Part shown: piece after piece, positions 1 through 64,000 of the stretch
Position numbering within the stretch: the first letter of the stretch is position 1
Layout of the letters: each line of letters begins with the position of its first letter
IMG/VR virus record: IMGVR_UViG_3300047469_000395
Span: 1 to 64,000 of that record
Reading direction: 5' to 3' (one strand)
Source of the DNA: a virus
DNA: 64,000 nucleotides
Position numbers and translations under genes: made by a program
Notes under the pieces: model-generated
The model's database searches: none
What the model saw: only the letters and a program-made list of their open reading frames with translations
What the model was told of the DNA's origin: nothing

Positions 1-924
1 TTGAGCACTCCACAAATCGGCATCGCGATTGCCGCACCCAGCGGCCGCGCGCCGGATAACGACGCCCTCCAGCGCGGCGTGCGGCGCCTTGAGCAGCAAG
101 GCTTCCTGGTCCATAACTACTACGATGACGACAAGCGCTTCCAGCGCTTCGGCGGCACCGACGAATGGCGGCTGGCGCAGCTGAATGCGGCGGCGGCCGA
201 CCCGCAGGTGCAGGTGGTGATCGCGCTGCGCGGCTCCTACGGCATGTCGCGCCTGCTGCCGATGATCGATTTTCACAAGATGGCGGACAGCGGCAAGCTG
301 TTTGTCGGCTACAGCGATTTCACGGCGTTCCAGATGCCGCTGTTGAAGCAGACCGGCCGCATCAGCTTTGGCGGGCCGATGATCTGCGACGACTTTATCC
401 GCGACGAGCCGGTGGCCTACACGCTGAACCAATTCTGGGATTGCCTGCGCGGACCGGTACATGCGGTGCGCGGCGTGGTTGCCGAGGGCGTGGCGGATAA
501 TCCGGTGGTTGATGTCAGCGGCAAGCTGTGGGGCGGGAATCTGGCGATGATGGTCAGCCTGCTCGGCACGCCGTATTTCCAGGCGCTGGAGGGGGGGATT
601 TGCTTCATCGAGGACATCAGCGAGCATCCGTACCGCGTCGAGCGCATGGTGCTGCAGCTGTTCTATGCCGGCGCGCTGGACGGCCAGCGGGCGCTGGTGC
701 TGGGCGATTTCTCCGGCTATAAGCTGGCGCCGCTGGACAACGGTTACGACTTCGACGCCATGCTGGCCTACCTGCGCGAGCGCCTGCCGATCCCGGTGCT
801 GACCGGTCTGCCGTTCGGCCACATCAAGGAACGCGCCACGTTGCCATACGGCGGCGCCGCGCACCTGGTTTCCACCGAACGCGCATTCGACTTGAAGATC
901 AGTGATTATCCGACGTTGGGTTGA
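1..924 (+). CDS. ldcA: LD-carboxypeptidase (peptidase family S66)
   Basis: Cytoplasmic serine peptidase that removes the terminal D-Ala from muropeptide tetrapeptides during murein recycling. The 307-residue length is normal for the family. The nucleophile is expected at Ser105 in GYSDFTAF, the glutamate at Glu204 in FIEDISEHPYRVER and the histidine at His274 in PFGH, in the family order Ser-Glu-His. The reading frame opens with TTG at base 1; upstream sequence is missing, so this start cannot be tested. This is chromosomal, outside the prophage. Its 3' end overlaps the convergent gene at 899-1264 by 26 bp. Confidence 0.92.
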   Translation: MSTPQIGIAIAAPSGRAPDNDALQRGVRRLEQQGFLVHNYYDDDKRFQRFGGTDEWRLAQLNAAAADPQVQVVIALRGSYGMSRLLPMIDFHKMADSGKLFVGYSDFTAFQMPLLKQTGRISFGGPMICDDFIRDEPVAYTLNQFWDCLRGPVHAVRGVVAEGVADNPVVDVSGKLWGGNLAMMVSLLGTPYFQALEGGICFIEDISEHPYRVERMVLQLFYAGALDGQRALVLGDFSGYKLAPLDNGYDFDAMLAYLRERLPIPVLTGLPFGHIKERATLPYGGAAHLVSTERAFDLKISDYPTLG

Positions 925-1264
925 TGGCCGGCCGCAAGGCGCGTACTTCGCGCCCCAATGCATCGACATTCTGGGCGAGGGACTGAATCTGGCCCTGGGT
1001 GGAAGTGTAAAGATAGACGGATATCGAGGTGGTGACGGTCATGATGATCGCCAGGCCGGTGAGCATGATGCCGATGCACCATTTGAGTACCTCGGCTTGG
1101 CCGCGCAAAAGCCGAGTTTCCATTTCAGCGAGGCGGTTGACCACGCGCGCGTCCATTTCCGCCAGCCGGGCTTCGGTCATGGCGTAGTATTCGCGCGACT
1201 GGGCAGCGATCGTGTTGACCTTGGCGTCGACGTAGTCTTTGACGGAGGGTGTATCCATCGCCAC
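899..1264 (-). CDS. Small membrane coiled-coil protein
   Basis: Unrecognised 121-residue protein. An N-terminal helical stretch (about 8-55) rich in Glu, Arg and Ala with heptad spacing leads into one membrane segment (about 59-86), followed by a short polar tail. The start used is GTG, with GGAG upstream; an ATG two codons later is equally possible. It converges with and overlaps ldcA. The layout resembles the coiled-coil/membrane protein at 18958-19398, without clear sequence identity. It could be the last host gene or the first prophage cargo gene. Confidence 0.6.
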   Translation of the reverse strand: MAMDTPSVKDYVDAKVNTIAAQSREYYAMTEARLAEMDARVVNRLAEMETRLLRGQAEVLKWCIGIMLTGLAIIMTVTTSISVYLYTSTQGQIQSLAQNVDALGREVRALRPAINPTSDNH

Positions 1265-1515
1265 ATCCTGCTCCCGGCCCAGTACACTGTCAATCCGCGT
1301 CCGGCAGTGACTTGAGGTGTATCAAGCTAGTGTAAGTGCTTGTTTTATATGGGCTTACACGCGATCTGGCCTGCTTGCTGTATAATTTCTCCTTTCGCTC
1401 TATCTATTCTGCAAAGTCCAACTCCAAATGCTCAGTACCGCAAACAATTGGATTGGCCGCAAACCCTGTCTACATGCGAGTTTGTGATTTTATTTATAAA
1501 ATTCGTTTAATATTT
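1265..1515. other. Presumed left attachment-site region
   Basis: AT-richer non-coding strip between the last left-flank gene and the 3' end of the integrase gene. In lambda the attachment site lies just beyond the 3' end of int, so one prophage junction should be here. A 7-bp inverted repeat, GTGTAAG at 1330-1336 and CTTACAC at 1354-1360, is present. The crossover core cannot be named because the other prophage end is outside the window. Confidence 0.4.
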
Positions 1516-2631
1516 TTATAAATTCCCTGCTGTGACAACCTCCCAGCCTTGTCCGCGCATGTCGTCGTAGATTGCCGTCGTGCTCGCGTGTTTGTGCCCC
1601 AGGATCGATTGCGCGAAGTCTGCGCCATATTGTTCACGATATAGTCGCTCGGCCAAGCTACGGATTTCGTGGAAGCTGGGCGGCGTCCGCCCAGGCGTCG
1701 CCACGATGCCGACCTGGTCGCGGACGCGTGCGAAGACGTTTGTCAGGCCCCCGATCGATATCTTGTCTCCAGGCTTGGCACTTCCCAGATGTTCGGTGTG
1801 GTGAATCAAATATCGACTCACCACCGCGTCGCGGCAGTTCTGGATCGCCTCTGCGAGCGTAAGGCCGACGGCCTGCAGCCGGATACGGCCGTCGAGGCGC
1901 AGCCGCGTCTTACCTTGGCTCTTGCCTTGAGTCACGTGAAGGTGGCCGTCCCGGTAATCCTGAAACAGCAAATTCGACAGATCCTCTCGGCGCTGCCCAG
2001 ATACGATTGCCAGATTCATCGCATTGCGCAGGAAGGTCGGCGCCGCTTCGCGGATACGGATAAAGTCTTCGATGCTGAGGCGCTCGCGCTTCACTGTCCG
2101 ATCCGGGGTGTAGGTGGCGCTGACCGGGTTTCTGCCAACGCCGATCAGACCTTGAGTCTCCGCCATCCTGAAGGCGTCGCGCAGGCGCACACGATAAGCG
2201 ACTGCCGCTGCGGCGCCGCTGTCCCGCGCGATGGCGGCAATGTGCGGGGCGATATGCGCCGTCTCGATCTCGGATAGCCGGCGCCATGCATAGTCGGATT
2301 CCGTCGCCTTTTTCAGGTATGCCGTGCAGTTGCGCAGCGTGTTTGCAGCCGGTTCCTTCGGCGACTGCTCGATCCACAGCCGCATGTAGACCGGCAGCCA
2401 CTCGGCAAGAGTGTACTCTGCCTTACCGAGCACCCAATCCGCGAGGCTATCCTTAACGTTCACTGCTAGTGCAGCGTTCGCGGCACGGGCCTGGGTGAAT
2501 GCGTTGGCTTTGTCGCGTCCAAGACCTTTTACCTTCTTGTCGCCGGGCCGGACAAAGTAAAAATATCCTGCTGCATTGAGATAAAGGTTGGGTGGAAACC
2601 CCCTGTGTTTCGCTGATCTTTTTCGTCCCAT
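1516..2631 (-). CDS. int: Phage integrase (tyrosine recombinase, lambda Int type)
   Basis: Catalyses site-specific integration and, with excisionase, excision. The 371-residue protein starts like lambda Int: the N-terminal arm-binding domain has the pattern GRKR..R.FPPNLYLN and later GLGRDKA. The catalytic set is visible: Arg214 in SGQRREDL, a lysine near 237-241, His321 and Arg324 in FHEIRSLAE, His346 in LGHKHAS and Tyr355 in TAIYDD. It is the last gene of the leftward operon; its ATG overlaps the xis stop by one base (TAATG). Its 3' end faces the prophage boundary, as in lambda. Confidence 0.95.
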   Translation of the reverse strand: MGRKRSAKHRGFPPNLYLNAAGYFYFVRPGDKKVKGLGRDKANAFTQARAANAALAVNVKDSLADWVLGKAEYTLAEWLPVYMRLWIEQSPKEPAANTLRNCTAYLKKATESDYAWRRLSEIETAHIAPHIAAIARDSGAAAAVAYRVRLRDAFRMAETQGLIGVGRNPVSATYTPDRTVKRERLSIEDFIRIREAAPTFLRNAMNLAIVSGQRREDLSNLLFQDYRDGHLHVTQGKSQGKTRLRLDGRIRLQAVGLTLAEAIQNCRDAVVSRYLIHHTEHLGSAKPGDKISIGGLTNVFARVRDQVGIVATPGRTPPSFHEIRSLAERLYREQYGADFAQSILGHKHASTTAIYDDMRGQGWEVVTAGNL

Positions 2632-2891
2632 TAGTCTGACCTGTACTTAGCATCACGCTTTACGCGCCAGATGCGTCCTATTTTTTCCGGCTGCGGTTGA
2701 ATGCGGCCTTCATTGGCCCAGCGCAGTAGAGTGTTGTTATGTGGAACCTTGGAGAAATTGAGTGCGGCCCATTCCTGCAGGGTGATGAATCGCGCCAGCG
2801 CCGGTGATGCCTGTCGCTGCTGCGTCGGCTGACGCTCCAACTCCAGCATCAACTCGGCAATCCGGCGGCGTTCTTCGTTGCTGTACATCAT
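2631..2891 (-). CDS. xis: Excisionase-like protein
   Basis: About 86 residues from the ATG at 2891, which overlaps the upstream stop (ATGA) and has AGGAG upstream. The C-terminal half, ITLQEWAALNF through TLLRWANEGRIQPQPEKIGR, has the winged-helix pattern of lambda Xis, whose start reads LTLQEW and contains RRW...RI.PPP. Xis bends DNA and directs Int towards excision. The position directly before int in the same operon supports the call. The N-terminal 40 residues are an extension not found in lambda Xis. Confidence 0.82.
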   Translation of the reverse strand: MMYSNEERRRIAELMLELERQPTQQRQASPALARFITLQEWAALNFSKVPHNNTLLRWANEGRIQPQPEKIGRIWRVKRDAKYRSD

Positions 2892-3217
2892 GGCGGATTC
2901 TCCTGTGCCAGCGCCGCGCATTTCTGCCAAAGCTGCCAGCTGTAGTCGGTGTATCGGGTGAGGTAATTGCCTGCGCCATCGAGCGCGAAGGCGCGGTCTG
3001 GCCAGCCGATGTCGCGTGCAGCCGACTCGAACACCTCGCGTTCGCGCGCCGGCGTGCGCCAGGCCTGCGCCTGGGCGGCCGGCACCTTCAGCCAGAAGAC
3101 TTCCTCCTCCAGCTGCAGCACGCGGCGGCGCAGCGCGGCGTTCGCCTCGGCTTCGCGCTTCAATTCCTTGACCAGGCGCTCGCGCGGCCAGGCCGTCAGC
3201 ATCTCATGGAGGCTCAC
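2888..3217 (-). CDS. Hypothetical phage protein with coiled coil
   Basis: 109 residues, unrecognised. The first half is a charged helix with heptad-like Leu spacing (roughly 15-45) and the second half is Trp-rich. Start and stop overlap both neighbours by four bases, so it is translationally coupled in the int-xis operon. No function can be inferred. Confidence 0.7.
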   Translation of the reverse strand: MSLHEMLTAWPRERLVKELKREAEANAALRRRVLQLEEEVFWLKVPAAQAQAWRTPAREREVFESAARDIGWPDRAFALDGAGNYLTRYTDYSWQLWQKCAALAQENPP

Positions 3218-4284
3218 GCAGACCCGCCTTTCTCGCCCTGCTGCGCTGCCATGGCGTCTACGGCCTGGCGCAATGTTCGTCCAATGCGACGCAAACCAAG
3301 CCCACGGCGGCCGGTAAAATCTCCGCCATCATGCAGAAGAATTCCTTCTGGCTCGTTTGCCATTTGTTCCAGCAAATCCAGCCGCGCCGCATCGCGCTCG
3401 CTGTCCAGCAGGCGCAACTTCATGAAGCCGTGAGCCAAATCGATAGCCCCGGATTCGTTTAGCGGAGCGCCGATAATTCCCAGGGTTTGCGCTGCCTTGA
3501 TCGCGGCCTGTTGATCGCCGAGGCCGAAATACATTGGCTTGCTCAGCACATCACCCTGCGCTGTGGATGACCGATCGGCTTTCAAGCGCTCGATCTCCAT
3601 GCGCACAAAGCCCAGCAGGTCAACGATGCTGCGCAAGCGCTTGGTGGCGTCGGCGTCCCAGGCTGGCGCTGCATCTGCTGGCGTGCTGGCTACTGGTGCG
3701 GGCTGGCGGGTGGCGAGGATGGCGCGGGTGAATAGAATAATACCGGCCTCCTGCTCATAGTAGTGCGGGCTGTTCATTGAGTAGCAATCGCCGCCGCGCT
3801 GCTCAAAATACAGGTTCTGTTTCGCAAGCAAGACGATTTGCTCGTCGCTCAGCGCCGCTTGCGCATGCTGCTGTGCTGCGGCGAGAGCGGATTTCTCGGT
3901 CGGATCGAGCGGTGTGCGATTGTCCCAGCCAGTTTTGCCGAGTTCACGCAACTGCTGGCCGATCAGCCAGTACTCCATCAGCCGGTGCTCTTCGCTTGGC
4001 GGCTTGTTACGGTCTTCGCGACCGAACTGGATTGCTCCGTCGATTGCGTAGCGCGCATTGCTCTCAGCCATCGACTCGGGTGTGTCCTTCGGCTTTACCG
4101 ATACTGGCGGTGATGCTTTGGCGGCCGGCAGCACCGCAATCACCGCGCCGGCCAGCCGGTCGATTTCGCGACTATCGCACCAGTCTGGTTGCTCCGCGCC
4201 GGCAGCGATCTCGTCGCTGATGGCCTGGCCGATCAGGTCGCGCAAGTTGTCGTGCATCGGCGCTGTTTCAGTTTTCTCGTTCAC
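3214..4284 (-). CDS. Hypothetical phage early protein (Ea22-like layout)
   Basis: 356 residues starting at a GTG that overlaps the upstream stop (GTGA). The sequence looks modular: a variable N-terminus, a central stretch LSDEQIVLLAKQ leading to LFTRAILATRQ that resembles a segment recurring in betaproteobacterial phage early proteins, and a C-terminal helical module ending LRQAVDAMAAQ. Such mosaic proteins are often labelled Ea22-like; their function is unknown. A second possible start is the ATG ten codons in. Confidence 0.72.
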   Translation of the reverse strand: MNEKTETAPMHDNLRDLIGQAISDEIAAGAEQPDWCDSREIDRLAGAVIAVLPAAKASPPVSVKPKDTPESMAESNARYAIDGAIQFGREDRNKPPSEEHRLMEYWLIGQQLRELGKTGWDNRTPLDPTEKSALAAAQQHAQAALSDEQIVLLAKQNLYFEQRGGDCYSMNSPHYYEQEAGIILFTRAILATRQPAPVASTPADAAPAWDADATKRLRSIVDLLGFVRMEIERLKADRSSTAQGDVLSKPMYFGLGDQQAAIKAAQTLGIIGAPLNESGAIDLAHGFMKLRLLDSERDAARLDLLEQMANEPEGILLHDGGDFTGRRGLGLRRIGRTLRQAVDAMAAQQGEKGGSA

Positions 4285-4511
4285 GTTGCTTCCTCAATAA
4301 TCGTTATGTCACACGGCCGCACTGGTCCGGTGATGCCCTCCAGGTAGACGACCATCTCGTCGTCGCTCTTGTGCCAGCAGAAGCCGGCGATGAACTGCTT
4401 GATGCCCTGGTGCAGGACCGGGCGGCAGCGCTGCTTTGCGCGGTGGATGCGCATGTCATGCTGCTCGGCCAGATCGCGCGCCGTGGGCTGCTGCTGGTCG
4501 CGCGCGCTCAT
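4281..4511 (-). CDS. Hypothetical small phage protein
   Basis: 76 residues from MSARDQQ. This start, rather than one four codons upstream, is chosen because its ATG overlaps the stop of the 39-codon gene before it (ATGA), matching the rest of the operon. No domain recognised. Confidence 0.6.
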   Translation of the reverse strand: MSARDQQQPTARDLAEQHDMRIHRAKQRCRPVLHQGIKQFIAGFCWHKSDDEMVVYLEGITGPVRPCDITIIEEAT

Positions 4512-4627
4512 GACACCAACCACCAGATGTTCGCCAAGCCGGCCGCCAAGTAGATCAGGGCGATCACCTGGAACGCGCGCCGCCGGCAGTGCGGTTCGCT
4601 GGGGATCGGGGCTTGCAGGTCTTCCAT
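4508..4627 (-). CDS. Small single-pass membrane protein (39 aa)
   Basis: ATG at 4627 lies directly after the upstream stop (TGATG), with AGGA upstream inside the previous gene. The protein has a polar, Arg-rich N-terminus and then one hydrophobic span, VIALIYLAAGLANIWWLV, reaching the C-terminus. Overlaps with both neighbours support it as a real gene of the operon despite its size. Function unknown. Confidence 0.6.
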   Translation of the reverse strand: MEDLQAPIPSEPHCRRRAFQVIALIYLAAGLANIWWLVS

Positions 4628-4848
4628 CACGATCTTCCTTTCTTCTTTTTCAGATATGGGCGGTCGCTGCCGAACTTTGGTGCCGAAGCCGCAGCTGGCA
4701 ACGATGTCGCGAATTTAATCGTAGGCGGCATCCAGCTCGCCAGGTCGCGAAAGGACTGCATCGTGCTGATTGACGTCAAGCCCAATCCCGCGATCACAGC
4801 GCCCGGCGCCTTGGCATCATCGCCAACGATTAAGATCCGGCAGGTCAT
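4627..4848 (-). CDS. Hypothetical small phage protein
   Basis: 73 residues. The ATG at 4848 overlaps the stop of the ASCH-like gene by four bases, favouring it over an upstream in-frame Met. The N-terminus MTCRILIVGDDA looks like a beta strand plus loop and the C-terminus is very basic (KKKKGRS). Not recognised. Confidence 0.6.
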   Translation of the reverse strand: MTCRILIVGDDAKAPGAVIAGLGLTSISTMQSFRDLASWMPPTIKFATSLPAAASAPKFGSDRPYLKKKKGRS

Positions 4849-5540
4849 GGCGCCGTCCGGGCGAAGGCAATAACCCATACCCACGGATTCGCGCCCCAGC
4901 TACCGGCGCCATTGATCGATTCCCACAGTGCCGCGTATGTCTCGCTCGGCATCGGGCCAACGGGCGGCTTCTCGCCTCGCGTGCAAGCTTCGTCAAATTG
5001 ACGGCGCCATTCCGGGAAATGCTCGGCATCCCATTCGTGAGTACGTACGGTGCTGATGCCTTCGGCAAGTGCATCTGCCTCACTGCAGTCGTTCAGCCGC
5101 TCCACGCGAACGCCGATGATGTTCAGCAGGATCCGGCACGCCGCGCGCGGCATGAAGATGGCGGGGCGCTTGTACCAGCCAGGGAGGGCGCCGCGCCCCT
5201 TTGCCAGCGGCACGTCTGGATTGTCGGCCGCATACTGGTAGCGGCGGTCGCACGCCAGGGTCATATCAACGAAGTGCCAATCCTCGCGCTTCTTCTTCGC
5301 GCTGAAGCGCGTCTCCCAGCAGCCATAGGCGTAGAAGGTCTCGCGTACCCAGATGCGGTGACCTGGTCGACCGTACGGGCACACAAGCATATCGGCAGTG
5401 TAATCAGAGAGGCCGACGTCCATTCCCGGTTCGTACATAACAGGCTGCGGCTTCACGATGCGCCGCGTCTGCGACTTGGTGCCGTCGAGCAGCGCGCGGA
5501 TCATCGGCGCGCTGAAGAGAAGAGAGTGCTCTTTGCTCAT
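4845..5540 (-). CDS. Phage protein with N-terminal ASCH-like motif
   Basis: 231 residues. The N-terminus LLFSAPMIRALLDGTKSQTRR is the hallmark of a widespread phage family related to ASCH/PUA-like RNA-binding folds; members lie in early operons and have no established function. A later stretch GHRIWVRETFYAYG is also typical. Its start codon lies 14 bp from that of the divergent cassette at 5555, and its ribosome site GAGGAAA is embedded in that cassette's promoter. Confidence 0.75.
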   Translation of the reverse strand: MSKEHSLLFSAPMIRALLDGTKSQTRRIVKPQPVMYEPGMDVGLSDYTADMLVCPYGRPGHRIWVRETFYAYGCWETRFSAKKKREDWHFVDMTLACDRRYQYAADNPDVPLAKGRGALPGWYKRPAIFMPRAACRILLNIIGVRVERLNDCSEADALAEGISTVRTHEWDAEHFPEWRRQFDEACTRGEKPPVGPMPSETYAALWESINGAGSWGANPWVWVIAFARTAP

Positions 5541-5554
5541 GCTAATATTTCCTC
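5541..5554 (+). promoter_or_regulatory. Extended -10 promoter for a leaderless cassette gene
   Basis: TGCTAATAT (-10 TAATAT at 5543-5548) is followed by six bases and then the ATG at 5555, so transcription should start at or next to the A of the start codon. The TG of the extended -10 comes from the start codon of the divergent gene at 5540, and the bases between are that gene's Shine-Dalgarno read backwards. No good -35 is seen. Geometry is identical to 6655-6668. Confidence 0.5.
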
Positions 5555-6187
5555 ATGAAAAAATTAAGTCGTAAGCAATGGGCCGCACTGCTTGTGCTGA
5601 TCGGAACTGCGGTGCTGCTGATCTTCGGCCTGGTATTCGCGGTCTCTAAGAAGGGGATCGAATCTGCGGAGGCGGCTGCATGGCTCCAAGCAGCCGGTTC
5701 TGTCGTAGCTATAGTCGTCGCATTTACGATCGCAAACCGTCAGAGCCGTGAGCAGGCCAAAAACGCGGAACGGCGAGATCTTGAAGCTGCTGCACGGGCG
5801 GCTACCGTCGGGAAAGCCGCTGCGCAAAGAAGTCTTGCGGCAGTTGAGCATTTCTTGGTGGCGCTTAAGCACGCTCCGGCTAGAACTCCATTTCAATACG
5901 ACCCGGTGCTCCTCACGGCCGCGAAAGAACTGATCGAGATGGCCTTGCGCCGTGACCTTTCTAGCGAGCAGACCCAAATTCTGATCGACCATCACAACGA
6001 TCTGATGAATGTCCTGCAGTCGGTTGCTGAGTTGAATGGCTACGTCAACCCAATTGCGAACTCGCGCGTAAAAATGTTTACAACGCAATGGCACCAGAAT
6101 CTGCAAAGTTCCACTGCCGAGGCAATTCTTCTGGAAGATCGGGCGCTCGCGCGGTTGAAGGGCTTCGCTGACCAGTTCGTGGAATAG
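5555..6187 (+). CDS. Two-pass membrane protein, counter-oriented cassette
   Basis: 210 residues. Two membrane spans (about 9-30 and 41-61) with the motif AAWLQAAGSVVAI in the second, then a long Arg/Glu/Ala helical cytoplasmic region. It points against the surrounding leftward operon, converges with 6205-6654 (17-bp gap) and diverges from 4845-5540 (14 bp). No Shine-Dalgarno is present. The same plan (W..W, small-residue-rich second span, RR-rich helix) recurs at 6669-7340 and 27612-28271. Function unknown; exclusion or defence cargo is an inference from position only. Confidence 0.75.
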   Translation: MKKLSRKQWAALLVLIGTAVLLIFGLVFAVSKKGIESAEAAAWLQAAGSVVAIVVAFTIANRQSREQAKNAERRDLEAAARAATVGKAAAQRSLAAVEHFLVALKHAPARTPFQYDPVLLTAAKELIEMALRRDLSSEQTQILIDHHNDLMNVLQSVAELNGYVNPIANSRVKMFTTQWHQNLQSSTAEAILLEDRALARLKGFADQFVE

Positions 6188-6204
6188 AGTTTGGATATTC
6201 ACTA

Positions 6205-6654
6205 TCACTCCGATTCGACACAAATTTGAAGTAGGCCCACTGCGGCTGCATGCTCAAGCACAGACTTCCCGTTCGCGAGCATCAGCTGACCAAGGAACGC
6301 GCCCTCGAAACTCAGCACGCCGATTTCGATCATCGTGATCTGCGACTTCACCCAGTCGCGCAGGATCGAGCAGACGCTGATCTTGGCCTGCTCCAGCGCT
6401 TTCTGGTCGTGCTGCGCCTTGGTCGCCTTCATACGGTTCGTGAGCGGGTGCTCGTTCAGCCAGGCCGCCGCGTAGCCGCGATAGCTGGCCTTCACCGACA
6501 CGTCGGCGCCGCGATGGGTGAACTGCACCAGCAGATGGCCGTTCTCGTTGTCGGTCATGTGGCCGAACCGGGCGCAGCCGAAGCGCGTCAGGATCTTGCC
6601 GACTTCCTCCAGGGCGGCGGCGCCACTGGTGGAGTTTTCGTAGGGGAGGCTCAT
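6205..6654 (-). CDS. Conserved hypothetical phage early protein
   Basis: 149 residues. It starts with AAG GAA A upstream and reads ...VGKILTRFGCARFGHMTDNE..., followed by AAWLNEHPLTNRM and ILRDWVKSQITMIEIGVLSFE. This pattern is familiar from uncharacterised early proteins of many proteobacterial phages. The gene is sandwiched between two reversed cassettes. No catalytic motif seen. Confidence 0.75.
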   Translation of the reverse strand: MSLPYENSTSGAAALEEVGKILTRFGCARFGHMTDNENGHLLVQFTHRGADVSVKASYRGYAAAWLNEHPLTNRMKATKAQHDQKALEQAKISVCSILRDWVKSQITMIEIGVLSFEGAFLGQLMLANGKSVLEHAAAVGLLQICVESE

Positions 6655-6668
6655 GCTACAATTTCCTT
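6655..6668 (+). promoter_or_regulatory. Extended -10 promoter for a leaderless cassette gene
   Basis: TGCTACAAT (-10 TACAAT at 6657-6662), six bases, then ATG at 6669. As at 5541, the TG belongs to the start codon of the divergent gene (6654) and the spacer is its reversed ribosome site. The -35 is poor, as allowed for extended -10 promoters. Confidence 0.5.
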
Positions 6669-7340
6669 ATGAAAACGATAATTGAATTTTTCGATCCGTG
6701 GGTCACGCGGCTTTGCGCGATAATCTTTGCCGGAGCTGTGACGATGGCGGGCTATAACTGGATAGCTTGGTCTGACATGAAAGCGTCCGATTGGGCTGCC
6801 TGGGTTCAAGCGGTTGGTGCTATCGCCGCCATCATTGGTGCGTTTCAAATCGCGCAGCGGCAGCACGCCGAAGAGCGCATACTTGACGAACGTCGCCGCA
6901 TTGAAAGCGCACGAGATCGCGAGAACGCAGACATATTTGCCCGGACTCTGGCGGCGAAAAACATGGTCCAGGTGGCTACCCAGGCGATTGATGCGCTCGA
7001 CAGCGTGGTGAAGGTCGCGCGTGACCCGACGCTTATTTACGAGATAGGCGACTATCGGGAGCGTCTGGGTCAACTGCGGGAGTTGATTGACGGCCTGATC
7101 ACAGCCAGCACTGACCATATTGCCGTTGTCGCCGCGTTGAACCTTTCGCGGTATATGACGCAGACAATCAGCGACACTGCGAATACGGGGGGAGCAATGT
7201 CGGAAATGCTTCTGCAGCGCTGTGAGAAGCGTGCTTTGGACGCGACTAACTTCGTAGCCAACCTCTACGGCTTGCAAGCAAGACTGATTAGCCTTTGCGC
7301 TGACCGTGAAATCTCGTTGGACGCACGCGATTTTGAATGA
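6669..7340 (+). CDS. Two-pass membrane protein, counter-oriented cassette
   Basis: 223 residues with membrane spans near 12-33 and 43-62; the second starts WAAWVQAVGAIAAIIGAFQI and is followed by a charged helix rich in Arg and Glu. Built like the products of 5555-6187 and 27612-28271. It lacks a Shine-Dalgarno and is probably read from a leaderless transcript. It converges with the rdgC-like gene (12-bp gap) and diverges from 6205-6654 (14 bp). Function unknown. Confidence 0.75.
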   Translation: MKTIIEFFDPWVTRLCAIIFAGAVTMAGYNWIAWSDMKASDWAAWVQAVGAIAAIIGAFQIAQRQHAEERILDERRRIESARDRENADIFARTLAAKNMVQVATQAIDALDSVVKVARDPTLIYEIGDYRERLGQLRELIDGLITASTDHIAVVAALNLSRYMTQTISDTANTGGAMSEMLLQRCEKRALDATNFVANLYGLQARLISLCADREISLDARDFE

Positions 7341-7352
7341 CAGTGCCATGGA

Positions 7353-8570
7353 TTAAGTCGCCGCTGCGATTAGCGTTCGATTCCCATTAGATTCCAACGG
7401 CCCTACGACTGTACCCTCCATGGCTTCCAGTAACCGCGCCGCGCGGTTGTAACCCACTCTTAGGTGGCGCTGGATCAGCGATATCGAAGCACGCTGGTTG
7501 GTGCGCACCACGGTGACGGCCTGGTCGTACAGCGGGTCGCTGGCGCTGCCGTCGGCGGCGGGCTGGTCGTCCAGACCGCGACCATTTACCGTGCGCTGCT
7601 CCCGCACTGGCTCGTCGCCTTTGGCTGGTGCCGTAGCGGCCGTGCGCGATGCCGCCTTCTGTTCGCCCGGCGCATCCATCGTCGCCTCGCCGCCCAGCGC
7701 CTCAACCAGGTCGGCCATCAGCTTGGCGAGTTCGCCGGTCATCAGCATGAAGTCGCCATCGAAGCGCTCGTCGTCGTTGCGAATCGAGCCGCGCGAATCT
7801 TCCGTCAGCACGTCCAGCAGCTTCACCGATTTGACGGCCAGGCTCTCGTCCAGCACGAAGCTGATCTTGCTTTCCCAGGTCATGGCCAGGCGCGTGCACT
7901 GCTTGCCGGCCTTGATGTGCTCCGCAACCTCGGCGCCGCCCAGTGTGTGGCGTTTGTACTGGACCTGCGCCTTGCTCTCGCCAGTGGCGCGAAGGGTAGC
8001 ATCCTGGTCGACCGTGAAGCCGGGCGGCGCCTCGTCGCTTTGCAGCCATTCGGTCATCACGCCCACCGGCGAGCGCCGCACCCGCAGGCTTTCCAGCGGC
8101 ATGCGGTCGACCGCCTTCAGCAGCAGCTTGATCACGTCGTCCGCCTTGCTCGGGCTGGCCGCGTCCACCACCAGCCAGCCGTTTTTCGGATCGATCCAGG
8201 CGAGGGTGGTGCTGGCGATGGAGAACGCGCGCGGCAGCAGTTCGTCGGCGACGCGCTCCTTCAGTTCCTTCATCGCCTTCTTGCCCGGGGCGAAGCCCTG
8301 TGCTTCTTCCATTTCCGCGGCGCGCGCCTTCGTCACCTGGTTGATTACGGTGGCCGGCAGCAGCTTCTTCTCGCTCTGCAGCTTGATCAGGTACTGGCCG
8401 TTGACGACGTGCACCAGTTGGTCGGCGGCGCGCGGCGGCGCCCAGCCTTCGCGCAACAGTTCGTTGCTGCTGGCCGGCGCGAACTTGTTCGAGGATAGCG
8501 CGCTGGCCAGCGCCTCGGCGGTCATCTGCCAGTTGCGCGGCAGGCGGTAAATTTGTAAGTTCTTAAACAT
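7353..8570 (-). CDS. rdgC: RdgC-like recombination protein fused to an FtsK gamma domain
   Basis: 405 residues from MFKNLQIYRLP, the standard RdgC start, with AGGACC upstream. Residues 1 to about 300 follow RdgC, a ring-forming DNA-binding protein that restrains RecA. After a low-complexity linker, residues about 345-393 (DPLYDQAVTVV, ASISLIQRHLRVGYNRAARL, EAMEG..VGP) match the FtsK gamma winged helix, which in FtsK reads KOPS polarity sequences and contacts XerD. This tail is absent from ordinary RdgC. It sits directly downstream of ninB. Confidence 0.88.
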   Translation of the reverse strand: MFKNLQIYRLPRNWQMTAEALASALSSNKFAPASSNELLREGWAPPRAADQLVHVVNGQYLIKLQSEKKLLPATVINQVTKARAAEMEEAQGFAPGKKAMKELKERVADELLPRAFSIASTTLAWIDPKNGWLVVDAASPSKADDVIKLLLKAVDRMPLESLRVRRSPVGVMTEWLQSDEAPPGFTVDQDATLRATGESKAQVQYKRHTLGGAEVAEHIKAGKQCTRLAMTWESKISFVLDESLAVKSVKLLDVLTEDSRGSIRNDDERFDGDFMLMTGELAKLMADLVEALGGEATMDAPGEQKAASRTAATAPAKGDEPVREQRTVNGRGLDDQPAADGSASDPLYDQAVTVVRTNQRASISLIQRHLRVGYNRAARLLEAMEGTVVGPLESNGNRTLIAAAT

Positions 8571-8581
8571 CGTTGGTCCTA

Positions 8582-9046
8582 TCAAAAGCCGCGCGGCGGC
8601 GCTTCGTGAAACTCGACGCCCATCTGGCCGCCGAACGCGTGAATCTGTTCCATGTACTGGGCAAAGCCCTTGACCGTGAGGTCGGTCGAACTACCCACCA
8701 GCACCGGCTGGCCGCGCGGGTCGTAGTCCCACTTGCGGTAGGCCTCGTCCTTGCACAGCTCCGGGTCGAACTCGTCCGGCAGGAACTGCTGCTTGAAGTA
8801 CTCGTGCCAGATTTCGGCGCTGTACTGCCGCCCGTCGCTCCAGCACTGCTCGGCGATGTCCTTCAGCGGCCCCGCCCACATGCGCGCGTTCTGGTCCAGC
8901 TTCCGTGCCTTGACCTCTTCGCGCACCAGCAGTTCCAGTGGCCGCTCGGCGTCCAGCGGCACATTGCGGAGCAGGGCGATGGCGCGGTCGACTTGCTCCT
9001 GGCCGCGCAGCAGCAATTTGCGCTGCTCGAATTTCTGGCGGGTCAA
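8582..9046 (-). CDS. ninB: Recombination protein NinB (lambda Orf family)
   Basis: 154 residues. The pattern ARMWAGPLKDIAEQCW, then SAEIWHEYFKQQFLP, is typical of NinB/Orf, a recombination mediator that binds SSB-coated single-stranded DNA and loads strand-annealing proteins. It lies in the recombination part of the leftward operon with ERF, exonuclease and RdgC genes. The downstream rdgC start is 12 bp away; the upstream gene overlaps by four bases. Confidence 0.88.
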   Translation of the reverse strand: MTRQKFEQRKLLLRGQEQVDRAIALLRNVPLDAERPLELLVREEVKARKLDQNARMWAGPLKDIAEQCWSDGRQYSAEIWHEYFKQQFLPDEFDPELCKDEAYRKWDYDPRGQPVLVGSSTDLTVKGFAQYMEQIHAFGGQMGVEFHEAPPRGF

Positions 9047-9231
9047 GGCGGTGCTCCCGCTGCGATCGACACCGCTACCTTGCCAAACAGCAGCGGCGCC
9101 ACCGCGCGCGTCTCGTCCAGCGTCAGGCCCTTGATCGTGATCAGCTCACCGTTCGGGCGTTGCACCGCAGCGCCGAGCGTTCCTTCGTCGTCCAGCTGAC
9201 CGACTTCAACGAGAGTGCCGACGGCGATCAT
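9043..9231 (-). CDS. Hypothetical small phage protein
   Basis: 62 residues, mostly beta-strand-like (VGTLVEVGQLDDEG), suggesting a small barrel. It overlaps both neighbours by four bases. No recognised family. Confidence 0.65.
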   Translation of the reverse strand: MIAVGTLVEVGQLDDEGTLGAAVQRPNGELITIKGLTLDETRAVAPLLFGKVAVSIAAGAPP

Positions 9232-9473
9232 TCGACATCCGAAACCAGCGCCCAGCCGGTTGCGCCTTTGTGCATGCGGCGGATAGATAAGCGTGAGGCA
9301 TACGGCTTGCCGTTCGATTTCGTCACGCCGTTGGTGGTGACGAAGGCGCCGCCATCGACTACGCGATCGACGGTCACAGTGCGTTTACCGCCATTGGTGC
9401 GCTTATCGAGATCCTTCCAGACCTGACCTGGCTTTACGGCGATGCCTTCCTTCGTGACGTTGGAGTTGCTCAT
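9228..9473 (-). CDS. Hypothetical small phage protein (KPGQVW family)
   Basis: 81 residues. The stretch IAVKPGQVWKDLDKRTNG is shared by a group of small beta-rich phage and bacterial proteins, resembling DUF6354-type entries. The rest is strand-rich. Coupled by overlaps in the operon; function unknown. Confidence 0.65.
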   Translation of the reverse strand: MSNSNVTKEGIAVKPGQVWKDLDKRTNGGKRTVTVDRVVDGGAFVTTNGVTKSNGKPYASRLSIRRMHKGATGWALVSDVE

Positions 9474-9706
9474 GCGGTCTCCGCCTTCACCGGCTTCACG
9501 CGATCCAGCAGGTAGCAGCCGCTGATGCCCTTGAGCCAGATCACCGCGCTGTGGCCGCTCAGCACCTGCGCCTCGCTGGTGGTGATCGTCTCGCGAGTCT
9601 CGCCGCTGTCAAGGCGCACGGTGACGGCGGCGCCGACTTGGTGCGCGGCGTTGAACTTGTCGCAGGTCGCCTGCAGCTGGGCGGCCGATGGCGGGCGGCG
9701 GTTCAC
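9470..9706 (-). CDS. Hypothetical small phage protein
   Basis: 78 residues with a strand-rich centre (GAAVTVRLDSGETRETITTS). It overlaps both neighbours by four bases. Not recognised. Confidence 0.65.
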   Translation of the reverse strand: MNRRPPSAAQLQATCDKFNAAHQVGAAVTVRLDSGETRETITTSEAQVLSGHSAVIWLKGISGCYLLDRVKPVKAETA

Positions 9707-10257
9707 GCTGCTTGCTCCTGCGGCTGGTCCGCTGCGGCCTCGGCGGCCGGCGCCGGCGTCGGCACGCCCATGTTCTGGTACGGGTGCTTCTCGGCGTGCG
9801 GCTTGATGTGCTGCTTGAAGTGGCGGCCGATCGATTCCGCGCCAGCAAAAGCGGTATATTCCTCGGCGGTGAAGTTGCCGTAGTGGTAGACGTTGCCCGG
9901 AGCGCCCTTGTGGAAGAACTGGATGGCCAGGGTCTGGCTGGCGGCGTCGTGGCCGATCGCGGCGATCTGGCTGGAAGCGACTTTCATCAGCGGTATGGAA
10001 TTTGCGGTGTGCACAGTTCGCTGCCCGGACGATTCGCTGCTGATTGACGCGTTGTGGTGATTCACTATTTCGGATACGGCGACATGTGTCGCCTCATCGC
10101 CGCCCACGTAGGCGATCAATTCGCCAGTGGAGTCATGCACGATTGCCGAGCCTTTTTCAGGATCGGAGCCATTCCAACGCTCGCGCAGTTTAACGTTCGC
10201 CAGCGTTGGGTTGCCGGCCACAATCGCGGAAATCTCTGCTATTTGGATGTGTTGCAT
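9703..10257 (-). CDS. KTSC domain protein
   Basis: 184 residues. Residues about 91-153 form a KTSC domain: MKVASSQIAAIGHDA, TLAIQFFHKGAPGNVYHYG, and ESIGRHFKQHIKP; the domain is named for such conserved residues and is suspected to bind nucleic acid. The first 90 residues are unrecognised and the C-terminus is Ala/Pro/Gln-rich. It sits between the exonuclease and small genes leading to ninB, so a role in DNA metabolism is plausible but unproven. Confidence 0.78.
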   Translation of the reverse strand: MQHIQIAEISAIVAGNPTLANVKLRERWNGSDPEKGSAIVHDSTGELIAYVGGDEATHVAVSEIVNHHNASISSESSGQRTVHTANSIPLMKVASSQIAAIGHDAASQTLAIQFFHKGAPGNVYHYGNFTAEEYTAFAGAESIGRHFKQHIKPHAEKHPYQNMGVPTPAPAAEAAADQPQEQAA

Positions 10258-10280
10258 TTAGTGCTCCTGGTGGTTGATGG

Positions 10281-12170
10281 TTATGCTGCGAATTTGGCTT
10301 GTGCCGCGCCGATGTGGCGCATCATGGCTGCGCACATGCGCGGGAAATCGGCATCGTGGTACAGCTTGGATGCGCGGTCGGTAGCGGCCGGCTCGAAACC
10401 CAGGGCGCGCAAGCCGTCGACGGTGATGGCCATCGGCGCGATGCGCTCGTTGATCTGGCCCAGCTTGAGCGTTGGCGGCGCGTCCGGCGCGGCGGCAGGC
10501 GTGCTGAACAGGTCGCCAACAGGGCCAGGCGCAGCTGCCGCAGCCTGCGCGTCTGCCAAGTCGGTCAGGCGCGCCTGGTCGGCGAGCGCGGTGGCTTGGG
10601 CGATTGCAGCGGCGGCGGTGGTCGGACGCTCGGTCTGGGCGGCCTGCTGCGTACGTTGCTCGTCAGCTTGGCGCTGCGCGGCGAGATGCGCAGCCTGCGC
10701 TTCGAGTTGGCGTTTCGTTTCGGCGGCGACACGTGCCTGTTCGGTGGCTTGGCGGTCGGCATCCGCTTTGCGCTCGGCGGCCAGCTTCTCAGCGGCGGCG
10801 GTCTCGGCCTTCGCGCGCTCTTGCTCTTCGATCTGCTTGCGCAGCGCTTCGGCTTTGGCCAGCTCTTCGGCTTTTTTCTTCTCGATGCGGGTGTTCGCCA
10901 CCAGCTGGAAATCTTCCTGCGCCTTGCCAATGAGCTGTTGCAGGTCCGCGAACAGGCCAGCATGTTCGCCCACATTGGCGTTGTACCAGGTAAGTTTCGC
11001 GCGCAGTTCGGTCGCGGTCTGGCTGGTGGCGACCTTGCCGCTGGCCAGCGCCGCGTCTACCGCATCCTGCAAGCCCTTGATGGTGCGCTTGCCCTTCGCG
11101 GCGCCAGCGAAATCCGGCACCTGGTGTGCCAGGCGAATCGGGGCGATCTCCGTTTCGAGTTGAGCGACGTGGGCCTCGAAGTTGCGCTTGCCTTCGTTGA
11201 TGATCGTTTCTTTGCGGTTCAGCTTCTCGTTGTCGATCAGCTTGGACAGCGTCAACCGGCGCGCGCGGATCATTTCTTTCACCTGGTCGGCGACGCGTAG
11301 CACATCATCCACGGTGGCCATCTGCGCGGTGGCGGCCGTCTTGGCGTGCTCGATGTCGCGCTCGGCCTTTTCGCAGTCCTTCACGGCCTGGTCGGCGTCG
11401 ATAAAGTCCTCGTCGGTTTCCAGTGTCGTCTTGATCCCGGCCAGGAACAACTCGGCGGCCGCCTTAAATGCCGGCAGGTTGCTTTGTGTGACCTCGCCGC
11501 GCGTCTGGATGACCAGAGCAGGCAGGGTGATCGCCGGCGCGGCGACGTGCGTCACTTCCGATGCCGCCGGCGTGTAGCTCGCCACGTCCGCGTGGAACTG
11601 CTCCCAACCGCCGATGATTTGCTGGCGCAGCACCAGGTCAGGCTCGTACCAGAAGTGCTTCTCCTCAACCAGGTTGTCATAGGCATCCCAGCGGGTGGCC
11701 GAGAACAGCGCGCGCTCGGCGCTGACGATGTGGAGTTGCTGCTCCATCTGAACTCGGTACACCAGCGGCAGGCCGGCAGCGCTGTCGCAGGCGCGTATGT
11801 CGTTGTTGAGGGATTTGTGCTCCCACACAACCGTTTCGCACATGGTCAGCCCGTCGAAGGACGCCGACAGCCGGCCCAGCGACGCGATGACCGGGTAGAG
11901 CTCCATGCCGATGATCTTTTCGGCCAGTGGGCGCGCAAGCGCCTCGTAGCGGTGGCCATCATCGAACAGCTTCTGGGTCCGCGCGTCGACTTCGGGCGAA
12001 ATGCCGCTGGCGCACTGGCGGATCAGATCAGAGCGCGTCTTGTACGGCGAGCACGACATCATGGCCGGCGCGTCGCTGGCGTTGTCGTGTTCGACGCGGT
12101 AGGCGTCCCACTCCGGGGTGCCTTGCACCAGTTCGTGGATTTCGCGGTGAATGTTTGGGTCGCGTTGCAT
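10281..12170 (-). CDS. YqaJ/lambda-exonuclease family nuclease with long coiled coil
   Basis: 629 residues, roughly twice the usual nuclease. The N-terminal 200 residues carry the YqaJ fold signature: Glu76 in DDGHRYEALAR, Asp106 in SFDGL, and Glu117/Lys119 in WEHKSLN. Such enzymes chew one strand from double-stranded ends to feed the annealing protein. Residues about 290-480 are Ala/Glu/Lys/Gln-rich coiled coil, followed by a Pro/Ala linker and a C-terminal domain (545-629). It pairs with the erf gene just upstream in the operon. Confidence 0.85.
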   Translation of the reverse strand: MQRDPNIHREIHELVQGTPEWDAYRVEHDNASDAPAMMSCSPYKTRSDLIRQCASGISPEVDARTQKLFDDGHRYEALARPLAEKIIGMELYPVIASLGRLSASFDGLTMCETVVWEHKSLNNDIRACDSAAGLPLVYRVQMEQQLHIVSAERALFSATRWDAYDNLVEEKHFWYEPDLVLRQQIIGGWEQFHADVASYTPAASEVTHVAAPAITLPALVIQTRGEVTQSNLPAFKAAAELFLAGIKTTLETDEDFIDADQAVKDCEKAERDIEHAKTAATAQMATVDDVLRVADQVKEMIRARRLTLSKLIDNEKLNRKETIINEGKRNFEAHVAQLETEIAPIRLAHQVPDFAGAAKGKRTIKGLQDAVDAALASGKVATSQTATELRAKLTWYNANVGEHAGLFADLQQLIGKAQEDFQLVANTRIEKKKAEELAKAEALRKQIEEQERAKAETAAAEKLAAERKADADRQATEQARVAAETKRQLEAQAAHLAAQRQADEQRTQQAAQTERPTTAAAAIAQATALADQARLTDLADAQAAAAAPGPVGDLFSTPAAAPDAPPTLKLGQINERIAPMAITVDGLRALGFEPAATDRASKLYHDADFPRMCAAMMRHIGAAQAKFAA

Positions 12171-12206
12171 CGTGATTCCTTCGTAATGGTTGTGCGCGGG
12201 CTGGAC

Positions 12207-13046
12207 TTATTTGGCCCAGGAGTTGATGGTTTTTTGCTGGTCCTCGGTCAGCGTCGCCTTCGTGTTGAGAAAGCGGATCATGGCGGCCGGGGTTTTCTTG
12301 CCTTCCTCAACCATCCGCCTCCACTCGGCGGAGTTCGCGGCAAAGCGCTCTGCGCTGTACTCAGGAAGACTGTTCTTTTGTGCGCCCGCGCCGCGACCAC
12401 TGGGTTGCTCGGTCGCTCCGGCGTCTTGGCGGGCCGCGCCGCCGCGACCGTCATCATCAAGTTGCTCATTTGTGGCGAGGCCGCAAGCTGCCAACAGGGT
12501 GTAGCGCTGCAAGTAAGTGATGGTCGACGCGATCTGTTGGATCGCATTTTTTTTGCCGGAGGCGTCCGGCGGCGCCTGCATGCGTGTTACTTCCGAGTGC
12601 CCCATGGAATGCGTGATCGTGCAGGTGACCGATACCATGCCGCTTGCCGGCTGTTCGGTGTCCCAGCGGTGCGAGAAGCCTTGCTTCCCCAGTCCTTCGA
12701 CGATTGCGCCGCACACGCTGCCCAGAGTTGCATGCATGTAGCTCGTGTTGCTGCCATCGCGGCCATCGAAGCTGACAAACTTGTCCTTCACGATCTGCGG
12801 TGGATTGCGCTTGAACTCTGCCATGGCCGCGACGTAGGCCTTACGGGCCTGATTCGCCTCCAGGCGCTCTTGCAGTTCAATGAAAGTGCGCAGTTCTTCC
12901 ATCGAGGCGCCGCGCGCAGCCGCGTGGGCGACCAGCTCAAATGGGGTGGTCGGCACGACGGCCAAAGGCTGTGTTGCCGGCACCGCCACGGCGCGCGGTT
13001 CGGCCGCCTGCCGCTCCATTTCCAGTACGTCGTTCATTTGACCCAT
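12207..13046 (-). CDS. erf: ERF-type single-strand annealing protein
   Basis: 279 residues. The central stretch AKFEFKRNPP-like AMAEFKRNPPQIVKDK, then YMHATLGSVCGAI and SGKKNAIQQIASTITYLQRY, is typical of the P22 Erf family, ring-forming proteins that anneal complementary single strands. The ATG at 13046 has GGAG six bases upstream; an ATG three codons later overlaps the previous stop (ATGA) and is the alternative. It works with the exonuclease encoded immediately downstream. Confidence 0.88.
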   Translation of the reverse strand: MGQMNDVLEMERQAAEPRAVAVPATQPLAVVPTTPFELVAHAAARGASMEELRTFIELQERLEANQARKAYVAAMAEFKRNPPQIVKDKFVSFDGRDGSNTSYMHATLGSVCGAIVEGLGKQGFSHRWDTEQPASGMVSVTCTITHSMGHSEVTRMQAPPDASGKKNAIQQIASTITYLQRYTLLAACGLATNEQLDDDGRGGAARQDAGATEQPSGRGAGAQKNSLPEYSAERFAANSAEWRRMVEEGKKTPAAMIRFLNTKATLTEDQQKTINSWAK

Positions 13047-13171
13047 TTTGTTCTCCGGTTCAATTTATTGACTTCGTTATTCAGCAGCGCCAGGCGCAGC
13101 GCGTGTGCTGGACGGTGGCCGGCGCGCAGGTTGCACAGCGCCTGGCCGGCGATGTGGGCGAGGGCGGTCAT
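13034..13171 (-). CDS. Small hypothetical protein (45 aa)
   Basis: Starts at ATG 13171, which overlaps the upstream stop (ATGA), and ends overlapping the erf start. Helical, His- and Arg-rich with no hydrophobic span. Overlaps at both ends are the main support. Confidence 0.5.
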   Translation of the reverse strand: MTALAHIAGQALCNLRAGHRPAHALRLALLNNEVNKLNRRTKWVK

Positions 13172-13302
13172 TTGTCCGCTTTCCCGCAAAAAACCGCCTG
13201 GTCGCGCAGCGCGGACTCTTCATCGGAGTGCTGCATGTAGGCGTAGGCCGAGCCGATCAGCATGCCCAGCAAGGCGATGGTCAGGGCGTCACGCAGCTTC
13301 AC
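13168..13302 (-). CDS. Small membrane or exported protein (44 aa)
   Basis: GTG start at 13302 with a perfect AGGAGG six bases upstream. The N-terminus KLRDALTIALLGMLIGSAYA looks like a membrane anchor or signal sequence, followed by an acidic stretch and one Cys. It overlaps neighbours at both ends. Function unknown. Confidence 0.55.
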   Translation of the reverse strand: MKLRDALTIALLGMLIGSAYAYMQHSDEESALRDQAVFCGKADK

Positions 13303-13558
13303 GGCGAACCTCCTGGCGGGCGGCATACATCGCCATGATTCGGTCGCGCTTCAACTGGATCGCAGCTTGCAACTGCTCGCGGCGCCGAGGTGCCGGGATT
13401 CCAAGGCCTTCCATCGCGATCTCGTACACGCGCAGTTCGTGATCACTCATGCGGGAGTTGTCGGCGAACAGCGTCATGATTCGGCGGCAAGCGACTTCCG
13501 CCTGTGAAGGCTCTGCGCCGAACAGCTGGGCCAGCAGGCCGCGCTCGTTCGCACTCAC
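13289..13558 (-). CDS. Hypothetical phage protein
   Basis: 89 residues, helical and charged, with RRIMTLFADNSRMSDHELRVYEI. It overlaps the upstream gene (ATGA) and the downstream small gene by 14 bp. No recognised domain. Confidence 0.65.
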   Translation of the reverse strand: MSANERGLLAQLFGAEPSQAEVACRRIMTLFADNSRMSDHELRVYEIAMEGLGIPAPRRREQLQAAIQLKRDRIMAMYAARQEVRREAA

Positions 13559-13911
13559 TGGCGCACCATGATCGTCACGCCCATCGCGCCGCCGTCGTAG
13601 GCTGCAGCTTCCAGCGCGCGAGCATCGCCGATAGCGGTGTAGGTGCGTCCGCGGTCGCGCTCATCCTTCACGGTGATCAGGTAGGTCAGGCCGAATTCGC
13701 GCGCGGCCATCTGCGGCGCCACGCTGTTGCGCGCGCGGCCGTGGATCGGGTAGCGGCTGATGTGGCTGCCGGCCGGTGCTGCCTCTGGCGCATCCAGGCT
13801 GCCGTTCATCAGCGATTCAGTCAGGCCCGAGTCCTGGTAGGCGAAGGCGAGGGCGGCGAACACGGCGAGGCGCGATTGGCGACCGGCGGTGGTGTGGGTG
13901 GTGGTGCTCAT
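13555..13911 (-). CDS. Hypothetical phage protein
   Basis: 118 residues from MSTTTHTTAGRQ. This start is chosen over an upstream one because GGAG lies ten bases before it and the upstream region is the structured gap. The C-terminal half (GLTYLITVKDERDRGRTY) is strand-rich. It is the first gene downstream, in the leftward direction, of the rod-like hairpin at 14044-14147. Confidence 0.65.
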   Translation of the reverse strand: MSTTTHTTAGRQSRLAVFAALAFAYQDSGLTESLMNGSLDAPEAAPAGSHISRYPIHGRARNSVAPQMAAREFGLTYLITVKDERDRGRTYTAIGDARALEAAAYDGGAMGVTIMVRQ

Positions 13912-14043
13912 GACGTTCTCCGTGTTTGCTTCGTTGTTGGAGACCGCGTGACGCCGGTCGCTGCGTGTGGTGGTCTTCGGTACTGGTGGGGTGCGCCGTC
14001 GGCGCTTTGGCTCGATGGCACACCAGCGGTTTTCCCTACTTTC

Positions 14044-14147
14044 ACCACATAGCCAGCCCCTGGAGTCCCTCGCCGTGTCTCGGCCTACGCTTTCGCCTTC
14101 GCGCAAGCCGTTGGTAGGCTTACGAGGGCAAGGGCTGGGTATGTGGT
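14044..14147 (-). ncRNA. Candidate rod-like structured RNA element
   Basis: Nested perfect inverted repeats in a 294-bp non-coding gap of the leftward operon: 14044-14051 with 14140-14147 (8 bp), 14053-14059 with 14132-14138 (7 bp), 14067-14072 with 14123-14128 (6 bp), 14083-14088 with 14114-14119 (6 bp) and 14089-14096 with 14101-14108 (7 of 8 bp), closed by a 4-base loop. About 34 pairs in 104 bases, separated by small asymmetric internal loops. Strand is not certain; the operon is leftward. Not a terminator (no T tract). Family unknown. Confidence 0.6.
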
Positions 14148-14205
14148 TCCTGCGCGCGCCTGGCGCAGGTCAGGTGCGCGGCCGTGCTGCTGGCCGCGCC
14201 GGCGA

Positions 14206-14379
14206 TCAGGCCGCAGTCACCTGCGATGGGCGATACTTCTTGGTCACGCCGTCGCCGTGGTCGACTTCCAGAAACACGCCCTTGGCTGCGGGATGCTCGG
14301 CGACGAACTTGCCTTCGGTGACCTTGCCGCTCTTCGCGCTGCGTGCCTTCACTGCCGCGCCTTTTTTGAATGCCGCCAT
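14206..14379 (-). CDS. Small basic hypothetical protein (57 aa)
   Basis: Starts at MAAFKKGAAVKARSAKSG with AAGGAAG upstream; longer in-frame starts are ignored because they run into non-coding DNA. The strand-rich sequence (GKFVAEHPAAKGVFLEVDHG) suggests a small SH3-like or KOW-like barrel. Unassigned. The 157 bp between it and 14537 hold nothing recognised. Confidence 0.6.
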   Translation of the reverse strand: MAAFKKGAAVKARSAKSGKVTEGKFVAEHPAAKGVFLEVDHGDGVTKKYRPSQVTAA

Positions 14380-14536
14380 GTGATACTTCCTTTCGTTGGT
14401 TGGTGCCGCGCTTGCCCGGGATGGGCCGACCGCGCGGCGAAGTCGAGGCATTTCAGGTCCCACTGGGCGCATTTCTATCGCCTGGCCAACGGCTATCGCT
14501 GCGTTGTACTCCGGGGCAGCGCGCTCCGGATTCGGA

Positions 14537-14899
14537 TCAAGGTGGCTCGGAACCGCAGCTGCGCTCCCACATGCGGCGCTCGGCGCGCGCTTCCTGCTGC
14601 GATACCAGGCCCATGGCGTGCGCACTCGGCAGCATGCGGTCGCACCAGTCGCTCATTTCGCGTAGCACGTCGCGGGCATAGGTCACGCCGATGTCGATCC
14701 TGTCTTGCGCGCTGCTGACGCCGACGTGTTCGACTTCGTAGCCCGCAGCATCCAACGCGCCATACAGGTCAACCCACAGGCCGTCGTGTTCGTAGCCGTG
14801 GCACAGCAGGCGCGCCGTGGGTGGGATCAGCGGCTGCACGCGCGCCGCCGGCACGTTGGCGCGCAGCTGAAGCAGGGCGGCGGAGATCGGGGCGTTCAC
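14537..14899 (-). CDS. Hypothetical phage early protein
   Basis: 120 residues, GTG start. Central LLCHGYEHDGLWVDLYGALDAAG, then helical C-terminus. Second gene after PL, the place lambda uses for N, but the sequence is not Arg-rich and does not look like N. Confidence 0.65.
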   Translation of the reverse strand: MNAPISAALLQLRANVPAARVQPLIPPTARLLCHGYEHDGLWVDLYGALDAAGYEVEHVGVSSAQDRIDIGVTYARDVLREMSDWCDRMLPSAHAMGLVSQQEARAERRMWERSCGSEPP

Positions 14900-14902
14900 G
14901 GA

Positions 14903-15010
14903 TTAACCCAGCGTCGCCGGCGCGGCCGCGGTGCTGAAGTCGAAGGAAGGAACAACGTCGCCAGCAGCGGCTGCTGCGTCGGAAAGGGCTTTCAGTTCGG
15001 CTTGGGACAT
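14903..15010 (-). CDS. Small early protein (35 aa), first gene after PL
   Basis: ATG at 15010 with GGAG six bases upstream, within a 30-base leader from PL. Ala-rich, acidic, ends in ATLG. Stop is three bases before the next GTG. Size makes it uncertain, but its ribosome site and position are good. Confidence 0.5.
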   Translation of the reverse strand: MSQAELKALSDAAAAAGDVVPSFDFSTAAAPATLG

Positions 15011-15039
15011 TTCGTTCTCCATCGGATTTGGTGCGTCGA

Positions 15040-15075
15040 TGGAGTAATAATAGCAAAGCTATTTTATAGATGCAA
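15040..15075 (-). promoter_or_regulatory. PL, early leftward promoter
   Basis: On the minus strand, TTGCAT (15075-15070) and TATTAT (15052-15047) are separated by 17 bases, predicting a start near 15040. OL1 covers the -10 and OL2 the -35, so repressor binding would block RNA polymerase. The design mirrors PR. Confidence 0.7.
15049..15063. promoter_or_regulatory. Operator OL1
   Basis: AATAGCAAAGCTATT, a 15-bp palindrome of half-site AATAGC. It overlaps the PL -10. Presumed binding site of the repressor at 21067 and the Cro-like protein at 21895. Confidence 0.72.
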
Positions 15076-15088
15076 TAGCGGTGCTATT
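15074..15088. promoter_or_regulatory. Operator OL2
   Basis: AATAGCGGTGCTATT, identical over all 15 bases to OR1 at 21872. Centre 25 bp from OL1; touches the PL -35. Confidence 0.75.
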
Positions 15089-15097
15089 AAATAATTG

Positions 15098-15112
15098 TGT
15101 AGCGTTGCTATT
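15098..15112. promoter_or_regulatory. Operator OL3
   Basis: TGTAGCGTTGCTATT, a weaker palindrome 24 bp from OL2. Confidence 0.65.
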
Positions 15113-15113
15113 T

Positions 15114-15394
15114 GTTGAAAAATTGCTTCGTTGCGATTAGAAGGGTAGTTCGCACGGCTCATCCGGCAGCACCGCCGGCCGCCAGTCGATCTCATCCGTA
15201 TTGATGTCCTTGATGTGGTGTCGAAGTGCGCGAAGCTGCGCGAGGCAACGCCGATGCGCGTTGCAACATTGAGAAGTTGGAGCCCGGCGATTTGGGGCGC
15301 CTCAATATGCCGATGCGTGAGAATTGGATAGATTTGTTGATTTTTGGAAATTTATAATGGGGTGTTAATATTTCCAAAGATTAAAGGAGCGGAT
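15114..15394. other. Non-coding stretch with decayed coding fragment
   Basis: On the minus strand 15140-15270 holds a startless open frame ending in DEIDWRPAVLPDEPCELPF, probably a remnant of a gene. The part 15221-15262 also matches the dispersed repeat at 16501 and 17533 (shared RIG...SFAHFD on the minus strand). The right end supplies the promoter of the next gene: a perfect TATAAT at 15353-15358. Confidence 0.4.
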
Positions 15395-15856
15395 ATGGAT
15401 GATCTTCAGGCCCGGCTGCAGCGGGAGGAAGAAATCAGGCGACAAAATGCGGCGTTATTTACACGCGACGAGGGCGCTTGGTTCACGGGGGTGCCGGGTA
15501 CTGACCCGGTCGACAGCAGCTGGATCTTTTGGACTTACTTCTCTATCTTCGCCGCCTTGGTGTTGATGGGAATCCTTACAGCACTTTACGATGGGATACC
15601 CGAGTTCCTGCGAATTTGGGGGAGATATTCTCCTTGGCTGCCATCGGGCACCGTGCCGGTCGTACTGGCACTGATCGTCCGCCGCAAAAGGCTGACTGCT
15701 GGAAGTTACGGTGTCGTTGCGGCGATTATGGCCTTTTCGTTCTTGGTCAATATGGCGACCATGTCACTCGCCCCATTGGTATGTCCGATCCTGGCGTTCG
15801 TAGTGCTCATCAAAATATTCTTTTTCCCAGGAAGGAAGAGGGCAAAAACCGTATAG
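15395..15856 (+). CDS. Multi-pass membrane protein, lysogeny-region cargo
   Basis: 153 residues from MDDLQARLQ, with AAAGGAG upstream and TATAAT about 37 bp before. A charged N-terminus is followed by about four hydrophobic spans (roughly 45-67, 75-100, 108-126, 128-145). It is a self-contained unit with its own terminator, pointing away from OL. Family not recognised; membrane cargo in this position is often expressed in lysogens (inference). Confidence 0.7.
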   Translation: MDDLQARLQREEEIRRQNAALFTRDEGAWFTGVPGTDPVDSSWIFWTYFSIFAALVLMGILTALYDGIPEFLRIWGRYSPWLPSGTVPVVLALIVRRKRLTAGSYGVVAAIMAFSFLVNMATMSLAPLVCPILAFVVLIKIFFFPGRKRAKTV

Positions 15857-15875
15857 CTAGTTCGAAGCTATGCCA

Positions 15876-15898
15876 GCCGCCTGAGGGCGGCTTTTTTA
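15876..15898 (+). terminator. Intrinsic terminator
   Basis: GCCGCC/GGCGGC stem with a TGAG loop followed by six T, 20 bp after the membrane gene. Confidence 0.88.
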
Positions 15899-16020
15899 TT
15901 GGTTAGTTATCTTGACTCCTAGGCTGGGCTTCTTGCTGCACCAAGAACATGCCATTACAGTCGGATATTGTATAAGAGTGACACCTGGAAATCGTACTAA
16001 TTGCGCACGCACTTGGTGCA

Positions 16021-16043
16021 AAAAAGCCCGCCGGGGCGGGCCT
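16021..16043 (-). terminator. Intrinsic terminator (leftward)
   Basis: On the minus strand a GCCCGCC/GGCGGGC stem is followed by six T, downstream of the secreted-protein gene at 16077. Confidence 0.85.
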
Positions 16044-16076
16044 TACGGTTGAGTGTTGGCCGATCAGATGTAGCTA

Positions 16077-16325
16077 TTACATGCCTGGTTCGTGTCCTGG
16101 GTTGCAGTCGAAGGTTTCGTATGTGTAATATTGAGTCTTGATTCCCCAGTGGAATCCAGCATGACAGCCATTGCCTGACTCGCCCACCAACTCATTCATC
16201 TCCGGATCAGCGTAATATGAATAGAGGCGTGCTGTATCTGGTTCGGCGACCACTACGTTGGAATAGGCAACCCCAGCTAGACCCGCTGCGGCCAATACCG
16301 CCGCCATCAGTTTTCCTGCTTTCAT
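16077..16325 (-). CDS. Small secreted protein (DUF6289-like)
   Basis: 82 residues with a clear Sec signal peptide (MKAGKLMAAVLAAAGLAG, cleavage near residue 28). The mature part, SYYADPEMNELVGESGN, then HWGIKTQYYTYETFDC, resembles DUF6289 proteins: small exported proteins with YY...LVGE and paired Cys. GAGGGGA precedes the ATG and a terminator follows. A single-gene cargo unit; function unknown. Confidence 0.72.
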   Translation of the reverse strand: MKAGKLMAAVLAAAGLAGVAYSNVVVAEPDTARLYSYYADPEMNELVGESGNGCHAGFHWGIKTQYYTYETFDCNPGHEPGM

Positions 16326-16765
16326 TTTTCAATTCCCCTCGAAGTTAAAACGCAAATATCGATAAGTGACCTCAGATCGATGATTTATGCTAACAGACAA
16401 CAATGACAAAAAAACTATCGAATTGTCACCCCAAGTCGGCTTACTCTTGTCGCAGTTTGAAGGCAAAGAAGTCCCCGGGCGGCTTTTTGCTGGTCAATCG
16501 AAGTGTGCGAAGCTGCACGAGAAGCCGCCGATGCGCGGAGACACCAAGATGATGGGCGAGGAAGGGATGGATCGCTGGGCCTGCGCAATCAGCCGAGCGC
16601 CAGGCGCAATATGGGTCTAGTCAGGTTCGACCAGTATGCGGCGAGGGTTTCACGGCTGATGGTGATGACGGCAGACTTGTATTGCATCCGAGTATTATGC
16701 AGCAAACATCGATGCAGCACCTCGGATGCAAAGAGGCGAGGCAGGAGGCCTGCCAAAGATTGAAC
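16326..16765. other. Intergenic stretch with diverged repeat copy A
   Basis: No convincing gene. The frame at 16387-16620 lacks a ribosome site. Bases 16501-16696 match 17533-17730 along their length with many differences. On the minus strand the copy reads MQYKSAVITISRE... near 16690 and RIGGF.CSFAHFD near 16510, so it may be the wreck of a small gene. Confidence 0.45.
16501..16696 (-). repeat. Dispersed repeat, copy A
   Basis: About 195 bp aligning with copy B at 17533-17730; both end in TTGCAT..GAG.ATT. A short third piece is at 15221-15262. Confidence 0.5.
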
Positions 16766-17032
16766 TTAACGCCTATTACGGACGTTCGGGCGAGAACCTG
16801 TTGCTCTAGGAGAGTCGATATGACGGAACGTGATGCGGCCCTTGCTCAAGTCGTATGCCGAAAGCTCTAGGGTGACGCGGTCGCCGGCGAGAATGCGAAT
16901 GAAGTTTTTCTTCATTCGGCCAGCGGTGTAGGCAACAAGTTTGTGGCCGTTTTCTAATTCGACGCGGAAACGGGTGTCTGGCAGGACGTCTTGGACAACG
17001 CCTTGCATCTCGATGAGTTCTTCTTTTGCCAT
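16766..17032 (-). CDS. infA: Translation initiation factor IF-1
   Basis: 88 residues: [65 protein letters not shown]. This is the full OB-fold of IF-1, which binds the ribosomal A site and helps IF-2 and IF-3 choose the initiator tRNA and start codon. The C-terminal tail is typical of the second infA type found in betaproteobacteria. It starts three bases after the stop of the cold-shock-like gene. As prophage cargo it would add to host IF-1. Confidence 0.92.
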
Positions 17033-17035
17033 GAC

Positions 17036-17254
17036 TTAGACCCCCTGTACGAGGTGGATCTGTCGAGCTTGTCCGCCGAAATCTGAATTGGCGAGCTTGT
17101 ACGAGACAAGCTTGTGTTCAAGCGAGCCTGTTGGCTGCGCATCAACGAAATCATTTATGTTGGCCATGACATCATAGCCACCGGCATTCGGCCTGATCTG
17201 GCCAATACCTTTTAACCTGCTAAACCAATGAATAGTTCCTGTGTGTGTACTGAT
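17036..17254 (-). CDS. Degenerate cold-shock-domain protein, possible AUC start
   Basis: An open frame of 72 codons matches CspA: THTGTIHWFSRLKG, IGQIRPNAGGYDVMA, QARQIHLVQ. It has no ATG at the expected start; an AGGAG lies six bases before ATC at 17254-17252, where ATG would be expected. The only ATG is internal (17167), giving 43 residues. RNP1 aromatics are lost (KGIGQI for KGFGFI) and RNP2 reads VMANI for VFAHF, so nucleic-acid binding may be altered. Directly upstream of infA. Either a gene with a rare start codon or a start-codon mutant. Confidence 0.6.
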   Translation of the reverse strand: MSTHTGTIHWFSRLKGIGQIRPNAGGYDVMANINDFVDAQPTGSLEHKLVSYKLANSDFGGQARQIHLVQGV

Positions 17255-17532
17255 ATGCTACTCCTAGCTGTTGACGAATTTACCCAACTCTTTGGTAGAG
17301 CCAAAGGTCAAGATTCGGACAGGAATGGGCTAGGCCTAAACAGGAAGGAAAAAAGACGGAGACAATGTACAGAGGTGGGAACGCTCAGTGTACAGCAAAA
17401 GGTTGTATTAACCTAATAACGCGTATCTGTCGGGCTCTCATCAAGATAGACGAGGAGCTCGTTTGCACAGTCAATTAGCACGTTTAAGAGCTCTGTTTAT
17501 GGGAGCTTTGAAGATTAGTAATGTGGTAATCG
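17255..17532. other. Upstream region of the csp-like/infA unit
   Basis: No gene supported; a 62-codon rightward frame at 17228-17416 has no ribosome site. The region should carry the leftward promoter of the two-gene unit but no strong hexamer pair stands out. Confidence 0.35.
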
Positions 17533-17730
17533 CAAAGTGCGCAAAGCTCCGACAGAAGCCGCCAATGCGCGGCGATACCAGAATGATGGGGAGGGTGCGC
17601 AAGTAGTGCCGGCCACCGCAATCAGGCGCCCGCCTGGCGCCGGATAAGTCAGATCTGGACCGACTAGGAGGGCGGCAGGGGAGCGCGGTCGATGGTAATG
17701 AAAGCTGAGACATATTGCATTTGAGCATTT
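17533..17730 (-). repeat. Dispersed repeat, copy B
   Basis: Diverged copy of 16501-16696; its minus-strand frame begins MQYVSAFITIDRAP and then has stops, so it does not encode a full protein. Confidence 0.5.
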
Positions 17731-17779
17731 GCCTTAGATGCTTAAATCATCTGATATTGCCCGGGTTTACGAGGTGCGT

Positions 17780-17809
17780 TTGCAAGCAAAAATAAAAAAA
17801 TGCTTGCAA
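17780..17809. promoter_or_regulatory. Inverted repeat upstream of the P63C gene
   Basis: Perfect 9-bp arms TTGCAAGCA (17780-17788) and TGCTTGCAA (17801-17809), 12 bp apart. The right arm contains the -35 of the promoter, so it may be an operator. Confidence 0.5.
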
Positions 17810-17831
17810 TATGCATTTTGCATGCTAATAT
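17804..17831 (+). promoter_or_regulatory. Promoter of the P63C gene
   Basis: TTGCAA (17804-17809), 16 bp, TAATAT (17826-17831); the ATG with AGAGGAAAACA follows at 17860. Confidence 0.6.
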
Positions 17832-17859
17832 TTCGAAAAATCTACTGTAGAGGAAAACA

Positions 17860-18864
17860 ATGGTTACGAAAAAAATCGGACGTGCAGCCGGCGGGGCCGC
17901 GAGAGCGGCTTCGTTATCGCCCGCTGAGCGCTCGCAGATTGCGAAAAAAGCAGCTTTGGCAAAGTCGGAGATTGCTAAATTGCCGAAGGCGACCCACTCA
18001 TCGGCGGACCATCCCCTCAAAATTGGCGAGGTTGAACTGCCTTGCTATGTGCTTGATGATGGCACTCGAGTGCTGTCGCAACGCGGGGTGATTTCGGGCT
18101 TAGGAATGAGTTACGGAACCCGCGCAGGTGGTGCTGATCGGCTTACCAATTTTCTAGAGGGGAAAGGCATTTCCCCTTTTGTAAACAATGACTTGATGCA
18201 GCTGATCTCGAACCCCATAAGGTTTACTTCATCCATGGGTGGCGGTGTGGCTTTCGGCTATCCTGCAACCATTCTTGCCGATATCTGCGACGTCGTGCTT
18301 AATGCACGTGCGGCTGGGGCGCTTCAGAAGCAGCAGGAGCATATTGCTGCACAAGCTGAGGTACTAGTGAGGGGATTTGCGCGTGTTGGTATTATTGCAC
18401 TTGTAGATGAGGCGACTGGTTTCCAAAAGGACCGGGCCAAAGATGCGCTTGCTAAGATATTAGAAAGCTTCGTGGCGAAAGAGCTCCAACCATATGTCAA
18501 GACTTTTCCAGTGGATTTCTATGAGCAAATGTTCAGGTTACGAGGTTTGGCCTACCCTCCGGAGAATCCAAGCTTCCGACCTCAATATTTTGGGTTGCTT
18601 ACAAACGACATAGTTTACGAACGTTTGGCACCAGGACTTCTTGAAGAATTAAAGAAGAAAGCAAAAAAAGACGAGAAGAAAGCCCATCTTCACCGCCGGC
18701 TCACCCAGGAAATTGGACATCCAAAGCTGCGAGAGCACTTGGCGTCGGTGGTGACAGCAATGAAATTATCAAAAGACTACGAGGATTTTATTTCGAAGCT
18801 GAATACGATACACCCGCGATTTGGTGATTCCTTATCCCTCGATCTTGAGGATGGCGATCGATAG
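17860..18864 (+). CDS. P63C domain protein
   Basis: 334 residues. A Lys/Ala-rich N-terminus is followed by a region with LPCYVLDDGTRVLSQRG and then the P63C domain: LVDEATGFQKDRAKDALAKI, FVAKELQPYVKTFPVDFYE, YFGLLTNDIVYERLAPG. P63C proteins occur in phages and mobile elements with no settled function. It has its own promoter, ribosome site and a very strong terminator, so it is a stand-alone unit in the lysogeny block. GC content is lower than neighbouring phage genes. Confidence 0.85.
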   Translation: MVTKKIGRAAGGAARAASLSPAERSQIAKKAALAKSEIAKLPKATHSSADHPLKIGEVELPCYVLDDGTRVLSQRGVISGLGMSYGTRAGGADRLTNFLEGKGISPFVNNDLMQLISNPIRFTSSMGGGVAFGYPATILADICDVVLNARAAGALQKQQEHIAAQAEVLVRGFARVGIIALVDEATGFQKDRAKDALAKILESFVAKELQPYVKTFPVDFYEQMFRLRGLAYPPENPSFRPQYFGLLTNDIVYERLAPGLLEELKKKAKKDEKKAHLHRRLTQEIGHPKLREHLASVVTAMKLSKDYEDFISKLNTIHPRFGDSLSLDLEDGDR

Positions 18865-18890
18865 GAACGGGTGGTGTTGTGCGGTCGTCT

Positions 18891-18919
18891 CCCGCGCACC
18901 AAATGGTGCGCGGGTTTTG
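18891..18919 (+). terminator. Strong intrinsic terminator
   Basis: Perfect 10-bp stem CCCGCGCACC/GGTGCGCGGG with AAAT loop, then TTTT, after the P63C gene. Confidence 0.9.
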
Positions 18920-18931
18920 CTCAGGTCGTTA

Positions 18932-18956
18932 AAAAGCCCCAACTAGCGGGGCTTTT
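18932..18956. terminator. Bidirectional intrinsic terminator
   Basis: AAAAGCCCC/GGGGCTTTT stem with seven-base loop, flanked by A and T runs. It would end both the P63C unit and the leftward gene at 18958. Confidence 0.85.
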
Positions 18957-18957
18957 C

Positions 18958-19398
18958 TCATTTGTGATCCGACGCAGCAGCGGATGCTGGTGCGATAGGC
19001 GCAGGTGCTGGAGGTGCCTGTGTATATACGGTCACAGGCGACTGCGGCACTGCCGCAGGCTTCGACGCGTTGCTCATGGTGAAGAACAGGCCTGCAAACC
19101 CCAAGAACAGCGAGATCACCGTGGCCAACATCCAGCGCGTAATATCGGTGCTGGACTTGTGCAGGTCAGCCTTGAGGTCGGAAATATCGGACTTTGTAGC
19201 CGTCTGCTCCAGGCGTGACTCGATCTTCACCAAGCGCTCCTTGGCGTCGGTGGCGAATTCCTCGAGCTTTGCTATACGGGCTTCCATGCGACCATCATAG
19301 CCACCGCCATCGCCGCCGTCAAACGATAGCTCGCGGTCAGAGCTCATCATTTTTCGCACTTCATCATTCATGTAGTGAAGATTTTGATTTGGGTCCAT
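18958..19398 (-). CDS. Membrane-anchored coiled-coil protein
   Basis: 146 residues. Residues 38-85 are a heptad-rich coiled coil (ARIAKLEEFATDAKERL), 92-112 one membrane span (MLATVISLFLGFAGLFFT), and the rest an Ala/Pro-rich, presumably exported tail. Same layout as 899-1264. Start is the first of several Met codons and lacks a strong ribosome site. Function unknown. Confidence 0.65.
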   Translation of the reverse strand: MDPNQNLHYMNDEVRKMMSSDRELSFDGGDGGGYDGRMEARIAKLEEFATDAKERLVKIESRLEQTATKSDISDLKADLHKSSTDITRWMLATVISLFLGFAGLFFTMSNASKPAAVPQSPVTVYTQAPPAPAPIAPASAAASDHK

Positions 19399-19413
19399 GG
19401 GATAAGTGCTTCG

Positions 19414-19644
19414 TTATTTAGATGGGAATTCTTCTGATAACTCGGTCAGCCAATTACTAACCGATTCAGCTTTCTCTATTATGGCCTGTAAATTCGGGGC
19501 AATATCGCGCTGACTATCCACCGAAAGGTGCTTAGTAATATCAATAAGACCTCTCAACAGTGCAAGATTCAGAGATTGCTGCAGAGCTAGCGCCTTAACT
19601 ATTTTCGGATTAAGGTCATTAGCGTTTTGCTTCGGTTCGTCCAT
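19414..19644 (-). CDS. Hypothetical small helical protein
   Basis: 76 residues from MDEPKQN; a Met five codons upstream is the alternative. Predicted all-helical, acidic. It lies just upstream of the coiled-coil gene. Not recognised. Confidence 0.5.
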   Translation of the reverse strand: MDEPKQNANDLNPKIVKALALQQSLNLALLRGLIDITKHLSVDSQRDIAPNLQAIIEKAESVSNWLTELSEEFPSK

Positions 19645-19784
19645 GCTTGCCAAGTCCATTCTGTTAGTAATTGCAACTTTTCACTGTGATGCCTTACACC
19701 TATTCGCTCTATCGTACGCTATGGCTGCCCGTCGGATGGTGCGCGGCTCAATTCGCGTAAATAGCCTTTCAGTGATCTTCGAAT

Positions 19785-20123
19785 CTACAACCAAGCCGCG
19801 ACACCACCATGTCGCGAACACGTTCCGCGCCGGCTCTTGCTGAAGCTGTAGCTCCCATCTCGGCACTTCGCGCTGGCGCCGGCCGGCACCTTGCCGTCGA
19901 CGGACTTCGCCGGCGAGTGCACGTCCTGGCCAGCCTTGTTCACGTAGTGGTTGTGCGTCTGCAGGTCGGCTTCGTTTGGCTCGGCTTTCTTCGGCGCAGC
20001 GGGTACGGCGGGAGCGCTGGCCGGCGGCGCCAGCTGGGCGCGCAGCGGCAGCGCGAATGCCGCTAGAAGAAGCGCTGCTACGAAGCTTCGTAGCCAGGCT
20101 TGATGGCTGTCTTTGCGCTTCAT
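19785..20123 (-). CDS. Secreted DUF3761 protein
   Basis: 112 residues: signal peptide (SFVAALLLAAFALPLRAQ), Pro/Ala-rich linker, then the DUF3761 pattern HNHYVNKAGQDVHSPAKS, AKCRDGSYSFSKSRRGTCS, HGGVAAWL. Members are small exported proteins of unknown role. It overlaps the stop of the upstream secreted-protein gene (ATGA), so the two are cotranscribed. Confidence 0.85.
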   Translation of the reverse strand: MKRKDSHQAWLRSFVAALLLAAFALPLRAQLAPPASAPAVPAAPKKAEPNEADLQTHNHYVNKAGQDVHSPAKSVDGKVPAGASAKCRDGSYSFSKSRRGTCSRHGGVAAWL

Positions 20124-20986
20124 AGATCGGTAGTCGAGAGCATTTTTCCCGTCGTTATGTCATACAACACAATCTTTGAGAGCTGGATAACGACGGCATC
20201 ACCGGAGTAAATCAGCTCAGTAGGATTATCGATCGTTGGTTTGATGTAATTTACATATTGAGCCAGGAAAGGGGCCTTGATCGTACCAACATACAGCACT
20301 CCAATGTTTTCTTTCAACGTCCTAGCGTAGTCGGCCGGAACCTTAAAGAAGAAACTGTGAGGGAGCGTGACCTGCCGCGTTATTGTGTTGACGTTCGAAA
20401 ATGCTACTGCGCAAGCGCTATGGCTCGTCTGGTGTACATTTACCTTCTTGCCGTATCCGTTCTCTCCAACATATTCCTTGCTATCGGTGATGCGCGATTC
20501 CACTAGAACTGATTGCACAAAGTTGCTACCCACCCTGGTGCTCAGGCTGCCCGACGTGAAGTATGTAACTTGCATTCCCTCCGTATCTGCATTGTAGGTG
20601 ACCGAGGTTACAGGCCTTTCGGAGGTGAAGGCTACGATACTGCTACCTGTGATGCTTCCGTACAGGACATCGCTTTCCAAATGGGCGACTCGTTCTTTAT
20701 ACGCAGTGCTGCTTTCGAACTCGTCCTTCTGCGGATTGGATAACTTCAAAATTCTCGTAATCTCTCGGCAACTATGCCCTCGATACCCAGCTGGAAGCAC
20801 TTCGCCTGCCGGATCGAATGGCTCGTGCGCATACTTTGCCAGAGAGTCGGCTACTTGAATTTTTTGCCGAGAAGAGGGTTGCGCAGTGCTCCGCTTTTGT
20901 TGTGGCTTCGAAATCTTCTCTTGACCAAAAGCGGAGTAGGTTACGCCCAACGAAAGCGCAATCAGTGCGGAAAGTATTTTTTGCAT
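20120..20986 (-). CDS. Secreted protein of unknown function
   Basis: 288 residues from MQKILSALIALSLGVTYS, a Sec signal peptide with cleavage near residue 22. The rest is soluble and strand-rich with two Cys (SCREI, SACAVAF). A longer in-frame start at 21142 would bury the signal peptide and is rejected. GC content is lower than in the phage core. Coupled to the DUF3761 gene; probably lysogenic-conversion cargo (inference). Confidence 0.7.
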   Translation of the reverse strand: MQKILSALIALSLGVTYSAFGQEKISKPQQKRSTAQPSSRQKIQVADSLAKYAHEPFDPAGEVLPAGYRGHSCREITRILKLSNPQKDEFESSTAYKERVAHLESDVLYGSITGSSIVAFTSERPVTSVTYNADTEGMQVTYFTSGSLSTRVGSNFVQSVLVESRITDSKEYVGENGYGKKVNVHQTSHSACAVAFSNVNTITRQVTLPHSFFFKVPADYARTLKENIGVLYVGTIKAPFLAQYVNYIKPTIDNPTELIYSGDAVVIQLSKIVLYDITTGKMLSTTDL

Positions 20987-21066
20987 GAGGGAGCCACGGG
21001 GCGCAAAGTAGTTCCCAATTATATGAAAAATTGACAACTGGAAATCTATCGAATTGTTGCGAACTG

Positions 21067-21813
21067 TCAGAGGCGGTCGCGGAAGTTTTTGGGAGTAAAG
21101 TGAACAACGCGACCAATAACTATGCAGTCGGCGCCATGGCACGGAGCCGGCTTGAATTCAGGATTTTCCGAGGTCAAATACCATTCGCGGCGTTCATACT
21201 TTAGGCGTTTAATCACAGCCTGGCCGTTATAGTTCATCGCAAAGACGCCTCCGTTTTTCCTTGCTTTGTCCGTTGTGTTTACAACGGCGATGTCGCCCTC
21301 GAACATGAGTGGCTGCATGCTTTCGCCTTTGATCTTTACGGCCACCAACGAAGCGGGGTTGAGGTCGTTTTCTTCCAACCATTGTCTTGGGACATGGTGC
21401 GCTGCGTCGTCACCACGGATCGGCTCAAGATTGACATCGTCAATTCCAGCCTGCACGTGCATCGAGACCATGCGAATGGATACCGATGCTGGCGCGTGAT
21501 CATCATCATCGGTCACTGCTCGCACGCCAGGTATCTCTCCTGCGGCCAATGATGCTTCGTTAATTTGAGCCGCAATGTGTGGGCTGAAATCGGCGACGGA
21601 GACACCCAAGCCGCGCGCGAACGCCGTCGCTGCCTTGATGTTGAGTGGCCGTCTGGCGAGAAGGTACTGCGAGACCATCCCCTGCGTGCCCAGCTCAAAC
21701 TGAGAACCGAAATCTGACTGCGAAATCTTGGGTTCGCGCTTATCGAATAGCGCCTTCAGGCGATCCGCGTCGTCGATTTGCCACTGTTCTAAGGGTTTAG
21801 GATCTGCTTTCAT
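21067..21813 (-). CDS. cI: Phage repressor, LexA/S24 type
   Basis: 248 residues from the ATG at 21813. The N-terminal 75 residues form a helix-turn-helix (ISQSDFGSQF, GTQGMVSQYLLARRPLNI). The C-terminal half is a self-cleaving S24 domain: Ala122-Gly123 in MHVQAGIDD, Ser165 in KIKGESMQP and Lys202 in GQAVIKRLKY. It should bind OL and OR, hold lysogeny and be cleaved on RecA activation. No Shine-Dalgarno precedes the ATG; TATACT ends seven bases upstream, so the mRNA is probably leaderless, as for lambda cI from PRM. Confidence 0.92.
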   Translation of the reverse strand: MKADPKPLEQWQIDDADRLKALFDKREPKISQSDFGSQFELGTQGMVSQYLLARRPLNIKAATAFARGLGVSVADFSPHIAAQINEASLAAGEIPGVRAVTDDDDHAPASVSIRMVSMHVQAGIDDVNLEPIRGDDAAHHVPRQWLEENDLNPASLVAVKIKGESMQPLMFEGDIAVVNTTDKARKNGGVFAMNYNGQAVIKRLKYERREWYLTSENPEFKPAPCHGADCIVIGRVVHFTPKNFRDRL

Positions 21814-21820
21814 TTGGCGG

Positions 21821-21852
21821 AGTATAGCAATGCTATTATTCATCGCAACGAG
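21821..21852 (-). promoter_or_regulatory. PRM, repressor maintenance promoter
   Basis: On the minus strand TTGCGA and TATACT are 16 bp apart; the -10 ends seven bases before the repressor ATG, so the start falls at or beside the A of ATG. OR3 overlaps the -10. Confidence 0.6.
21823..21837. promoter_or_regulatory. Operator OR3
   Basis: TATAGCAATGCTATT, nearest the repressor gene; overlaps the PRM -10. Confidence 0.7.
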
Positions 21853-21862
21853 CAATGCTATT
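21848..21862. promoter_or_regulatory. Operator OR2
   Basis: ACGAGCAATGCTATT, the least symmetric site; centre 25 bp from OR3. It abuts the PR -35. Confidence 0.65.
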
Positions 21863-21894
21863 GACTTATGTAATAGCGGTGCTATTATTGCGCC
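21861..21894 (+). promoter_or_regulatory. PR, early rightward promoter
   Basis: TTGACT (21861-21866), 16 bp, TATTAT (21883-21888). The start is expected at about 21895, the A of the cro-like ATG, so the first gene would be leaderless. OR1 sits between the hexamers. Confidence 0.7.
21872..21886. promoter_or_regulatory. Operator OR1
   Basis: AATAGCGGTGCTATT, identical to OL2; centre 24 bp from OR2, within PR. Confidence 0.75.
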
Positions 21895-22173
21895 ATGGAC
21901 CTGAAAAACTACTTCTCAAGCTCGGTCACCACGAAGGCAGCATTTGCTCGTTCGATTGGTGTGTCGTCAGCGCTTCTCCATCAGTGGGTTGAGCGCATCC
22001 GGCCTGTGGCACCTCAGCATTGTCCGCAGATTGAAGTGCAGACGGGAGGTGCGGTCACCCGCGCAGATCTGCGGCCAGACGACTGGCATTTGATCTGGCC
22101 CGAGCTTCCAGCATCGCCTGGTGCGGCCCAGTCCGCCGTGACCCAGCACAACACCACCGGAGAAACCGCATGA
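21895..22173 (+). CDS. cro: Cro/YdaS-like DNA-binding protein
   Basis: 92 residues. KNYFSSSVTTKAAFARSIGVSSALLHQW is a helix-turn-helix, and the pattern CPQIEVQTGGAVTRADLRPDDWHLIWPEL is the standard YdaS/Cro-like ending of betaproteobacterial prophages. It diverges from the repressor across OR and probably represses PRM and PL/PR. No ribosome site; likely leaderless from PR. Confidence 0.88.
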   Translation: MDLKNYFSSSVTTKAAFARSIGVSSALLHQWVERIRPVAPQHCPQIEVQTGGAVTRADLRPDDWHLIWPELPASPGAAQSAVTQHNTTGETA

Positions 22174-22553
22174 AGCGCTTCATCGACCGCCTGATGGCAC
22201 GGCTCGGGTATGTCCCGGTCGAGCAAGTGAACAACTTGCGTGCAGCTATCGATGGACTCACCAAGTCGATCGATATCCGAGCGGCCAGCGTACCGCTGAA
22301 GATCGAAGTCGACGACAGCCAGGTGCGCGAGGTGCTGGCACTGCTGGAGCAGGTGGTTGGCGCCGCTGCTGCCGCCGAACTGGCGCTCTCGCGAGTGCGC
22401 GATGCTGCGCCGCGCGCGGAAGAGGCACTGGCCGCGGCGAATCGTTTGGCAGGCTTCCAGAAATTGGCCCAGCAGACCAGTTCGATCGGAACTCGATTGA
22501 TCAGTGAAGCGGCCGCGGCGGAAGCCCGGAAAGAATCTCGACAAACGGATTGA
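22170..22553 (+). CDS. Hypothetical phage early protein
   Basis: 127 residues, overlapping the cro-like stop by four bases. Helical and Ala-rich in the second half (LLEQVVGAAAAAELALSR). Its last 50 bp overlap the reversed gene at 22501. Confidence 0.65.
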   Translation: MKRFIDRLMARLGYVPVEQVNNLRAAIDGLTKSIDIRAASVPLKIEVDDSQVREVLALLEQVVGAAAAAELALSRVRDAAPRAEEALAAANRLAGFQKLAQQTSSIGTRLISEAAAAEARKESRQTD

Positions 22554-22761
22554 TGCGCACCATTACGCGCTTCCATGCATCCCGTGTTCCATCTTTCTCG
22601 CGTGCGGGGTCGGCGAAGTGCTCCTGGAGTCGAGCGAGATGAATTAGGACTTTGTCTGCTTGCTCCTTCGGGAGTGCTGAGCAAATTCCTTGCAGTACGA
22701 ATTCCATTGCGAGAGTTTTTTCGCAGTAGGCCTCGATATCGAAGTCGGAGTCCTGTTCCAT
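22501..22761 (-). CDS. Small helical protein, counter-oriented cassette
   Basis: 86 residues from MEQDSDFDIEAY with AAGGGA upstream. Predicted helical (LAMEFVLQGICSALPKEQAD). It faces against the rightward operon, converging with 22170-22553 (53-bp overlap) and diverging from 22846. Unrecognised. Confidence 0.6.
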   Translation of the reverse strand: MEQDSDFDIEAYCEKTLAMEFVLQGICSALPKEQADKVLIHLARLQEHFADPAREKDGTRDAWKRVMVRINPFVEILSGLPPRPLH

Positions 22762-22845
22762 GGGAGATCCCTTTGCAAGTTGTTGTGTGAGAACTGCAAC
22801 TGTAACGCATTGGAATCTCCCGCCCGAATATTTAGAAAGGTAGTC

Positions 22846-23160
22846 ATGAGCAATCACCAAACCATCACCGCCGCGCTGCTGGCTGCGTTCAACCTGGACG
22901 CCGACAACGCTGACCCGGCTGCCGTCGCCAGCGCCGCCGCGACCGTGCTGCTGGCGTTCGCCGACGCGGTGCGCGGCCCGGCGCCGGTGGTTGCCGAGGT
23001 GGCCGGCGTCGAGTTGGCCGCTGACGAAACGCCGGCCTTGATCCTCTCCGAGCTGCGCAAGCAGACCACGCTGCTGGAAGTGCTGGCGAAGCAGGGCGAT
23101 CGCTTCACTCATTACGTCGCGCCAGCCACCGGCGCCGCTACTTGCGGCCTGCCTGGCTGA
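22846..23160 (+). CDS. Hypothetical phage protein
   Basis: 104 residues from MSNHQTITAALL, chosen because AGAAAGG lies just upstream; the longer frame runs into the reversed gene. Ala-rich, helical. Unknown. Confidence 0.65.
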   Translation: MSNHQTITAALLAAFNLDADNADPAAVASAAATVLLAFADAVRGPAPVVAEVAGVELAADETPALILSELRKQTTLLEVLAKQGDRFTHYVAPATGAATCGLPG

Positions 23161-23239
23161 CGGCGCCGGCCACCAAGTTTGCAACACCTGAATCATCAGC
23201 ATCACCCGAAAGCCTGAATCACTTTTATAGGAAAACATC

Positions 23240-23512
23240 ATGAACCATACCCAGATGCCCAAACCTCGCATCCTCGTTGCGAAAGTGCTTTTCAACGAGG
23301 ACGAATACCGCGATTTCAACCAGGCCTGCGCCGCCGCTGATGTGCCGCAAAGCCGCAAGCTGCGGGACTTGGCGCGTGGTTGGGTGGAGCAGCGCAAGAA
23401 TGATAAGCCGCCACGCTCGCGCATGGAATGGCCAGTCGGTGGCCAGAACATGGCCATGGTGCTGCCGGGCCGGACGAACTTCAGCATGCCACGCCACCAC
23501 ATGCGCATGTGA
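23240..23512 (+). CDS. Hypothetical phage protein, ribbon-helix-helix-like N-terminus
   Basis: 90 residues with TAGGAAAA upstream. VAKVLFNEDEYRDFNQACAA resembles a strand-helix DNA-binding start. The C-terminus is Met/Pro-rich. Function unknown. Confidence 0.6.
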   Translation: MNHTQMPKPRILVAKVLFNEDEYRDFNQACAAADVPQSRKLRDLARGWVEQRKNDKPPRSRMEWPVGGQNMAMVLPGRTNFSMPRHHMRM

Positions 23513-23559
23513 ATCCTCGACCAGCCAGTTGCATACGCCACCAATGCAAAGGAGCCACC

Positions 23560-23583
23560 ATGAATCCTCTTGTAAACCCATAG
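23560..23583 (+). CDS. Possible 7-codon leader peptide
   Basis: ATG AAT CCT CTT GTA AAC CCA TAG, preceded by a strong AAAGGAG with five-base spacing. Its stop overlaps the GGAG of the next gene at 23599, so reinitiation is possible. Confidence 0.3.
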   Translation: MNPLVNP

Positions 23584-23598
23584 GAGAGCAGAACCACC

Positions 23599-24375
23599 AT
23601 GCAACAGCACCTCGCAGTAAAGAATGCTCCCGATATCGAGATGCGCCTCGTCGCAATCGCCGATCTGTACGTTGATTCAGGAAGCGGCGGTTATCAGCGC
23701 GCACTGGACGTGATCCGCGCCAATAGCTACGCAAAGAACTTCGAGCCAGGCGCGATGAAGGCGATCAACGTCTCCGTGCGCCCCGATGGCCGAATGATGA
23801 TCACCGACGGACAACACACCGTGCATATGGCCGGTCAACTGGGCTACACGCATATCCAGGCGATGGTGGTGCATGGTTCCCGCGAAAGCGAGGCCAAGTG
23901 CTTTTTAATTGGGAATGGCAAAGGCAAAAAAAACGCCACGTCCAAACAACGGCATGACGCTGCGCTCGTCGCCAGAGATCCTGTCGCGCTCGCTGCACAG
24001 TCCATCATGAATACATATGATATAGCGGTCAGCACCGGTGGCCTCCGTAAGGGGTTCACCAATGCGATTGGCGCCATTACCTCGTATTCAAACGCGAATC
24101 CCGCGGCGTTGAAGCGCGCAATGGACTGCATCGCCTCGGCCTGGAAGGAGGACGACTGCGCTTGGTCTGGTGTGGTGCTGCGCGGCATGTTTGATCTTGC
24201 GGTTGGCGCTCACGATATGGAGTTGATTGCCGCAAAGCTGCGCAAGCGCAAGGCGACGGCAAGGCAGGTGATGGACATTGCCAGCGCGCTGCAGACAGCT
24301 GCTGGCGCACGCGGCGGCGGTGCTGCCCACGCAAAGGCGGCGATTTTGAAGGCGTGTGGAATCAAGGTGCCCTGA
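23599..24375 (+). CDS. ParB/Srx-fold protein (DUF6551-like)
   Basis: 258 residues. The N-terminal half has the ParB-like pattern: VDSGSGGYQRALDVI, FEPGAMKAINVSVRPDG and ITDGQHTVHMAGQLG, ending IQAMVVHG. Such phage proteins may hydrolyse CTP or bind DNA; no partner ParA is visible. The C-terminal half is helical. RBS GGAG in the overlap with the short frame before it. Confidence 0.78.
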   Translation: MQQHLAVKNAPDIEMRLVAIADLYVDSGSGGYQRALDVIRANSYAKNFEPGAMKAINVSVRPDGRMMITDGQHTVHMAGQLGYTHIQAMVVHGSRESEAKCFLIGNGKGKKNATSKQRHDAALVARDPVALAAQSIMNTYDIAVSTGGLRKGFTNAIGAITSYSNANPAALKRAMDCIASAWKEDDCAWSGVVLRGMFDLAVGAHDMELIAAKLRKRKATARQVMDIASALQTAAGARGGGAAHAKAAILKACGIKVP

Positions 24376-24441
24376 ACTCAACGAGCGGTAACGGGATGCC
24401 GCGCCCCGATGCGCGCGGCGACATAAAAGATGGAGAACCGC

Positions 24442-24681
24442 ATGTCATTGACTGCACAAGCGCAACCTGGCGCGCCAGCGCTGCTGGACACCCTGATCGA
24501 CAAACTGAAACTGAAGAATGATGCGGAGCTGGCGCGTGCTTTCGAAGTGGCTCCGCCAGTGATCAGCAAGATCCGTCACCGCAAGTTGCCGTTCGGCGAC
24601 AGCATGATCCTGAAGGCGCACGAAAAGTTCAACTTCGCCGTGGCTGACATCCGCGCCGGTCTGGCCGAGAAGACGCAGTAA
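24442..24681 (+). CDS. Helix-turn-helix phage regulator
   Basis: 79 residues from MSLTAQAQPG, preceded by GGAGAACCGC. LLDTLIDKLKLKNDAELARA and VAPPVISKIRHRKLPFGD form a helix-turn-helix as in phage CII/Cro-like proteins of Burkholderiales. Being downstream of cro and before the replication genes, it could be the CII counterpart; this is inference. Confidence 0.75.
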   Translation: MSLTAQAQPGAPALLDTLIDKLKLKNDAELARAFEVAPPVISKIRHRKLPFGDSMILKAHEKFNFAVADIRAGLAEKTQ

Positions 24682-24684
24682 TCG

Positions 24685-24810
24685 ATGAGTCAGCAACACC
24701 AGAAAAAAGAGCAGGGAGTCGAGCCGCTGCCGACTGAGCCGGGCCATGTGATGGCTCGGGGGCATTACGAGCGCCTAGCGCGCGAAGCCGCCGCTGAACA
24801 GCAGAAATAG
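24685..24810 (+). CDS. Small hypothetical protein (41 aa)
   Basis: Begins three bases after the previous stop; hydrophilic, with EPLPTEPGHVMARGHYERLA. No ribosome site beyond possible coupling. Confidence 0.45.
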   Translation: MSQQHQKKEQGVEPLPTEPGHVMARGHYERLAREAAAEQQK

Positions 24811-24836
24811 AAAAGGCCGCGTTGCAGCGCGGCCCG
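24811..24836 (-). terminator. Possible leftward terminator
   Basis: GGCCGCG/CGCGGCC stem; on the minus strand it is followed by TTTT. It would end transcription from the reversed gene at 25076. On the plus strand it is only a hairpin. Confidence 0.5.
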
Positions 24837-24857
24837 ATCACCTACAAGAGGAATTAC

Positions 24858-25064
24858 ATGCCAGCTATTTTACAGCAAGGACCGGCGCCAGCACAGACTG
24901 GCACGCCGGAGGAGAAAGTCACACTCGCGGCCCGCGAATGGCGCGAAAAAGACCGTGAGCACATCGCTGAGAAGAACGCGACTACCGGCGCTGCGGAGTA
25001 CCGCGCGCGCCGCAAGCTGCGCATGACGGTCGACCTCACCGACAGGAAGGCGGGCCACCCATGA
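24858..25064 (+). CDS. Hypothetical phage protein
   Basis: 68 residues from MPAILQQGP with AAGAGGAA upstream. Charged and helical (REWREKDREHIAEKN). Ends 11 bp before the convergent reversed gene. Confidence 0.6.
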   Translation: MPAILQQGPAPAQTGTPEEKVTLAAREWREKDREHIAEKNATTGAAEYRARRKLRMTVDLTDRKAGHP

Positions 25065-25075
25065 GGAAGATCCAC

Positions 25076-25303
25076 TTACTTGTACTTCCGGGTCGCCCAG
25101 TAATAAGCGGCCGCGAACGCCTCGTCTGCCGTCGGGAAGACCTTATCGGCAACGCTGTCGTGATGAGCAAGTCCGCTCGGCTGTTCTGTGTTAGTAATGG
25201 AAGAAATGTAGTACACGAATCCTTCGGTATCACGCGAGACGCGTTCGACCTCAATTCTCATGCGCCATTTGCCTATCTGTACAACTTCGTTGATGCTATT
25301 CAT
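25076..25303 (-). CDS. Small protein, counter-oriented cassette (GKW type)
   Basis: 75 residues from MNSINEVVQIGKWRMRIEV, with GGGGAA upstream and a possible extended -10 TGCTACTCT some 27 bases before the ATG. The plan - aromatic G(K)W then strands, ending in FPTADEAFAAAYYWA - matches the reversed proteins at 28789 and 30374. It converges with 24858-25064 and diverges from the methyltransferase gene. Function unknown. Confidence 0.65.
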   Translation of the reverse strand: MNSINEVVQIGKWRMRIEVERVSRDTEGFVYYISSITNTEQPSGLAHHDSVADKVFPTADEAFAAAYYWATRKYK

Positions 25304-25422
25304 GCGCGATTCCCCGGTGAGAATGCGAGAGTAGCACGTAGTGGCGAAAACTCCGGTCGGGTATGCGGCACGTCTTACCCTGCGCATGTCACCATTGCGC
25401 GCCGCGCAGCGGGAGCGCGGGC

Positions 25423-27600
25423 ATGAAGCGCGACAACTTCAATTTTGATCTGCCTCTGGAAGACGTTGCCACCATGATGGCATCGCCGGTTCCAGCATCA
25501 CGGCCAGCGGCGCGCCGTACTCCGCGCCGCGCGAGTCGCGACATCATGACGCCGCAGCTGGACTTGGGCCATGAGCTGATCATTGACAACTTCGCCGGCG
25601 GCGGCGGCACCAGCACCGGCCTGGAAGAAGCGTTCGGCCGGCCGGTCGATATCGCGATCAACCATGATCCGGAAGCCCTGGCGCTGCACGCCATGAATCA
25701 CCCGCACACCAAGCACCTGTGCGAGAGCGTGTGGGACGTAGATCCTATCAAGGTCACGAACAACCAGCCCGTGGGCCTTGTCTGGCTTTCGCCGGACTGC
25801 AAACACTTCAGCAAGGCCAAGGGCGGCACGCCGGTGGCGAAGAACATTCGCGGCCTGGCCTGGGTGACGCTGCGCTGGGCGGCGAAGTGCAAGCCGCGCG
25901 TGATCATGCTGGAAAACGTTGAAGAGTTCAAAACGTGGGGGCCGCTGCTGGTCGACGCCGAGGGCAACTTCCGCCCTGATCCGGCGAAGAAGGGCAAGAC
26001 TTTCGAGAGCTTCCTGCGCCAGCTGCGCGGCCACGGCTACACGGTCGACCACCGCGAGCTGCGCGCCAGCGACTACGACACGCCGACAATCCGGAAGCGC
26101 TTCTTCCTCGTGGCGCGCCGCGACGGCCTGCCGATCCGCTGGCCGGCGCCGACCAACGGCGCGCCGACTTCGGCCGGCGTGCTGGCCGGAAACCTCGCAC
26201 CGTGGCGAACTGCCGCCGAATGCATCGATTGGTCCATTCCGTGTCCGTCGATCTTCGAGCGCAAGCGCCCGCTGGCGGACGCCACGCTGCGCCGCATCGC
26301 GAAGGGCATCCAGCGCTACGTAGTGGACGCGGAAACGCCGTTCATCATCGGGCAGGGCGGCCCGATCTACTCGGGCAAACCGGTGCCGGCCGACCAACCG
26401 TTCGGCACGCTGACGACGGAGAACCACCGCGCCATTGTCGTGCCCAGCATCGTGCCGGTGACGCACCAAGGCGGCTACCGCAGCGAATCCGTTCACGAGC
26501 CGTTCCGCACGATCACCAGCGCGCAGCGCGGCGAGAAGGCGCTGGCCGTCGCCACCATGGTGCAGACCGGCTACGGTGAGCGCGATGGCCAGACGCCGCG
26601 TGCGCTCGATATCGAGAAGTCGCTGGGCACGGTGGTGGCCGGCGCAAGCAAGGCGGCGCTGGTGACCGCCTTCCTCAACGAGCACGCCAACTCCAGCAAC
26701 CAGCGCACCATGCCTGCCGACCAGCCGCTACGCACCATCTGCGCGCAGGTCAAGGGCGGTCACTTCAGCGCCGTCTCGGCGACGCTGGTCGGCGTGGGCG
26801 GCCGTGCCGGAGACAGCCGGCCGCGTGGTGCTGACGAGCCGGCGGCTACGATCACGGCCAAGGGCGACACCGCGATCGCCACAGCGTTTCTCGCAAAGCA
26901 TTACACCGGCGTCGTAGGCTCGGATCTCGAAGACCCGCTCGGAACGGTCACAGGCTGCGATCACCATAGCCTGGTTACTGCGAATCTGATCCACATGGGT
27001 CACGGTGAAGGCGCGGGCGGTGGAAAGCGTTTCAGCCATGGAATCCGTGATGTCGAGCAGCCAATCAATACGATCACCGCGAGCGGCGCCACAGCTGGTG
27101 TCGTGACCAGCAGCCTGGTCAAGTTGCGCGGCACCAGCAGCACGGCCGACATGGACGAGCCGCTGCACACGGTCAGCGCCGGCGGCCAGCACCACGCCGA
27201 AGTGCGCGCCTTCCTGGTGAAGTACTACGGCACCGATCAAGATCCGCGCCTCGAAGAACCGCTGCATACGGTCACCACCAAGGACCGCTACGGCCTGGTG
27301 ACGATCGAGGGCGTGGACTATCAGATCGTCGATATCGGCCTGCGCATGCTGGAACCGGCGGAGTTGTACCGCGCGCAGGGTTTCCCGGCCAGCTACGTGA
27401 TCCGCGAGATCCCTGATCCAAAGCTGCTGTTCAAGGACGGACACCAGGCCGACGGCGATCCGCTGGCGCTGCCGCGTGTGCCGCTGACGAAATCAGCCCA
27501 GGTCCGCATGTGCGGTAACAGCGTCTGCCCGCCGATGGCCCGCGCGCTGATCCAGGCGAACTTCATGCACGAACGCGAGATTGGTTCGGTGGCAGCGTGA
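25423..27600 (+). CDS. DNA cytosine-5 methyltransferase with tandem repeats
   Basis: 725 residues from MKRDNFNFD with GGGAG upstream. Motif I is FAGGGGTSTGLEEA (about 57-70), motif IV SPDCKHFSKAKGG with catalytic Cys126 (replacing the usual PCQ), motif VI ENVEEF near 164 and motif VIII YDTPTIRKRFFLVARR. Residues about 306-630 are six or seven units of about 45 residues with D.PL.TVT and LVTA.L..H..G, filling the target-recognition region. The C-terminus LRMLEPAELYRAQGFP closes the fold. Probably modifies phage DNA; no cognate nuclease gene is nearby. Confidence 0.92.
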   Translation: MKRDNFNFDLPLEDVATMMASPVPASRPAARRTPRRASRDIMTPQLDLGHELIIDNFAGGGGTSTGLEEAFGRPVDIAINHDPEALALHAMNHPHTKHLCESVWDVDPIKVTNNQPVGLVWLSPDCKHFSKAKGGTPVAKNIRGLAWVTLRWAAKCKPRVIMLENVEEFKTWGPLLVDAEGNFRPDPAKKGKTFESFLRQLRGHGYTVDHRELRASDYDTPTIRKRFFLVARRDGLPIRWPAPTNGAPTSAGVLAGNLAPWRTAAECIDWSIPCPSIFERKRPLADATLRRIAKGIQRYVVDAETPFIIGQGGPIYSGKPVPADQPFGTLTTENHRAIVVPSIVPVTHQGGYRSESVHEPFRTITSAQRGEKALAVATMVQTGYGERDGQTPRALDIEKSLGTVVAGASKAALVTAFLNEHANSSNQRTMPADQPLRTICAQVKGGHFSAVSATLVGVGGRAGDSRPRGADEPAATITAKGDTAIATAFLAKHYTGVVGSDLEDPLGTVTGCDHHSLVTANLIHMGHGEGAGGGKRFSHGIRDVEQPINTITASGATAGVVTSSLVKLRGTSSTADMDEPLHTVSAGGQHHAEVRAFLVKYYGTDQDPRLEEPLHTVTTKDRYGLVTIEGVDYQIVDIGLRMLEPAELYRAQGFPASYVIREIPDPKLLFKDGHQADGDPLALPRVPLTKSAQVRMCGNSVCPPMARALIQANFMHEREIGSVAA

Positions 27601-27611
27601 AAAACACCGCT

Positions 27612-28271
27612 TTACGGTCCGTACAGCTCCTCCGGCGTGGGTGGCGGAGCATGAGTCCTCGCTGCATGGGTGCATCGAAGAGCTATCACGCTAAACCGCT
27701 CTGCGAGTTCATCGCCAAGCCGCTCCCACTTTTCAGCGTCTCTTTTTTGCAATGGAGCTCCGTCGCTTGCACTCACATATTCGGATATTGCTCGGCAAAT
27801 GATATCCAGCCTACCCTGCGCATATGCGAGTTTGCTAGCGAATCCGTTTTCGAGCGCCGCGAGCACCATCAGTTCCTCCGTCGTCGCTGGAAGGTACGTT
27901 ATTCCGAGGATATATATAGCTTCCTCAGCGGGACTCCTGTATGGCGCGCCCTCCAAGTTTTCAAACATCAGGTTGTCTCGAAAAGCGCGAAGCTGGTTGG
28001 CGAGCAGCTCAACTCTTGGTGCCAAAGCTGCTGCAGTGATATTTGCCCTGAGAACTTCCTCGCTGCGTCGTCGCCTGCTTTCTGTCGTGGCTATCCACAT
28101 CGTGCCAAGCAGAGCGCCAACCGTTCCTATCGATCCTATCCATGTGCCCCAATCGCCGGCAGTCATGGTTTTCCAACCGTGGTGATCGAAAAGGAATGCA
28201 ATGTATTGATGGATGGCGACGAGCATTGCGATGCCGAACAGTGTGAGCACGGTCCATTTCTCGAATTTCAT
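27612..28271 (-). CDS. Two-pass membrane protein, counter-oriented cassette
   Basis: 219 residues from MKFEKWTVLTLF. Spans at about 6-28 and 40-60, the second reading WGTWIGSIGTVGALLGTMWI, then ESRRRR and a helical cytoplasmic part. Same plan as 5555-6187 and 6669-7340. It converges with the methyltransferase gene (11 bp) and diverges from 28307 (35 bp). GC content is lower than its neighbours. Function unknown. Confidence 0.72.
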   Translation of the reverse strand: MKFEKWTVLTLFGIAMLVAIHQYIAFLFDHHGWKTMTAGDWGTWIGSIGTVGALLGTMWIATTESRRRRSEEVLRANITAAALAPRVELLANQLRAFRDNLMFENLEGAPYRSPAEEAIYILGITYLPATTEELMVLAALENGFASKLAYAQGRLDIICRAISEYVSASDGAPLQKRDAEKWERLGDELAERFSVIALRCTHAARTHAPPPTPEELYGP

Positions 28272-28306
28272 TGCAGCCCCAATAGTTACCAAAAAGGAAT
28301 CCTATC

Positions 28307-28744
28307 ATGATGTATGACTTATCGCGCCCAGAGCGCCAGCACCGGGCCATCGCCAACGAAAAGCCGGGCCCGGTGCTGCAATCGAAGCGCTGCACCTGCG
28401 GCAAGGCGGCACCGGCAAAAGTGCTGTTGCAGCACAAGAAGTGCCACGGCTGCCAGGTGGCCGACCGCGTCGCTACGCTGCAGGACGGCGACTTGGACAT
28501 TCTGCGTCACATGGTCGGTGCGACGCCGCACCACCCGATGGTGCGCTGGGGCTTCCGCAACGAATACTTGGTGAACCGCCGCGATGCGGCTGCACTGGAG
28601 CGCCTGGTCGCCGCCGGCTTCGCGCGTGCTAGCCAGCAGCTGCTGCAGCTGCAGTACTTCCATGCAACCGACGGCGGTTGCCGCGTGGCTGGCCTGACTG
28701 CGAAGCGCGCACGCGTGGCGCTGTCGCTGGGAGCGCGGCCATGA
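28307..28744 (+). CDS. Hypothetical phage protein with zinc-ribbon-like cysteines
   Basis: 145 residues; RBS AAAAAGGAATCC. Cysteines in RCTCGKAAP and KKCHGCQV suggest a metal-binding ribbon at residues 28-50. The rest is helical (GFRNEYLVNRRDAAALERL). Unassigned. Its stop overlaps the short remnant at 28741 (ATGA). Confidence 0.65.
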   Translation: MMYDLSRPERQHRAIANEKPGPVLQSKRCTCGKAAPAKVLLQHKKCHGCQVADRVATLQDGDLDILRHMVGATPHHPMVRWGFRNEYLVNRRDAAALERLVAAGFARASQQLLQLQYFHATDGGCRVAGLTAKRARVALSLGARP

Positions 28745-28788
28745 CTGCAGTCGCACAAGTGATCAACGCAGTGGGAGCGGAGCGCCCA
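28741..28788 (+). pseudogene. 5' remnant of a phage gene cut by a reversed cassette
   Basis: ATG overlaps the stop of 28307-28744, as in an intact operon, and reads MTAVAQVINAVGAERPS. Beyond that the frame merely runs antisense through 28789-29067. The original gene seems to have been split or displaced by the cassette. Confidence 0.45.
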
Positions 28789-29067
28789 TCAAGGAACTTT
28801 CAACGCATCGATCATCTCGCGAAGCGATTCAACGACTGTCGCGTGAGCGGCATTGAAATCCGTGTAGAGATTGTCAAAGTCAGGACGAGCTACGATTGTC
28901 GCCTTGGAAAGCCACGCTCCCTTATGGGCGCTGGGATTGACAAGCTCAGCTTTGCCGCTGGCGCAGTACTGATATGGATCGCCAGGCTTCCAGTATGGCG
29001 GGACCTCGTCCCAGCATGCCGTCGAAATCAACCAACCTTCGTGCGAAATCTGCATCGCTGGAATCAT
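28789..29067 (-). CDS. Small protein, counter-oriented cassette (GW type)
   Basis: 92 residues; AGGAGG lies upstream of ATG 29067. MQISHEGWLISTACWD, and the ending HATVVESLREMIDAL, parallel the product of 30374-30631 (YRGWDITIRCSH ... LSEAKQLIDAL). It faces the rightward operon. Resembles a widespread small-protein family with YRG[WYF].I starts and ID-rich C-terminal helix; function unknown. Confidence 0.65.
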   Translation of the reverse strand: MIPAMQISHEGWLISTACWDEVPPYWKPGDPYQYCASGKAELVNPSAHKGAWLSKATIVARPDFDNLYTDFNAAHATVVESLREMIDALKVP

Positions 29068-29097
29068 GATTACCTCCTGACGGTAGAGGAGGTAATC
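29068..29097. promoter_or_regulatory. Palindrome containing two divergent Shine-Dalgarno sites
   Basis: GATTACCTCCT (29068-29078), eight bases, AGGAGGTAATC (29087-29097): a perfect 11-bp inverted repeat. Each arm is the ribosome site of the gene on its side, so either transcript could fold to hide its own ribosome site. Confidence 0.65.
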
Positions 29098-29102
29098 GTA
29101 GC

Positions 29103-30329
29103 ATGAACCAAGCCGATATTTTCGCTGCCGGCGCCAAGCGCCTGCAGATGACCGACTCCATCGAAATGACGATTCAGTCGCTGCTGGCCTACGGCGCGTC
29201 GCACGACCACTGGGGCATAGCCTGGTCCGGCGGCAAAGACAGTAGCGCCACGCTGACCCTGATCATCTGGCTGCTGGACACCGGCCGCGTGCCACGCCCT
29301 AAAACCCTGACCGTTTTCTACGCTGACACGCGTCAGGAGCTACTTCCGCTGGCGCACTCCGCCCAGCAGATCATCGACGAGCTGCGCGAGCGCGGCATCC
29401 AAGTTGAAGTCGTGACCGCGACGCTGGACAAGCGCTTCATGGTCTACATCCTGGGGCGCGGCGTGCCGCCGCCGAACAACAATACGTTGCGCTGGTGCAC
29501 GCGGCAGATCAAGATCGATCCGATGCAGCACGCGCTGGAGCAGCGTCTCGCGGAGCTCGATGGCCAGGTACTGATGATCACCGGCGTGCGCCAGGGGGAA
29601 CGCGCTATCCGCGACCAGCGCATTGAAATGAGTTGCAGCAAGGACGGCGCCGAGTGCGGCCAAGGCTGGTATCAGAAGGTGCTGCCAGAGGCGAAGGGTT
29701 TGCGCGGCCGGCTCGCGACGCTTGCGCCGCTGCTGCACTGGCGCGTCTGCCATGTGTGGGAGTGGTTGCGCCATTGGGCGCCTGGCGCCGAGTTCGGCGA
29801 CTGGAGCACGGCCGCGATCGCGGAGGCCTATGGAGGCGACGAGGCGGAGGAGATCAACGCGCGCACCGGCTGCACTGGCTGCCCGCTGGTTGACTCCGAT
29901 ATGGCGCTGGATAACATTCTGCTGAGCCCGCAGTGGGCCTACCTGGCGCCGCTGAAGCGCATCAAGCCGCTTTGGCGTGAACTGCGGTTGCCGAAGCATC
30001 GACTGCGCAAGGCCGGCCTTGAGATCCTGAGGAGTGGAAAAACGGCGGCCAATCCGCAGCGCATGGGGCCGCTGACCTTCGAGGCGCGCCTAATGGGCCT
30101 CGCGACGATCCTCGGCATCCAAGCTGAGGTGAACGAGGCCGCGCGTGCCGCCGGCCGGCCGCTGGTGGACCTAATCAACGCCGAGGAGGCACGCATCCGC
30201 GAGCTGATCAAACTGGAAACCTGGCCAGATGGCTGGGACGGCGATGAGCCGATCGCCACCACCATCATGGATACCGTGTATGCGAATGGCGCGGTTCAGC
30301 CGCGGTTGTTTTCGGAGGCCGATCTTTGA
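29103..30329 (+). CDS. PAPS-reductase family protein (DndC-like)
   Basis: 408 residues. The PP-loop WSGGKDSSATL at about 41-51 binds ATP/PAPS; cysteines in RWCTRQIK and TGCTGCPLVD could hold an iron-sulfur cluster, as in DndC. VFYADTRQELLPL is also typical of the family. Phage members are common and of unclear role; in DndC the reaction is DNA phosphorothioation, which would fit the nearby methyltransferases but is not shown (no dndA, D or E here). Confidence 0.85.
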   Translation: MNQADIFAAGAKRLQMTDSIEMTIQSLLAYGASHDHWGIAWSGGKDSSATLTLIIWLLDTGRVPRPKTLTVFYADTRQELLPLAHSAQQIIDELRERGIQVEVVTATLDKRFMVYILGRGVPPPNNNTLRWCTRQIKIDPMQHALEQRLAELDGQVLMITGVRQGERAIRDQRIEMSCSKDGAECGQGWYQKVLPEAKGLRGRLATLAPLLHWRVCHVWEWLRHWAPGAEFGDWSTAAIAEAYGGDEAEEINARTGCTGCPLVDSDMALDNILLSPQWAYLAPLKRIKPLWRELRLPKHRLRKAGLEILRSGKTAANPQRMGPLTFEARLMGLATILGIQAEVNEAARAAGRPLVDLINAEEARIRELIKLETWPDGWDGDEPIATTIMDTVYANGAVQPRLFSEADL

Positions 30330-30373
30330 TGCGCCGCTCACCCATGAAGCCCGGCATCGCGCCGATGAACCCG
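30326..30373 (+). pseudogene. Displaced 5' start of ninG
   Basis: ATG overlaps the previous stop (ATGA) and reads MMRRSPMKPGIAPMNPS, closely like the start of ninG downstream (MRRAPMPARKTGMK). It then runs antisense through the reversed cassette. Probably the old ninG start, separated from its gene by the cassette. Confidence 0.45.
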
Positions 30374-30631
30374 TCAGCGTCGCAACGCGTCGATCAACTG
30401 CTTAGCCTCGCTGAGCAGCGCGCTGATGCACGCATCATCGGTCGGGAAGCTCCTGCCGCCCGTGCTGAGTACCTGCATTCGCGGATCGACCCAGTCGTCC
30501 GGATTCTCGCCTTGCTGCAATTCTGCCTCGGCAATAGCGGTGTATCGCGAAGGGTGAATCTTGCTCGCGATATGACTGCACCGAATCGTTATGTCCCAGC
30601 CTCGATAAGGTTCCTGAATGATGTGGGGCAT
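30374..30631 (-). CDS. Small protein, counter-oriented cassette (GW type)
   Basis: 85 residues from MPHIIQEPYRGWDITIRCSH; GGAGG six bases upstream. The second half, RSFPTDDACISALLSEAKQLIDAL, has the strand-helix ending of the family also seen at 28789. It converges with 29103-30329 and diverges from ninG (89 bp). Function unknown. Confidence 0.68.
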   Translation of the reverse strand: MPHIIQEPYRGWDITIRCSHIASKIHPSRYTAIAEAELQQGENPDDWVDPRMQVLSTGGRSFPTDDACISALLSEAKQLIDALRR

Positions 30632-30720
30632 CTCACGCCTCCGAATTTTGTTGCAAATAATATTACTCGAATTGCTGAGTTTGATCATAGCAATTTGCTA
30701 TCGAATCAAGGCGGTCTGCT

Positions 30721-31422
30721 ATGAGGCGCGCACCGATGCCGGCTCGCAAAACGGGAATGAAATCCAACGGCTTCGCACGCGCCGAACGCATCGAGGCGCG
30801 CGAGGTGACGAAGATCGCGACCAAGGCGGCGCGCGCGAAGAAGTGCAAGGTGCGGTCCTGCCGCGCCGAGTTCGTGCCCGATCAGCCGTTTGTCGAATGG
30901 TGCTCGCCGGACTGCGGCGCCGCGCTGGCCATGGCAAAGATCGAGAAGCAACGCCTGGCCGTTGCAAAGGCCGAACGCAAGGATCGCAAGGAGAAGCTGG
31001 CCAAGTTCAAGCGCAAGGCCGACCACGTGGCCGACTGCCAGAAGGCGTTCAACGCCTGGGTGCGATTCCGCGACCGCTTCGAGCCGTGCATCGACTGCAG
31101 CAAGTTCGCTCACGATGACGGCATACACGGCGGCGCCTGGGATGCGGGCCACTACCTCTCGCGCGGCAGCCACCCGCATCTGCGATTCGACCATCGCAAC
31201 GTGTTCAAGCAGCTCAAGGGCTGCAACCGCCCCGGCGGCACCACTGCAGCATCGTTCCGCGCCGGCGTGATCGCGCGCATCGGCCTGGCCGCCGTTGAGG
31301 CGCTGGAGGCCGACAACGAGCCGCGCCACTACACGGTCGACCAGTTGGTCGCCATGACCGCGCACTACCGAAAATTATTGAAAGCCCTGAAGGCTGCTGC
31401 TGCACCAGCTGCTGGAATTTAA
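30721..31422 (+). CDS. ninG: Recombination protein NinG
   Basis: 233 residues. Zinc cysteines in CKVRSCRAEF and CSPDCG, a Lys-rich coiled helix, then an HNH-like core: CIDC, GAWDAGHYLSRGSHPHLRF, HRNVFKQLKGCN. NinG (lambda Rap) is a structure-specific junction nuclease used in phage recombination. It follows the reversed cassette and a duplicated start. Confidence 0.9.
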   Translation: MRRAPMPARKTGMKSNGFARAERIEAREVTKIATKAARAKKCKVRSCRAEFVPDQPFVEWCSPDCGAALAMAKIEKQRLAVAKAERKDRKEKLAKFKRKADHVADCQKAFNAWVRFRDRFEPCIDCSKFAHDDGIHGGAWDAGHYLSRGSHPHLRFDHRNVFKQLKGCNRPGGTTAASFRAGVIARIGLAAVEALEADNEPRHYTVDQLVAMTAHYRKLLKALKAAAAPAAGI

Positions 31423-31439
31423 CCTGAAACGGAAAAGAC

Positions 31440-34070
31440 ATGAGCGCATTTAGTCCTGAAGAACAAAAATTGCTGGTGCAGGCCGAATACGGCCAGTTCC
31501 TGCGCGAGAAGATCAAGCTGGCCCAGAAGAAGGGCTTCGACGTGCCGCTGGAGCAGATCCACCCCGGCCTCAAGCCGCACACGCGCGACATCGTGCGCTG
31601 GGCGCTCACTGGTGGCCAGCGGGCCATCTTCGCATCATTCGGCTTGCACAAGACCAGCACCAACCTGGAGGTGATGCGGCAGATCGGCATCCACCGGCCG
31701 GGCGGGATTCGCGGCATCGTGGCGCCGCTCGGCGTGCGCCAGGAGTTCTCCCGCGAGGTGGCGAAGCGCTTCACCGGAGACCAGGCGGTCGACCTGCGCT
31801 TTATCCGCTCGGACGCCGAGATCGACGACCCGGCTACGATCTACATGACAAACTACGAATCGGTGCGCGAGGCAAAGGTCGACGTCACGAAGTGGCAAGC
31901 GTCGGGCCTGGACGAGGCCAGCGTACTGCGCAGCTACGGCAGCAAGACCTATCAGGAATTCCTCCCGATGTTCGAGCCGGTCGAGTTTAAGTTCGTCTAC
32001 ACGGCCACGCCGAGCCCGAACCGCTTCAAGGAGCTGATCCACTACGCCGGCTATCTTGGCGTGATGGACACCGGCCAGGCGCTGACCCGCTTCTTCCAGC
32101 GCGACAGCGAGAAGGCCGGCAATCTGACCCTGTACCCGCACAAGGAACATGAATTTTGGCTCTGGGTAGCCAGCTGGGCCGTGTTCATCCAGCGGCCGAG
32201 CGACCTCGGCCACTCGGATGAGGGCTACGATCTGCCGCCGATCGAAGTCCGCTACCACGAGGTGCCCAGTAATTACGAGACGGCCGGCGCCGAGAAGAAC
32301 GGCCAGGGTCTGCTGATCCCGAACGTGGCCATGGGCCTGTCGGCCGCCGCCGGCGAGAAGCGCGACAGCATGCCGGCGCGTGTCGCCAAGGTCGCCGAAA
32401 TCATCGCGGCCGCGCCGGAAGATCATTTCGTGGTCTGGCACGACCTGGAGGACGAGCGGCACGCCATCCAGGCCGCAATCCCTGCCGCCGTGAGCGTGTG
32501 GGGCACGCAGGATCTGGAGGAGCGCGAGCAGCGTATTGCCGACTTCAGCGACGGCAAGTTCCCGGTCCTGTCGACGAAGCCTATCATCGCGGGCTCAGGC
32601 TGCAACTTCCAGGTGCATTGTCACCGCGAGATTTTTGCCGGCATCGGCTTCAAGTTCAATGACTTCATCCAGGCCATTCACCGCGTCCAGCGCTTCCAGC
32701 AGAAGCACCCGGTCATCATCGACATCGTGCACACCGAGGTCGAGCGAAAGGTACTGGCGGACCTGCAGGTGAAGTGGCAGCAGCACGAGGAGATGCAGGC
32801 CAAGATGGGCGAGATCATCCGCACCTATGGGCTGGACCAGTTGTCGATGCAGGATTCGCTCGCTCGTACCATCGGCGTGCAGCGCCAGGTCGCCGTCGGT
32901 GAGCGCTTTAGCGTCGCGCACAACGACTGCGTGTTGGAGGCGCTGGAGCAGCCGGCAAACTCCGTCGGCATGATCCTGACGTCGATCCCGTTCGCAAACC
33001 ATTACGAATACAGCCCGAGCTATAACGACTTCGGCCATACTCAGGACAATGCCCAGTTCTGGCGCCAGATGGATTTCCTCACGCCGCAACTGCTGCGCAT
33101 CTTGCAGCCTGGCCGCATCTACGCCTGCCACGTCAAGGATCGGATCCTGTTCGGGAACGTCACCGGTGCCGGCGTGCCGACGGTCAGCCCATTCCACGCC
33201 GAGGCGCTGTTCCATGGCCTGAAGCACGGGTTCGACTACATGGGCATGATCACGGTCGTGACCGACGTGGTGCGCGAGAACAACCAGACCTACCGCCTTG
33301 GCTATTCCGAGGTGTGCAAGGACGGCACGAAAATGGGCGTCGGCTCGCCGGAGTACATCCTGTTGTTCCACAAACCGCAGACGGACCGCGCGCGTGGCTA
33401 CGCCGACACGCCGGTGACGAAGGCCAAGCCGCAGTGCTTGGGTGATGACGGCCTGCCGGTGGACTTCGATCGCGCGCTGCCGCCGATCCCCGGCACCGGC
33501 TACAGCGTCGCGCGCTGGCAGGTCGATGCGCACGCATTCTGGCGCTCCAGCGGCAACCGCCTGCTGGGCGCGGCGGAGCTGGCCAGTTACGGGCCGGCCA
33601 AGCTGGCGAAGATGTTCACCGAGCTGTCCCTGGCCAACGTCTACGACTACCAGCTGCACGTCGACACCGGCGAGCAGATGCTGGCGAACAAGTCGCTGCC
33701 GGCCACCTACATGAGCTTGGCGCCGGGCAGCAGCGACCCGATGGTCTGGCACGACATCGTGCGCATGAAGACGCTGAACGGCGCCCAGGCGGCGCGCGCC
33801 GTGGAGAACCACGTATGCCCGTTCCAGATCGATATCGTTGAGCGGCTGATCAACCGCTATACCAATCCCGGCGAAACCGTCTACGACCCATTTCATGGTC
33901 TGGGCACGGTAGGGGTGCGCTCCGTGAAGCTGGGCCGCCGCGGCGCCGGCTCGGAACTCAACGCCGCGTACTTCCGCGACCAGGTGCATTACCTGAAGGA
34001 GGCCGAGCGCGAAGTCAGCATGCCAACGCTGTTCGACCTGGTGGCGCTGGACCAGGAGAATGCATCGTGA
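31440..34070 (+). CDS. SF2 helicase-DNA methyltransferase fusion
   Basis: 876 residues. The N-terminal half resembles SF2 helicases, with DEAS at about 160-163, a TATPSPNRFKEL stretch and a C-terminal helicase domain (HRVQRFQQKHPVIIDI). The Walker A position reads FGLHKTS, lacking the usual GxGKT. From about 510 an amino-methyltransferase follows, with LTSIPFANHY in place of SPPY/NPPY and DPFHGLGTVGVRSVKLG as the SAM-binding motif near 816. The order suggests an N4/N6 methylase with an attached translocase-like module; altered motifs leave activity uncertain. Confidence 0.85.
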   Translation: MSAFSPEEQKLLVQAEYGQFLREKIKLAQKKGFDVPLEQIHPGLKPHTRDIVRWALTGGQRAIFASFGLHKTSTNLEVMRQIGIHRPGGIRGIVAPLGVRQEFSREVAKRFTGDQAVDLRFIRSDAEIDDPATIYMTNYESVREAKVDVTKWQASGLDEASVLRSYGSKTYQEFLPMFEPVEFKFVYTATPSPNRFKELIHYAGYLGVMDTGQALTRFFQRDSEKAGNLTLYPHKEHEFWLWVASWAVFIQRPSDLGHSDEGYDLPPIEVRYHEVPSNYETAGAEKNGQGLLIPNVAMGLSAAAGEKRDSMPARVAKVAEIIAAAPEDHFVVWHDLEDERHAIQAAIPAAVSVWGTQDLEEREQRIADFSDGKFPVLSTKPIIAGSGCNFQVHCHREIFAGIGFKFNDFIQAIHRVQRFQQKHPVIIDIVHTEVERKVLADLQVKWQQHEEMQAKMGEIIRTYGLDQLSMQDSLARTIGVQRQVAVGERFSVAHNDCVLEALEQPANSVGMILTSIPFANHYEYSPSYNDFGHTQDNAQFWRQMDFLTPQLLRILQPGRIYACHVKDRILFGNVTGAGVPTVSPFHAEALFHGLKHGFDYMGMITVVTDVVRENNQTYRLGYSEVCKDGTKMGVGSPEYILLFHKPQTDRARGYADTPVTKAKPQCLGDDGLPVDFDRALPPIPGTGYSVARWQVDAHAFWRSSGNRLLGAAELASYGPAKLAKMFTELSLANVYDYQLHVDTGEQMLANKSLPATYMSLAPGSSDPMVWHDIVRMKTLNGAQAARAVENHVCPFQIDIVERLINRYTNPGETVYDPFHGLGTVGVRSVKLGRRGAGSELNAAYFRDQVHYLKEAEREVSMPTLFDLVALDQENAS

Positions 34071-34249
34071 CGCGCCGCCGAGCACTGTCCAACGAGCAGC
34101 TGCAGCAGGTGGCGGCGCTCTACAAGCCCGGCGTGCGCGGCGCTGGCTACGAGTCCGTGGCGCGCCAGCTGGGCGTCGGCGTTTCGACGATCCGTGACGC
34201 CGTGACCGGCCGGACGGCATATGCCGCCGCGCGAGGAGGCCGGCCTTGA
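34067..34249 (+). CDS. Small helix-turn-helix protein
   Basis: 60 residues, GTG start overlapping the previous stop. Reads as a homeodomain-like helix-turn-helix: LSNEQLQQVAALY, YESVARQLGVGVSTIRDAV. Possibly regulatory. Confidence 0.65.
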   Translation: MTRRRALSNEQLQQVAALYKPGVRGAGYESVARQLGVGVSTIRDAVTGRTAYAAARGGRP

Positions 34250-35196
34250 ACTATTTTGAGCACCATATCGGCGACTACGACAAGAACACATCGCACCTTT
34301 CGGCGTGCGAGGATGGGATCTACTGCCGCATGATTCGAAGATACCTGGACAAGGAATTGCCGCTCGATCCGGACACGGATGAAATAAAACGCGTGGTCCG
34401 TGCACGCACCCGCGAAGAAAAAAAATCAGTTGATGCTGTTCTCAAAGAATTTTTTTTTCTTGAGACGGATGGCTGGCATCACAAAACCTGCGACGAAATA
34501 ATCGCGGCTTACCAGGCAGGCGAGCCCGAACGTGAGGCGAAAAAAGCCAACGAGGAAACTCGCATGAAACGGCATAGAGACGAGCGTGCAGGCCTGTTTG
34601 CGCAGCTTACAGCGGCCGGCAGGCATGCCGCCTGGAATATCGGAATCAAGGAATTGCGGCTGCTGGTGGCCGCGTTGCAAGAGCCGGAACAGCCGGAACC
34701 TGTAACGCCACCTGCAACGGCACCTGCAACGCCTGCAACGGCTACCCAAACACCAATACCCACTACCCATACACCATATATAAAACCTTTGTCGGCGAAA
34801 AACGCCGACGAGCAGATTGACGGTGGGCAGGACGCGTCCGCGGAGCGGCGCACGAAGCGCAGGCCGTCGCCCGATGACGAGACCTGTGCACGCTACTGCT
34901 TCGGGCTGGTCAAGCGCCTGGACGCCAGCGCAAAGCCGCCGAACTTCGAAGCATGGGGCAACGACGTCCGCCTGATGGTCGAGCGGGATAAGCGCACGCA
35001 CCGCGAGATCTGCGAACTGTTCCTGTGGGCGAACAACGACAGCTTCTGGCAATCAAACATCCTCTCGCCGGCCAAGCTGCGCGAGAAGTGGAATCAGCTG
35101 ATCATCAAACGCGGCACGCCGCAGAAAGGGGCAGTACATGGAAACTTCGGCTCGCAGGATTACCGCGCAGGGGTTAGTGACGATGGCAAGTTCTGA
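34246..35196 (+). CDS. DUF1376 (YdaU-type) replication protein, O-like
   Basis: 316 residues, TTG start overlapping the previous stop (TTGA). The N-terminus NYFEHHIGDYDKNTSHLSA, GIYCRMIRRYLDKE is DUF1376, found in phage replication initiators next to DnaC-like loaders. A Pro/Thr/Ala linker (about 145-185) is encoded by short direct repeats that may be the origin. The C-terminal part, WQSNILSPAKLREKW, is typical of O-like proteins. Its stop overlaps the start of the loader gene. Confidence 0.82.
   Translation: MNYFEHHIGDYDKNTSHLSACEDGIYCRMIRRYLDKELPLDPDTDEIKRVVRARTREEKKSVDAVLKEFFFLETDGWHHKTCDEIIAAYQAGEPEREAKKANEETRMKRHRDERAGLFAQLTAAGRHAAWNIGIKELRLLVAALQEPEQPEPVTPPATAPATPATATQTPIPTTHTPYIKPLSAKNADEQIDGGQDASAERRTKRRPSPDDETCARYCFGLVKRLDASAKPPNFEAWGNDVRLMVERDKRTHREICELFLWANNDSFWQSNILSPAKLREKWNQLIIKRGTPQKGAVHGNFGSQDYRAGVSDDGKF
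34699..34795 (+). other. Candidate replication origin inside the O-like gene
   Basis: Four direct repeats of CCTG[CT]AACG at 34699, 34711, 34723 and 34732, followed by an A/T-rich stretch around 34770-34795. Lambda has the same order: four iterons then an AT-rich segment within gene O. Low-complexity coding is the alternative. Confidence 0.4.
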
Positions 35197-35956
35197 GCGC
35201 CGGCCGCGCTACATGAGCGCCATCCTCGAAAGCTGCGCGCAGCACGGCGAGTACACGTCGTTACTGCTGCCTGCCGGCTGGTCTGGCTGCGTGAAGTGTG
35301 AGCACGCTGCTGAGCATGCCGCTGCGGCTGTGGCACAGGCCTCCTGGCAAGCCGAACTGCGTAGCCGGGCCTGGGATGCCCGGCTGGGCCGCGCGGCGAT
35401 TCCTGAGCGCTTTGCTGACCGCCGGCTCGAAACCTACGTGCCGACCTGCGACGATGCGGAGAAGGCGCTGCGCGTCGCCACCCGGTACGCCGCGAACTTC
35501 GCCGCGGTGCGTCGCGCCGGCACCTGCCTGATCCTCTGCGGCGACGTTGGTACCGGCAAGACCCACCTGGCCATCGGCATCGCGCACGTGGTGCTGGAGC
35601 AGGGCGGCCAGGCGGTGTTCACGTCCGTGATGCGCGCGGTGCGCTCGGTCAAGGAGACCTACACGAAGGGCAACAGTCGAACCGAGGCACAGGCGATCGC
35701 GGATCTGGTCGACCCGGACCTTCTGATCCTCGACGAGGTGGGCGTGCAGCACGGCACCGACACGGAGAAGCTCGTGCTGTTCGAGATCATCAACGGCCGC
35801 TATGAGGCCGGCCGGCCAACCATTGTGATCAGCAACCTGGCGATCAAGGCGTTGGAGGACTACCTGGGCGCCCGGGCATTCGATCGGTTGCGCGAGGGCG
35901 GAGGCCACCTGGTGGTCTGCGACTGGGAATCGTATCGTGCGCGGAGGGCTACCTGA
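35138..35956 (+). CDS. dnaC: DnaC-like helicase loader ATPase
   Basis: 272 residues; start chosen for AAAGGGG six bases upstream. Cys in ESCAQHGEY and GCVKCEH form a zinc-binding N-terminus. Walker A is GDVGTGKTHLA (about 135-145), Walker B LLILDEVG (196-202), then IINGRYEAGRPTIVISN. Loads the host DnaB helicase at the phage origin in partnership with the O-like protein. Confidence 0.9.
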   Translation: METSARRITAQGLVTMASSERRPRYMSAILESCAQHGEYTSLLLPAGWSGCVKCEHAAEHAAAAVAQASWQAELRSRAWDARLGRAAIPERFADRRLETYVPTCDDAEKALRVATRYAANFAAVRRAGTCLILCGDVGTGKTHLAIGIAHVVLEQGGQAVFTSVMRAVRSVKETYTKGNSRTEAQAIADLVDPDLLILDEVGVQHGTDTEKLVLFEIINGRYEAGRPTIVISNLAIKALEDYLGARAFDRLREGGGHLVVCDWESYRARRAT

Positions 35957-36369
35957 TGGGCGCGCGGTTCACCTATGTTGCCAATCCACTCGACGTTCTC
36001 GCCGCGAAGCGGCTGCTCGATTCGGCGGACGTGTTCATGATCCGCATGGCCGTGCTCACGGCCCTTGATGCGGCGAAGCGCGGCCTTGCCACCGGCCGCA
36101 TGGCGAACACGCTCAGCCAGCACCTGCTGACGGCGTGCGCGATCTGGTCGCAGCAGGGCAACCGACCGGCATACGTCGCCGGCGCGAAGGCCTGGGCCGC
36201 GCATTCGAAAGCGCTCGCCAGGCCAACCTCGCTGCTGGACCTGACGACCGGCGAGTACGCCGCCATCCGCTTGGCTGTGCGCCACTACGTGATTGCGCTG
36301 CCGTTGCTGGAGATGGGCGCCTACTTGGCCGCGCAGCTGAAGGCTGTCACCGAACTGGAGGGCGAATGA
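35956..36369 (+). CDS. Hypothetical phage protein
   Basis: 137 residues, ATG overlapping the loader stop (TGATG). Helical and Ala-rich. Conserved position after DnaC, function unknown. Confidence 0.68.
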   Translation: MGARFTYVANPLDVLAAKRLLDSADVFMIRMAVLTALDAAKRGLATGRMANTLSQHLLTACAIWSQQGNRPAYVAGAKAWAAHSKALARPTSLLDLTTGEYAAIRLAVRHYVIALPLLEMGAYLAAQLKAVTELEGE

Positions 36370-36560
36370 ACGCGCCGCTCAGCAAGGCGGAACTGCTGGC
36401 CGTGATGTTGGCGCCGGCTCGGCAGGCGCCCGAACGCAGCCGCGCGCTTCCAGCGGCATGCTACCGCGACCCGGCCGAATCGGTGAAGCTGGAGGTCGAG
36501 AAGCCGAAGCCAAAACCGAAGAAACCCAAGCCGCCAAAGGTGAACAAGAAGTGGAGGTGA
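36366..36560 (+). CDS. Small protein with Lys/Pro-rich tail
   Basis: 64 residues, ATGA overlap with the previous gene. The C-terminal third is KPKPKPKKPKPPK-like, strongly basic, suggesting nucleic-acid contact. Unrecognised. Confidence 0.6.
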   Translation: MNAPLSKAELLAVMLAPARQAPERSRALPAACYRDPAESVKLEVEKPKPKPKKPKPPKVNKKWR

Positions 36561-36643
36561 CGCAGAACAACAGATTCCCGGCAACGCCTCTTTCTTTTTT
36601 TCATGGATGTGTTAACGTTCGGGCTTCCACATCGAGGTAACCC

Positions 36644-37192
36644 ATGGGCTTCGCCGACCGCTTTCTTCACGCTGTAAATTCCACCAATTTGCAGGACGAC
36701 GCGCACCACCACGACACCGATCCGCTGTGCGCTGCAGCGCTGGCGGATACGGCGGGCGCTGGCATTGGCTCGCTGCTGTCGCGCGTGAAGTACGCCGACG
36801 GCACGCAGCACAAGCTGTTCGAATCCGGTAGTGCCAACCTGGCGCAGCTGCTGCGCATCTGGACCGCGCGGGTGATCGAGAAGGGCCGCGAGCGCAAATG
36901 GGTGAAGGAGGGTACCGCGTGGGACGCCCAAGCCGCCCAGGTGCTGTACCGCCGCGTCGCCGAGCGCTCTCTGGGCTACTGGCTCGATGGGAAGTGCGAG
37001 AGTTGCCACGGCAGCGGCAACACCGTCGACCGTCGCATCTGCGCGCCCTGCAAGGGATCAGGGCGTGGAGCGGTTGGCGGCTCTGGGTTCGAGCGCGAGC
37101 GGGTGCTCGACATGGTCAGCGAGCTGGAGGGGCTTCTGCAAGCGCACAACGGCCGTGCCGCCGGCATGCTGCGTACTCAACGCGAGGTTTGA
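36644..37192 (+). CDS. Q-like protein with DnaJ-type zinc finger
   Basis: 182 residues; GAGGTAA upstream. YRRVAERSLGYWLDGK is followed by two zinc knuckles, CESCHGSGN and CAPCKGSGRG. This is the arrangement of phage antitermination Q proteins of the 82/DnaJ-finger type, and its place - last early gene before late genes - fits. A Q role would explain read-through of the terminators among the late genes. Confidence 0.65.
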   Translation: MGFADRFLHAVNSTNLQDDAHHHDTDPLCAAALADTAGAGIGSLLSRVKYADGTQHKLFESGSANLAQLLRIWTARVIEKGRERKWVKEGTAWDAQAAQVLYRRVAERSLGYWLDGKCESCHGSGNTVDRRICAPCKGSGRGAVGGSGFERERVLDMVSELEGLLQAHNGRAAGMLRTQREV

Positions 37193-37235
37193 TCTCGCGC
37201 AAACTACCGGTAGCAGTGTCCGGTAGCATGTGCCT

Positions 37236-37463
37236 ATGGATATCCGAACTGAACGAATGTGCAGAGTGGCGGCGGAGCTGGCAGAGATGCACGGGCGCCT
37301 GTTCGCTGCGGCGTTTTTGGCAGAAAATCGTGTTGCGATTGACGTAGCTCTTGACTTGCTTGCCGGCGGGGCCGCGCGGTCGTGCTATCGTTGGCACGTT
37401 GGGCTAACTGATCGAGGTACCCCATGCCATCAAAAAAATCCGCTTCCCACGCAGGAAAAGTAG
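37236..37463 (+). CDS. Hypothetical phage protein, 3' end possibly replaced
   Basis: 75 residues from MDIRTERMCRV. AELAEMHGRLFAAAFLAENRVA is common in short phage proteins near Q; these usually end soon after this motif. Here the frame continues 40 bp into the recombinase gene with unlike sequence, suggesting its original end was lost. Confidence 0.5.
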   Translation: MDIRTERMCRVAAELAEMHGRLFAAAFLAENRVAIDVALDLLAGGAARSCYRWHVGLTDRGTPCHQKNPLPTQEK

Positions 37464-38962
37464 TAACGCGGAAAGCAGCCTCCTATCTTCGAATGTCTTC
37501 TGATGGCCAAGCCGGATCCATCGCCAACCAGCGCGCGGCGATCGCAGCGTATGCGCGCCTGCACCGGATGGAGGTGATAACTGAGTATGCCGACCCCGGC
37601 AAGAGCGGCCTCGGCATAAAGGGGCGGCCCGGTCTTCAGCGATTATTTTCGGACGTTGCGAGCAGGGGCGTCGAGTACTCGGTGATACTGGTCTACGACG
37701 TTAGCCGGTGGGGGCGATTCCAGGATGTCGATGAGAGCGCACACTACGAATTCCTCTGCCGGAATGCTGGAATCGACGTGATTTACTGCGCGGAGGAGTT
37801 CGATAACGACGGTTCTGCAATCGCCGCGATCGTCAAGACCATGAAGCGCGCCATGGCTGCGGAATACAGCCGTGCGCTGTCAGTCAAAGTGTTTGAGGCC
37901 CAGTCCCGGCTCGCGAAGGCTGGATATAAGCAAGGTGGGCCGGCTGGCTATGGCTTGCGCAGGGCGTCGGTAGGAGCAGATGGCGCCATCCGCCGGATCT
38001 TGGCGAGCGGGGACCGTAAGGGTGCGCCGGCTGATCACGTGGTGTTTGTAGCGGGCCCCGATGATGAAGTGGCCATGGTGCGCCAGATATATGATTGGTA
38101 CATAAGCAGGGAGAAAGGGGATACAGCTATTGCCGCTGAACTGAATGCGCGCGGCATTAAATCTGAATCCGGTAGGCCGTGGACGCCGCCGGTCGTCGTG
38201 AGCATACTGACGAATGAGAAGTACATCGGCACCGTGGTGTACAACCGGAGATCGTACAAGCTGCAGGGTGAAGTTTGCGACAACCCGCGTGGTGCTTGGA
38301 TCAAAAAATCTCGTGCCTTTCCGGCCCTGGTTGATCCAGAAGTCTTCCATCAGGCACAGGACATTCGACGGGAGCGCGCGCAGCGATACTCGCGGCAGGA
38401 GCTGGTAGGCATCCTGCGGCGCATCTATTCGAAGCACGGCGAAATATCAACGAAGCTGATCGACGAAGATCCGGGCGGGCCGCACCACAATGCGTTTCTC
38501 AACCGATTTCAAACGCTCAGCAATGCCTACCGTCTCGCCGGAGTGCCAGCTACGCAGCGAGCGGACCGTTACCTCGACAGCTTGCGGAAGATCGAGACCA
38601 TCCGCAACGACGCGATGGCGAAGATCAGGGAGTGCGTGGCCGCTGTCGGTGGCACGCTCGATCTGCTGCCATCGAAGAATGCGTTCGTTCTAAACGGCTC
38701 GGCGCACACAAGGTTATTGGTCGTCCGGGCGCGTCGCAACCGGAGTGACCGGCCTTTCCGCTGGAATGTGCCGCTGAAGCAGGTGCCGGGTGTTCAATTT
38801 GTCATCGCCGTCCAGCTGGAGCCATCCCACAACCAGATACGAAACGTTCTCCTTTTCCCAGTGGAGGCGTTTGCCTATTCAAACATCGTGATGCGAGAGG
38901 AGTGGCCAGACGAATTTGCGCGCTTTCGATATTTTGATATTGCTGCGATTTTTGGATGTTGA
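37424..38962 (+). CDS. Large serine recombinase with atypical C-terminus
   Basis: 512 residues; GAGGTA upstream. The resolvase domain spans about 16-165, with catalytic Ser25 in SYLRMSSDGQ and conserved DVSRWGR. The recombinase domain follows (AGYKQGGPAGYGL, VVSILTNEKYIGTVVYNR). In place of the zinc ribbon the C-terminus has HNAFLNRFQTLSNAYRLAG and an unrecognised strand-rich end. This second recombinase, in the middle of the prophage between Q and the late genes, may mark an inserted element or a DNA-inverting or excising switch. Confidence 0.85.
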   Translation: MPSKKSASHAGKVVTRKAASYLRMSSDGQAGSIANQRAAIAAYARLHRMEVITEYADPGKSGLGIKGRPGLQRLFSDVASRGVEYSVILVYDVSRWGRFQDVDESAHYEFLCRNAGIDVIYCAEEFDNDGSAIAAIVKTMKRAMAAEYSRALSVKVFEAQSRLAKAGYKQGGPAGYGLRRASVGADGAIRRILASGDRKGAPADHVVFVAGPDDEVAMVRQIYDWYISREKGDTAIAAELNARGIKSESGRPWTPPVVVSILTNEKYIGTVVYNRRSYKLQGEVCDNPRGAWIKKSRAFPALVDPEVFHQAQDIRRERAQRYSRQELVGILRRIYSKHGEISTKLIDEDPGGPHHNAFLNRFQTLSNAYRLAGVPATQRADRYLDSLRKIETIRNDAMAKIRECVAAVGGTLDLLPSKNAFVLNGSAHTRLLVVRARRNRSDRPFRWNVPLKQVPGVQFVIAVQLEPSHNQIRNVLLFPVEAFAYSNIVMREEWPDEFARFRYFDIAAIFGC

Positions 38963-39128
38963 CATCACGCATTGAGTACGTTAACGTCCAGTCTCACACA
39001 CTTACTGCGTGTCGTAATGCAGGCTTCGAGCCTCACCGCTAGCAGTGATTCGAGGCTTGCACCAACTCCGTTGATGCTTTCGCTCGCGTGTACCGCTCAC
39101 TTCGCAGATAGCGCTGGAGCAAACATCG

Positions 39129-39153
39129 AAGCCACCCTTGCGGTGGCTTTTTC
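39129..39153 (+). terminator. Intrinsic terminator after the recombinase region
   Basis: GCCACC/GGTGGC stem, CTTGC loop, then TTTTTC. The stretch 38963-39128 before it has an imperfect inverted repeat around 39018-39061 and no gene. Confidence 0.85.
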
Positions 39154-39181
39154 TATTTCGGCGCCACTTCGCGAGGCGGCC

Positions 39182-39343
39182 ATGACGCAAACGACGCACC
39201 CGACAAAGCAGCTGGTCCGTGACTACATGGACGAGCGCACGAAGTCGGACGACCCACCGCCGGCGCCGGCTGAGATTCGGCGCCAGCTGGGATGGGATCT
39301 GTTGCCGGCCAACCGCCAGCCAGACCGCGCCGACCGAGATTGA
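39182..39343 (+). CDS. Small phage protein (53 aa)
   Basis: GAGG upstream of ATG 39182. LVRDYMDERTKSDDPPPAPA, then EIRRQLGWDL, matches a recurrent small phage protein of unknown role. The longer frame upstream is rejected because it crosses the terminator. Confidence 0.65.
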   Translation: MTQTTHPTKQLVRDYMDERTKSDDPPPAPAEIRRQLGWDLLPANRQPDRADRD

Positions 39344-39975
39344 ACCGCGCAGGCCGCGCAAAGCCGGCCGCCAAGGAGGTGCATCATGAAGTAGCGAAGC
39401 CCCAAGCTCCACCGCCCAGTGCCAATTCCGACACGCCAGCGGCGTAGAAGCGCGACGTGATGCGCAAGGGTCAAAAATCGGCTGATGAGTTTCGGAGCAC
39501 CCGCCCGGAGATACTCAGGGGACGCCACAAAGCGCAGCTATCTAATTCACGGCCTACGGGCCACCACCAGCCGGACGCCGCCGCAAGGCCGCGCGCCAGA
39601 CCGGCCCTCAGGACGCTGTAACCTGGGAACCACACACCAGCGACGACATCGCGCGCGATGAATCAAAGTCCGCAGGCAATTAGACCACGAACACGCTGAG
39701 CCGCAGCACCTGGCGGCCAATGACCCAAAGGTACTCGTGGAAACCGACCGGCAAGCCGGTTCGCTGATGTGTGGTGAATGCGCAGGCTGATGCGCTTAGT
39801 CTAAGCCCGAGAGGGTGATGGGTAGTTGGGCATACCGAGCCGGCAGACTCCGGCGGTGAGGCTGAAACGCTGCCACCCAACCCATGCCGGGGTATCAGTT
39901 CCGGCCGCCGCAACAATTCGCTGCACCTGCGTTAGTCCCGAGGCCACGGCAGAGGACGAGACCGCAGGGCGGCAG
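39344..39975 (+). ncRNA. Candidate large structured non-coding RNA
   Basis: About 630 bp without a credible gene. Helices seen by eye: 39629-39643 with 39761-39775 (14 of 15 bp); inside it a 14-bp palindrome (39647-39660), 39685-39690 with 39735-39740, GCCGC/GCGGC (39700-39704/39713-39717) and ACCGGC/GCCGGT (39747-39760). Also 39818-39830 with 39876-39885 (10 bp) and a pseudoknot 39832-39836 with 39891-39895; 39921-39931 with 39963-39975; a GGCC(TACG)GGCC hairpin at 39551; GCC(GCAA)GGC at 39580. Stable tetraloops favour the plus strand. A tRNA gene lies 360 bp downstream. Confidence 0.5.
39373..39394 (+). other. Two-codon minigene with very strong Shine-Dalgarno
   Basis: AAGGAGGTG followed after four bases by ATG AAG TAG. 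Nine contiguous bases pair with the 16S rRNA 3' end, far more than neighbouring genes have, yet the frame is only two codons. Confidence 0.35.
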
Positions 39976-40260
39976 TCAGCGTGCCGCTTGCGGCGTGCTG
40001 CTCACACCGAGCAAAGTAGCAGATCGCGCAGCTAAGTGTTTGTGCTTCAGCTGATAGTACAAAGAGGTCTCGCCGGTGTCGTGAGTCTCGACGGGGTGCT
40101 CTTCGAATGTCAGGTAAAAGTGCGACTCGGCGAGCGTCAGGCCAACCAGCACTTCATCGCCATCGTCGTCGACCGTTAGCGCTCCCCGCAGGAGGAGTTC
40201 GCTGCGTCGCGCATCGTCCAGGTCTAGCATTTCCGCCTCGCTCGTTGTTAGGGGCGTCAT
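39976..40260 (-). CDS. Hypothetical leftward protein beside the tRNA gene
   Basis: 94 residues from MTPLTTSEAEMLDLDDARRS. Acidic, with a strand-rich centre (EVLVGLTLAESHFYLTFEE). Opposite to the phage operons, next to the receiver-domain gene. No good ribosome site. Unrecognised. Confidence 0.5.
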   Translation of the reverse strand: MTPLTTSEAEMLDLDDARRSELLLRGALTVDDDGDEVLVGLTLAESHFYLTFEEHPVETHDTGETSLYYQLKHKHLAARSATLLGVSSTPQAAR

Positions 40261-40336
40261 GGATTTTACGTCTTTTGATCGAGGCACGCGGCACGCTACG
40301 GCTGAGAAAAGCAGGTTGCAAATTAGCAAAAGATAC

Positions 40337-40411
40337 GCGGGCATAGCCAAGTGGCAAGGCGTCGTCCTTCCAAGTCGATACGCGCGGGTTCGATCCCCGC
40401 TGCCCGCTCCA
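40337..40411 (+). tRNA. tRNA-Gly (UCC)
   Basis: Full cloverleaf with encoded CCA. Acceptor GCGGGCA/TGCCCGC; D arm GCC/GGC; anticodon loop CTTCCAA with anticodon TCC; anticodon stem has one T-T mismatch; T arm GCGGG-TTCGATC-CCCGC. It lies well inside the prophage, so it is phage-borne rather than the integration target. Confidence 0.9.
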
Positions 40412-40480
40412 GAGTCTCCCGTCCAGCGCCTGTTGGACCTTTGCCGCCGGACACGTTTTGGTGGTTCTTTTATTCGGCGG

Positions 40481-40843
40481 TCACTCCGCGTACCGTAGTA
40501 GCGACGCGGTGATGACCTCGAGATGAACTGGCTTTAACAGGTAGGCATCAAAGTCAGCCATCGCAGCGAGCGGGTTTGTTGGCTCAAAAGGAGTTGCCGA
40601 GACTGCTACGAGACTGAGATGCTTGCGAGACGCGGATAGTCTCCTGATGTGACATGCGAGCACGTAGCCATCAAGATCGGGCAGCCTTATGTCCAGGACG
40701 ATGGCATCATATTCATTCGCAGTTGCAAGGTTTAGTGCGCGATAGCCAGAGTGTGCCAGCTCCACCTTGTGGCCAAGCAATGCAAAATACTCACCATAGA
40801 GCTCGGCCGTATCGGAATTGTCGTCTACGAACAGCAAGCGCAT
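40481..40843 (-). CDS. Stand-alone response-regulator receiver (CheY-like)
   Basis: 120 residues; AGGAC upstream. Receiver signature: RLLFVDDNSDTAELY (acidic pocket), AIVLDIRLPDLDG with the phospho-acceptor Asp, VAVSATPFE and the conserved Lys in YLLKPV. No output domain, so it must act by protein contact. No kinase gene is nearby; it would rely on a host histidine kinase. Leftward cargo flanking the tRNA. Confidence 0.92.
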   Translation of the reverse strand: MRLLFVDDNSDTAELYGEYFALLGHKVELAHSGYRALNLATANEYDAIVLDIRLPDLDGYVLACHIRRLSASRKHLSLVAVSATPFEPTNPLAAMADFDAYLLKPVHLEVITASLLRYAE

Positions 40844-41184
40844 CGGGAAGTCCTATTGAGTTTGGTCGACCATAGTACCATTCTGGTCGTTATCGGCTTG
40901 ATTCAATTGCAAGGCTGCGTGATTTTACTGATCGCCGATCACAATCTTGTTTGCGGAGGATTGCGCAGCGCCGCTTCCCTGGCCTGTTGCCGCCGAATCT
41001 GTGAGCCGCGCTCATGCGTATAAATAAGACACGGCGCGTACCTGCCATCGCACCCCAGCGGCATGGCTTGCAAAAGCGGGTGCAGTTCGCCGACGAAACA
41101 TGACCAGGTGGGTCCGGCTGCCGGGTGCAGAAGATCGTGCCCTGCGGTTCCAGCCCGGAGCGGGCGGCGACAGCGAGGTGAATT
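40844..41184. other. Intergenic stretch before the late genes
   Basis: No firm gene. A leftward 41-codon frame (40939-41064, with THERGSQIRRQQAREAAL) looks protein-like but has no ribosome site. TATAAAT occurs near 41027 on the plus strand; a late promoter here is possible but no -35 is evident. Confidence 0.35.
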
Positions 41185-41430
41185 ATGAATAAACATCAAC
41201 ACCACACGAACAACGGCGTGCTCGGCGCGCCGAAGGGCTGGGACCAGGCGCAGCTGCCATGCGACGCGCTGCCGATCAGCCGTATCGAGGTGGAGGGCAT
41301 GCCTGCTGTGGTGAGCTACTGGAAGCCGTCCGAGAACGAGCTGGCCATGCTGGCCGCCGGCGGGTCAGTCGCGCTGACCATGCTGGGCGTGACGATGCCG
41401 CCTGTGATGCTGGCGGTCGACCCGCTGTAA
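41185..41430 (+). CDS. Conserved hypothetical late-region protein
   Basis: 81 residues; GAGGTGAATT upstream. IEVEGMPAVVSYWKPSENEL and GGSVALTMLGVTMPPVML recur in phage proteins placed just before terminase genes. Role unknown. Stop overlaps the next ATG (TAATG). Confidence 0.72.
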   Translation: MNKHQHHTNNGVLGAPKGWDQAQLPCDALPISRIEVEGMPAVVSYWKPSENELAMLAAGGSVALTMLGVTMPPVMLAVDPL

Positions 41431-42074
41431 TGGCGAAGAAGGCCGCCGCGCCCGTCCAGTCCCGGCCGCTGCCGCCGCAGAGCTACACCGACCCACTGAG
41501 TGCTCGCTACGCGCCGGCGCCGGAGGTGCTGAACTGGGCGAGGGCCGAGATCCTCACCGAAGGCGGCCAGCTGCACAATCCCGACCACGCCCACCTGGAG
41601 TACTGCGACGTGCAGTTCCTGTGGGCGCCGGGCGGCTTTAACAAGCAGGGCCGCACCGTGATCGGCCAGTGCGAAGAGATGCTGTTCCGCTGTGGACCGT
41701 GGCAGAAGGGCCGCCAGCAACAGCAGATGGCCGACTGTTTCGGCATGGTGCCGGATTACCTGATCACCCTGGACGCCAGCTATTGCCTGACCTGCAGCGA
41801 CGCGGAGTTCTGCGCGCTGGTCGAGCACGAGCTGTATCACATCGGCCAGGAGCGCGATCTCTTCGGCGGCCCGGCATTCACCAAGGACGGATTGCCCAAG
41901 CTGATGATTCGCGGGCACGACGTCGAGGAGTTCGTCGGCGTGGTCCGCCGCTACGGTGTGGGCCATCCAGACGGCACGCTGGCCCAGCTGGTTGCCGCTG
42001 CAAACGCCGCCCCCGAGGTGGCAAAGATCAATATTGCGAGGGCGTGCGGTACCTGTCTGCTGAAGGCGGCTTGA
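41430..42074 (+). CDS. Putative phage metallopeptidase
   Basis: 214 residues from the ATG in TAATG. The zinc motif VEHELYHIGQE lies near residue 133, with a large conserved body around it, as in the phage putative metallopeptidase family. It often precedes the small terminase gene; substrate unknown. Confidence 0.82.
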   Translation: MAKKAAAPVQSRPLPPQSYTDPLSARYAPAPEVLNWARAEILTEGGQLHNPDHAHLEYCDVQFLWAPGGFNKQGRTVIGQCEEMLFRCGPWQKGRQQQQMADCFGMVPDYLITLDASYCLTCSDAEFCALVEHELYHIGQERDLFGGPAFTKDGLPKLMIRGHDVEEFVGVVRRYGVGHPDGTLAQLVAAANAAPEVAKINIARACGTCLLKAA

Positions 42075-42106
42075 CATTGACGGCCCCTTGACGGAAGGCA
42101 ATCCCC

Positions 42107-42586
42107 ATGGCGGCACTCAAGGATGACGTAAAAGCCTTCATTGTGCAGGCCCTGGCGTGCTTCGACAAGCCGACCCAGGTTGTCACGTCGGTCAAGGAGC
42201 AATTCAAGCTCGACGTCACCCGCCAGCAGGTGGAGACTTACGACCCGACGAAGTACGCCGGCCGGACGCTGAACATCAAGTGGCGCACGCTGTTTGATGA
42301 CACGCGCAAGCGCTTCCGCGAGGAGACGGCCGAGATCGGTATCGCCAATCGCGCCGCGCGGCTGCGCGCTCTGGACCGAATGGCCGACAAGGCGGAGTCG
42401 AAGGGCAACCTGCCGCTGGCCATGCAGATCATCGAGCAGGCCGCCAAGGAAGTCGGCGACGTCTACGTGAACCGCCGACTGGATCCGCCAAAAGCACCGG
42501 TGGGCACCCAGGAAGGCGGTATTCCCGCCGCGCCGGAGTATGTGCTGAAGCCTGACGAAGATGTCCCAGACCAGCCCATACTCTGA
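42107..42586 (+). CDS. terS: Terminase small subunit (DUF2280)
   Basis: 159 residues. AALKDDVKAFIVQALACFD and LKWRTLFDDTRKRFREE-like NIKWRTLFDDTRKRF are the DUF2280 pattern, used as phage small terminase: a DNA-recognition helix-turn-helix plus a helical core (EIGIANRAARLRALDRMADKA). It overlaps the large subunit gene by 26 bp. Confidence 0.85.
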   Translation: MAALKDDVKAFIVQALACFDKPTQVVTSVKEQFKLDVTRQQVETYDPTKYAGRTLNIKWRTLFDDTRKRFREETAEIGIANRAARLRALDRMADKAESKGNLPLAMQIIEQAAKEVGDVYVNRRLDPPKAPVGTQEGGIPAAPEYVLKPDEDVPDQPIL

Positions 42587-43880
42587 TCCGCCGGTAAAGC
42601 TGACGCCGAAGCAGGCGAATATCTACTGCTGGGGATTCCAGAAGAAGGCCCGCTTCCGCGACGCGGTGTGCGGCCGCCGCTTCGGCAAGACGTTCCTGGG
42701 CAAGGCCGAGATTCGCCGCGCGGTGCGGCTGGCCGCCAAGTGGAACGTCAGCGTCGAGGATGAGATCTGGTACGGCGCGCCGACCTTCAAGCAGGCGAAG
42801 CGCGTTTTCTGGCGCCGGCTGAAGCAGGCGATTCCGGCCAGCTGGCGCGCAAGCAAGCCGAACGAGACCGAATGCTCGATCACGACGAAGGCTGGTCACG
42901 TGGTCCGCATCGTCGGCCTGGATTCATACGACAACCTGCGCGGCTCGGGCCTGTTCTTCGCGCTGGTGGACGAATGGGCGGATTGCCCATACGAGGCATG
43001 GGAAGAAGTGCTGCGCCCGATGCTGTCGACCTGTAAGTACGAGATCGAGGGTGAGCAGCGGGTCGGCGGTCATGCGCTGCGGATCGGCACGCCGAAGGGC
43101 TTCAACCACTGCTACGACAGCTATCTGGACGGCCAGGGCCGCGAACCGGATCACAAGAGCTGGCTCTACACCTCGGTCGATGGCGGCAACGTTCCGTCGG
43201 AAGAGATCGAGGCGGCGCGGCGCAAGATGGACCCGCGCACGTTCCGGCAAGAGTACCTGGCCAGCTTCGAGAACTACCAGGGCGTCATCTATTACTGCTT
43301 CGACCGGCGGAAGAATCACACGGACGATACGGTCAAGCCCGGCGATGCGCTGCACATCGGCATGGACTTTAACGTCGGGAAAATGGCCGCGGTGGTCTAC
43401 GTGATCCGCGACAGCGTGCCGCGTGCGGTTGACGAGTTCGCGGAAGTGTTCGACACGCCGGCGATGATCCAGAAGATCAAGGAGCGCTACCAGCAGGCCG
43501 GCCAGCAGCACGTCATTGCGGTGTACCCGGATGCATCCGGCCAGAACCGTAAGACCAGCGGCGCGAGCGATTCGGACCTGTCGCTGCTGCGCGCAGCGAA
43601 ATTTACGGTGGTCGTCGATTCGACCAACCCGTCGGTCAAGGACCGCATCAACAGCATGAACGCCATGCTGTGCAACACATACGACGAGCGCCGCTTCCTG
43701 GTCAACACGAACAAGTGCCAGAAGTACACGCTCTGCCTTGAGCGCCAGATCTACAACGACAAGGGCGAGCCGGACAAGAAGGGTGGATTCGACCACATGA
43801 ACGATGCAGGCGGCTACTTCATTACGAAGCGCTGGCCCGTCGTCAAGCGCACCGGATCGTCCGAAGCGCTCAGAATTTAA
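42561..43880 (+). CDS. terL: Terminase large subunit
   Basis: 439 residues. Walker A CGRRFGKT (37-44), Walker B LFFALVDE (131-138), and the nuclease Asp in HIGMDFNVGKMA near 268. Pumps DNA into the prohead and cuts it. The start is inside terS, as is usual for coupled terminase pairs. Confidence 0.93.
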   Translation: MSQTSPYSDPPVKLTPKQANIYCWGFQKKARFRDAVCGRRFGKTFLGKAEIRRAVRLAAKWNVSVEDEIWYGAPTFKQAKRVFWRRLKQAIPASWRASKPNETECSITTKAGHVVRIVGLDSYDNLRGSGLFFALVDEWADCPYEAWEEVLRPMLSTCKYEIEGEQRVGGHALRIGTPKGFNHCYDSYLDGQGREPDHKSWLYTSVDGGNVPSEEIEAARRKMDPRTFRQEYLASFENYQGVIYYCFDRRKNHTDDTVKPGDALHIGMDFNVGKMAAVVYVIRDSVPRAVDEFAEVFDTPAMIQKIKERYQQAGQQHVIAVYPDASGQNRKTSGASDSDLSLLRAAKFTVVVDSTNPSVKDRINSMNAMLCNTYDERRFLVNTNKCQKYTLCLERQIYNDKGEPDKKGGFDHMNDAGGYFITKRWPVVKRTGSSEALRI

Positions 43881-43891
43881 GCAAGGAAGCC

Positions 43892-45352
43892 ATGGCCAAG
43901 GTCAACGACATTTCAGCTGCGGTCGCGGCAATGCAGGAAGACTGGGCCAAGATCGATGCGCTGGTCGGCGGCACGAAGGCGATGCGCGCGGCCGGCGTCA
44001 AGTTCTTGCCGAAGTTCCCGGCGGAAGACCAGGAGAGCTACGACTACCGCCTGGCGACGTCGACCTTGTTCAATGGTCTGGGCCGCACGCTGGAGAACAT
44101 GGCCGCCAAGCCGTTCGCCGAGGCGATCACCTACACGGATATCGACCCGGCCGTCGAGGAGTGGCTGGAGAACATCGACCTCAGTGGCAACAATCTGATC
44201 GTGTTCGCGCACAGCGTGTTCACCGAGGGCATGGCGAAGGGGCTGACCCACATCCTGGTCGACATGCCGTCCACGGTCGATGCCGAGGGCCGCCAGAAGT
44301 ACATCACCAAGGCCGACGAGAAGGCCGCCGGCCTGCGCCCATACATGATCCACGTCAAGCCCGGCCAGGTGCTGGGCTGGCGCAGCCAGAAGGGCGCGGA
44401 TGGCGTCGAGCGCCTCACCATGCTGCGCATGATGGAGTGCATCGAGGAGGATGACGGCGAGTTCGGCGTAAAGTCGGTGCCGCAGGTGCGCGTGCTGATT
44501 CCGGGCGCCTGGGCCACGTATCGTGAGGACAAGCAGAAGAAGGGCGAGTGGGTGCTTTTCGAAGAAGGTCGCACCTCGATCGACTTCATCCCACTGGTCA
44601 CGTTCTACACGAAACGCACCGGATTCATGACCGCCGTGCCGCCGCTGCTGGACCTGGCCGACCTGAACATCAAGCACTGGCAGTCGTCCAGCGATCAGGA
44701 CAGCATCCTGCATACCGCGCGCGTGCCGATCCTGTCGATCAGCGGCCTGCAAGACGACGACAAGGTCGAAATCGGCGCGAAATCGTTCCTTCGGCTGCCG
44801 ATGGGCGCGGAGGCAAAGTATGTCGAGCATACCGGCGCCGCTATCGATGCTGGCCGGGTGTCGCTGCAGGATCTGGAAAACCAGATGCGCGCCATGGGTG
44901 CCGAACTGCTGGTCGAGACGCAGGTGGCCAGCACCGCGACCCAGAACAACATCGAGGACGGCGAGGCCAAATGCCAGCTGTCGCGTATGGTGCAGTCCGA
45001 AGAGGACACGCTCGACAACGCCCTGGACATGATGCACCGCTGGATGAATCTCGAATACAAGGGCGCGGTCGACATCTACGACGACTTCTCGTCCGATGCG
45101 ATCCTGGCCACGGCCGGCCCGTTCGTTCTGGCGCTGATCCAGCTGGTGAACAACGGGCTGCTGGACAAGGAATCGGCCTTTGAAGAGATGCAGCGCTACG
45201 GCATCATCAATCCAGACAAAGTATGGGAGGACGTGCAGGCGAAACTGGAGCTGGAAGGGCCTGTGTTCGGCGTGCCGATGCCCGGTGCTCAGCCGCCGGC
45301 ACCTTCGCCCGCACCGACTCCAGCGCCAGCACCAGCCCTGGCCGGTGAATAA
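43892..45352 (+). CDS. Portal protein (DUF4055 type)
   Basis: 486 residues. YDYRLATSTLFNGLGRTLENM, IHVKPGQVLGWR, SIDFIPLVTFY and LDLADLNIKHWQSSSDQDS follow the DUF4055 portal family. Forms the dodecameric DNA channel at one head vertex. Pro/Ala-rich C-terminal tail. Stop overlaps the next ATG. Confidence 0.88.
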   Translation: MAKVNDISAAVAAMQEDWAKIDALVGGTKAMRAAGVKFLPKFPAEDQESYDYRLATSTLFNGLGRTLENMAAKPFAEAITYTDIDPAVEEWLENIDLSGNNLIVFAHSVFTEGMAKGLTHILVDMPSTVDAEGRQKYITKADEKAAGLRPYMIHVKPGQVLGWRSQKGADGVERLTMLRMMECIEEDDGEFGVKSVPQVRVLIPGAWATYREDKQKKGEWVLFEEGRTSIDFIPLVTFYTKRTGFMTAVPPLLDLADLNIKHWQSSSDQDSILHTARVPILSISGLQDDDKVEIGAKSFLRLPMGAEAKYVEHTGAAIDAGRVSLQDLENQMRAMGAELLVETQVASTATQNNIEDGEAKCQLSRMVQSEEDTLDNALDMMHRWMNLEYKGAVDIYDDFSSDAILATAGPFVLALIQLVNNGLLDKESAFEEMQRYGIINPDKVWEDVQAKLELEGPVFGVPMPGAQPPAPSPAPTPAPAPALAGE

Positions 45353-46500
45353 TGAGCGCCCTCGAAGAGTGGTTGCTTGAGGTACTGCTCGGCAACGGCA
45401 TCAAGATGCTGCGCGCCGAGGCGGAGATAAAGGCCAAGGTGCTGGCCCTGCTGGTGCTGATGCAGAAAGACCTGGTCGGCATGCTGTCGAACGCCGGCGA
45501 ACTGTCGGTGATGGGCAAGCAGGCCAAGGCCGCGCTGCTGCGCGAGTCGAACGACCTGATCGCCAGCTATTACGGCAAGGCGCTGGTGCAGCTGGACCTG
45601 TTTGGCGTGGCCGAGGTCGAATCACTGGGCGTGCGGAAGGCGCTGGCGGCCGTGATCGAGCGCGCGGCGCCAGGCCACATCAGCGCCGAGGTGCGCCTGG
45701 GCCTGAGCATGCCGTCGGAGACCTACCTGAAGAAGCTGGTCAGCGACGTGCTGATCCAGGGTTCGCCCGCCAAGAACTGGTGGCTTCGCCAGCAGCAGGA
45801 CACGCAGTTCAAGGTGGCGACCCAGATCCGGATCGGCGCCGCGCAGGGCGAGACGAATGCGCAGATCATCAAGCGCATCGTCGGCGAAGAGGCCAAGGTC
45901 GTGCCGGCCGTGGCCGCGCCCACCGCCAAGGCGCCGACACCGGAGATTCAGCCGGGTGTGCCTGGCGTGATGCCGCTGGCGAAGAAGAACGCCGCCGCAA
46001 TCGTGCAGACCAGCATGGCAACCGTCTCCGCCGCCGCGCGCCGCGCCACGCTGGAACTGAACAAGGATGTGACCAACGGCTTCATGCAGGTCAGCACCCT
46101 GGATAGCCACACCAGCCTGACGTGCATCGCCTACAGCGGAGCCTGCTGGAACTGGGACTACGAGCCGATCAACGGCAACGACCTGCCATGGAACGGCGGC
46201 GTGCCGCGTCACTGGAATTGCCGCAGCGCCGAGATCGCGCTGATGAAGACCCTGCGCGAGATGGGCATCGACATGGACGAGCCGGAGCCTGTCCAGCGCG
46301 CTTCGGCCGCCGGCCCGATCAGCGCGAAGTCCACTTTTGCCGACTTCCTCAAGATGATGGGGCCGGCGTACCAGGACGAATCGCTGGGCAAGGGCAGGGC
46401 GGAGCTGTTCCGCGCCGGCAAGCTCACCCCGCGCGAGCTAGTCGACGCGTCGGGTCGACCGCTGAAGCTGTCGCAGCTCAAGGAGGAGTACTCGAAGTGA
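45352..46500 (+). CDS. Head morphogenesis protein (SPP1 gp7-like)
   Basis: 382 residues. The conserved part is VQTSMATVSAAARRATLE, STLDSHTSLTCIAYSG, and GVPRHWNCRS, typical of the minor head protein family. The C-terminal TFADFLKMMGPAYQDESLG, LTPRELVDASGRPL is also common. Sits between portal and scaffold genes. Confidence 0.87.
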   Translation: MSALEEWLLEVLLGNGIKMLRAEAEIKAKVLALLVLMQKDLVGMLSNAGELSVMGKQAKAALLRESNDLIASYYGKALVQLDLFGVAEVESLGVRKALAAVIERAAPGHISAEVRLGLSMPSETYLKKLVSDVLIQGSPAKNWWLRQQQDTQFKVATQIRIGAAQGETNAQIIKRIVGEEAKVVPAVAAPTAKAPTPEIQPGVPGVMPLAKKNAAAIVQTSMATVSAAARRATLELNKDVTNGFMQVSTLDSHTSLTCIAYSGACWNWDYEPINGNDLPWNGGVPRHWNCRSAEIALMKTLREMGIDMDEPEPVQRASAAGPISAKSTFADFLKMMGPAYQDESLGKGRAELFRAGKLTPRELVDASGRPLKLSQLKEEYSK

Positions 46501-46515
46501 TGTAGAATTTGGCGC

Positions 46516-46728
46516 ATGACCTTCGATGCCAAATCTCTGCTGAACGCGCCGCTGCCGCTGGACCTGACCGTCGATCGGCTTGCCGCTGCGCTCGCACAGT
46601 TGCAATTGATGGGGCTGGGCGGCGCTCAAGTACGACTCCCTGATGGAGCCTCGATCCGAAAGGTCGAGCTGGTAGCGCACGGCGAGGAGCCAGCGCACCT
46701 CATCCTCAAACGCACGACGGGGTCGTAG
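46516..46728 (+). CDS. Small hypothetical protein
   Basis: 70 residues after the head gene; LAALAQLQL-type helix and RKVELVAHGEEPAHLILK strand region. Unrecognised. Confidence 0.5.
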   Translation: MTFDAKSLLNAPLPLDLTVDRLAAALAQLQLMGLGGAQVRLPDGASIRKVELVAHGEEPAHLILKRTTGS

Positions 46729-46731
46729 TAA

Positions 46732-47001
46732 GTGGCATCCGTCAGCCTCATTACACTGGGATTAGGCCGCGTGCCAGGGCTCGAACATCTCGACGAGTGG
46801 AACGTGGAAGCATATCAGCGTGGATATTCAATCGAATTGCTCATTGATATTGAACTCCATGAAGTCGCGCTTTTGACTTTACACACCCCGGTTTTCAGAG
46901 CGCTCGTGGATTACGAGCCTGTAGATGTTCGGTTTGTTGGTGAACCTTACCCCATCAGAGTCCGTGGGCGCATATTCGTGCGATTGTTAATCGTTAGTTA
47001 A
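46732..47001 (+). CDS. Small hypothetical protein
   Basis: 89 residues with a GTG start and strand-rich sequence (SIELLIDIELHEVALLTLH). Lower GC than neighbours and followed by two terminators, so perhaps a recent addition to the late cluster. Confidence 0.5.
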   Translation: MASVSLITLGLGRVPGLEHLDEWNVEAYQRGYSIELLIDIELHEVALLTLHTPVFRALVDYEPVDVRFVGEPYPIRVRGRIFVRLLIVS

Positions 47002-47020
47002 TATTTGATTGTTTCGAACG

Positions 47021-47051
47021 AAGCCTCCCAGGCAACTTGGCGGCTTTTTTT
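47021..47051 (+). terminator. Weak intrinsic terminator in the late cluster
   Basis: AAGCC/GGCTT and CCA/TGG stem followed by a run of T. Confidence 0.6.
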
Positions 47052-47070
47052 AAGCCCACAGATTTACCAG

Positions 47071-47094
47071 ACCGCCCTTGAGGCGGTTTTTTTA
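47071..47094 (+). terminator. Intrinsic terminator in the late cluster
   Basis: ACCGCC/GGCGGT stem, CTTGA loop, seven T. Confidence 0.85.
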
Positions 47095-47166
47095 TGCCGC
47101 AAGCGGACGCGACGCGGTGCTCGGCCGGAAGGCCATCGATAGGGCGGATGCCCGGAAAGTCAGACC

Positions 47167-47976
47167 ATGCCATACAAATTCAATGCCGACGGCACCATCG
47201 CCATGGACGCCGAGAAGAAGCTGCCGATCTTCGTCCACCCGAACGGCACGGAGGCGCCTTTTGACGCCGACAGCACGCTGGGAACCATCACCAAGCTGAA
47301 CGGCGAGGCGAAGGGCCACCGCGAGCGCGCCGAGGCCGCCGAAACCAAGCTGAAGACCTTCGATGGCATCGAAGACGGCGTGGCCGCGCTGGCCGCCCTG
47401 AACACCGTAAAGAGCCTGAGCGTCGGAGACCTGAAGACTGCTGCCCAGGTCAAGGAAATCCAAGACGCGGCAGCAAAGACCGCTCAAGAGCAGGTCGCTG
47501 CCCAAGCCAAGGCAAACGCGACCCAAATTCAAGAGCTGAGCGCGCAGCTGGAAAAGCGCACCAACGAACTGAACACCCACATGATCGGCGGCGGCTTCGC
47601 CAGCTCGAAGCTATTCACCGATGACAAGCATCCGGCGCGTCTGCAAATTCATCCTGAGATGGCAAAGGCATATTTCGGTGCCAACTTCAAGGTCGAAGAC
47701 GGCAAAATGGTCCCTTACGACGCTGCTGGTAACAAGATCTTTTCGCCGACCCGCCCCGGCGAGATCGCAGACTTTGACGAGGGCTTGACCCATCTGGTGC
47801 AAGCCTGCCCATTCAAGGACCAGATCCTGAAAGCCAGCGGCGCTTCCGGTGGCGGCGCCCAAGGCGGCAAGGGCGCCGCCGGTGCGGCGAAACAAGTCAC
47901 GCGCGCTCAGTACGAAGCCGCCGATCCATCCGCGCGCCCAGGCCTGCTGGCCGGCGGCGCCGTACTGGTCGACTGA
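47167..47976 (+). CDS. Scaffold-like head protein (DUF6651-like)
   Basis: 269 residues. Central coiled coil (about 45-135) rich in Ala, Lys, Gln and Glu; then MIGGGFASSKLFTDDKHPAR and YFGANFKVEDGKMV. This organisation is typical of the scaffold-position protein before a P22-type coat gene. Gly/Ala-rich C-terminus. Confidence 0.75.
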   Translation: MPYKFNADGTIAMDAEKKLPIFVHPNGTEAPFDADSTLGTITKLNGEAKGHRERAEAAETKLKTFDGIEDGVAALAALNTVKSLSVGDLKTAAQVKEIQDAAAKTAQEQVAAQAKANATQIQELSAQLEKRTNELNTHMIGGGFASSKLFTDDKHPARLQIHPEMAKAYFGANFKVEDGKMVPYDAAGNKIFSPTRPGEIADFDEGLTHLVQACPFKDQILKASGASGGGAQGGKGAAGAAKQVTRAQYEAADPSARPGLLAGGAVLVD

Positions 47977-47996
47977 TTGACCATTCTGCTTCACCG

Positions 47997-48024
47997 AAGG
48001 CCTGCCACTGAGCAGGCCTTTTTT
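47997..48024 (+). terminator. Intrinsic terminator before the coat gene
   Basis: AAGGCCTGC/GCAGGCCTT perfect 9-bp stem, CACTGA loop, T run. Confidence 0.85.
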
Positions 48025-48138
48025 GTATCCGCAGCACCTGCAACACATAGCCAACGCCTGGATGGGGGTTGGTGCTTTGGGCTGGATGGCCTGTCTGCTT
48101 CGCATATTCCAAACCACCAACTTCCAAAAGGCTACACC

Positions 48139-49503
48139 ATGAAGAAAACCATGCTGTCGGTCATGGCGCTGTGCGCTCTGGCCCTTTCCTCGGCCGCTCA
48201 CGCGGTCACCGCCTTCGGTCACAAGGCCTGCGATGTTGTCGCGGCCGTACCAGCGAAGGCTGAGTTCTGCGCGCGCGTTGCGGCGGAAATTGGCTACCGC
48301 TACCTGTGGAACTACTCGGCGAGCACCGGCATCATGCTGGGCGCCAACAACCTGACCGGCCTGATCACCTCGATCTATAACGCGATGGACGTCGTGTCCC
48401 GCGAGCAGGTCGGTATGATCCCTGCAGTCACGGCGGACATGACGTTCGCCCGCGCCGCAGTCGGCCAGACCGTTACGTCGCCAGTCGCGCCAGCCGCGAC
48501 CGCGACCGACATCACGCCCGCCGTGACGCCGCCTAATGATGGCGATCAGAACATGGGCAACAAGTCGGTGACGCTGACCAAGGCCCGCCGCGTGCCGATC
48601 CGCTGGAATGGTGAAGAAAAGCTGGCACTGGACAACAACGGCGCCAGCTACAACATCATCCTGCGCGATCAGATCGCCCAAGGCATGCGCACGCTGTGCA
48701 ACGAGGTCGAGTCCGATCTGGCAGCGCTGCACGTCAAGGCATCGCGCGCCTATGGCACCCCAGGCACCGCGCCATTCGGCACTGCGGCTGACCTGAGCGA
48801 TACCGCCGGCGCGCTGCGCATTCTGGAAGACAATGGCGCTCAAGGTCTCGACTTCCAGCTGGTGCTGGGTTCGGCCGCCATGCAAAACATGCGTGGCAAG
48901 CAGTCGGGTCTGTTCAAGGTGAACGAGGCCGGCCGCGAAGATATGCTGCGCAACGGCATCACCGACCGCCTGCAAAACTTCGCGCTGCGCCAGTCGGGCC
49001 AGATCAAGCGCCCGGCGGCCGGTACTGCTGCCGGCGCGACCACCAACGCGGCTGGCTATCCTGTTGGTGCCACCGTCATCACTCTGGCCGCTGCGGGCAC
49101 TGGCTCCCAGCTGGCCGGCGACGTGATCCAGTTTGCTGGCGATACCAACAAGTATGTGGTGTCGAGCGGCGATGCGAGCTCGGCTGACGGCGGCACGATT
49201 ACGCTGGCGGCACCGGGCCTGCAACAGGCGATCCCAGCAGCCGCGACCGCGATCACGGTGGTTGCTGCGGGCTACCGCAATATGTTCTTCGCCCGCTCGG
49301 CCATCGTGCTGGCGACCCGCGTGCCGGCACTGCCGGCACAGGGTGATTCGGCTGTCGATCGCACCATCGTGACCGACCCGATCTCGGGCCTGTCGTTTGA
49401 GATTAGCATGTACATGCAGTACCGTCAGGTGCAGCTGGAGATCGCGCTGGTCTGGGGCGTGGGTTCGGCCAAGGATGAGCACATCGGCATCCTGCTGGGC
49501 TAA
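48139..49503 (+). CDS. Major capsid protein, P22 coat type, with signal-like extension
   Basis: 454 residues. From about residue 66 the sequence is P22-coat-like: NNLTGLITSIYNAMDVVSRE, MIPAVTADMTFARAAVGQTV, ARRVPIRWNGEEKLALDNNG. The first 22 residues, MKKTMLSVMALCALALSS then AAHA, look exactly like a Sec signal peptide, followed by about 43 residues not found in P22 coat. AAAAGG precedes this ATG; the alternative ATG at codon 66 has no clear ribosome site. If the extension is made it must be removed or tolerated in the head shell. Confidence 0.88.
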   Translation: MKKTMLSVMALCALALSSAAHAVTAFGHKACDVVAAVPAKAEFCARVAAEIGYRYLWNYSASTGIMLGANNLTGLITSIYNAMDVVSREQVGMIPAVTADMTFARAAVGQTVTSPVAPAATATDITPAVTPPNDGDQNMGNKSVTLTKARRVPIRWNGEEKLALDNNGASYNIILRDQIAQGMRTLCNEVESDLAALHVKASRAYGTPGTAPFGTAADLSDTAGALRILEDNGAQGLDFQLVLGSAAMQNMRGKQSGLFKVNEAGREDMLRNGITDRLQNFALRQSGQIKRPAAGTAAGATTNAAGYPVGATVITLAAAGTGSQLAGDVIQFAGDTNKYVVSSGDASSADGGTITLAAPGLQQAIPAAATAITVVAAGYRNMFFARSAIVLATRVPALPAQGDSAVDRTIVTDPISGLSFEISMYMQYRQVQLEIALVWGVGSAKDEHIGILLG

Positions 49504-49557
49504 TCAATCAACGCTACCCGGCGGCCAGCGCGGCGCCGGGCAACCTGCGAGAACAAC

Positions 49558-50019
49558 ATGACCACCATCAAAATCAAATCGAGCCATCCGAGTCAGGGTG
49601 AATTCGTCGTCATCAACGCGGCCGACTTCGACGCCGAGAAGCACGAGCCGTTCGATCAGGAGTCATATGACGCGCTGCGCGTCGCGATTCAGTCCGGCGG
49701 CCTGGCGCCGTCGGCGCCGGAGATTCTGGCAGCACGTGACCAACTGCTGGCTCGCTCGGGCGAGTTGGATGACCGCGAACTGCAAATCAATCAGCGCGCT
49801 CTGTCGCTCGACGATCGCGAGCAGCAGCTGGTAGAGCGCGAGCAGGCGAATGCGGCCGAAGCCCAGCGCTTGGCCGATCTGGCCGCTGCCCGCGCCGCCG
49901 CGCCGGACTACAGCACGATGTCCAAGGACGAACTGCATGCCGCGCTGACCGCGAAGGGCACGCCGTTCCCGGCCGCAGCCAACAAGGCTGACCTGATCGC
50001 GCTGCTGACCGCCGCGTAA
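49558..50019 (+). CDS. Late protein with C-terminal HeH/SAP-like domain
   Basis: 153 residues. A strand-rich start, a central coiled coil (LDDREQQLVEREQANAAEA), then YSTMSKDELHAALTAKG and AAANKADLIALLTAA, a two-helix HeH/LEM-like DNA-binding ending. Found after coat genes; may be a head-tail or head-completion factor. Confidence 0.72.
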   Translation: MTTIKIKSSHPSQGEFVVINAADFDAEKHEPFDQESYDALRVAIQSGGLAPSAPEILAARDQLLARSGELDDRELQINQRALSLDDREQQLVEREQANAAEAQRLADLAAARAAAPDYSTMSKDELHAALTAKGTPFPAAANKADLIALLTAA

Positions 50020-50039
50020 TCCCGCGCCGCTCCACCGCC

Positions 50040-50062
50040 AGCCTGCCGCGTGCGGGCTTTTT
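50040..50062 (+). terminator. Intrinsic terminator in the late cluster
   Basis: AGCCTGC/GCGGGCT stem (one wobble), CGCGT loop, T5. Confidence 0.7.
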
Positions 50063-50085
50063 CCATTCCACCGCCGAGATAGCCA

Positions 50086-50676
50086 ATGTCCCAGACCACC
50101 ACCATCAAAGTAGGCGAGTCCGCCAAGACCATCACGCTGCTAGAGGGTAAAGCGCTGATTTTGACCGGCGCGGCCAGTACCAGCGGCGTGGCGTACCTGC
50201 TGGATCCGGTTCTCGGTGGCACGAACTCTTCGCGCTCCTGGACGGTGGGTGTGGGCTCGCTCGCGCCAATCGGCCCATACGAGAACACCCAAAGGATTCG
50301 CGTTGCCTGCGCTGCGGGAAGTATCGACGCCACGGTTCAGGACGCGGTGCTGACAGTTTCGACTGTCGCACCAGGTGGCGGCCTCTGGCACGCCAGCGGC
50401 GCGCTGCCTGATTCAGTGCCGGTTGTGGTTGCATTGGGCGGAACGGCGAACTCAGTGTATCGAGTGTCGGTAAATCCAATTGCCGGCGACAGCGTGTTGG
50501 TCGAAAGCGGCACCAGCGCCGCTGGCCCTTGGACGGCTTGGCCGAACGCCTCCGTAGGCGTGCCAGACAACTCGACCTGGTATCCAGGCGCGCCCACCGC
50601 AACACACATGCGCTTTACGCGCACGGCAGGTAGCGGCACCACGTCGCGCTACTACGTCGACGAAATCTCGAACTGA
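50086..50676 (+). CDS. Hypothetical structural protein
   Basis: 196 residues, almost entirely strand-like, Ser/Thr/Val-rich, in two repeats of an immunoglobulin-like pattern. Possible head fibre or decoration protein because of its place after the coat gene. Unproven. Confidence 0.62.
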   Translation: MSQTTTIKVGESAKTITLLEGKALILTGAASTSGVAYLLDPVLGGTNSSRSWTVGVGSLAPIGPYENTQRIRVACAAGSIDATVQDAVLTVSTVAPGGGLWHASGALPDSVPVVVALGGTANSVYRVSVNPIAGDSVLVESGTSAAGPWTAWPNASVGVPDNSTWYPGAPTATHMRFTRTAGSGTTSRYYVDEISN

Positions 50677-50688
50677 TCGGAGAGCATA

Positions 50689-51942
50689 ATGGTTTGGGAT
50701 CAAAAAAACGCCGTGCTGCGCCGCCCGGCAGGGCTACAAGTCGTTGGCCAGGCATTCTCGCCGTTCATCGACCTGCAGGCACCACTCGCCGCGGCGGTGC
50801 GCTGGCAAGGGCGCATCCCGATAACCTTCGGGCCCTGGCCGCTGTCCGAATTTCGCGTCCCTGTGCGCGGCTGGTATTTGAACAACGCACAACTGCGCGT
50901 TGCGTTGCCCAAGGACTACATGATTTCTCTGTCGCTGGAGGTTATGCAGGGAAATCTGCTGCTGGCAAGCGTCCCGATCCTGTTTGGCGGTGTTCAGTCG
51001 AAAGTCGTGGCGGCCGGGTCCGACGATCTCAACTCCGACGATTGGTGCGCGGCCAACGGCGCCATCCCCGCCGGTGCGACTGGCTGGTTGCGCTACGATG
51101 TGACGGTCGCCACGGCGGGCATTCTGTCGGTAAGCTCGTTCATCGGCAACATGCAGGTGTCGTCAATGGGCGGATCCGGCACGTGGTTTGCGACTACCGG
51201 CGCCGCCACCGGCAACGTGAATGCTGCCGGACCAATGCCGGCGGCCGGCGGCACCGCTGTCGGCGGTGGCTTCGCGCCGCTGTGCTTGGCTGGCCTGCTG
51301 GGCAAATATGACTACCAGCGTACGTCCATGTTCATCATCGGCAATTCGCGAGATGCTGGCGTGGAAGGCATGCAAATCGCCTGCATCAACATGAATATCC
51401 CGGTCGTCAATTTTGGCTATTCCGGCACCGGCGTGATTCAGTGGGCCGCGATCCCGCTGAACTGCCTCAAAACGGTTATGTATTGCACCGATGTCTTTAT
51501 AGGCGACCCCATCAACGACCTCCGCTACGGCACGACGCTGGCCGACGCCCAAGCTGCGTACACCACGCTGATCAGCCGGGTCAAGTCAGTCAATCCGAAC
51601 ATCCGCATCTGGGGCAAGAAATGCCTGCCGCATACAACTTCGACTGATGCGTGGGCGACTGTCGAGAACCAGGCGCCGAGCGGCGCTTGGTCAGCTTGGC
51701 CGGGCTCTGCTCGGGACCTGTACAACACGTGGATCGATACGCTCGTCGGTACTTCGCTGTTCGGGGTGTTAGACCCGTGCGTGGCGCTGGAGGCGGGCGG
51801 CTCGGGCGCATCCGGGAAGTGGATTCCGTTAAGCACGACTGATGGGCTGCATGAAATCAATGCTAACTACGTGAACGAGGCGGTACTGTTCGGCCATCAG
51901 TTACTGAGCAAAGGCTTTATCCCGAACACCGGGAAGTACTAA
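50689..51942 (+). CDS. SGNH-hydrolase-like protein in the head module
   Basis: 417 residues. The second half shows SGNH-like blocks: MFIIGNSRDAG (block I with Ser), DVFIGDPINDL (block III), NIRIWGKKCLP and STTDGLHEINANY (D..H block). The N-terminal half is strand-rich and may attach it to the virion. If active it would be an esterase, for instance deacetylating a surface polysaccharide. Substrate unknown. Confidence 0.68.
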   Translation: MVWDQKNAVLRRPAGLQVVGQAFSPFIDLQAPLAAAVRWQGRIPITFGPWPLSEFRVPVRGWYLNNAQLRVALPKDYMISLSLEVMQGNLLLASVPILFGGVQSKVVAAGSDDLNSDDWCAANGAIPAGATGWLRYDVTVATAGILSVSSFIGNMQVSSMGGSGTWFATTGAATGNVNAAGPMPAAGGTAVGGGFAPLCLAGLLGKYDYQRTSMFIIGNSRDAGVEGMQIACINMNIPVVNFGYSGTGVIQWAAIPLNCLKTVMYCTDVFIGDPINDLRYGTTLADAQAAYTTLISRVKSVNPNIRIWGKKCLPHTTSTDAWATVENQAPSGAWSAWPGSARDLYNTWIDTLVGTSLFGVLDPCVALEAGGSGASGKWIPLSTTDGLHEINANYVNEAVLFGHQLLSKGFIPNTGKY

Positions 51943-52037
51943 TTAGGAAGGGCGCCCACTTCAGCTGTCGAAAATTTCATTATGTCGCGGCAGGGTTGCT
52001 TAAAAGAAATTTGTTTGCATTACGTTTAGGAGTGGGC

Positions 52038-52535
52038 ATGCTTATCACCGAAACCGGCGCCGGCCTGCCGAACGCCGAGAGCTACGCCAGCGTGGCCGCC
52101 GCCGATGCGCGCTGCGCCGCCCTGGGTGTGACCGACTGGGCGCCGCGCTCGGAGGCAGACAAGGAGGTCGCGCTGCGCAACGCAACCCGGTTCATGCTGG
52201 CGACGTACCGCCAGCGCTGGGCCGGCCGCCGCGTCTACCAGGCGCAGGCGCTGGATTGGCCGCGGTGGAATGTGGTGGTGGATAAATTCCCGGTACTGAG
52301 CACCATCGTGCCGACCGAGGTGGTGAACGCCTGCATTGACCTGGCCGTTCGTGTCGCCGACGGCACCGAGCTGATGCCTGATCTGGAGCGCGCCATCAAG
52401 CAGGACACGGTCGGCCCGATCACCACGATCTATGCAGACGGCTCGCCGGAGCGGCCGCGCTACACGGCCGTCGACGGCATGCTGGCGCCGTACCTGTGTG
52501 GCTCGGGCACGTCGGGAAGGCTGGTGCGCGGATGA
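52038..52535 (+). CDS. Head-tail connector (DnaT-like family)
   Basis: 165 residues from MLITETGAGLPNAESYASV with TAGGAGTGGGC upstream. ALRNATRFMLATYRQRWAG and EVVNACIDLAVRVADG are typical of the phage family labelled DnaT-like, which acts as adaptor between portal and tail. A longer start is unsupported. Confidence 0.8.
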   Translation: MLITETGAGLPNAESYASVAAADARCAALGVTDWAPRSEADKEVALRNATRFMLATYRQRWAGRRVYQAQALDWPRWNVVVDKFPVLSTIVPTEVVNACIDLAVRVADGTELMPDLERAIKQDTVGPITTIYADGSPERPRYTAVDGMLAPYLCGSGTSGRLVRG

Positions 52536-52906
52536 GCGGCTATCCAGTGGTGAAGATCGAGGGGTGCGCTGTGCACGAGAACACCTATTCGACTGACGGC
52601 AAGGTCTGGTCGGTCACCAATCTGATAGCGCAGGCGAAAGACCTGGTGCCGTTCGACCTGCCGCTGGCGGCGATTTACCTGGGCACCGAGGTTTGGACAC
52701 CGGAAGGTTCGGTCTTCGGCTTGGCATTCCACATGCGCCGCGCGATGGATGTCGATACGAGCTATCCCGTCATCATGTGCGAGAAGGGCTTCATCATGGA
52801 TGGCTGGCACCGCGTGCTGCGTGCGCTGATCGATGGCAAGACCACCATCAAGGCGGTGCGCTTCCAGAAGACACCGCCGCACGACTACCTGGAATCGAAG
52901 GCATGA
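52532..52906 (+). CDS. ParB-like fold protein among connector genes
   Basis: 124 residues, ATGA overlap. PVIMCEKGFIMDGWHRVLRA resembles the ParB/sulfiredoxin D-G-[WH]-H-R motif. Unusual in a head-tail module; role unknown. Confidence 0.65.
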   Translation: MSGYPVVKIEGCAVHENTYSTDGKVWSVTNLIAQAKDLVPFDLPLAAIYLGTEVWTPEGSVFGLAFHMRRAMDVDTSYPVIMCEKGFIMDGWHRVLRALIDGKTTIKAVRFQKTPPHDYLESKA

Positions 52907-53286
52907 GCAACTACGCCGCCAAGGCCAAGAGCACCGACAAGACGTTCCGCCGCTCCGGCCAGCTGCTGACCCTAACCTTCAAGCAGCCCGGCACCTACGT
53001 CGGCGGCGCCCAGATCCCGGGTGTACCGATCACCAAGCGCGCATGGGGCATCGAGACCGGCGTCACCGCACACGACTTGGGCGTGGGCACGATCAACGGC
53101 ACGCTGATCAAGTCGGGCGACCGCAAGATTCTGATGTCCTCGCTGGACGACACCGGCGCCGCGCTGCCAGCGATGAAAGAAGACGACCTGGTGCTGGCCG
53201 GCGGCGTGACCTACAAGGTGAAGAACATTGACAAGGTCGCGCCGGGCGGCGTGGTCGTGATGTGGCAACTGGTGGCGCGGATCTGA
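52903..53286 (+). CDS. Head-tail joining protein
   Basis: 127 residues, ATGA overlap. Strand-rich (GGVTYKVKNIDKVAPGGV), typical size and position for a head-closure protein. Confidence 0.65.
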   Translation: MSNYAAKAKSTDKTFRRSGQLLTLTFKQPGTYVGGAQIPGVPITKRAWGIETGVTAHDLGVGTINGTLIKSGDRKILMSSLDDTGAALPAMKEDDLVLAGGVTYKVKNIDKVAPGGVVVMWQLVARI

Positions 53287-53875
53287 TGGCCTCGTTCGCC
53301 CTGCAGATTCGCGCCTGGGTCGACAAGACGAAAGGCGATCTTGACACGGCCGTGCGTTACTGCGCGCTGGCCGTGGACGGTAAGCTGATGTACCGCTCGC
53401 CGGTCGGCGACCCGACAACCTGGAAGGTGAACCCGAACAAGCCGAAGGTCTTCGGCAAGTTCAGCGCAGCCGGCCCGAAGGCGAACTGGCAACTGGGGTT
53501 CATGAGCAAGGGCGCGTCGACGTACCGGATGTCCGGCGCCGGCTACGTTGGCGGCCGTTTCCGTGGCGCCTGGATGGTTTCCATCGGCTCGCCGGACAAT
53601 TCGCTCGGAAGTGTGGTCGACCCGAGCGGCAACATCACGCTGGAAGCGCACAAGGCGATCATCGCCGCGGCGAAGGCCGGCGACGTGATCCATTTCCGAA
53701 ACAACATGCCTTACGCGGTTCCGCTGGAGCGAGGATGGTCGAAGCAGGCGCCGCTGGGCATCGTGGCGCTGACCGTCATCGAGTGGCAGGTGATCGTCGA
53801 CAACGTGGTCAACGGCATCCGCGCCGGAACCAGCGCCGAGGACTTCGCGCAAGGCTTCAAAACTTACGCCCTATG
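53286..53875 (+). CDS. HK97 gp10-like tail completion protein
   Basis: About 196 residues from MASFALQIRAW (TGATG overlap). KLMYRSPVGDPTTWKVNP and RGAWMVSIGSP recall gp10-family proteins, which prepare the neck. The stop overlaps the next ATG. Confidence 0.72.
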
Positions 53876-54286
53876 AGCATTCCGAATATCCGTAACGCGC
53901 TGGAGACGGCGCTGGCCAGCCTGGCACCGGCCATCGACATCGTGCACGAGAACGGCGAGCGCTATGAGCCGCAAGACGGCGTGCCGTACTGCGCCGCGTA
54001 CCTGCTGGTGGCCGAGCCGAGCAACCCGGTGATGGGCCAGGCCTTCCACCGCGAGGCAGGCGTGTTCCAAGTCGACCTGCAGTATCCGCTGCTGGCCGGC
54101 ACGCTGGCCTGCGCGATGCGGGCCGAGCAGATCCGGTGGCTGTTCAAGCGCGGCGCCGTGTTCACCGACGGCGGCGTTGAGGTCCAGATCGACAAGACGC
54201 CCGAGATTGCCGCTGGCGCGCCGGAAGAGGGGCGCTGGCGACAAACCTGCCGCATCCGCTGGCACGCCGACATCTTCACCGAATAA
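53873..54286 (+). CDS. Tail terminator protein (DUF4128-like)
   Basis: 137 residues from MSIPNIRNALETALA. Caps the tail tube at its defined length; PYCAAYLLVAEPSNPVMG and GVFQVDLQYPL fit the family. Followed by a terminator. Confidence 0.75.
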   Translation: MSIPNIRNALETALASLAPAIDIVHENGERYEPQDGVPYCAAYLLVAEPSNPVMGQAFHREAGVFQVDLQYPLLAGTLACAMRAEQIRWLFKRGAVFTDGGVEVQIDKTPEIAAGAPEEGRWRQTCRIRWHADIFTE

Positions 54287-54293
54287 CCACCGA

Positions 54294-54316
54294 AACCGCC
54301 GCAGGGCGGTTTTTTC
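54294..54316 (+). terminator. Intrinsic terminator before the tail tube gene
   Basis: ACCGCC/GGCGGT stem, GCAG loop, six T. Confidence 0.85.
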
Positions 54317-54364
54317 ATTCTGGCCATCCATGTGATGGCCTTTTTCTTTTCTGAAAGGCATCAC

Positions 54365-55573
54365 ATGACCTCCGCTACCGCAAATGGCATCAACACGCTA
54401 CTGGTCCTGGGCAAGCAGACCGCCGAGGGCACGAAGGCGCTGGTCGGCGCCGGCCAGTTGTACCCGCGAGTGACCTCGTCGTTCGACACCGACGCCGATA
54501 AATACAGTTCCAACGAGATCGATCCAAGCCAGCAACAGGGTGACACCCGCCTGGGCAACTTCCGCACCAGCGGCGACCTGAAAGGCGAGGCATCGTGCGG
54601 CACCTACGCGATCCTGATGGCCGCGCTGATGCGCCGCGACTTCGCCGCCGCCGGCGCGACTGCGGCCGCCGTCACCATCGCTTCGGTAGCGGATGGCTTT
54701 ACCCGGACCGCTGGTTCCTTCTTGGCCGACGGCCATCGTGCTGGCACCGTGGTGCGCGCTACCGGCTTCACCGCGCCGGCTGCCGCCAACAACGGCCGAA
54801 ACTTCTTCGTTACCGGCGTCACAGCGCTGAAAATCACGGGCCAATACCTGGACGGCAGCGCTATTGTCGTCAAGGCAGCCGGTGACAACGTCGCCATCGC
54901 CGCGCCAGGCAAACGCACCTTCACTCCGCTGACCGGCCACACGACGGACTGGTTCACGGCCGAGATCCAACAGCCTGATGTGGGCGTGTTCCGTACCTTC
55001 ATCGATCAGTTGGTGAGCAAGATGGATATGGCGGTCCAGCCGAACGGTTTGACCAGCTGCGACTTCACCTTCATGGGCAAGCGGGAAGATCCGACGCTGG
55101 GCGCCGCATACTTTGGCGCGCCGGCCGCGACACCTGCCACCGGTAAGTTTTCCGGTGCCACCGCGCTGCTGTCGGTCAACGGCATCCCGTCGCAAATCTG
55201 CACCGGCATGTCGGTATCGCTGGACGGCCAGGTGAAAATCGATGCTGTCCTGGGAACCAAATACGCCACTGCTGCATCTCGCGGCAAGGTGGTCGGCAGC
55301 GGCCAGTTCACGGTTCTGATGCAGGACAGCACGTACCTGGACTACTTCAAGACCGAGACCGAAGTGTCGCTGGCCTACGCCATGGCGTCGAGCAATGCGG
55401 CCCTGGCCGACGTGCTGACGCTGGCCGCCGGCCGCATCAAGATCACTTCCGCCAAGGTCGATGACGGCGAGAAGAACAAGATCATCACCTGCCAGTTCGA
55501 CATCCTGCGCTACAAGGGCACCGACGCGCAGCACGAGCAAACCACCCTGGCCATCCAGGACACCACCCTGTAA
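54365..55573 (+). CDS. Major tail tube protein
   Basis: 402 residues from MTSATANGINTLLVLGKQ; GAAAGG upstream. Contains an inserted strand-rich domain (about 90-200, with SVADGFTRTAGSFLADG) typical of long tail tube proteins, then GLTSCDFTFMGKRED. Builds the tail tube stacked along the tape measure. Confidence 0.85.
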   Translation: MTSATANGINTLLVLGKQTAEGTKALVGAGQLYPRVTSSFDTDADKYSSNEIDPSQQQGDTRLGNFRTSGDLKGEASCGTYAILMAALMRRDFAAAGATAAAVTIASVADGFTRTAGSFLADGHRAGTVVRATGFTAPAAANNGRNFFVTGVTALKITGQYLDGSAIVVKAAGDNVAIAAPGKRTFTPLTGHTTDWFTAEIQQPDVGVFRTFIDQLVSKMDMAVQPNGLTSCDFTFMGKREDPTLGAAYFGAPAATPATGKFSGATALLSVNGIPSQICTGMSVSLDGQVKIDAVLGTKYATAASRGKVVGSGQFTVLMQDSTYLDYFKTETEVSLAYAMASSNAALADVLTLAAGRIKITSAKVDDGEKNKIITCQFDILRYKGTDAQHEQTTLAIQDTTL

Positions 55574-55699
55574 TTCAGCGCCGGCGCCGCCGGCATCCCA
55601 CTTCGGCGCAAGCCACCCCAGCACCGACCGGTCGCTGTCGCCTTCGCGGGCGCAGCGGCCGGCACGGGCACCTATTTACCCGCGAAGAAAGGCAACATC

Positions 55700-56200
55700 A
55701 TGAACCTGAACACCGCTCAAACCATCGCCGCCATCGGCTTCGATATCTCCAACCTGACCGCCGTCGATACCGCGCCGGTGACTCATAAGGTCGACGTGCT
55801 GTTCGACGAAGACGGCAACGCCACTGCCGGCTTCGTCATCGTCGGCAAGAACAGCCCCGAATACCAAGCCGAGAGCCACGCCGTCCGCGCCGAAGGCTAC
55901 AAAAAGTCGGCCGTGCGCAAAACCGCGATCGACGCGAAGACCGACGAAGGCGCAAGCAAGCTGGTTTCCGTCATCGACGGCAACGCCACCCGCCTGGCGA
56001 TGTCCGTGGTGGTGGACTGGTACGGCTTCACCAGCGCCGGCGCGCCGGTGCCGTTCGACAAGAAGTTGGTCGCTGCAGCGTTCGCCAAATTTCCGACCTG
56101 GGAAGACAAGGTGAACGCCGCGCTGGAGGTCGACGCCAATTTTTTGAAAGTCTCGTCGCCGCCCTCGTCGCCTTCGCCGACCACCGGTTCGAGCGACTAA
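55700..56200 (+). CDS. Tail assembly chaperone, short form (gpG)
   Basis: 166 residues. Strand-rich, with VSVIDGNATRLAMSVVVDW. Serves as chaperone for the tape measure, as lambda gpG. A slippery heptamer at 56140 lets a fraction of ribosomes slip to make the longer gpGT-like form. Confidence 0.85.
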   Translation: MNLNTAQTIAAIGFDISNLTAVDTAPVTHKVDVLFDEDGNATAGFVIVGKNSPEYQAESHAVRAEGYKKSAVRKTAIDAKTDEGASKLVSVIDGNATRLAMSVVVDWYGFTSAGAPVPFDKKLVAAAFAKFPTWEDKVNAALEVDANFLKVSSPPSSPSPTTGSSD

Positions 56201-56505
56201 AGAAAGCCGCCGACGGCAGTTCTGTCGGCGACCACGTCGACGCCGCCAAGCGCCACCCGCTCTACAAGGCGGAAGCGGCGCCGGCGGCGCCGGAACTGCC
56301 GTTCGAACTCGCCTACATCTGGGACTGGTTCCTGAAGCTCAGTCGCAAGCGGCAGAGCGGCATGGGACCAAACCCCATCACCAGCGAAGAGATCTTCTAC
56401 TGGTGTGCCCGACAGGGCATTTCCTTCACCCCCTTTGAAAACAGCGTCATCGACCGCCTCGACGACCTGTACCTGTCGCACCAATACACGAAGAAGGATA
56501 AGTGA
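55700..56505 (+). CDS. Tail assembly chaperone, frameshifted long form (gpGT)
   Basis: After slipping -1 at T TTT TTG (56140-56146) the frame continues ESLVAALVAFADHRFERLKK, then ELPFELAYIWDWFLKLSRKR and SEEIFYWCARQGI, ending at the TGA at 56503-56505, which overlaps the tape measure ATG. This second part has no start of its own. The layout copies lambda G-T. Confidence 0.85.
56140..56146 (+). promoter_or_regulatory. -1 ribosomal frameshift site
   Basis: T TTT TTG in the zero frame fits the X XXY YYZ rule; an open -1 frame follows for 359 bases. Confidence 0.85.
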
Positions 56506-59500
56506 TGCCAGATATCGCCACCCTGGGCCTTGAAGTCAACTCCTCGCAGATCGTCGACGGCAAGAAGGCCATGGATTCCATGGCTGATGCCGCCGTCAAT
56601 GTCGAGCAGAAAGTCGGCGGCGCCACCAAGGCCGTCGACAGCATGGGCGAGGCAAGCGTCAAGGTCTGGCGGTACGGCACGGATGCAGCAAAAGGTGTGG
56701 ATGCGTTGGGCGATGCAACCGAGCGCACCGGCCAACGCGCGCAGGTCACCAATGGCCAAATGAATGACACGGCCGAAATCATGCGCTCGCAGGCAGCGGC
56801 GGCAAAGGCGGCGGAGGACGCCAATAACAAGTTTCTGGCGTCGCTCGAGCGTGAGATCGCCGTCTTCGGCATGGGGCGCGGCGAGTTGGAGCGCTACACG
56901 GCCGCCGAGCTGGGCTTGGGCAGCGCGGCGCAGACCAAGGCGATGGCGCTGGGCATGTCGATCGATGCGCTGCACCGTGAGGAGGCTGAGATGCGCGCGC
57001 TGGCTGCGGCGCAGGACAAGGCGGTGGCATCGGGTGATGCATTCATCAAGAAGCTGCAGGAGCAGGTCGCAACGCAGAACCTCTCCAGCAAAGAGATGGT
57101 CGCCTACCGCGCCTCGCAACTGGGCGTCGCCGATGCCGCCGGGCCGCTTATCGCGCAGCTGAAGGACACCAAAGGCCACATGGATGGCTTTTCGCTGTCC
57201 TCGGTCGGCGCGCGCCGCGAACTGCTGGTGCTGGCGCACGAACTAAGCCAGGGCAACTACTCGAAGTTCGGCGGCTCCATGATGGTGCTGGGTGAGCAAA
57301 CCGGTGCCGCCGGCTTGCTGTTCAGCGCGACAGGTGCCGCAGCGCTGGCTTTTGCCGGCGTGCTGGCAGCTGTGGGGTACGCCTTGATCAAGGGCGCGTC
57401 GGACCAGAAGCACATGAACGATGCACTGGTGATGACCGGGAACTATGCCGGCGTGACCAGCGACAAGCTGAACGACCTGGCGCACGCCGCAGTGGAGGTC
57501 GGCGGCAGCTTAGGGGAAGCCAAGAAGGTCGCAACCGAGCTTGCTGGAAGCGGCAAATTCACAGGCGACCAGATCGGCTACATCACCGAGGCAACCGTCG
57601 CTTGGGAGCATGCCACTGGCATGTCCGTCAAAACCATCATCAAGGATTTCGAGTCGCTGGCGGTGCAATCCACCAGCACCGGCACCCGCGCAACTGAGGC
57701 TATCTCGCGCGCGACCCTGAAGCTGGACGACCAATATCACTTCTTGACCGAAGCCGTGTACGAGCAGATCCGCGCGCTGGAGAAGGAAGGCGACGCAAAG
57801 GGCGCATCGGCGCTCGCCACTGAAACGTTCGCGAAGATCACCCATGACCGCGCCGAAGCGATCCTGGAAAACCTTGGCTCGATCGCGCGCGGCTGGAATG
57901 CCGTCAAGGAGGCCATCGGCCAAGCAGGTGACGCCATCGGCGCGTTTGGTGCACGCGCAACTCCGGCTTCTGAGGTCGCAAAGCAAAGCACGCGCCTGCG
58001 ACTGTTCGATGAGGGTATCGCGGATTCGAACAAGCAGTTGGGTCGGCCTGCTGATTCGATGAACGCGGACCTCGCTGCCGCCCGAAATCGTATCGTCCTT
58101 CAACTGACGGACGCCGTGTCGAAACTGAACGAGGCCGATGCCGCGGCAATCGCTCAAGGCAAGGCCGCCGCCGCGCAATCGGCCGGCGCGCATGCGGCGT
58201 CGATGCTGGCCGCGAACGATGCCAAGCACTTGAAGGAGACGAAGCTGGAACTGGCGCTCGCTTCGAACAAAGAATATGAGGCGGCCGTGCGCGCTGCAAA
58301 TCCGGATAGCCCACTGATCACCCAGCAAGCGATCGAAGAGCGTCGCCTGAAAACCATCAAGGACAACACGGATAAAACACCAAAAGCGAAGGTCGACCAG
58401 GTGGAGAGCACCGAGCTGGCCGACCGGCTCGCGCGCATCCAGGATCTGGTGAACGCGGACAAAGAGATGTACGACACCATGTCCAAGATGGAGGACATGT
58501 TCCATGCCGCTGGGAAGATGGGCGACGAGGAGTTTTACCAGTTGAAGCGCGACCACATTATCGCTGCCGGCCAGGATCAGGCCTACGGGTACACCCAGCA
58601 GATCGCGGAACTGAAGGCGTACCACAATGCCACGGCCGCAGAGGCGGCAAAGCACGCCAAGCAGATCAACGACATCGACGAGAAGCGCAAAGCGGCTGAC
58701 ATCAAGATGCAGGATGAACTGAGCCTGCTCGATGCGAAGGAATCTCTGCGCAAGGAGGCGGTGCTGACCGCCTCCGATGATGCGCAGAACAAGTATCTGG
58801 CCAGCCTGGACCAGGAAGCGAAGAAGCTGGAGGAGGCGAACGCAGCGCACGAAACCTCGAAAGGCGCCGTCGAGCGCGAAACCATCGCACGCCTGGATCT
58901 GGCGATCGCATACCAGAAGCAGTTCATCGCCGACCAGGCCAACTCCGGCGCCACGGCCGAGGAAATCGCGCAAGCTCCGGCCATCTTGAAATATCTGGAA
59001 GACGTGCGCGCCGCCCGCGCGCGCATTGCCGCTGGTCTTGATCAGCAGCAGGCAATTCAGTACAAGGACAAGGCGGCCGACCAGGCGATCAAAGACTGGC
59101 AGCGCGCGGGCCAAAGTATTGCTGACAGCCTGACCACGGCGTTTGGCGAAGGGGGAAAGGCGCTTGGGCAGATGTTCCAGGCATATGCCAAAGGCGTCGA
59201 GGGGCAGCTGCGCGCGCAGAAGGATCTGGCCGCTGCCAAGAAGCTCGCCGAGGATAATCCAGACAAGATCGCGGCCATCAACCGCGCCCAGCTGGCCGGC
59301 GCGCAATCTCAGATCCAGGGCTATGCAGGTATGACGGCCGCTGCACAGGGCTTCTTCGCGGAAGGCTCGCGAGGCTACCAAGCCATGCACGCCGCCACGG
59401 TCGCGCTGCAGAGCGCCGAGGTTGCGCTGAGCCTGATCAAGGGCGTGAACGCCGTGCTGACGCAGGGCGAGGGCGATCCGTACTCGGCATTCGTACGCAT

Positions 59501-62216
59501 GGCGGCCATGGCGGCCATCGTGACCGGCCTGGGCGTGGCGCTCACCGGCGGTGGCGGTGGAGGCGGCGGGCAGTCGGCCGCCGATGTGCAGAAGGCGCAG
59601 GGTACCGGCTCGGTGTTCGGCGACAGCTCGGCGAAGTCCGATTCGATCCGCCGCTCGATCGAGCAGCTGACCGCCAATTCCAGCGACATGCTGCCGATCA
59701 ATCAGGGCATGCTGACCGCGCTCCAAAACATCGAATCGTCGATGACGGGACTGACGAACCTGGTGGTACGCACGACCGGCCTGACCGATGGCGCCAACAT
59801 GGGTATCCAGACCGGCACGATCGCGACAGGCGGCCCAGTTGCGCTCGCCGGCAGCGCCCAGGTGGGCAGCATGATCGGTGGCGCGCTGGCCGGCCCGCTC
59901 GGTATCTGGATCGGCGGCGCCATCGGTGGTGCTGTATCCAAGCTGTGGGGCAAAACCACCCAGAACATCGTCGACTCCGGCTTGCAGTACGGCGGCAGCG
60001 TGCGTTCGCTGCAGCAGGGCCAGGGCTTCGACCAGTACGCCAGCATCGACACGACCAAGTCCAGCTTCTTTGGATTGTCGAAGAGCACGAGCAATCGCGT
60101 CGAGGTGCAGGGCCTGAACGATGAGCTGTCGAAGCAATTCGGCCTGATCTTCACGAACCTGGACAAGTCGCTGCAGGCCGCGGCGACCGCCATGGGCGGA
60201 TCGGCCGCCGACGTAACCAAGGTGCTGGACGACCTGACGCTGGAAAGCACCAAGGTTTCCCTGAAAGGCCTCACCGGCACGGCGTTGACCGATGCGCTGA
60301 ACTCCGTCATCTCGAAGTCGATGGATGAAATCGCGGAGGCGGCCTTCCCGCAACTGGACCAGTTCCGCCAGGTGGGTGAGGGCTACGCTGAGACGGTGAT
60401 GCGCATCGCGGGCGACTACGCGAAGCTTGATTCGATCCTGGCCGCCAGCAGCACGACGTTCGGCGCTACGGGCATGGCCAGTATCGCGGCGCGCGAGCGC
60501 CTGATCGAGCTGGCCGGCGGCATCGACCAGTTGGCCAGCCAAACGAATTCGTTCACGTCGAACTTCCTGTCGAAGGCCGAGCAGCTGGCGCCGGTGCAAA
60601 AATACGTCACCGACCAGCTGGCGGCCATGGGCCTGCAGAGCCTGGACACCCGTGATAAGTTCAAGGACTATGTCCTGGGCTTGGCCGACTCCGGCGCGCT
60701 GGCGACCGAAGCCGGCGCCAAGCAATATGCGGCGCTGCTCGCGCTGGCTGATGCGTTTGCCAAGACCCACGCTGCCACAGTCGACTTGACGAAAACTCAG
60801 CAGGAGATCGCCGACGAGTACACCGATCTGCAGAATAAGCTCGATGACCTGACGATGACGCAGGAGCAGCGGGCCGAGAAAGCGCGGAACGCGATCGACG
60901 CGCACAACCGGGCGCTGTACGACCAGGTGCAAGCTGCTCAGGCGGCCAAGGATGCCCTGGACGTGCAGGCGCAGCTTTACGACGTCACCGGCAACAAGGC
61001 GGCGGCCGCCGCGCTCCTGGAGAAGCAGCACGCAGACGCTATCTCCGGCATGGCGCCCGTTTTGGCGGCTGCCACCATCGCGCTGTGGAACGCGCAGGCT
61101 GCTGCCGCTGCGACGAAGAACGTCCTCGGCGCGGTGAGCGATGCGTATGCGGCACTCCAGGCGGTTGTGAACAAGGAGAAGGACAAGCTCAACGAGGCTT
61201 ACACCGCTGCCTCCGACGTGCTGCAACTCGGGATCGACGCGGCAACCGCCGCTGTGACAAAGCTCACCAGTCTCTCGCAGGAACTGCACTCGGCCCTGGA
61301 TGCCATGGCGGTGCCGGGCCAGGAGAAGGCTGACCGTGCAGCAGCGCAGGCGCAGATCGAGGCGGCGCTGGCGATCGCGAAGGCTGGCGGCCCACTGCCA
61401 GAGGCCGACTCACTGAAGAATGCCCTGTCGACGGTGTCGAAAGACGCCTCCGGTCAGTTCTCCTCGTACATCGACTACATGCGCGACCTGTACCGCACGA
61501 AAAATACTATCGGCGCGCTTTCCGGTCTGACCGATTCGCAACTTTCCGCCGAGCAGCTGACCCTCAAGACGCTGCAGGCGCAGAAGACTGCGCTTGACGC
61601 GGCCCACAAAGAGGACCTTGCCGCGCTCGATAAAACGCTCGAGGAGATGAAGAACCAGACTGACCTGCTGAATGGAATTTACACATCGCTGATGACGCTG
61701 CCGCAGGCGCTGGCCGCGCTGGGTTCTGCAGTGAAGGCCGCTCAAGCTGATCCGGGCGTGGGTGCAACCTCGGGCATTGCTGCTTCGTACCAGCTGCTGC
61801 TCGGCCGGGCGCCGGATGCCGCTGGTTTGGCGTTTTGGCAGTCCCAAGCGGCCAGCGGGGCGAGCATGGAGGCGATCTACAACTCCATCAAGTCGAGCAG
61901 CGAGTACAAGAGTTTGCACCCGTTCGCCGTTGGAACGAACTACATCCCCGGCGACATGCCAGCGCTGGTGCACGAGGGCGAGAGGATCATCCCCGCAGCC
62001 GACAATCGGGAGTTGATGTCCCGCCTGAGTAGCCCGACCAGCAGCAATGCCGACCTGGTCGCCGAGCTTCGCGCACTGCGCCAGCAGGTAGCGAACCTGG
62101 AGAATTCCGGTGCCCGCACGGCCAATGCCTGCGAGACCGGAACCGGCTTGTGGAAGCGCGTCATCCGTAATGACCGCGTGTATGCATCGACGAAAGAGGA
62201 GGCAACGACAGCATGA
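56505..62216 (+). CDS. Tail tape measure protein
   Basis: 1903 residues from the ATG in TGATG. Long helical N-terminal and C-terminal parts, central hydrophobic segments (LGVALTGGGGGG region near 1010 and MIGGALAGPLGIWIGGAIGG near 1125). Near 1750-1800 it has a DUF4214-like repeat, SYQLLLGRAPDAAGLAFWQS, then the FAVGTNYIPGDMPALVHEGE ending common in tape measures. By the usual 0.15 nm per residue this predicts a tail of about 285 nm (inference). Confidence 0.93.
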   Translation: MPDIATLGLEVNSSQIVDGKKAMDSMADAAVNVEQKVGGATKAVDSMGEASVKVWRYGTDAAKGVDALGDATERTGQRAQVTNGQMNDTAEIMRSQAAAAKAAEDANNKFLASLEREIAVFGMGRGELERYTAAELGLGSAAQTKAMALGMSIDALHREEAEMRALAAAQDKAVASGDAFIKKLQEQVATQNLSSKEMVAYRASQLGVADAAGPLIAQLKDTKGHMDGFSLSSVGARRELLVLAHELSQGNYSKFGGSMMVLGEQTGAAGLLFSATGAAALAFAGVLAAVGYALIKGASDQKHMNDALVMTGNYAGVTSDKLNDLAHAAVEVGGSLGEAKKVATELAGSGKFTGDQIGYITEATVAWEHATGMSVKTIIKDFESLAVQSTSTGTRATEAISRATLKLDDQYHFLTEAVYEQIRALEKEGDAKGASALATETFAKITHDRAEAILENLGSIARGWNAVKEAIGQAGDAIGAFGARATPASEVAKQSTRLRLFDEGIADSNKQLGRPADSMNADLAAARNRIVLQLTDAVSKLNEADAAAIAQGKAAAAQSAGAHAASMLAANDAKHLKETKLELALASNKEYEAAVRAANPDSPLITQQAIEERRLKTIKDNTDKTPKAKVDQVESTELADRLARIQDLVNADKEMYDTMSKMEDMFHAAGKMGDEEFYQLKRDHIIAAGQDQAYGYTQQIAELKAYHNATAAEAAKHAKQINDIDEKRKAADIKMQDELSLLDAKESLRKEAVLTASDDAQNKYLASLDQEAKKLEEANAAHETSKGAVERETIARLDLAIAYQKQFIADQANSGATAEEIAQAPAILKYLEDVRAARARIAAGLDQQQAIQYKDKAADQAIKDWQRAGQSIADSLTTAFGEGGKALGQMFQAYAKGVEGQLRAQKDLAAAKKLAEDNPDKIAAINRAQLAGAQSQIQGYAGMTAAAQGFFAEGSRGYQAMHAATVALQSAEVALSLIKGVNAVLTQGEGDPYSAFVRMAAMAAIVTGLGVALTGGGGGGGGQSAADVQKAQGTGSVFGDSSAKSDSIRRSIEQLTANSSDMLPINQGMLTALQNIESSMTGLTNLVVRTTGLTDGANMGIQTGTIATGGPVALAGSAQVGSMIGGALAGPLGIWIGGAIGGAVSKLWGKTTQNIVDSGLQYGGSVRSLQQGQGFDQYASIDTTKSSFFGLSKSTSNRVEVQGLNDELSKQFGLIFTNLDKSLQAAATAMGGSAADVTKVLDDLTLESTKVSLKGLTGTALTDALNSVISKSMDEIAEAAFPQLDQFRQVGEGYAETVMRIAGDYAKLDSILAASSTTFGATGMASIAARERLIELAGGIDQLASQTNSFTSNFLSKAEQLAPVQKYVTDQLAAMGLQSLDTRDKFKDYVLGLADSGALATEAGAKQYAALLALADAFAKTHAATVDLTKTQQEIADEYTDLQNKLDDLTMTQEQRAEKARNAIDAHNRALYDQVQAAQAAKDALDVQAQLYDVTGNKAAAAALLEKQHADAISGMAPVLAAATIALWNAQAAAAATKNVLGAVSDAYAALQAVVNKEKDKLNEAYTAASDVLQLGIDAATAAVTKLTSLSQELHSALDAMAVPGQEKADRAAAQAQIEAALAIAKAGGPLPEADSLKNALSTVSKDASGQFSSYIDYMRDLYRTKNTIGALSGLTDSQLSAEQLTLKTLQAQKTALDAAHKEDLAALDKTLEEMKNQTDLLNGIYTSLMTLPQALAALGSAVKAAQADPGVGATSGIAASYQLLLGRAPDAAGLAFWQSQAASGASMEAIYNSIKSSSEYKSLHPFAVGTNYIPGDMPALVHEGERIIPAADNRELMSRLSSPTSSNADLVAELRALRQQVANLENSGARTANACETGTGLWKRVIRNDRVYASTKEEATTA

Positions 62217-63268
62217 GAGTAATTCCTCCGATCGCCATCACCGAAAGCATGCTGGTGAACAGCTCAATCGTCGAGGTGCCGCCGGCGATGCATGCGCTTG
62301 GCACGACCTACGCGGCCGGTGCGACAGCCGGCACGGGAACAGTGGGCGGCGTGATCACGGTCTGGCGCTCGAAGCAGGCCGGTAACATCGGCCACGCACC
62401 CGCCAGCAGCCCCGACTGGTGGCTCAACATCGGTGATACCTACGCGGTCTACGATCCGACCGCCACCTACGGACTGGGCGACACGGTGATTGATCCTGTC
62501 GCCCACCTCGTGTACGAGTCGCAAATGGCGGCCAACCATGACCAGCCGCTGGCGACCGGCACCGCGTGGCTGAAGCGGCGTTCCACAAACAAGTGGGCGT
62601 CTTTCGATCTGCTGCGCAACACCCAGGCGGTGGCTCCGGTGGACATCGTGCAGTCGATATCGCCGGGTCAGCGCGTTTCGTCCATCGCGGTCATAGGCCT
62701 TGATGCCCGATGGGTGACGATTACTGTTTCAGTGGGCGGCGTGGTCAAGTACACCATCACCGTCCAGTTGAGCAAGCGCAAAAGCCGCACCTATCGGGAG
62801 TATTGCTTTGGCACATTCCCGATGCGAACCAGTGTTCAGTTTTTCAATCTTCCGCAATACCGTAACGCGACCATCACGGTGACGGCGGGCAAGACCACTG
62901 GCCAGCGTGGCGTCGGCGGGATTGTAGTGGGTAACGCAGTATATCTCGGTGCTGCGCAGTACGAGGCCACATCGGACCACCTCAACTTCTCGACCATCAA
63001 GCGCGATGACTTCGGAAATCTTGAGCTCGACCCCGAGCGCTCCGTGCCCAAGGTCGATCTGACGATCTGGTTTGACAAAGAGCTTACCAGTCAGCTGCTG
63101 GAAGTTCGCGAGCAGCTTAACGGCCGGCCGGCGATCTGGTCCGGCCTCGATGACTTCACCCTCGATTATTTCGAGCCGCTCTTCATTTTCGGCCCACACA
63201 AGGAGTTCAGCTTGAACCTGAAAGAGTTCGAATTCGGCGTCGCCACCCTGCAAGTAGAGGAGATGTAA
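62213..63268 (+). CDS. Distal tail protein
   Basis: 351 residues, ATGA overlap with the tape measure gene. Contains a carbohydrate-binding-like stretch YDPTATYGLGDTVI, VAHLVYESQMAANHDQPL, seen in tail-fibre-type proteins, and a C-terminal part conserved in minor tail proteins (FGPHKEFSLNLKEFEFG). Confidence 0.72.
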   Translation: MRVIPPIAITESMLVNSSIVEVPPAMHALGTTYAAGATAGTGTVGGVITVWRSKQAGNIGHAPASSPDWWLNIGDTYAVYDPTATYGLGDTVIDPVAHLVYESQMAANHDQPLATGTAWLKRRSTNKWASFDLLRNTQAVAPVDIVQSISPGQRVSSIAVIGLDARWVTITVSVGGVVKYTITVQLSKRKSRTYREYCFGTFPMRTSVQFFNLPQYRNATITVTAGKTTGQRGVGGIVVGNAVYLGAAQYEATSDHLNFSTIKRDDFGNLELDPERSVPKVDLTIWFDKELTSQLLEVREQLNGRPAIWSGLDDFTLDYFEPLFIFGPHKEFSLNLKEFEFGVATLQVEEM

Positions 63269-63270
63269 AT

Positions 63271-64000
63271 ATGGCTATTCAAGCGCCAGTACCAGCAACA
63301 CCGTTCGGCCCTGCACCCAATACGAACGACCCCGATAATTTCGACGATCTGATGGACGCTCGACTGGAACAGGAGGGCGTGTTTGGCGACCAGATGAACG
63401 CGCTGGGGCAAAACGTCTTCAATAATGCAACGGAAGCGCAGGCTCGCGCGCTGCAGGCGCAGCAGGCGGCCGCCGATGCTGCCAGCGCCGCCAGCGCGGC
63501 CGCCGCATCGACCACGGCCGTCAAGTGGACCGCCGGCACATATGGTGACGGCGTGGTGACCTGGTCGCCGACCAGTCGCTTCTCGTATCGCCACATTGGC
63601 AGCGGCGCCAGCGCCATCGATCCTGCGCTCGATCCGGGTAGCTGGGTGCTGCAGCTGTACGCGCTGGGCTTGGGCGGCATGTCGATCACCGGCAGCGTCG
63701 ACCTGATCGTCACATCGGGCGGCGCCATCTTCGTCACGCCGGCGACGCCGGGCCTCTACATCACGCTGCCGGACGCGACCACGCTCACGCAGGGCGCCAT
63801 CGCATTCCACGCCTTCAATGCTGGCGTGCACGATATGGGCGTGAGGAATAAGGCTGGCGTGGTGCTGGGCTGGATTCGTCCTGGTTCTTCCAGCGTGATC
63901 GGCCTGGCGTCCAACGCGACGGTGGCCGGCGTTTGGGTGGCGAGCAATCTGCAGAAGTTGGGCGTTACGGCGTCGTTGAACATTCCCTCCATGAGCGGCG
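63271..64000 (+). CDS. Tail protein, cut by the window end
   Basis: Opens at ATG 63271 two bases after TAA; GAGGAG upstream. 243 codons are visible with no stop. An Ala-rich coil (ARALQAQQAAADAASAASA) near residue 60 is followed by strand-rich sequence, like the start of a tail fibre or baseplate protein. Confidence 0.7.
   Translation, partial: MAIQAPVPATPFGPAPNTNDPDNFDDLMDARLEQEGVFGDQMNALGQNVFNNATEAQARALQAQQAAADAASAASAAAASTTAVKWTAGTYGDGVVTWSPTSRFSYRHIGSGASAIDPALDPGSWVLQLYALGLGGMSITGSVDLIVTSGGAIFVTPATPGLYITLPDATTLTQGAIAFHAFNAGVHDMGVRNKAGVVLGWIRPGSSSVIGLASNATVAGVWVASNLQKLGVTASLNIPSMSG

Follow-up and report, generated by a model that had tools for sequence, protein, structure and literature searches.

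What does a phage carry at positions 39344–39975, between its serine recombinase gene (37424–38962) and a block of metallopeptidase, DUF2280 and terminase genes? The window analyzed here, a stretch of 64,000 nucleotides, makes up most of a 70.6-kb IMG/VR virus record (IMGVR_UViG_3300047469_000395). We find in this place a structured plus-strand RNA whose helices covary, a minigene bearing the signature of translation, a linkage to tRNA genes, and a core common to many phages. The original prediction, a structured non-coding RNA beside a phage tRNA, located in the late region with the recombinase and terminase genes on either side, is supported by covariation among homologues. Its statement that the stretch holds no credible gene stands for protein genes and fails for a two-codon minigene at 39386–39394. 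Besides this minigene, two things had been overlooked: the leader upstream, with its promoter and terminator, and an RNA family, present in many phages, whose core makes up part of the stretch. The elements, in order, are the following.

Module U, 38959–39155, plus strand: conserved upstream leader (17-locus alignment, terminator scan).
Small ORF, 39182–39343, plus strand: 53 codons, conserved as a protein (17 viral relatives, 45–89% identity).
Module A, 39352–39394, plus strand: GGCCG/CGGCC hairpin, Shine-Dalgarno sequence and minigene, kept across loci.
Module B, 39447–39530, plus strand: GCGC hairpin and long stem-loop with the loop AGCACCCGC (covariation).
UNCG hairpin, 39551–39562, plus strand: GGCC-UNCG-GGCC, with the tetraloop UACG in the window.
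Module C, 39564–39630, plus strand: two hairpins, C1 and C2 (covariation).
Module D, 39629–39775, plus strand: helix 39629–39643/39761–39775 enclosing a variable interior (arm-swap test).
X/T, 39770–39912, plus strand: cloverleaf-like core (recurrence of a 27-mer, stem covariation).
Module E, 39916–39975, plus strand: internal-loop hairpin CCUGCG-UUA-RUCC...GGAY-GAGAC-CGCAGG (covariation).
orfM, 39976–40350, minus strand: opposite-strand gene (moron) that this phage and a few relatives carry between E and the tRNA.
tRNA-Gly (TCC), 40337–40411, plus strand (ARAGORN, Rfam).

Several helices had been drawn correctly from the single sequence. The 14/15-bp helix lies exactly at 39629–39643/39761–39775, the UNCG hairpin GGCC-UACG-GGCC and a GNRA hairpin (GCAA, inside module C) exist, the internal-loop helix at 39921–39975 is real and corresponds to module E, and the tRNA-Gly is found downstream. 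The claim of far more base pairing than expected did not hold: the folding energy of 39344–39975 is about that of dinucleotide shuffles (z = +0.42 and +0.52 on the two strands). Inverted repeats of 15 bp with at most one mismatch arose in 1 of 60 shuffles by Watson-Crick rules and in 5 of 60 with G-U pairs allowed; since shuffles yield repeats of like quality, the 14/15-bp repeat alone is mildly unusual and proves little. A bulged helix at 39818–39895 can be drawn within the variable domain of the cloverleaf-like core, and no homologue of it was found. ARAGORN and Rfam detect the tRNA-Gly alone around the region; Rfam searches at the gathering threshold over the window and at E≤5 over 38950–40050 gave no match within 39344–39975, GOLLD, ROOL and tmRNA included. 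As we read the sequences, the significance of the region lies in covariation among relatives and not in single-sequence energy.

Modules C, E and B were first aligned by MAFFT without structure (alignments A2, A3 and A4, respectively), and covariance models built from these alignments were searched against 393 genomes of the family Oxalobacteraceae, with matches to C in 20 genomes, to E in 14 and to B in 9. Among 200 genomes of the order, the C model recovered the seed genome and one weak match only. In the MAFFT alignments 98.8% of the cells of B are paired, as are 97.6% in C and 96.8% in E; cells with two-sided changes number 4, 10 and 14, respectively, as compared with 0.4, 2.9 and 3.4 in shuffles, and pairing falls to 20–53% when the partner is slid by one to three columns. 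The model-fitted alignments, which lean to structure and include newly found loci, have two-sided changes in 11 of the 17 pairs of B (11 distinct sequences; 98.9% paired, at most 50% when slid), in 13 of the 15 pairs of C (30 distinct sequences; 53 cells versus 12.2 in shuffles; 95.7% paired, falling to 39% or less when slid), and in 6 of the 12 pairs of E (18–19 distinct sequences; 97% paired). It should be noted that the C alignment A5 includes weak R1 matches at three loci, L170, a probable false positive within a coding region, and the doubtful L146 and L178; A2, made before these were added, gives the same conclusion.

The individual modules combine fixed loops with changing stems. In most prophages, 58 nt of B are 95–100% identical; a hammerhead ribozyme, considered for CUGAUGAG in B, was rejected by inspection for want of a GAAA partner and of a fitting stem. 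The GGCC-NNCG-GGCC form of the UNCG hairpin is kept in loci L104, L107 and L127. In C1, an AGCCGG..CCGGC stem closes a GNRA/UNCG-type hairpin whose loop is UUCG or GCAA depending on the phage. The near-invariant loop of C2, ACGCUGUAA, is carried on stems that read CAGG/CCUG, CUGG/CCAG, CGAG/CUCG or CCGG/CCGG. Phages PY54 and CSP3 likewise have a C2-like hairpin, whose loop ends in GUAA, ahead of the D helix. The base of the D helix, ACCACAC/GUGUGGU (or ACCAACA/UGUUGGU), is kept in 18 loci, while the next seven pairs are rewritten and yet paired. Over columns 8–14 of these 18 loci, at least six of the seven positions pair in 89% of cases when each locus keeps its own arms and in 4.6% when arms are exchanged among loci; in L026 the helix, read by hand, has 10 bp. 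Its interior varies in sequence and in length, from 17 to about 150 nt.

The original prediction had named a lack of covariation, or a conserved protein at this place in homologues, as grounds for abandoning it. Compared with Oxalobacteraceae prophages, four modules (B, C, D and E) covary, and the homologues encode no conserved protein at the locus, so that the prediction survives on both counts. The strand can also be assigned: non-Watson-Crick cells in the conserved helices are G-U in 36 cases and A-C in 14 when read on the plus strand, which identifies the plus strand as the RNA. The minigene, the tRNA and the promoter are likewise on this strand.

The notion of one large RNA did not survive comparison, since modules are kept, lost or split singly among relatives, with genes inserted between them. 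Comparison of neighboring proteins and blastn show that short conserved non-coding blocks make up the region like a mosaic; these blocks are common to prophages of Duganella-like Oxalobacteraceae and were found by genome scan in 42 of 393 family genomes. The order is constant: leader U, the 53-codon ORF, A, B, C, D/X, E, tRNA. Single blocks are missing from individual phages or set apart by inserted genes (for example, in L006, L020, L022, L023 and L138). Opposite-strand genes for PEP-CTERM-type secreted proteins are inserted in the leader region at L006 5557–6117, L020 488–1330 and G337 3268865–3269647; the leader region behaves as a cargo-gene hotspot. A further conserved non-coding block, GCGGGTAGTTTGGCACTGGCGAGGCCTTAGCGCATCAATCAGCC, is located just upstream of C in L031, L034 and L163–L168 and is probably another structured module.

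The linkage to tRNA genes is strong. A same-strand tRNA lies less than 0.9 kb downstream in 19 of 31 C-bearing loci, as compared with an expectation of about 0.6% per locus; most copies of E stand 10–56 nt upstream of a tRNA. Just after the tRNA of the window, the phage encodes a stand-alone response-regulator receiver domain (40481–40843, minus strand).

Upstream of the structured region, U begins with a predicted promoter (TTGACA at 38959–38964, a 17-nt spacer, and TAACGT at 38982–38987), whose activity we infer. About 165 nt of conserved RNA follow, and then an intrinsic terminator (39128–39150 plus a T tract). The TTGACA-17/18-TAACGT arrangement and the stretch GCTCACTTCGCAGATAGCGCTGGAGC are kept in most loci of the 17-locus alignment, and U is present in nearly all of these prophages; the leader is probably a structured RNA of about 165 nt. 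In position and, as far as letters can tell, in anatomy, with a promoter, a short leader and an intrinsic terminator upstream of late genes, U resembles the pR'-6S RNA-tR' late leader of phage lambda, which, as annotated in HK620 and HK633, comprises a promoter, a leader of about 165–190 nt, a terminator and the late region. The late leader of HK620 and HK633 holds the same RNA core as the window; unlike in lambda, structured RNA modules and a tRNA occupy the downstream leader in this phage. A candidate Q protein (36644–37192) has a weak match to a CXXCXGXG zinc finger. The 53-codon ORF that follows U (39182–39343) has no match in Pfam or PHROG.

In module A, a strong Shine-Dalgarno sequence, AAGGAGGTG (39373–39381), is followed by CATC and then by ATG-AAG-TAG (Met-Lys-stop, 39386–39394). 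A start, one or two codons and a stop occupy this place in 26 of 34 loci; several C-bearing loci lack the minigene. Across loci the start is ATG or GTG, the sense codons are AAG (most), AAA, AAG-AAG, AAG-AAC, AAG-CGC or AAT, and the stop is TAG or TAA, being UAG in 24 of 26. Because the codon exchanges preserve the meaning and always leave an ORF of two or three codons, we regard this as strong evidence that the minigene is translated. In 22 whole genomes the pattern GGAGGTGNNNNRTGAAGTAG has eight copies, all within 0.3 kb of module C, and the reversed pattern has none. An origin by decay from a phage gene that starts MK..RSPK was considered and rejected: relatives keep the stems, the loops and the two-codon frame, and the rest drifts, with frame-breaking indels. 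To our knowledge, this two-codon gene has not been described before as a conserved element.

The cloverleaf-like core is the most widespread part of the region. The 27-mer 39770–39796, on the 3' side of the D helix, recurs exactly or nearly so in 204–217 of 50,697 phage records, and also in plasmids and in at least 120 viral contigs. It is unannotated in the laboratory coliphages HK620 and HK633, where it lies between Q-pR'-qut and the S holin; in phage D3 it lies within a tRNA cluster, under the putative orf86; in the lytic phage ASO78B it stands just before tRNA-Ser and tRNA-Arg; and it is found in P1, PY54 and Burkholderia phage CSP3 as well. The conserved fold comprises, in order, a 7-bp stem, AAU, a hairpin GCGC-AGGCUGAU-GCGC, a variable domain and a GCCGG hairpin. 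In the window the stem is UGUGGUG (39770–39776)/CGCCGCA (39906–39912) with two G-U pairs, the first hairpin lies at 39780–39795, the variable domain at 39796–39885, and the second hairpin, GCCGG-AGAUCAGCA-CCGGC (39886–39905), abuts the 3' strand of the stem. With the unnamed RNA of HK620, D3 and PY54 the window thus shares the exact core TGTGGTGAATGCGCAGGCTGATGCG, the 7-bp stem and the abutting GCCGG hairpin. All seven pairs of the stem form in 80 of 90 loci, with covariants such as GTTGGTG/CACCAAC, TTGGATG/CATCCAA and CGTGGTG/CACCACG; this test was used in place of a control with shuffled acceptor strands, which proved too permissive (87/116). The 5' strand of the core also pairs upstream in the D helix, and an alternative pairing is possible, as 45 of 56 loci keep both options.

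ARAGORN and Rfam recognize in the core no tRNA cloverleaf with an anticodon arm and T-loop. The loop before the acceptor-like strand is GGTATCAGTT, which is no canonical T-loop, and no CCA follows CGCCGCA; any tRNA mimicry is therefore only architectural. Other identities were tried for the 27-mer. An insertion-element end or a group II intron was discarded, there being no Rfam match and the sequence being the conserved core of an RNA in many phages, and integron attC sites were discarded as there is no GTTRRRY core. In D3 (L371 1405–1719) the hypothetical orf86 overlaps the RNA core, with orf85 beside it; these two may not be real genes. A 32-nt CRISPR spacer with a 28-nt CRISPR-DR4 repeat in an Oxalobacteraceae-family genome (L150 929–960) matches 39770–39796, and hosts have therefore sampled this phage RNA locus.

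The existence, strand and architecture of the RNA region are, in our opinion, well supported; its function we infer. The preferred reading, to which we give an even chance, sees in the region the 5' portion of a late transcript that bears a phage tRNA and tRNA-linked RNA domains, these probably acting on translation. Starting from the conserved U promoter, transcription would in the lysogen go no further than the U terminator; a Q-type antiterminator would, judging by position, let polymerase past it during lytic growth. The read-through RNA would contain the small ORF, the Met-Lys-stop minigene, B, C, the D helix, the cloverleaf-like core, E and the tRNA. The modules would be cut out together with the tRNA to give a stable tRNA-like RNA acting on translation in the dying cell, and the minigene would load ribosomes and release fMet-Lys-tRNA. 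Late, Q-dependent expression we hold to be probable; processing of the modules with the tRNA could equally go either way; and that the modules affect translation in trans, and do not act in cis, is put forward tentatively. The position of the core between Q-pR'-qut and S in HK620 and HK633, and among or before tRNAs in D3 and ASO78B, suggests the preferred reading. Counting against it are intergenic D/X sites without a tRNA at early operons (G337:C1:3287423, G328:C9:45005 and G172:C23:477803), the weak match of the candidate Q, and the UAG stops of the minigenes, which are described as making minigenes less toxic than UAA stops do (PMC8708949).

The main rival is a modular cis-acting leader in which each hairpin is a separate RNA signal, working only on the late transcript that carries it: put/nut-type antitermination, an RNase processing or stability element, or an insulator before the tRNA, with ribosome binding at the minigene protecting or pacing the leader. 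The put antitermination RNA of phage HK022, two adjacent hairpins in a phage leader, invites comparison with C1 and C2; C1 and C2, likened to it by description and not by sequence, differ from it in lying after a terminator and far from the promoter. The cis reading is favored by modules that are lost and shuffled independently, and it agrees with the direct abutment of C2 or E on the tRNA in many loci (2–60 nt). The D/X element, moreover, also heads the early operon of recombination genes in related prophages, some 18–23 kb off and on the opposite strand. In the axe-txe system leader minigenes raise the expression of the downstream gene in cis, RNase protection of the message being proposed (PMC8708949). 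Such signals, however, seldom need a covarying cloverleaf closed by 7 bp and a variable helix of 13–17 bp, and many loci have no protein gene close downstream. The closed cloverleaf-like core and the company of tRNAs favor action in trans. We regard the cis leader as a possible explanation, on the doubtful side.

Structured phage RNAs beside tRNAs are of a known kind, represented by GOLLD and ROOL (PMC12286853), and the region might be an ornate, self-assembling RNA of this sort, with the interior of D as a variable linker able to hold a tRNA. GOLLD (RF01998) and ROOL (RF03087) are likewise borne by phages or prophages near tRNAs, are similar in total size, and have a variable linker that may hold a tRNA, as reported for GOLLD (PMC12286853). 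The region is phage-borne, close to a tRNA gene and late in position, and the helix-closed interior of D is filled by tRNA-Tyr in L104 and has a tRNA at the helix tip in L136. The analogy drawn in the original prediction is thus fair as architecture; membership was rejected, as Rfam gives no match to either family at the gathering threshold or E≤5. In contrast to GOLLD and ROOL, the modules are separable and not one contiguous fold in relatives, many loci holding only one or two, and the RNA occurs in proteobacterial phages and carries a two-codon minigene. Such an RNA seems unlikely here.

The permuted tmRNAs raise a related question. In two-piece tmRNAs such as beta_tmRNA (RF01850), there are a cloverleaf-like domain, an acceptor-like stem and an abutting hairpin, which are also present in the core. 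In HK620-type relatives the core is preceded by a tmRNA-tag-like frame of 10 codons plus a stop (ANDEQFLAVA, ANDDVVLMAA, ANDDLMLMAA, ANEERFLMAA and ANEEMYLAVA), a feature shared with permuted tmRNA. These tag-frame loci are L221 2720–3110 (HK620 15814–16204), L224, L237, L254, L348, L363 and L368, and in five of the seven, weak matches to beta_tmRNA or permuted tmRNA models fall in the same place. With 828 phage records matching the HK620 RNA stretch, the HK620-type RNA is possibly an unannotated phage tmRNA. Phage DS6A is reported to have a tmRNA consisting of the tRNA-like domain (TLD) only, a kind of molecule that inhibits tmRNA (PMC4131195); analogously, the core might be a decoy that mimics the tRNA-like domain and titrates SmpB or tmRNA. 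Unlike permuted tmRNA, the window has no tag frame, canonical T-loop or CCA, and no tmRNA match by ARAGORN or by Rfam to E≤5, and we consider the decoy quite unlikely. A broader proposal, also unlikely, is that the core is a phage-made relative of the permuted-tmRNA tRNA-like domain in hundreds of phages, with a working tag frame in the HK620 type and, in Oxalobacteraceae, a Met-Lys minigene in place of the tag. If true, phages of several bacterial families would widely encode a ribosome-rescue RNA or decoy, made late and beside tRNAs.

Could the minigene itself be the working part? By analogy with lambda bar RNA, fMet-Lys-stop might trap tRNA-Lys as peptidyl-tRNA, the hairpins only stabilizing the message. 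Judged by its letters, with a Shine-Dalgarno sequence, start, sense codon and stop, the minigene is of the bar type, and the lambda bar minigenes and the axe-txe leader minigene mg2 have the same Shine-Dalgarno and two-codon make-up; here it encodes Met-Lys and not Met-Ile or Met-Thr, is conserved across dozens of prophages and is tied to structured RNA modules. The strong Shine-Dalgarno sequence, the near-invariant lysine and the exclusive linkage to C agree with such a role. In E. coli fMet-Lys-tRNA drops off readily and fast, and inactivation of peptidyl-tRNA hydrolase rapidly depletes Lys-tRNA, among others (PMC10192219). The C loci without a minigene and the predominance of UAG, reported as the less toxic kind, argue against it, and B, C and E are conserved far beyond what stabilizers would need; this explanation is improbable. 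Lastly, a decayed protein gene or chance folding, suggested by the ordinary single-sequence folding energy and by a Shine-Dalgarno sequence and ATGAAG that resemble a gene start, is refuted by covariation, that is, by compensatory changes and invariant loops on variable stems, and by frame-breaking indels among relatives.

The modules have no member in Rfam 15, and no description of them was found in the open-access literature; the RNA family, its modular build and the conserved two-codon gene are, as far as tested here, new. Covariation thus supports an RNA family that is absent from Rfam and unannotated in HK620, D3, P1, PY54 and Klebsiella and Salmonella phages, with its sites in sequenced phages located in the late leader or in tRNA clusters. 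Together, the RNA family and the minigene make testable the late effects of phages on translation and the question of why phages carry tRNAs.
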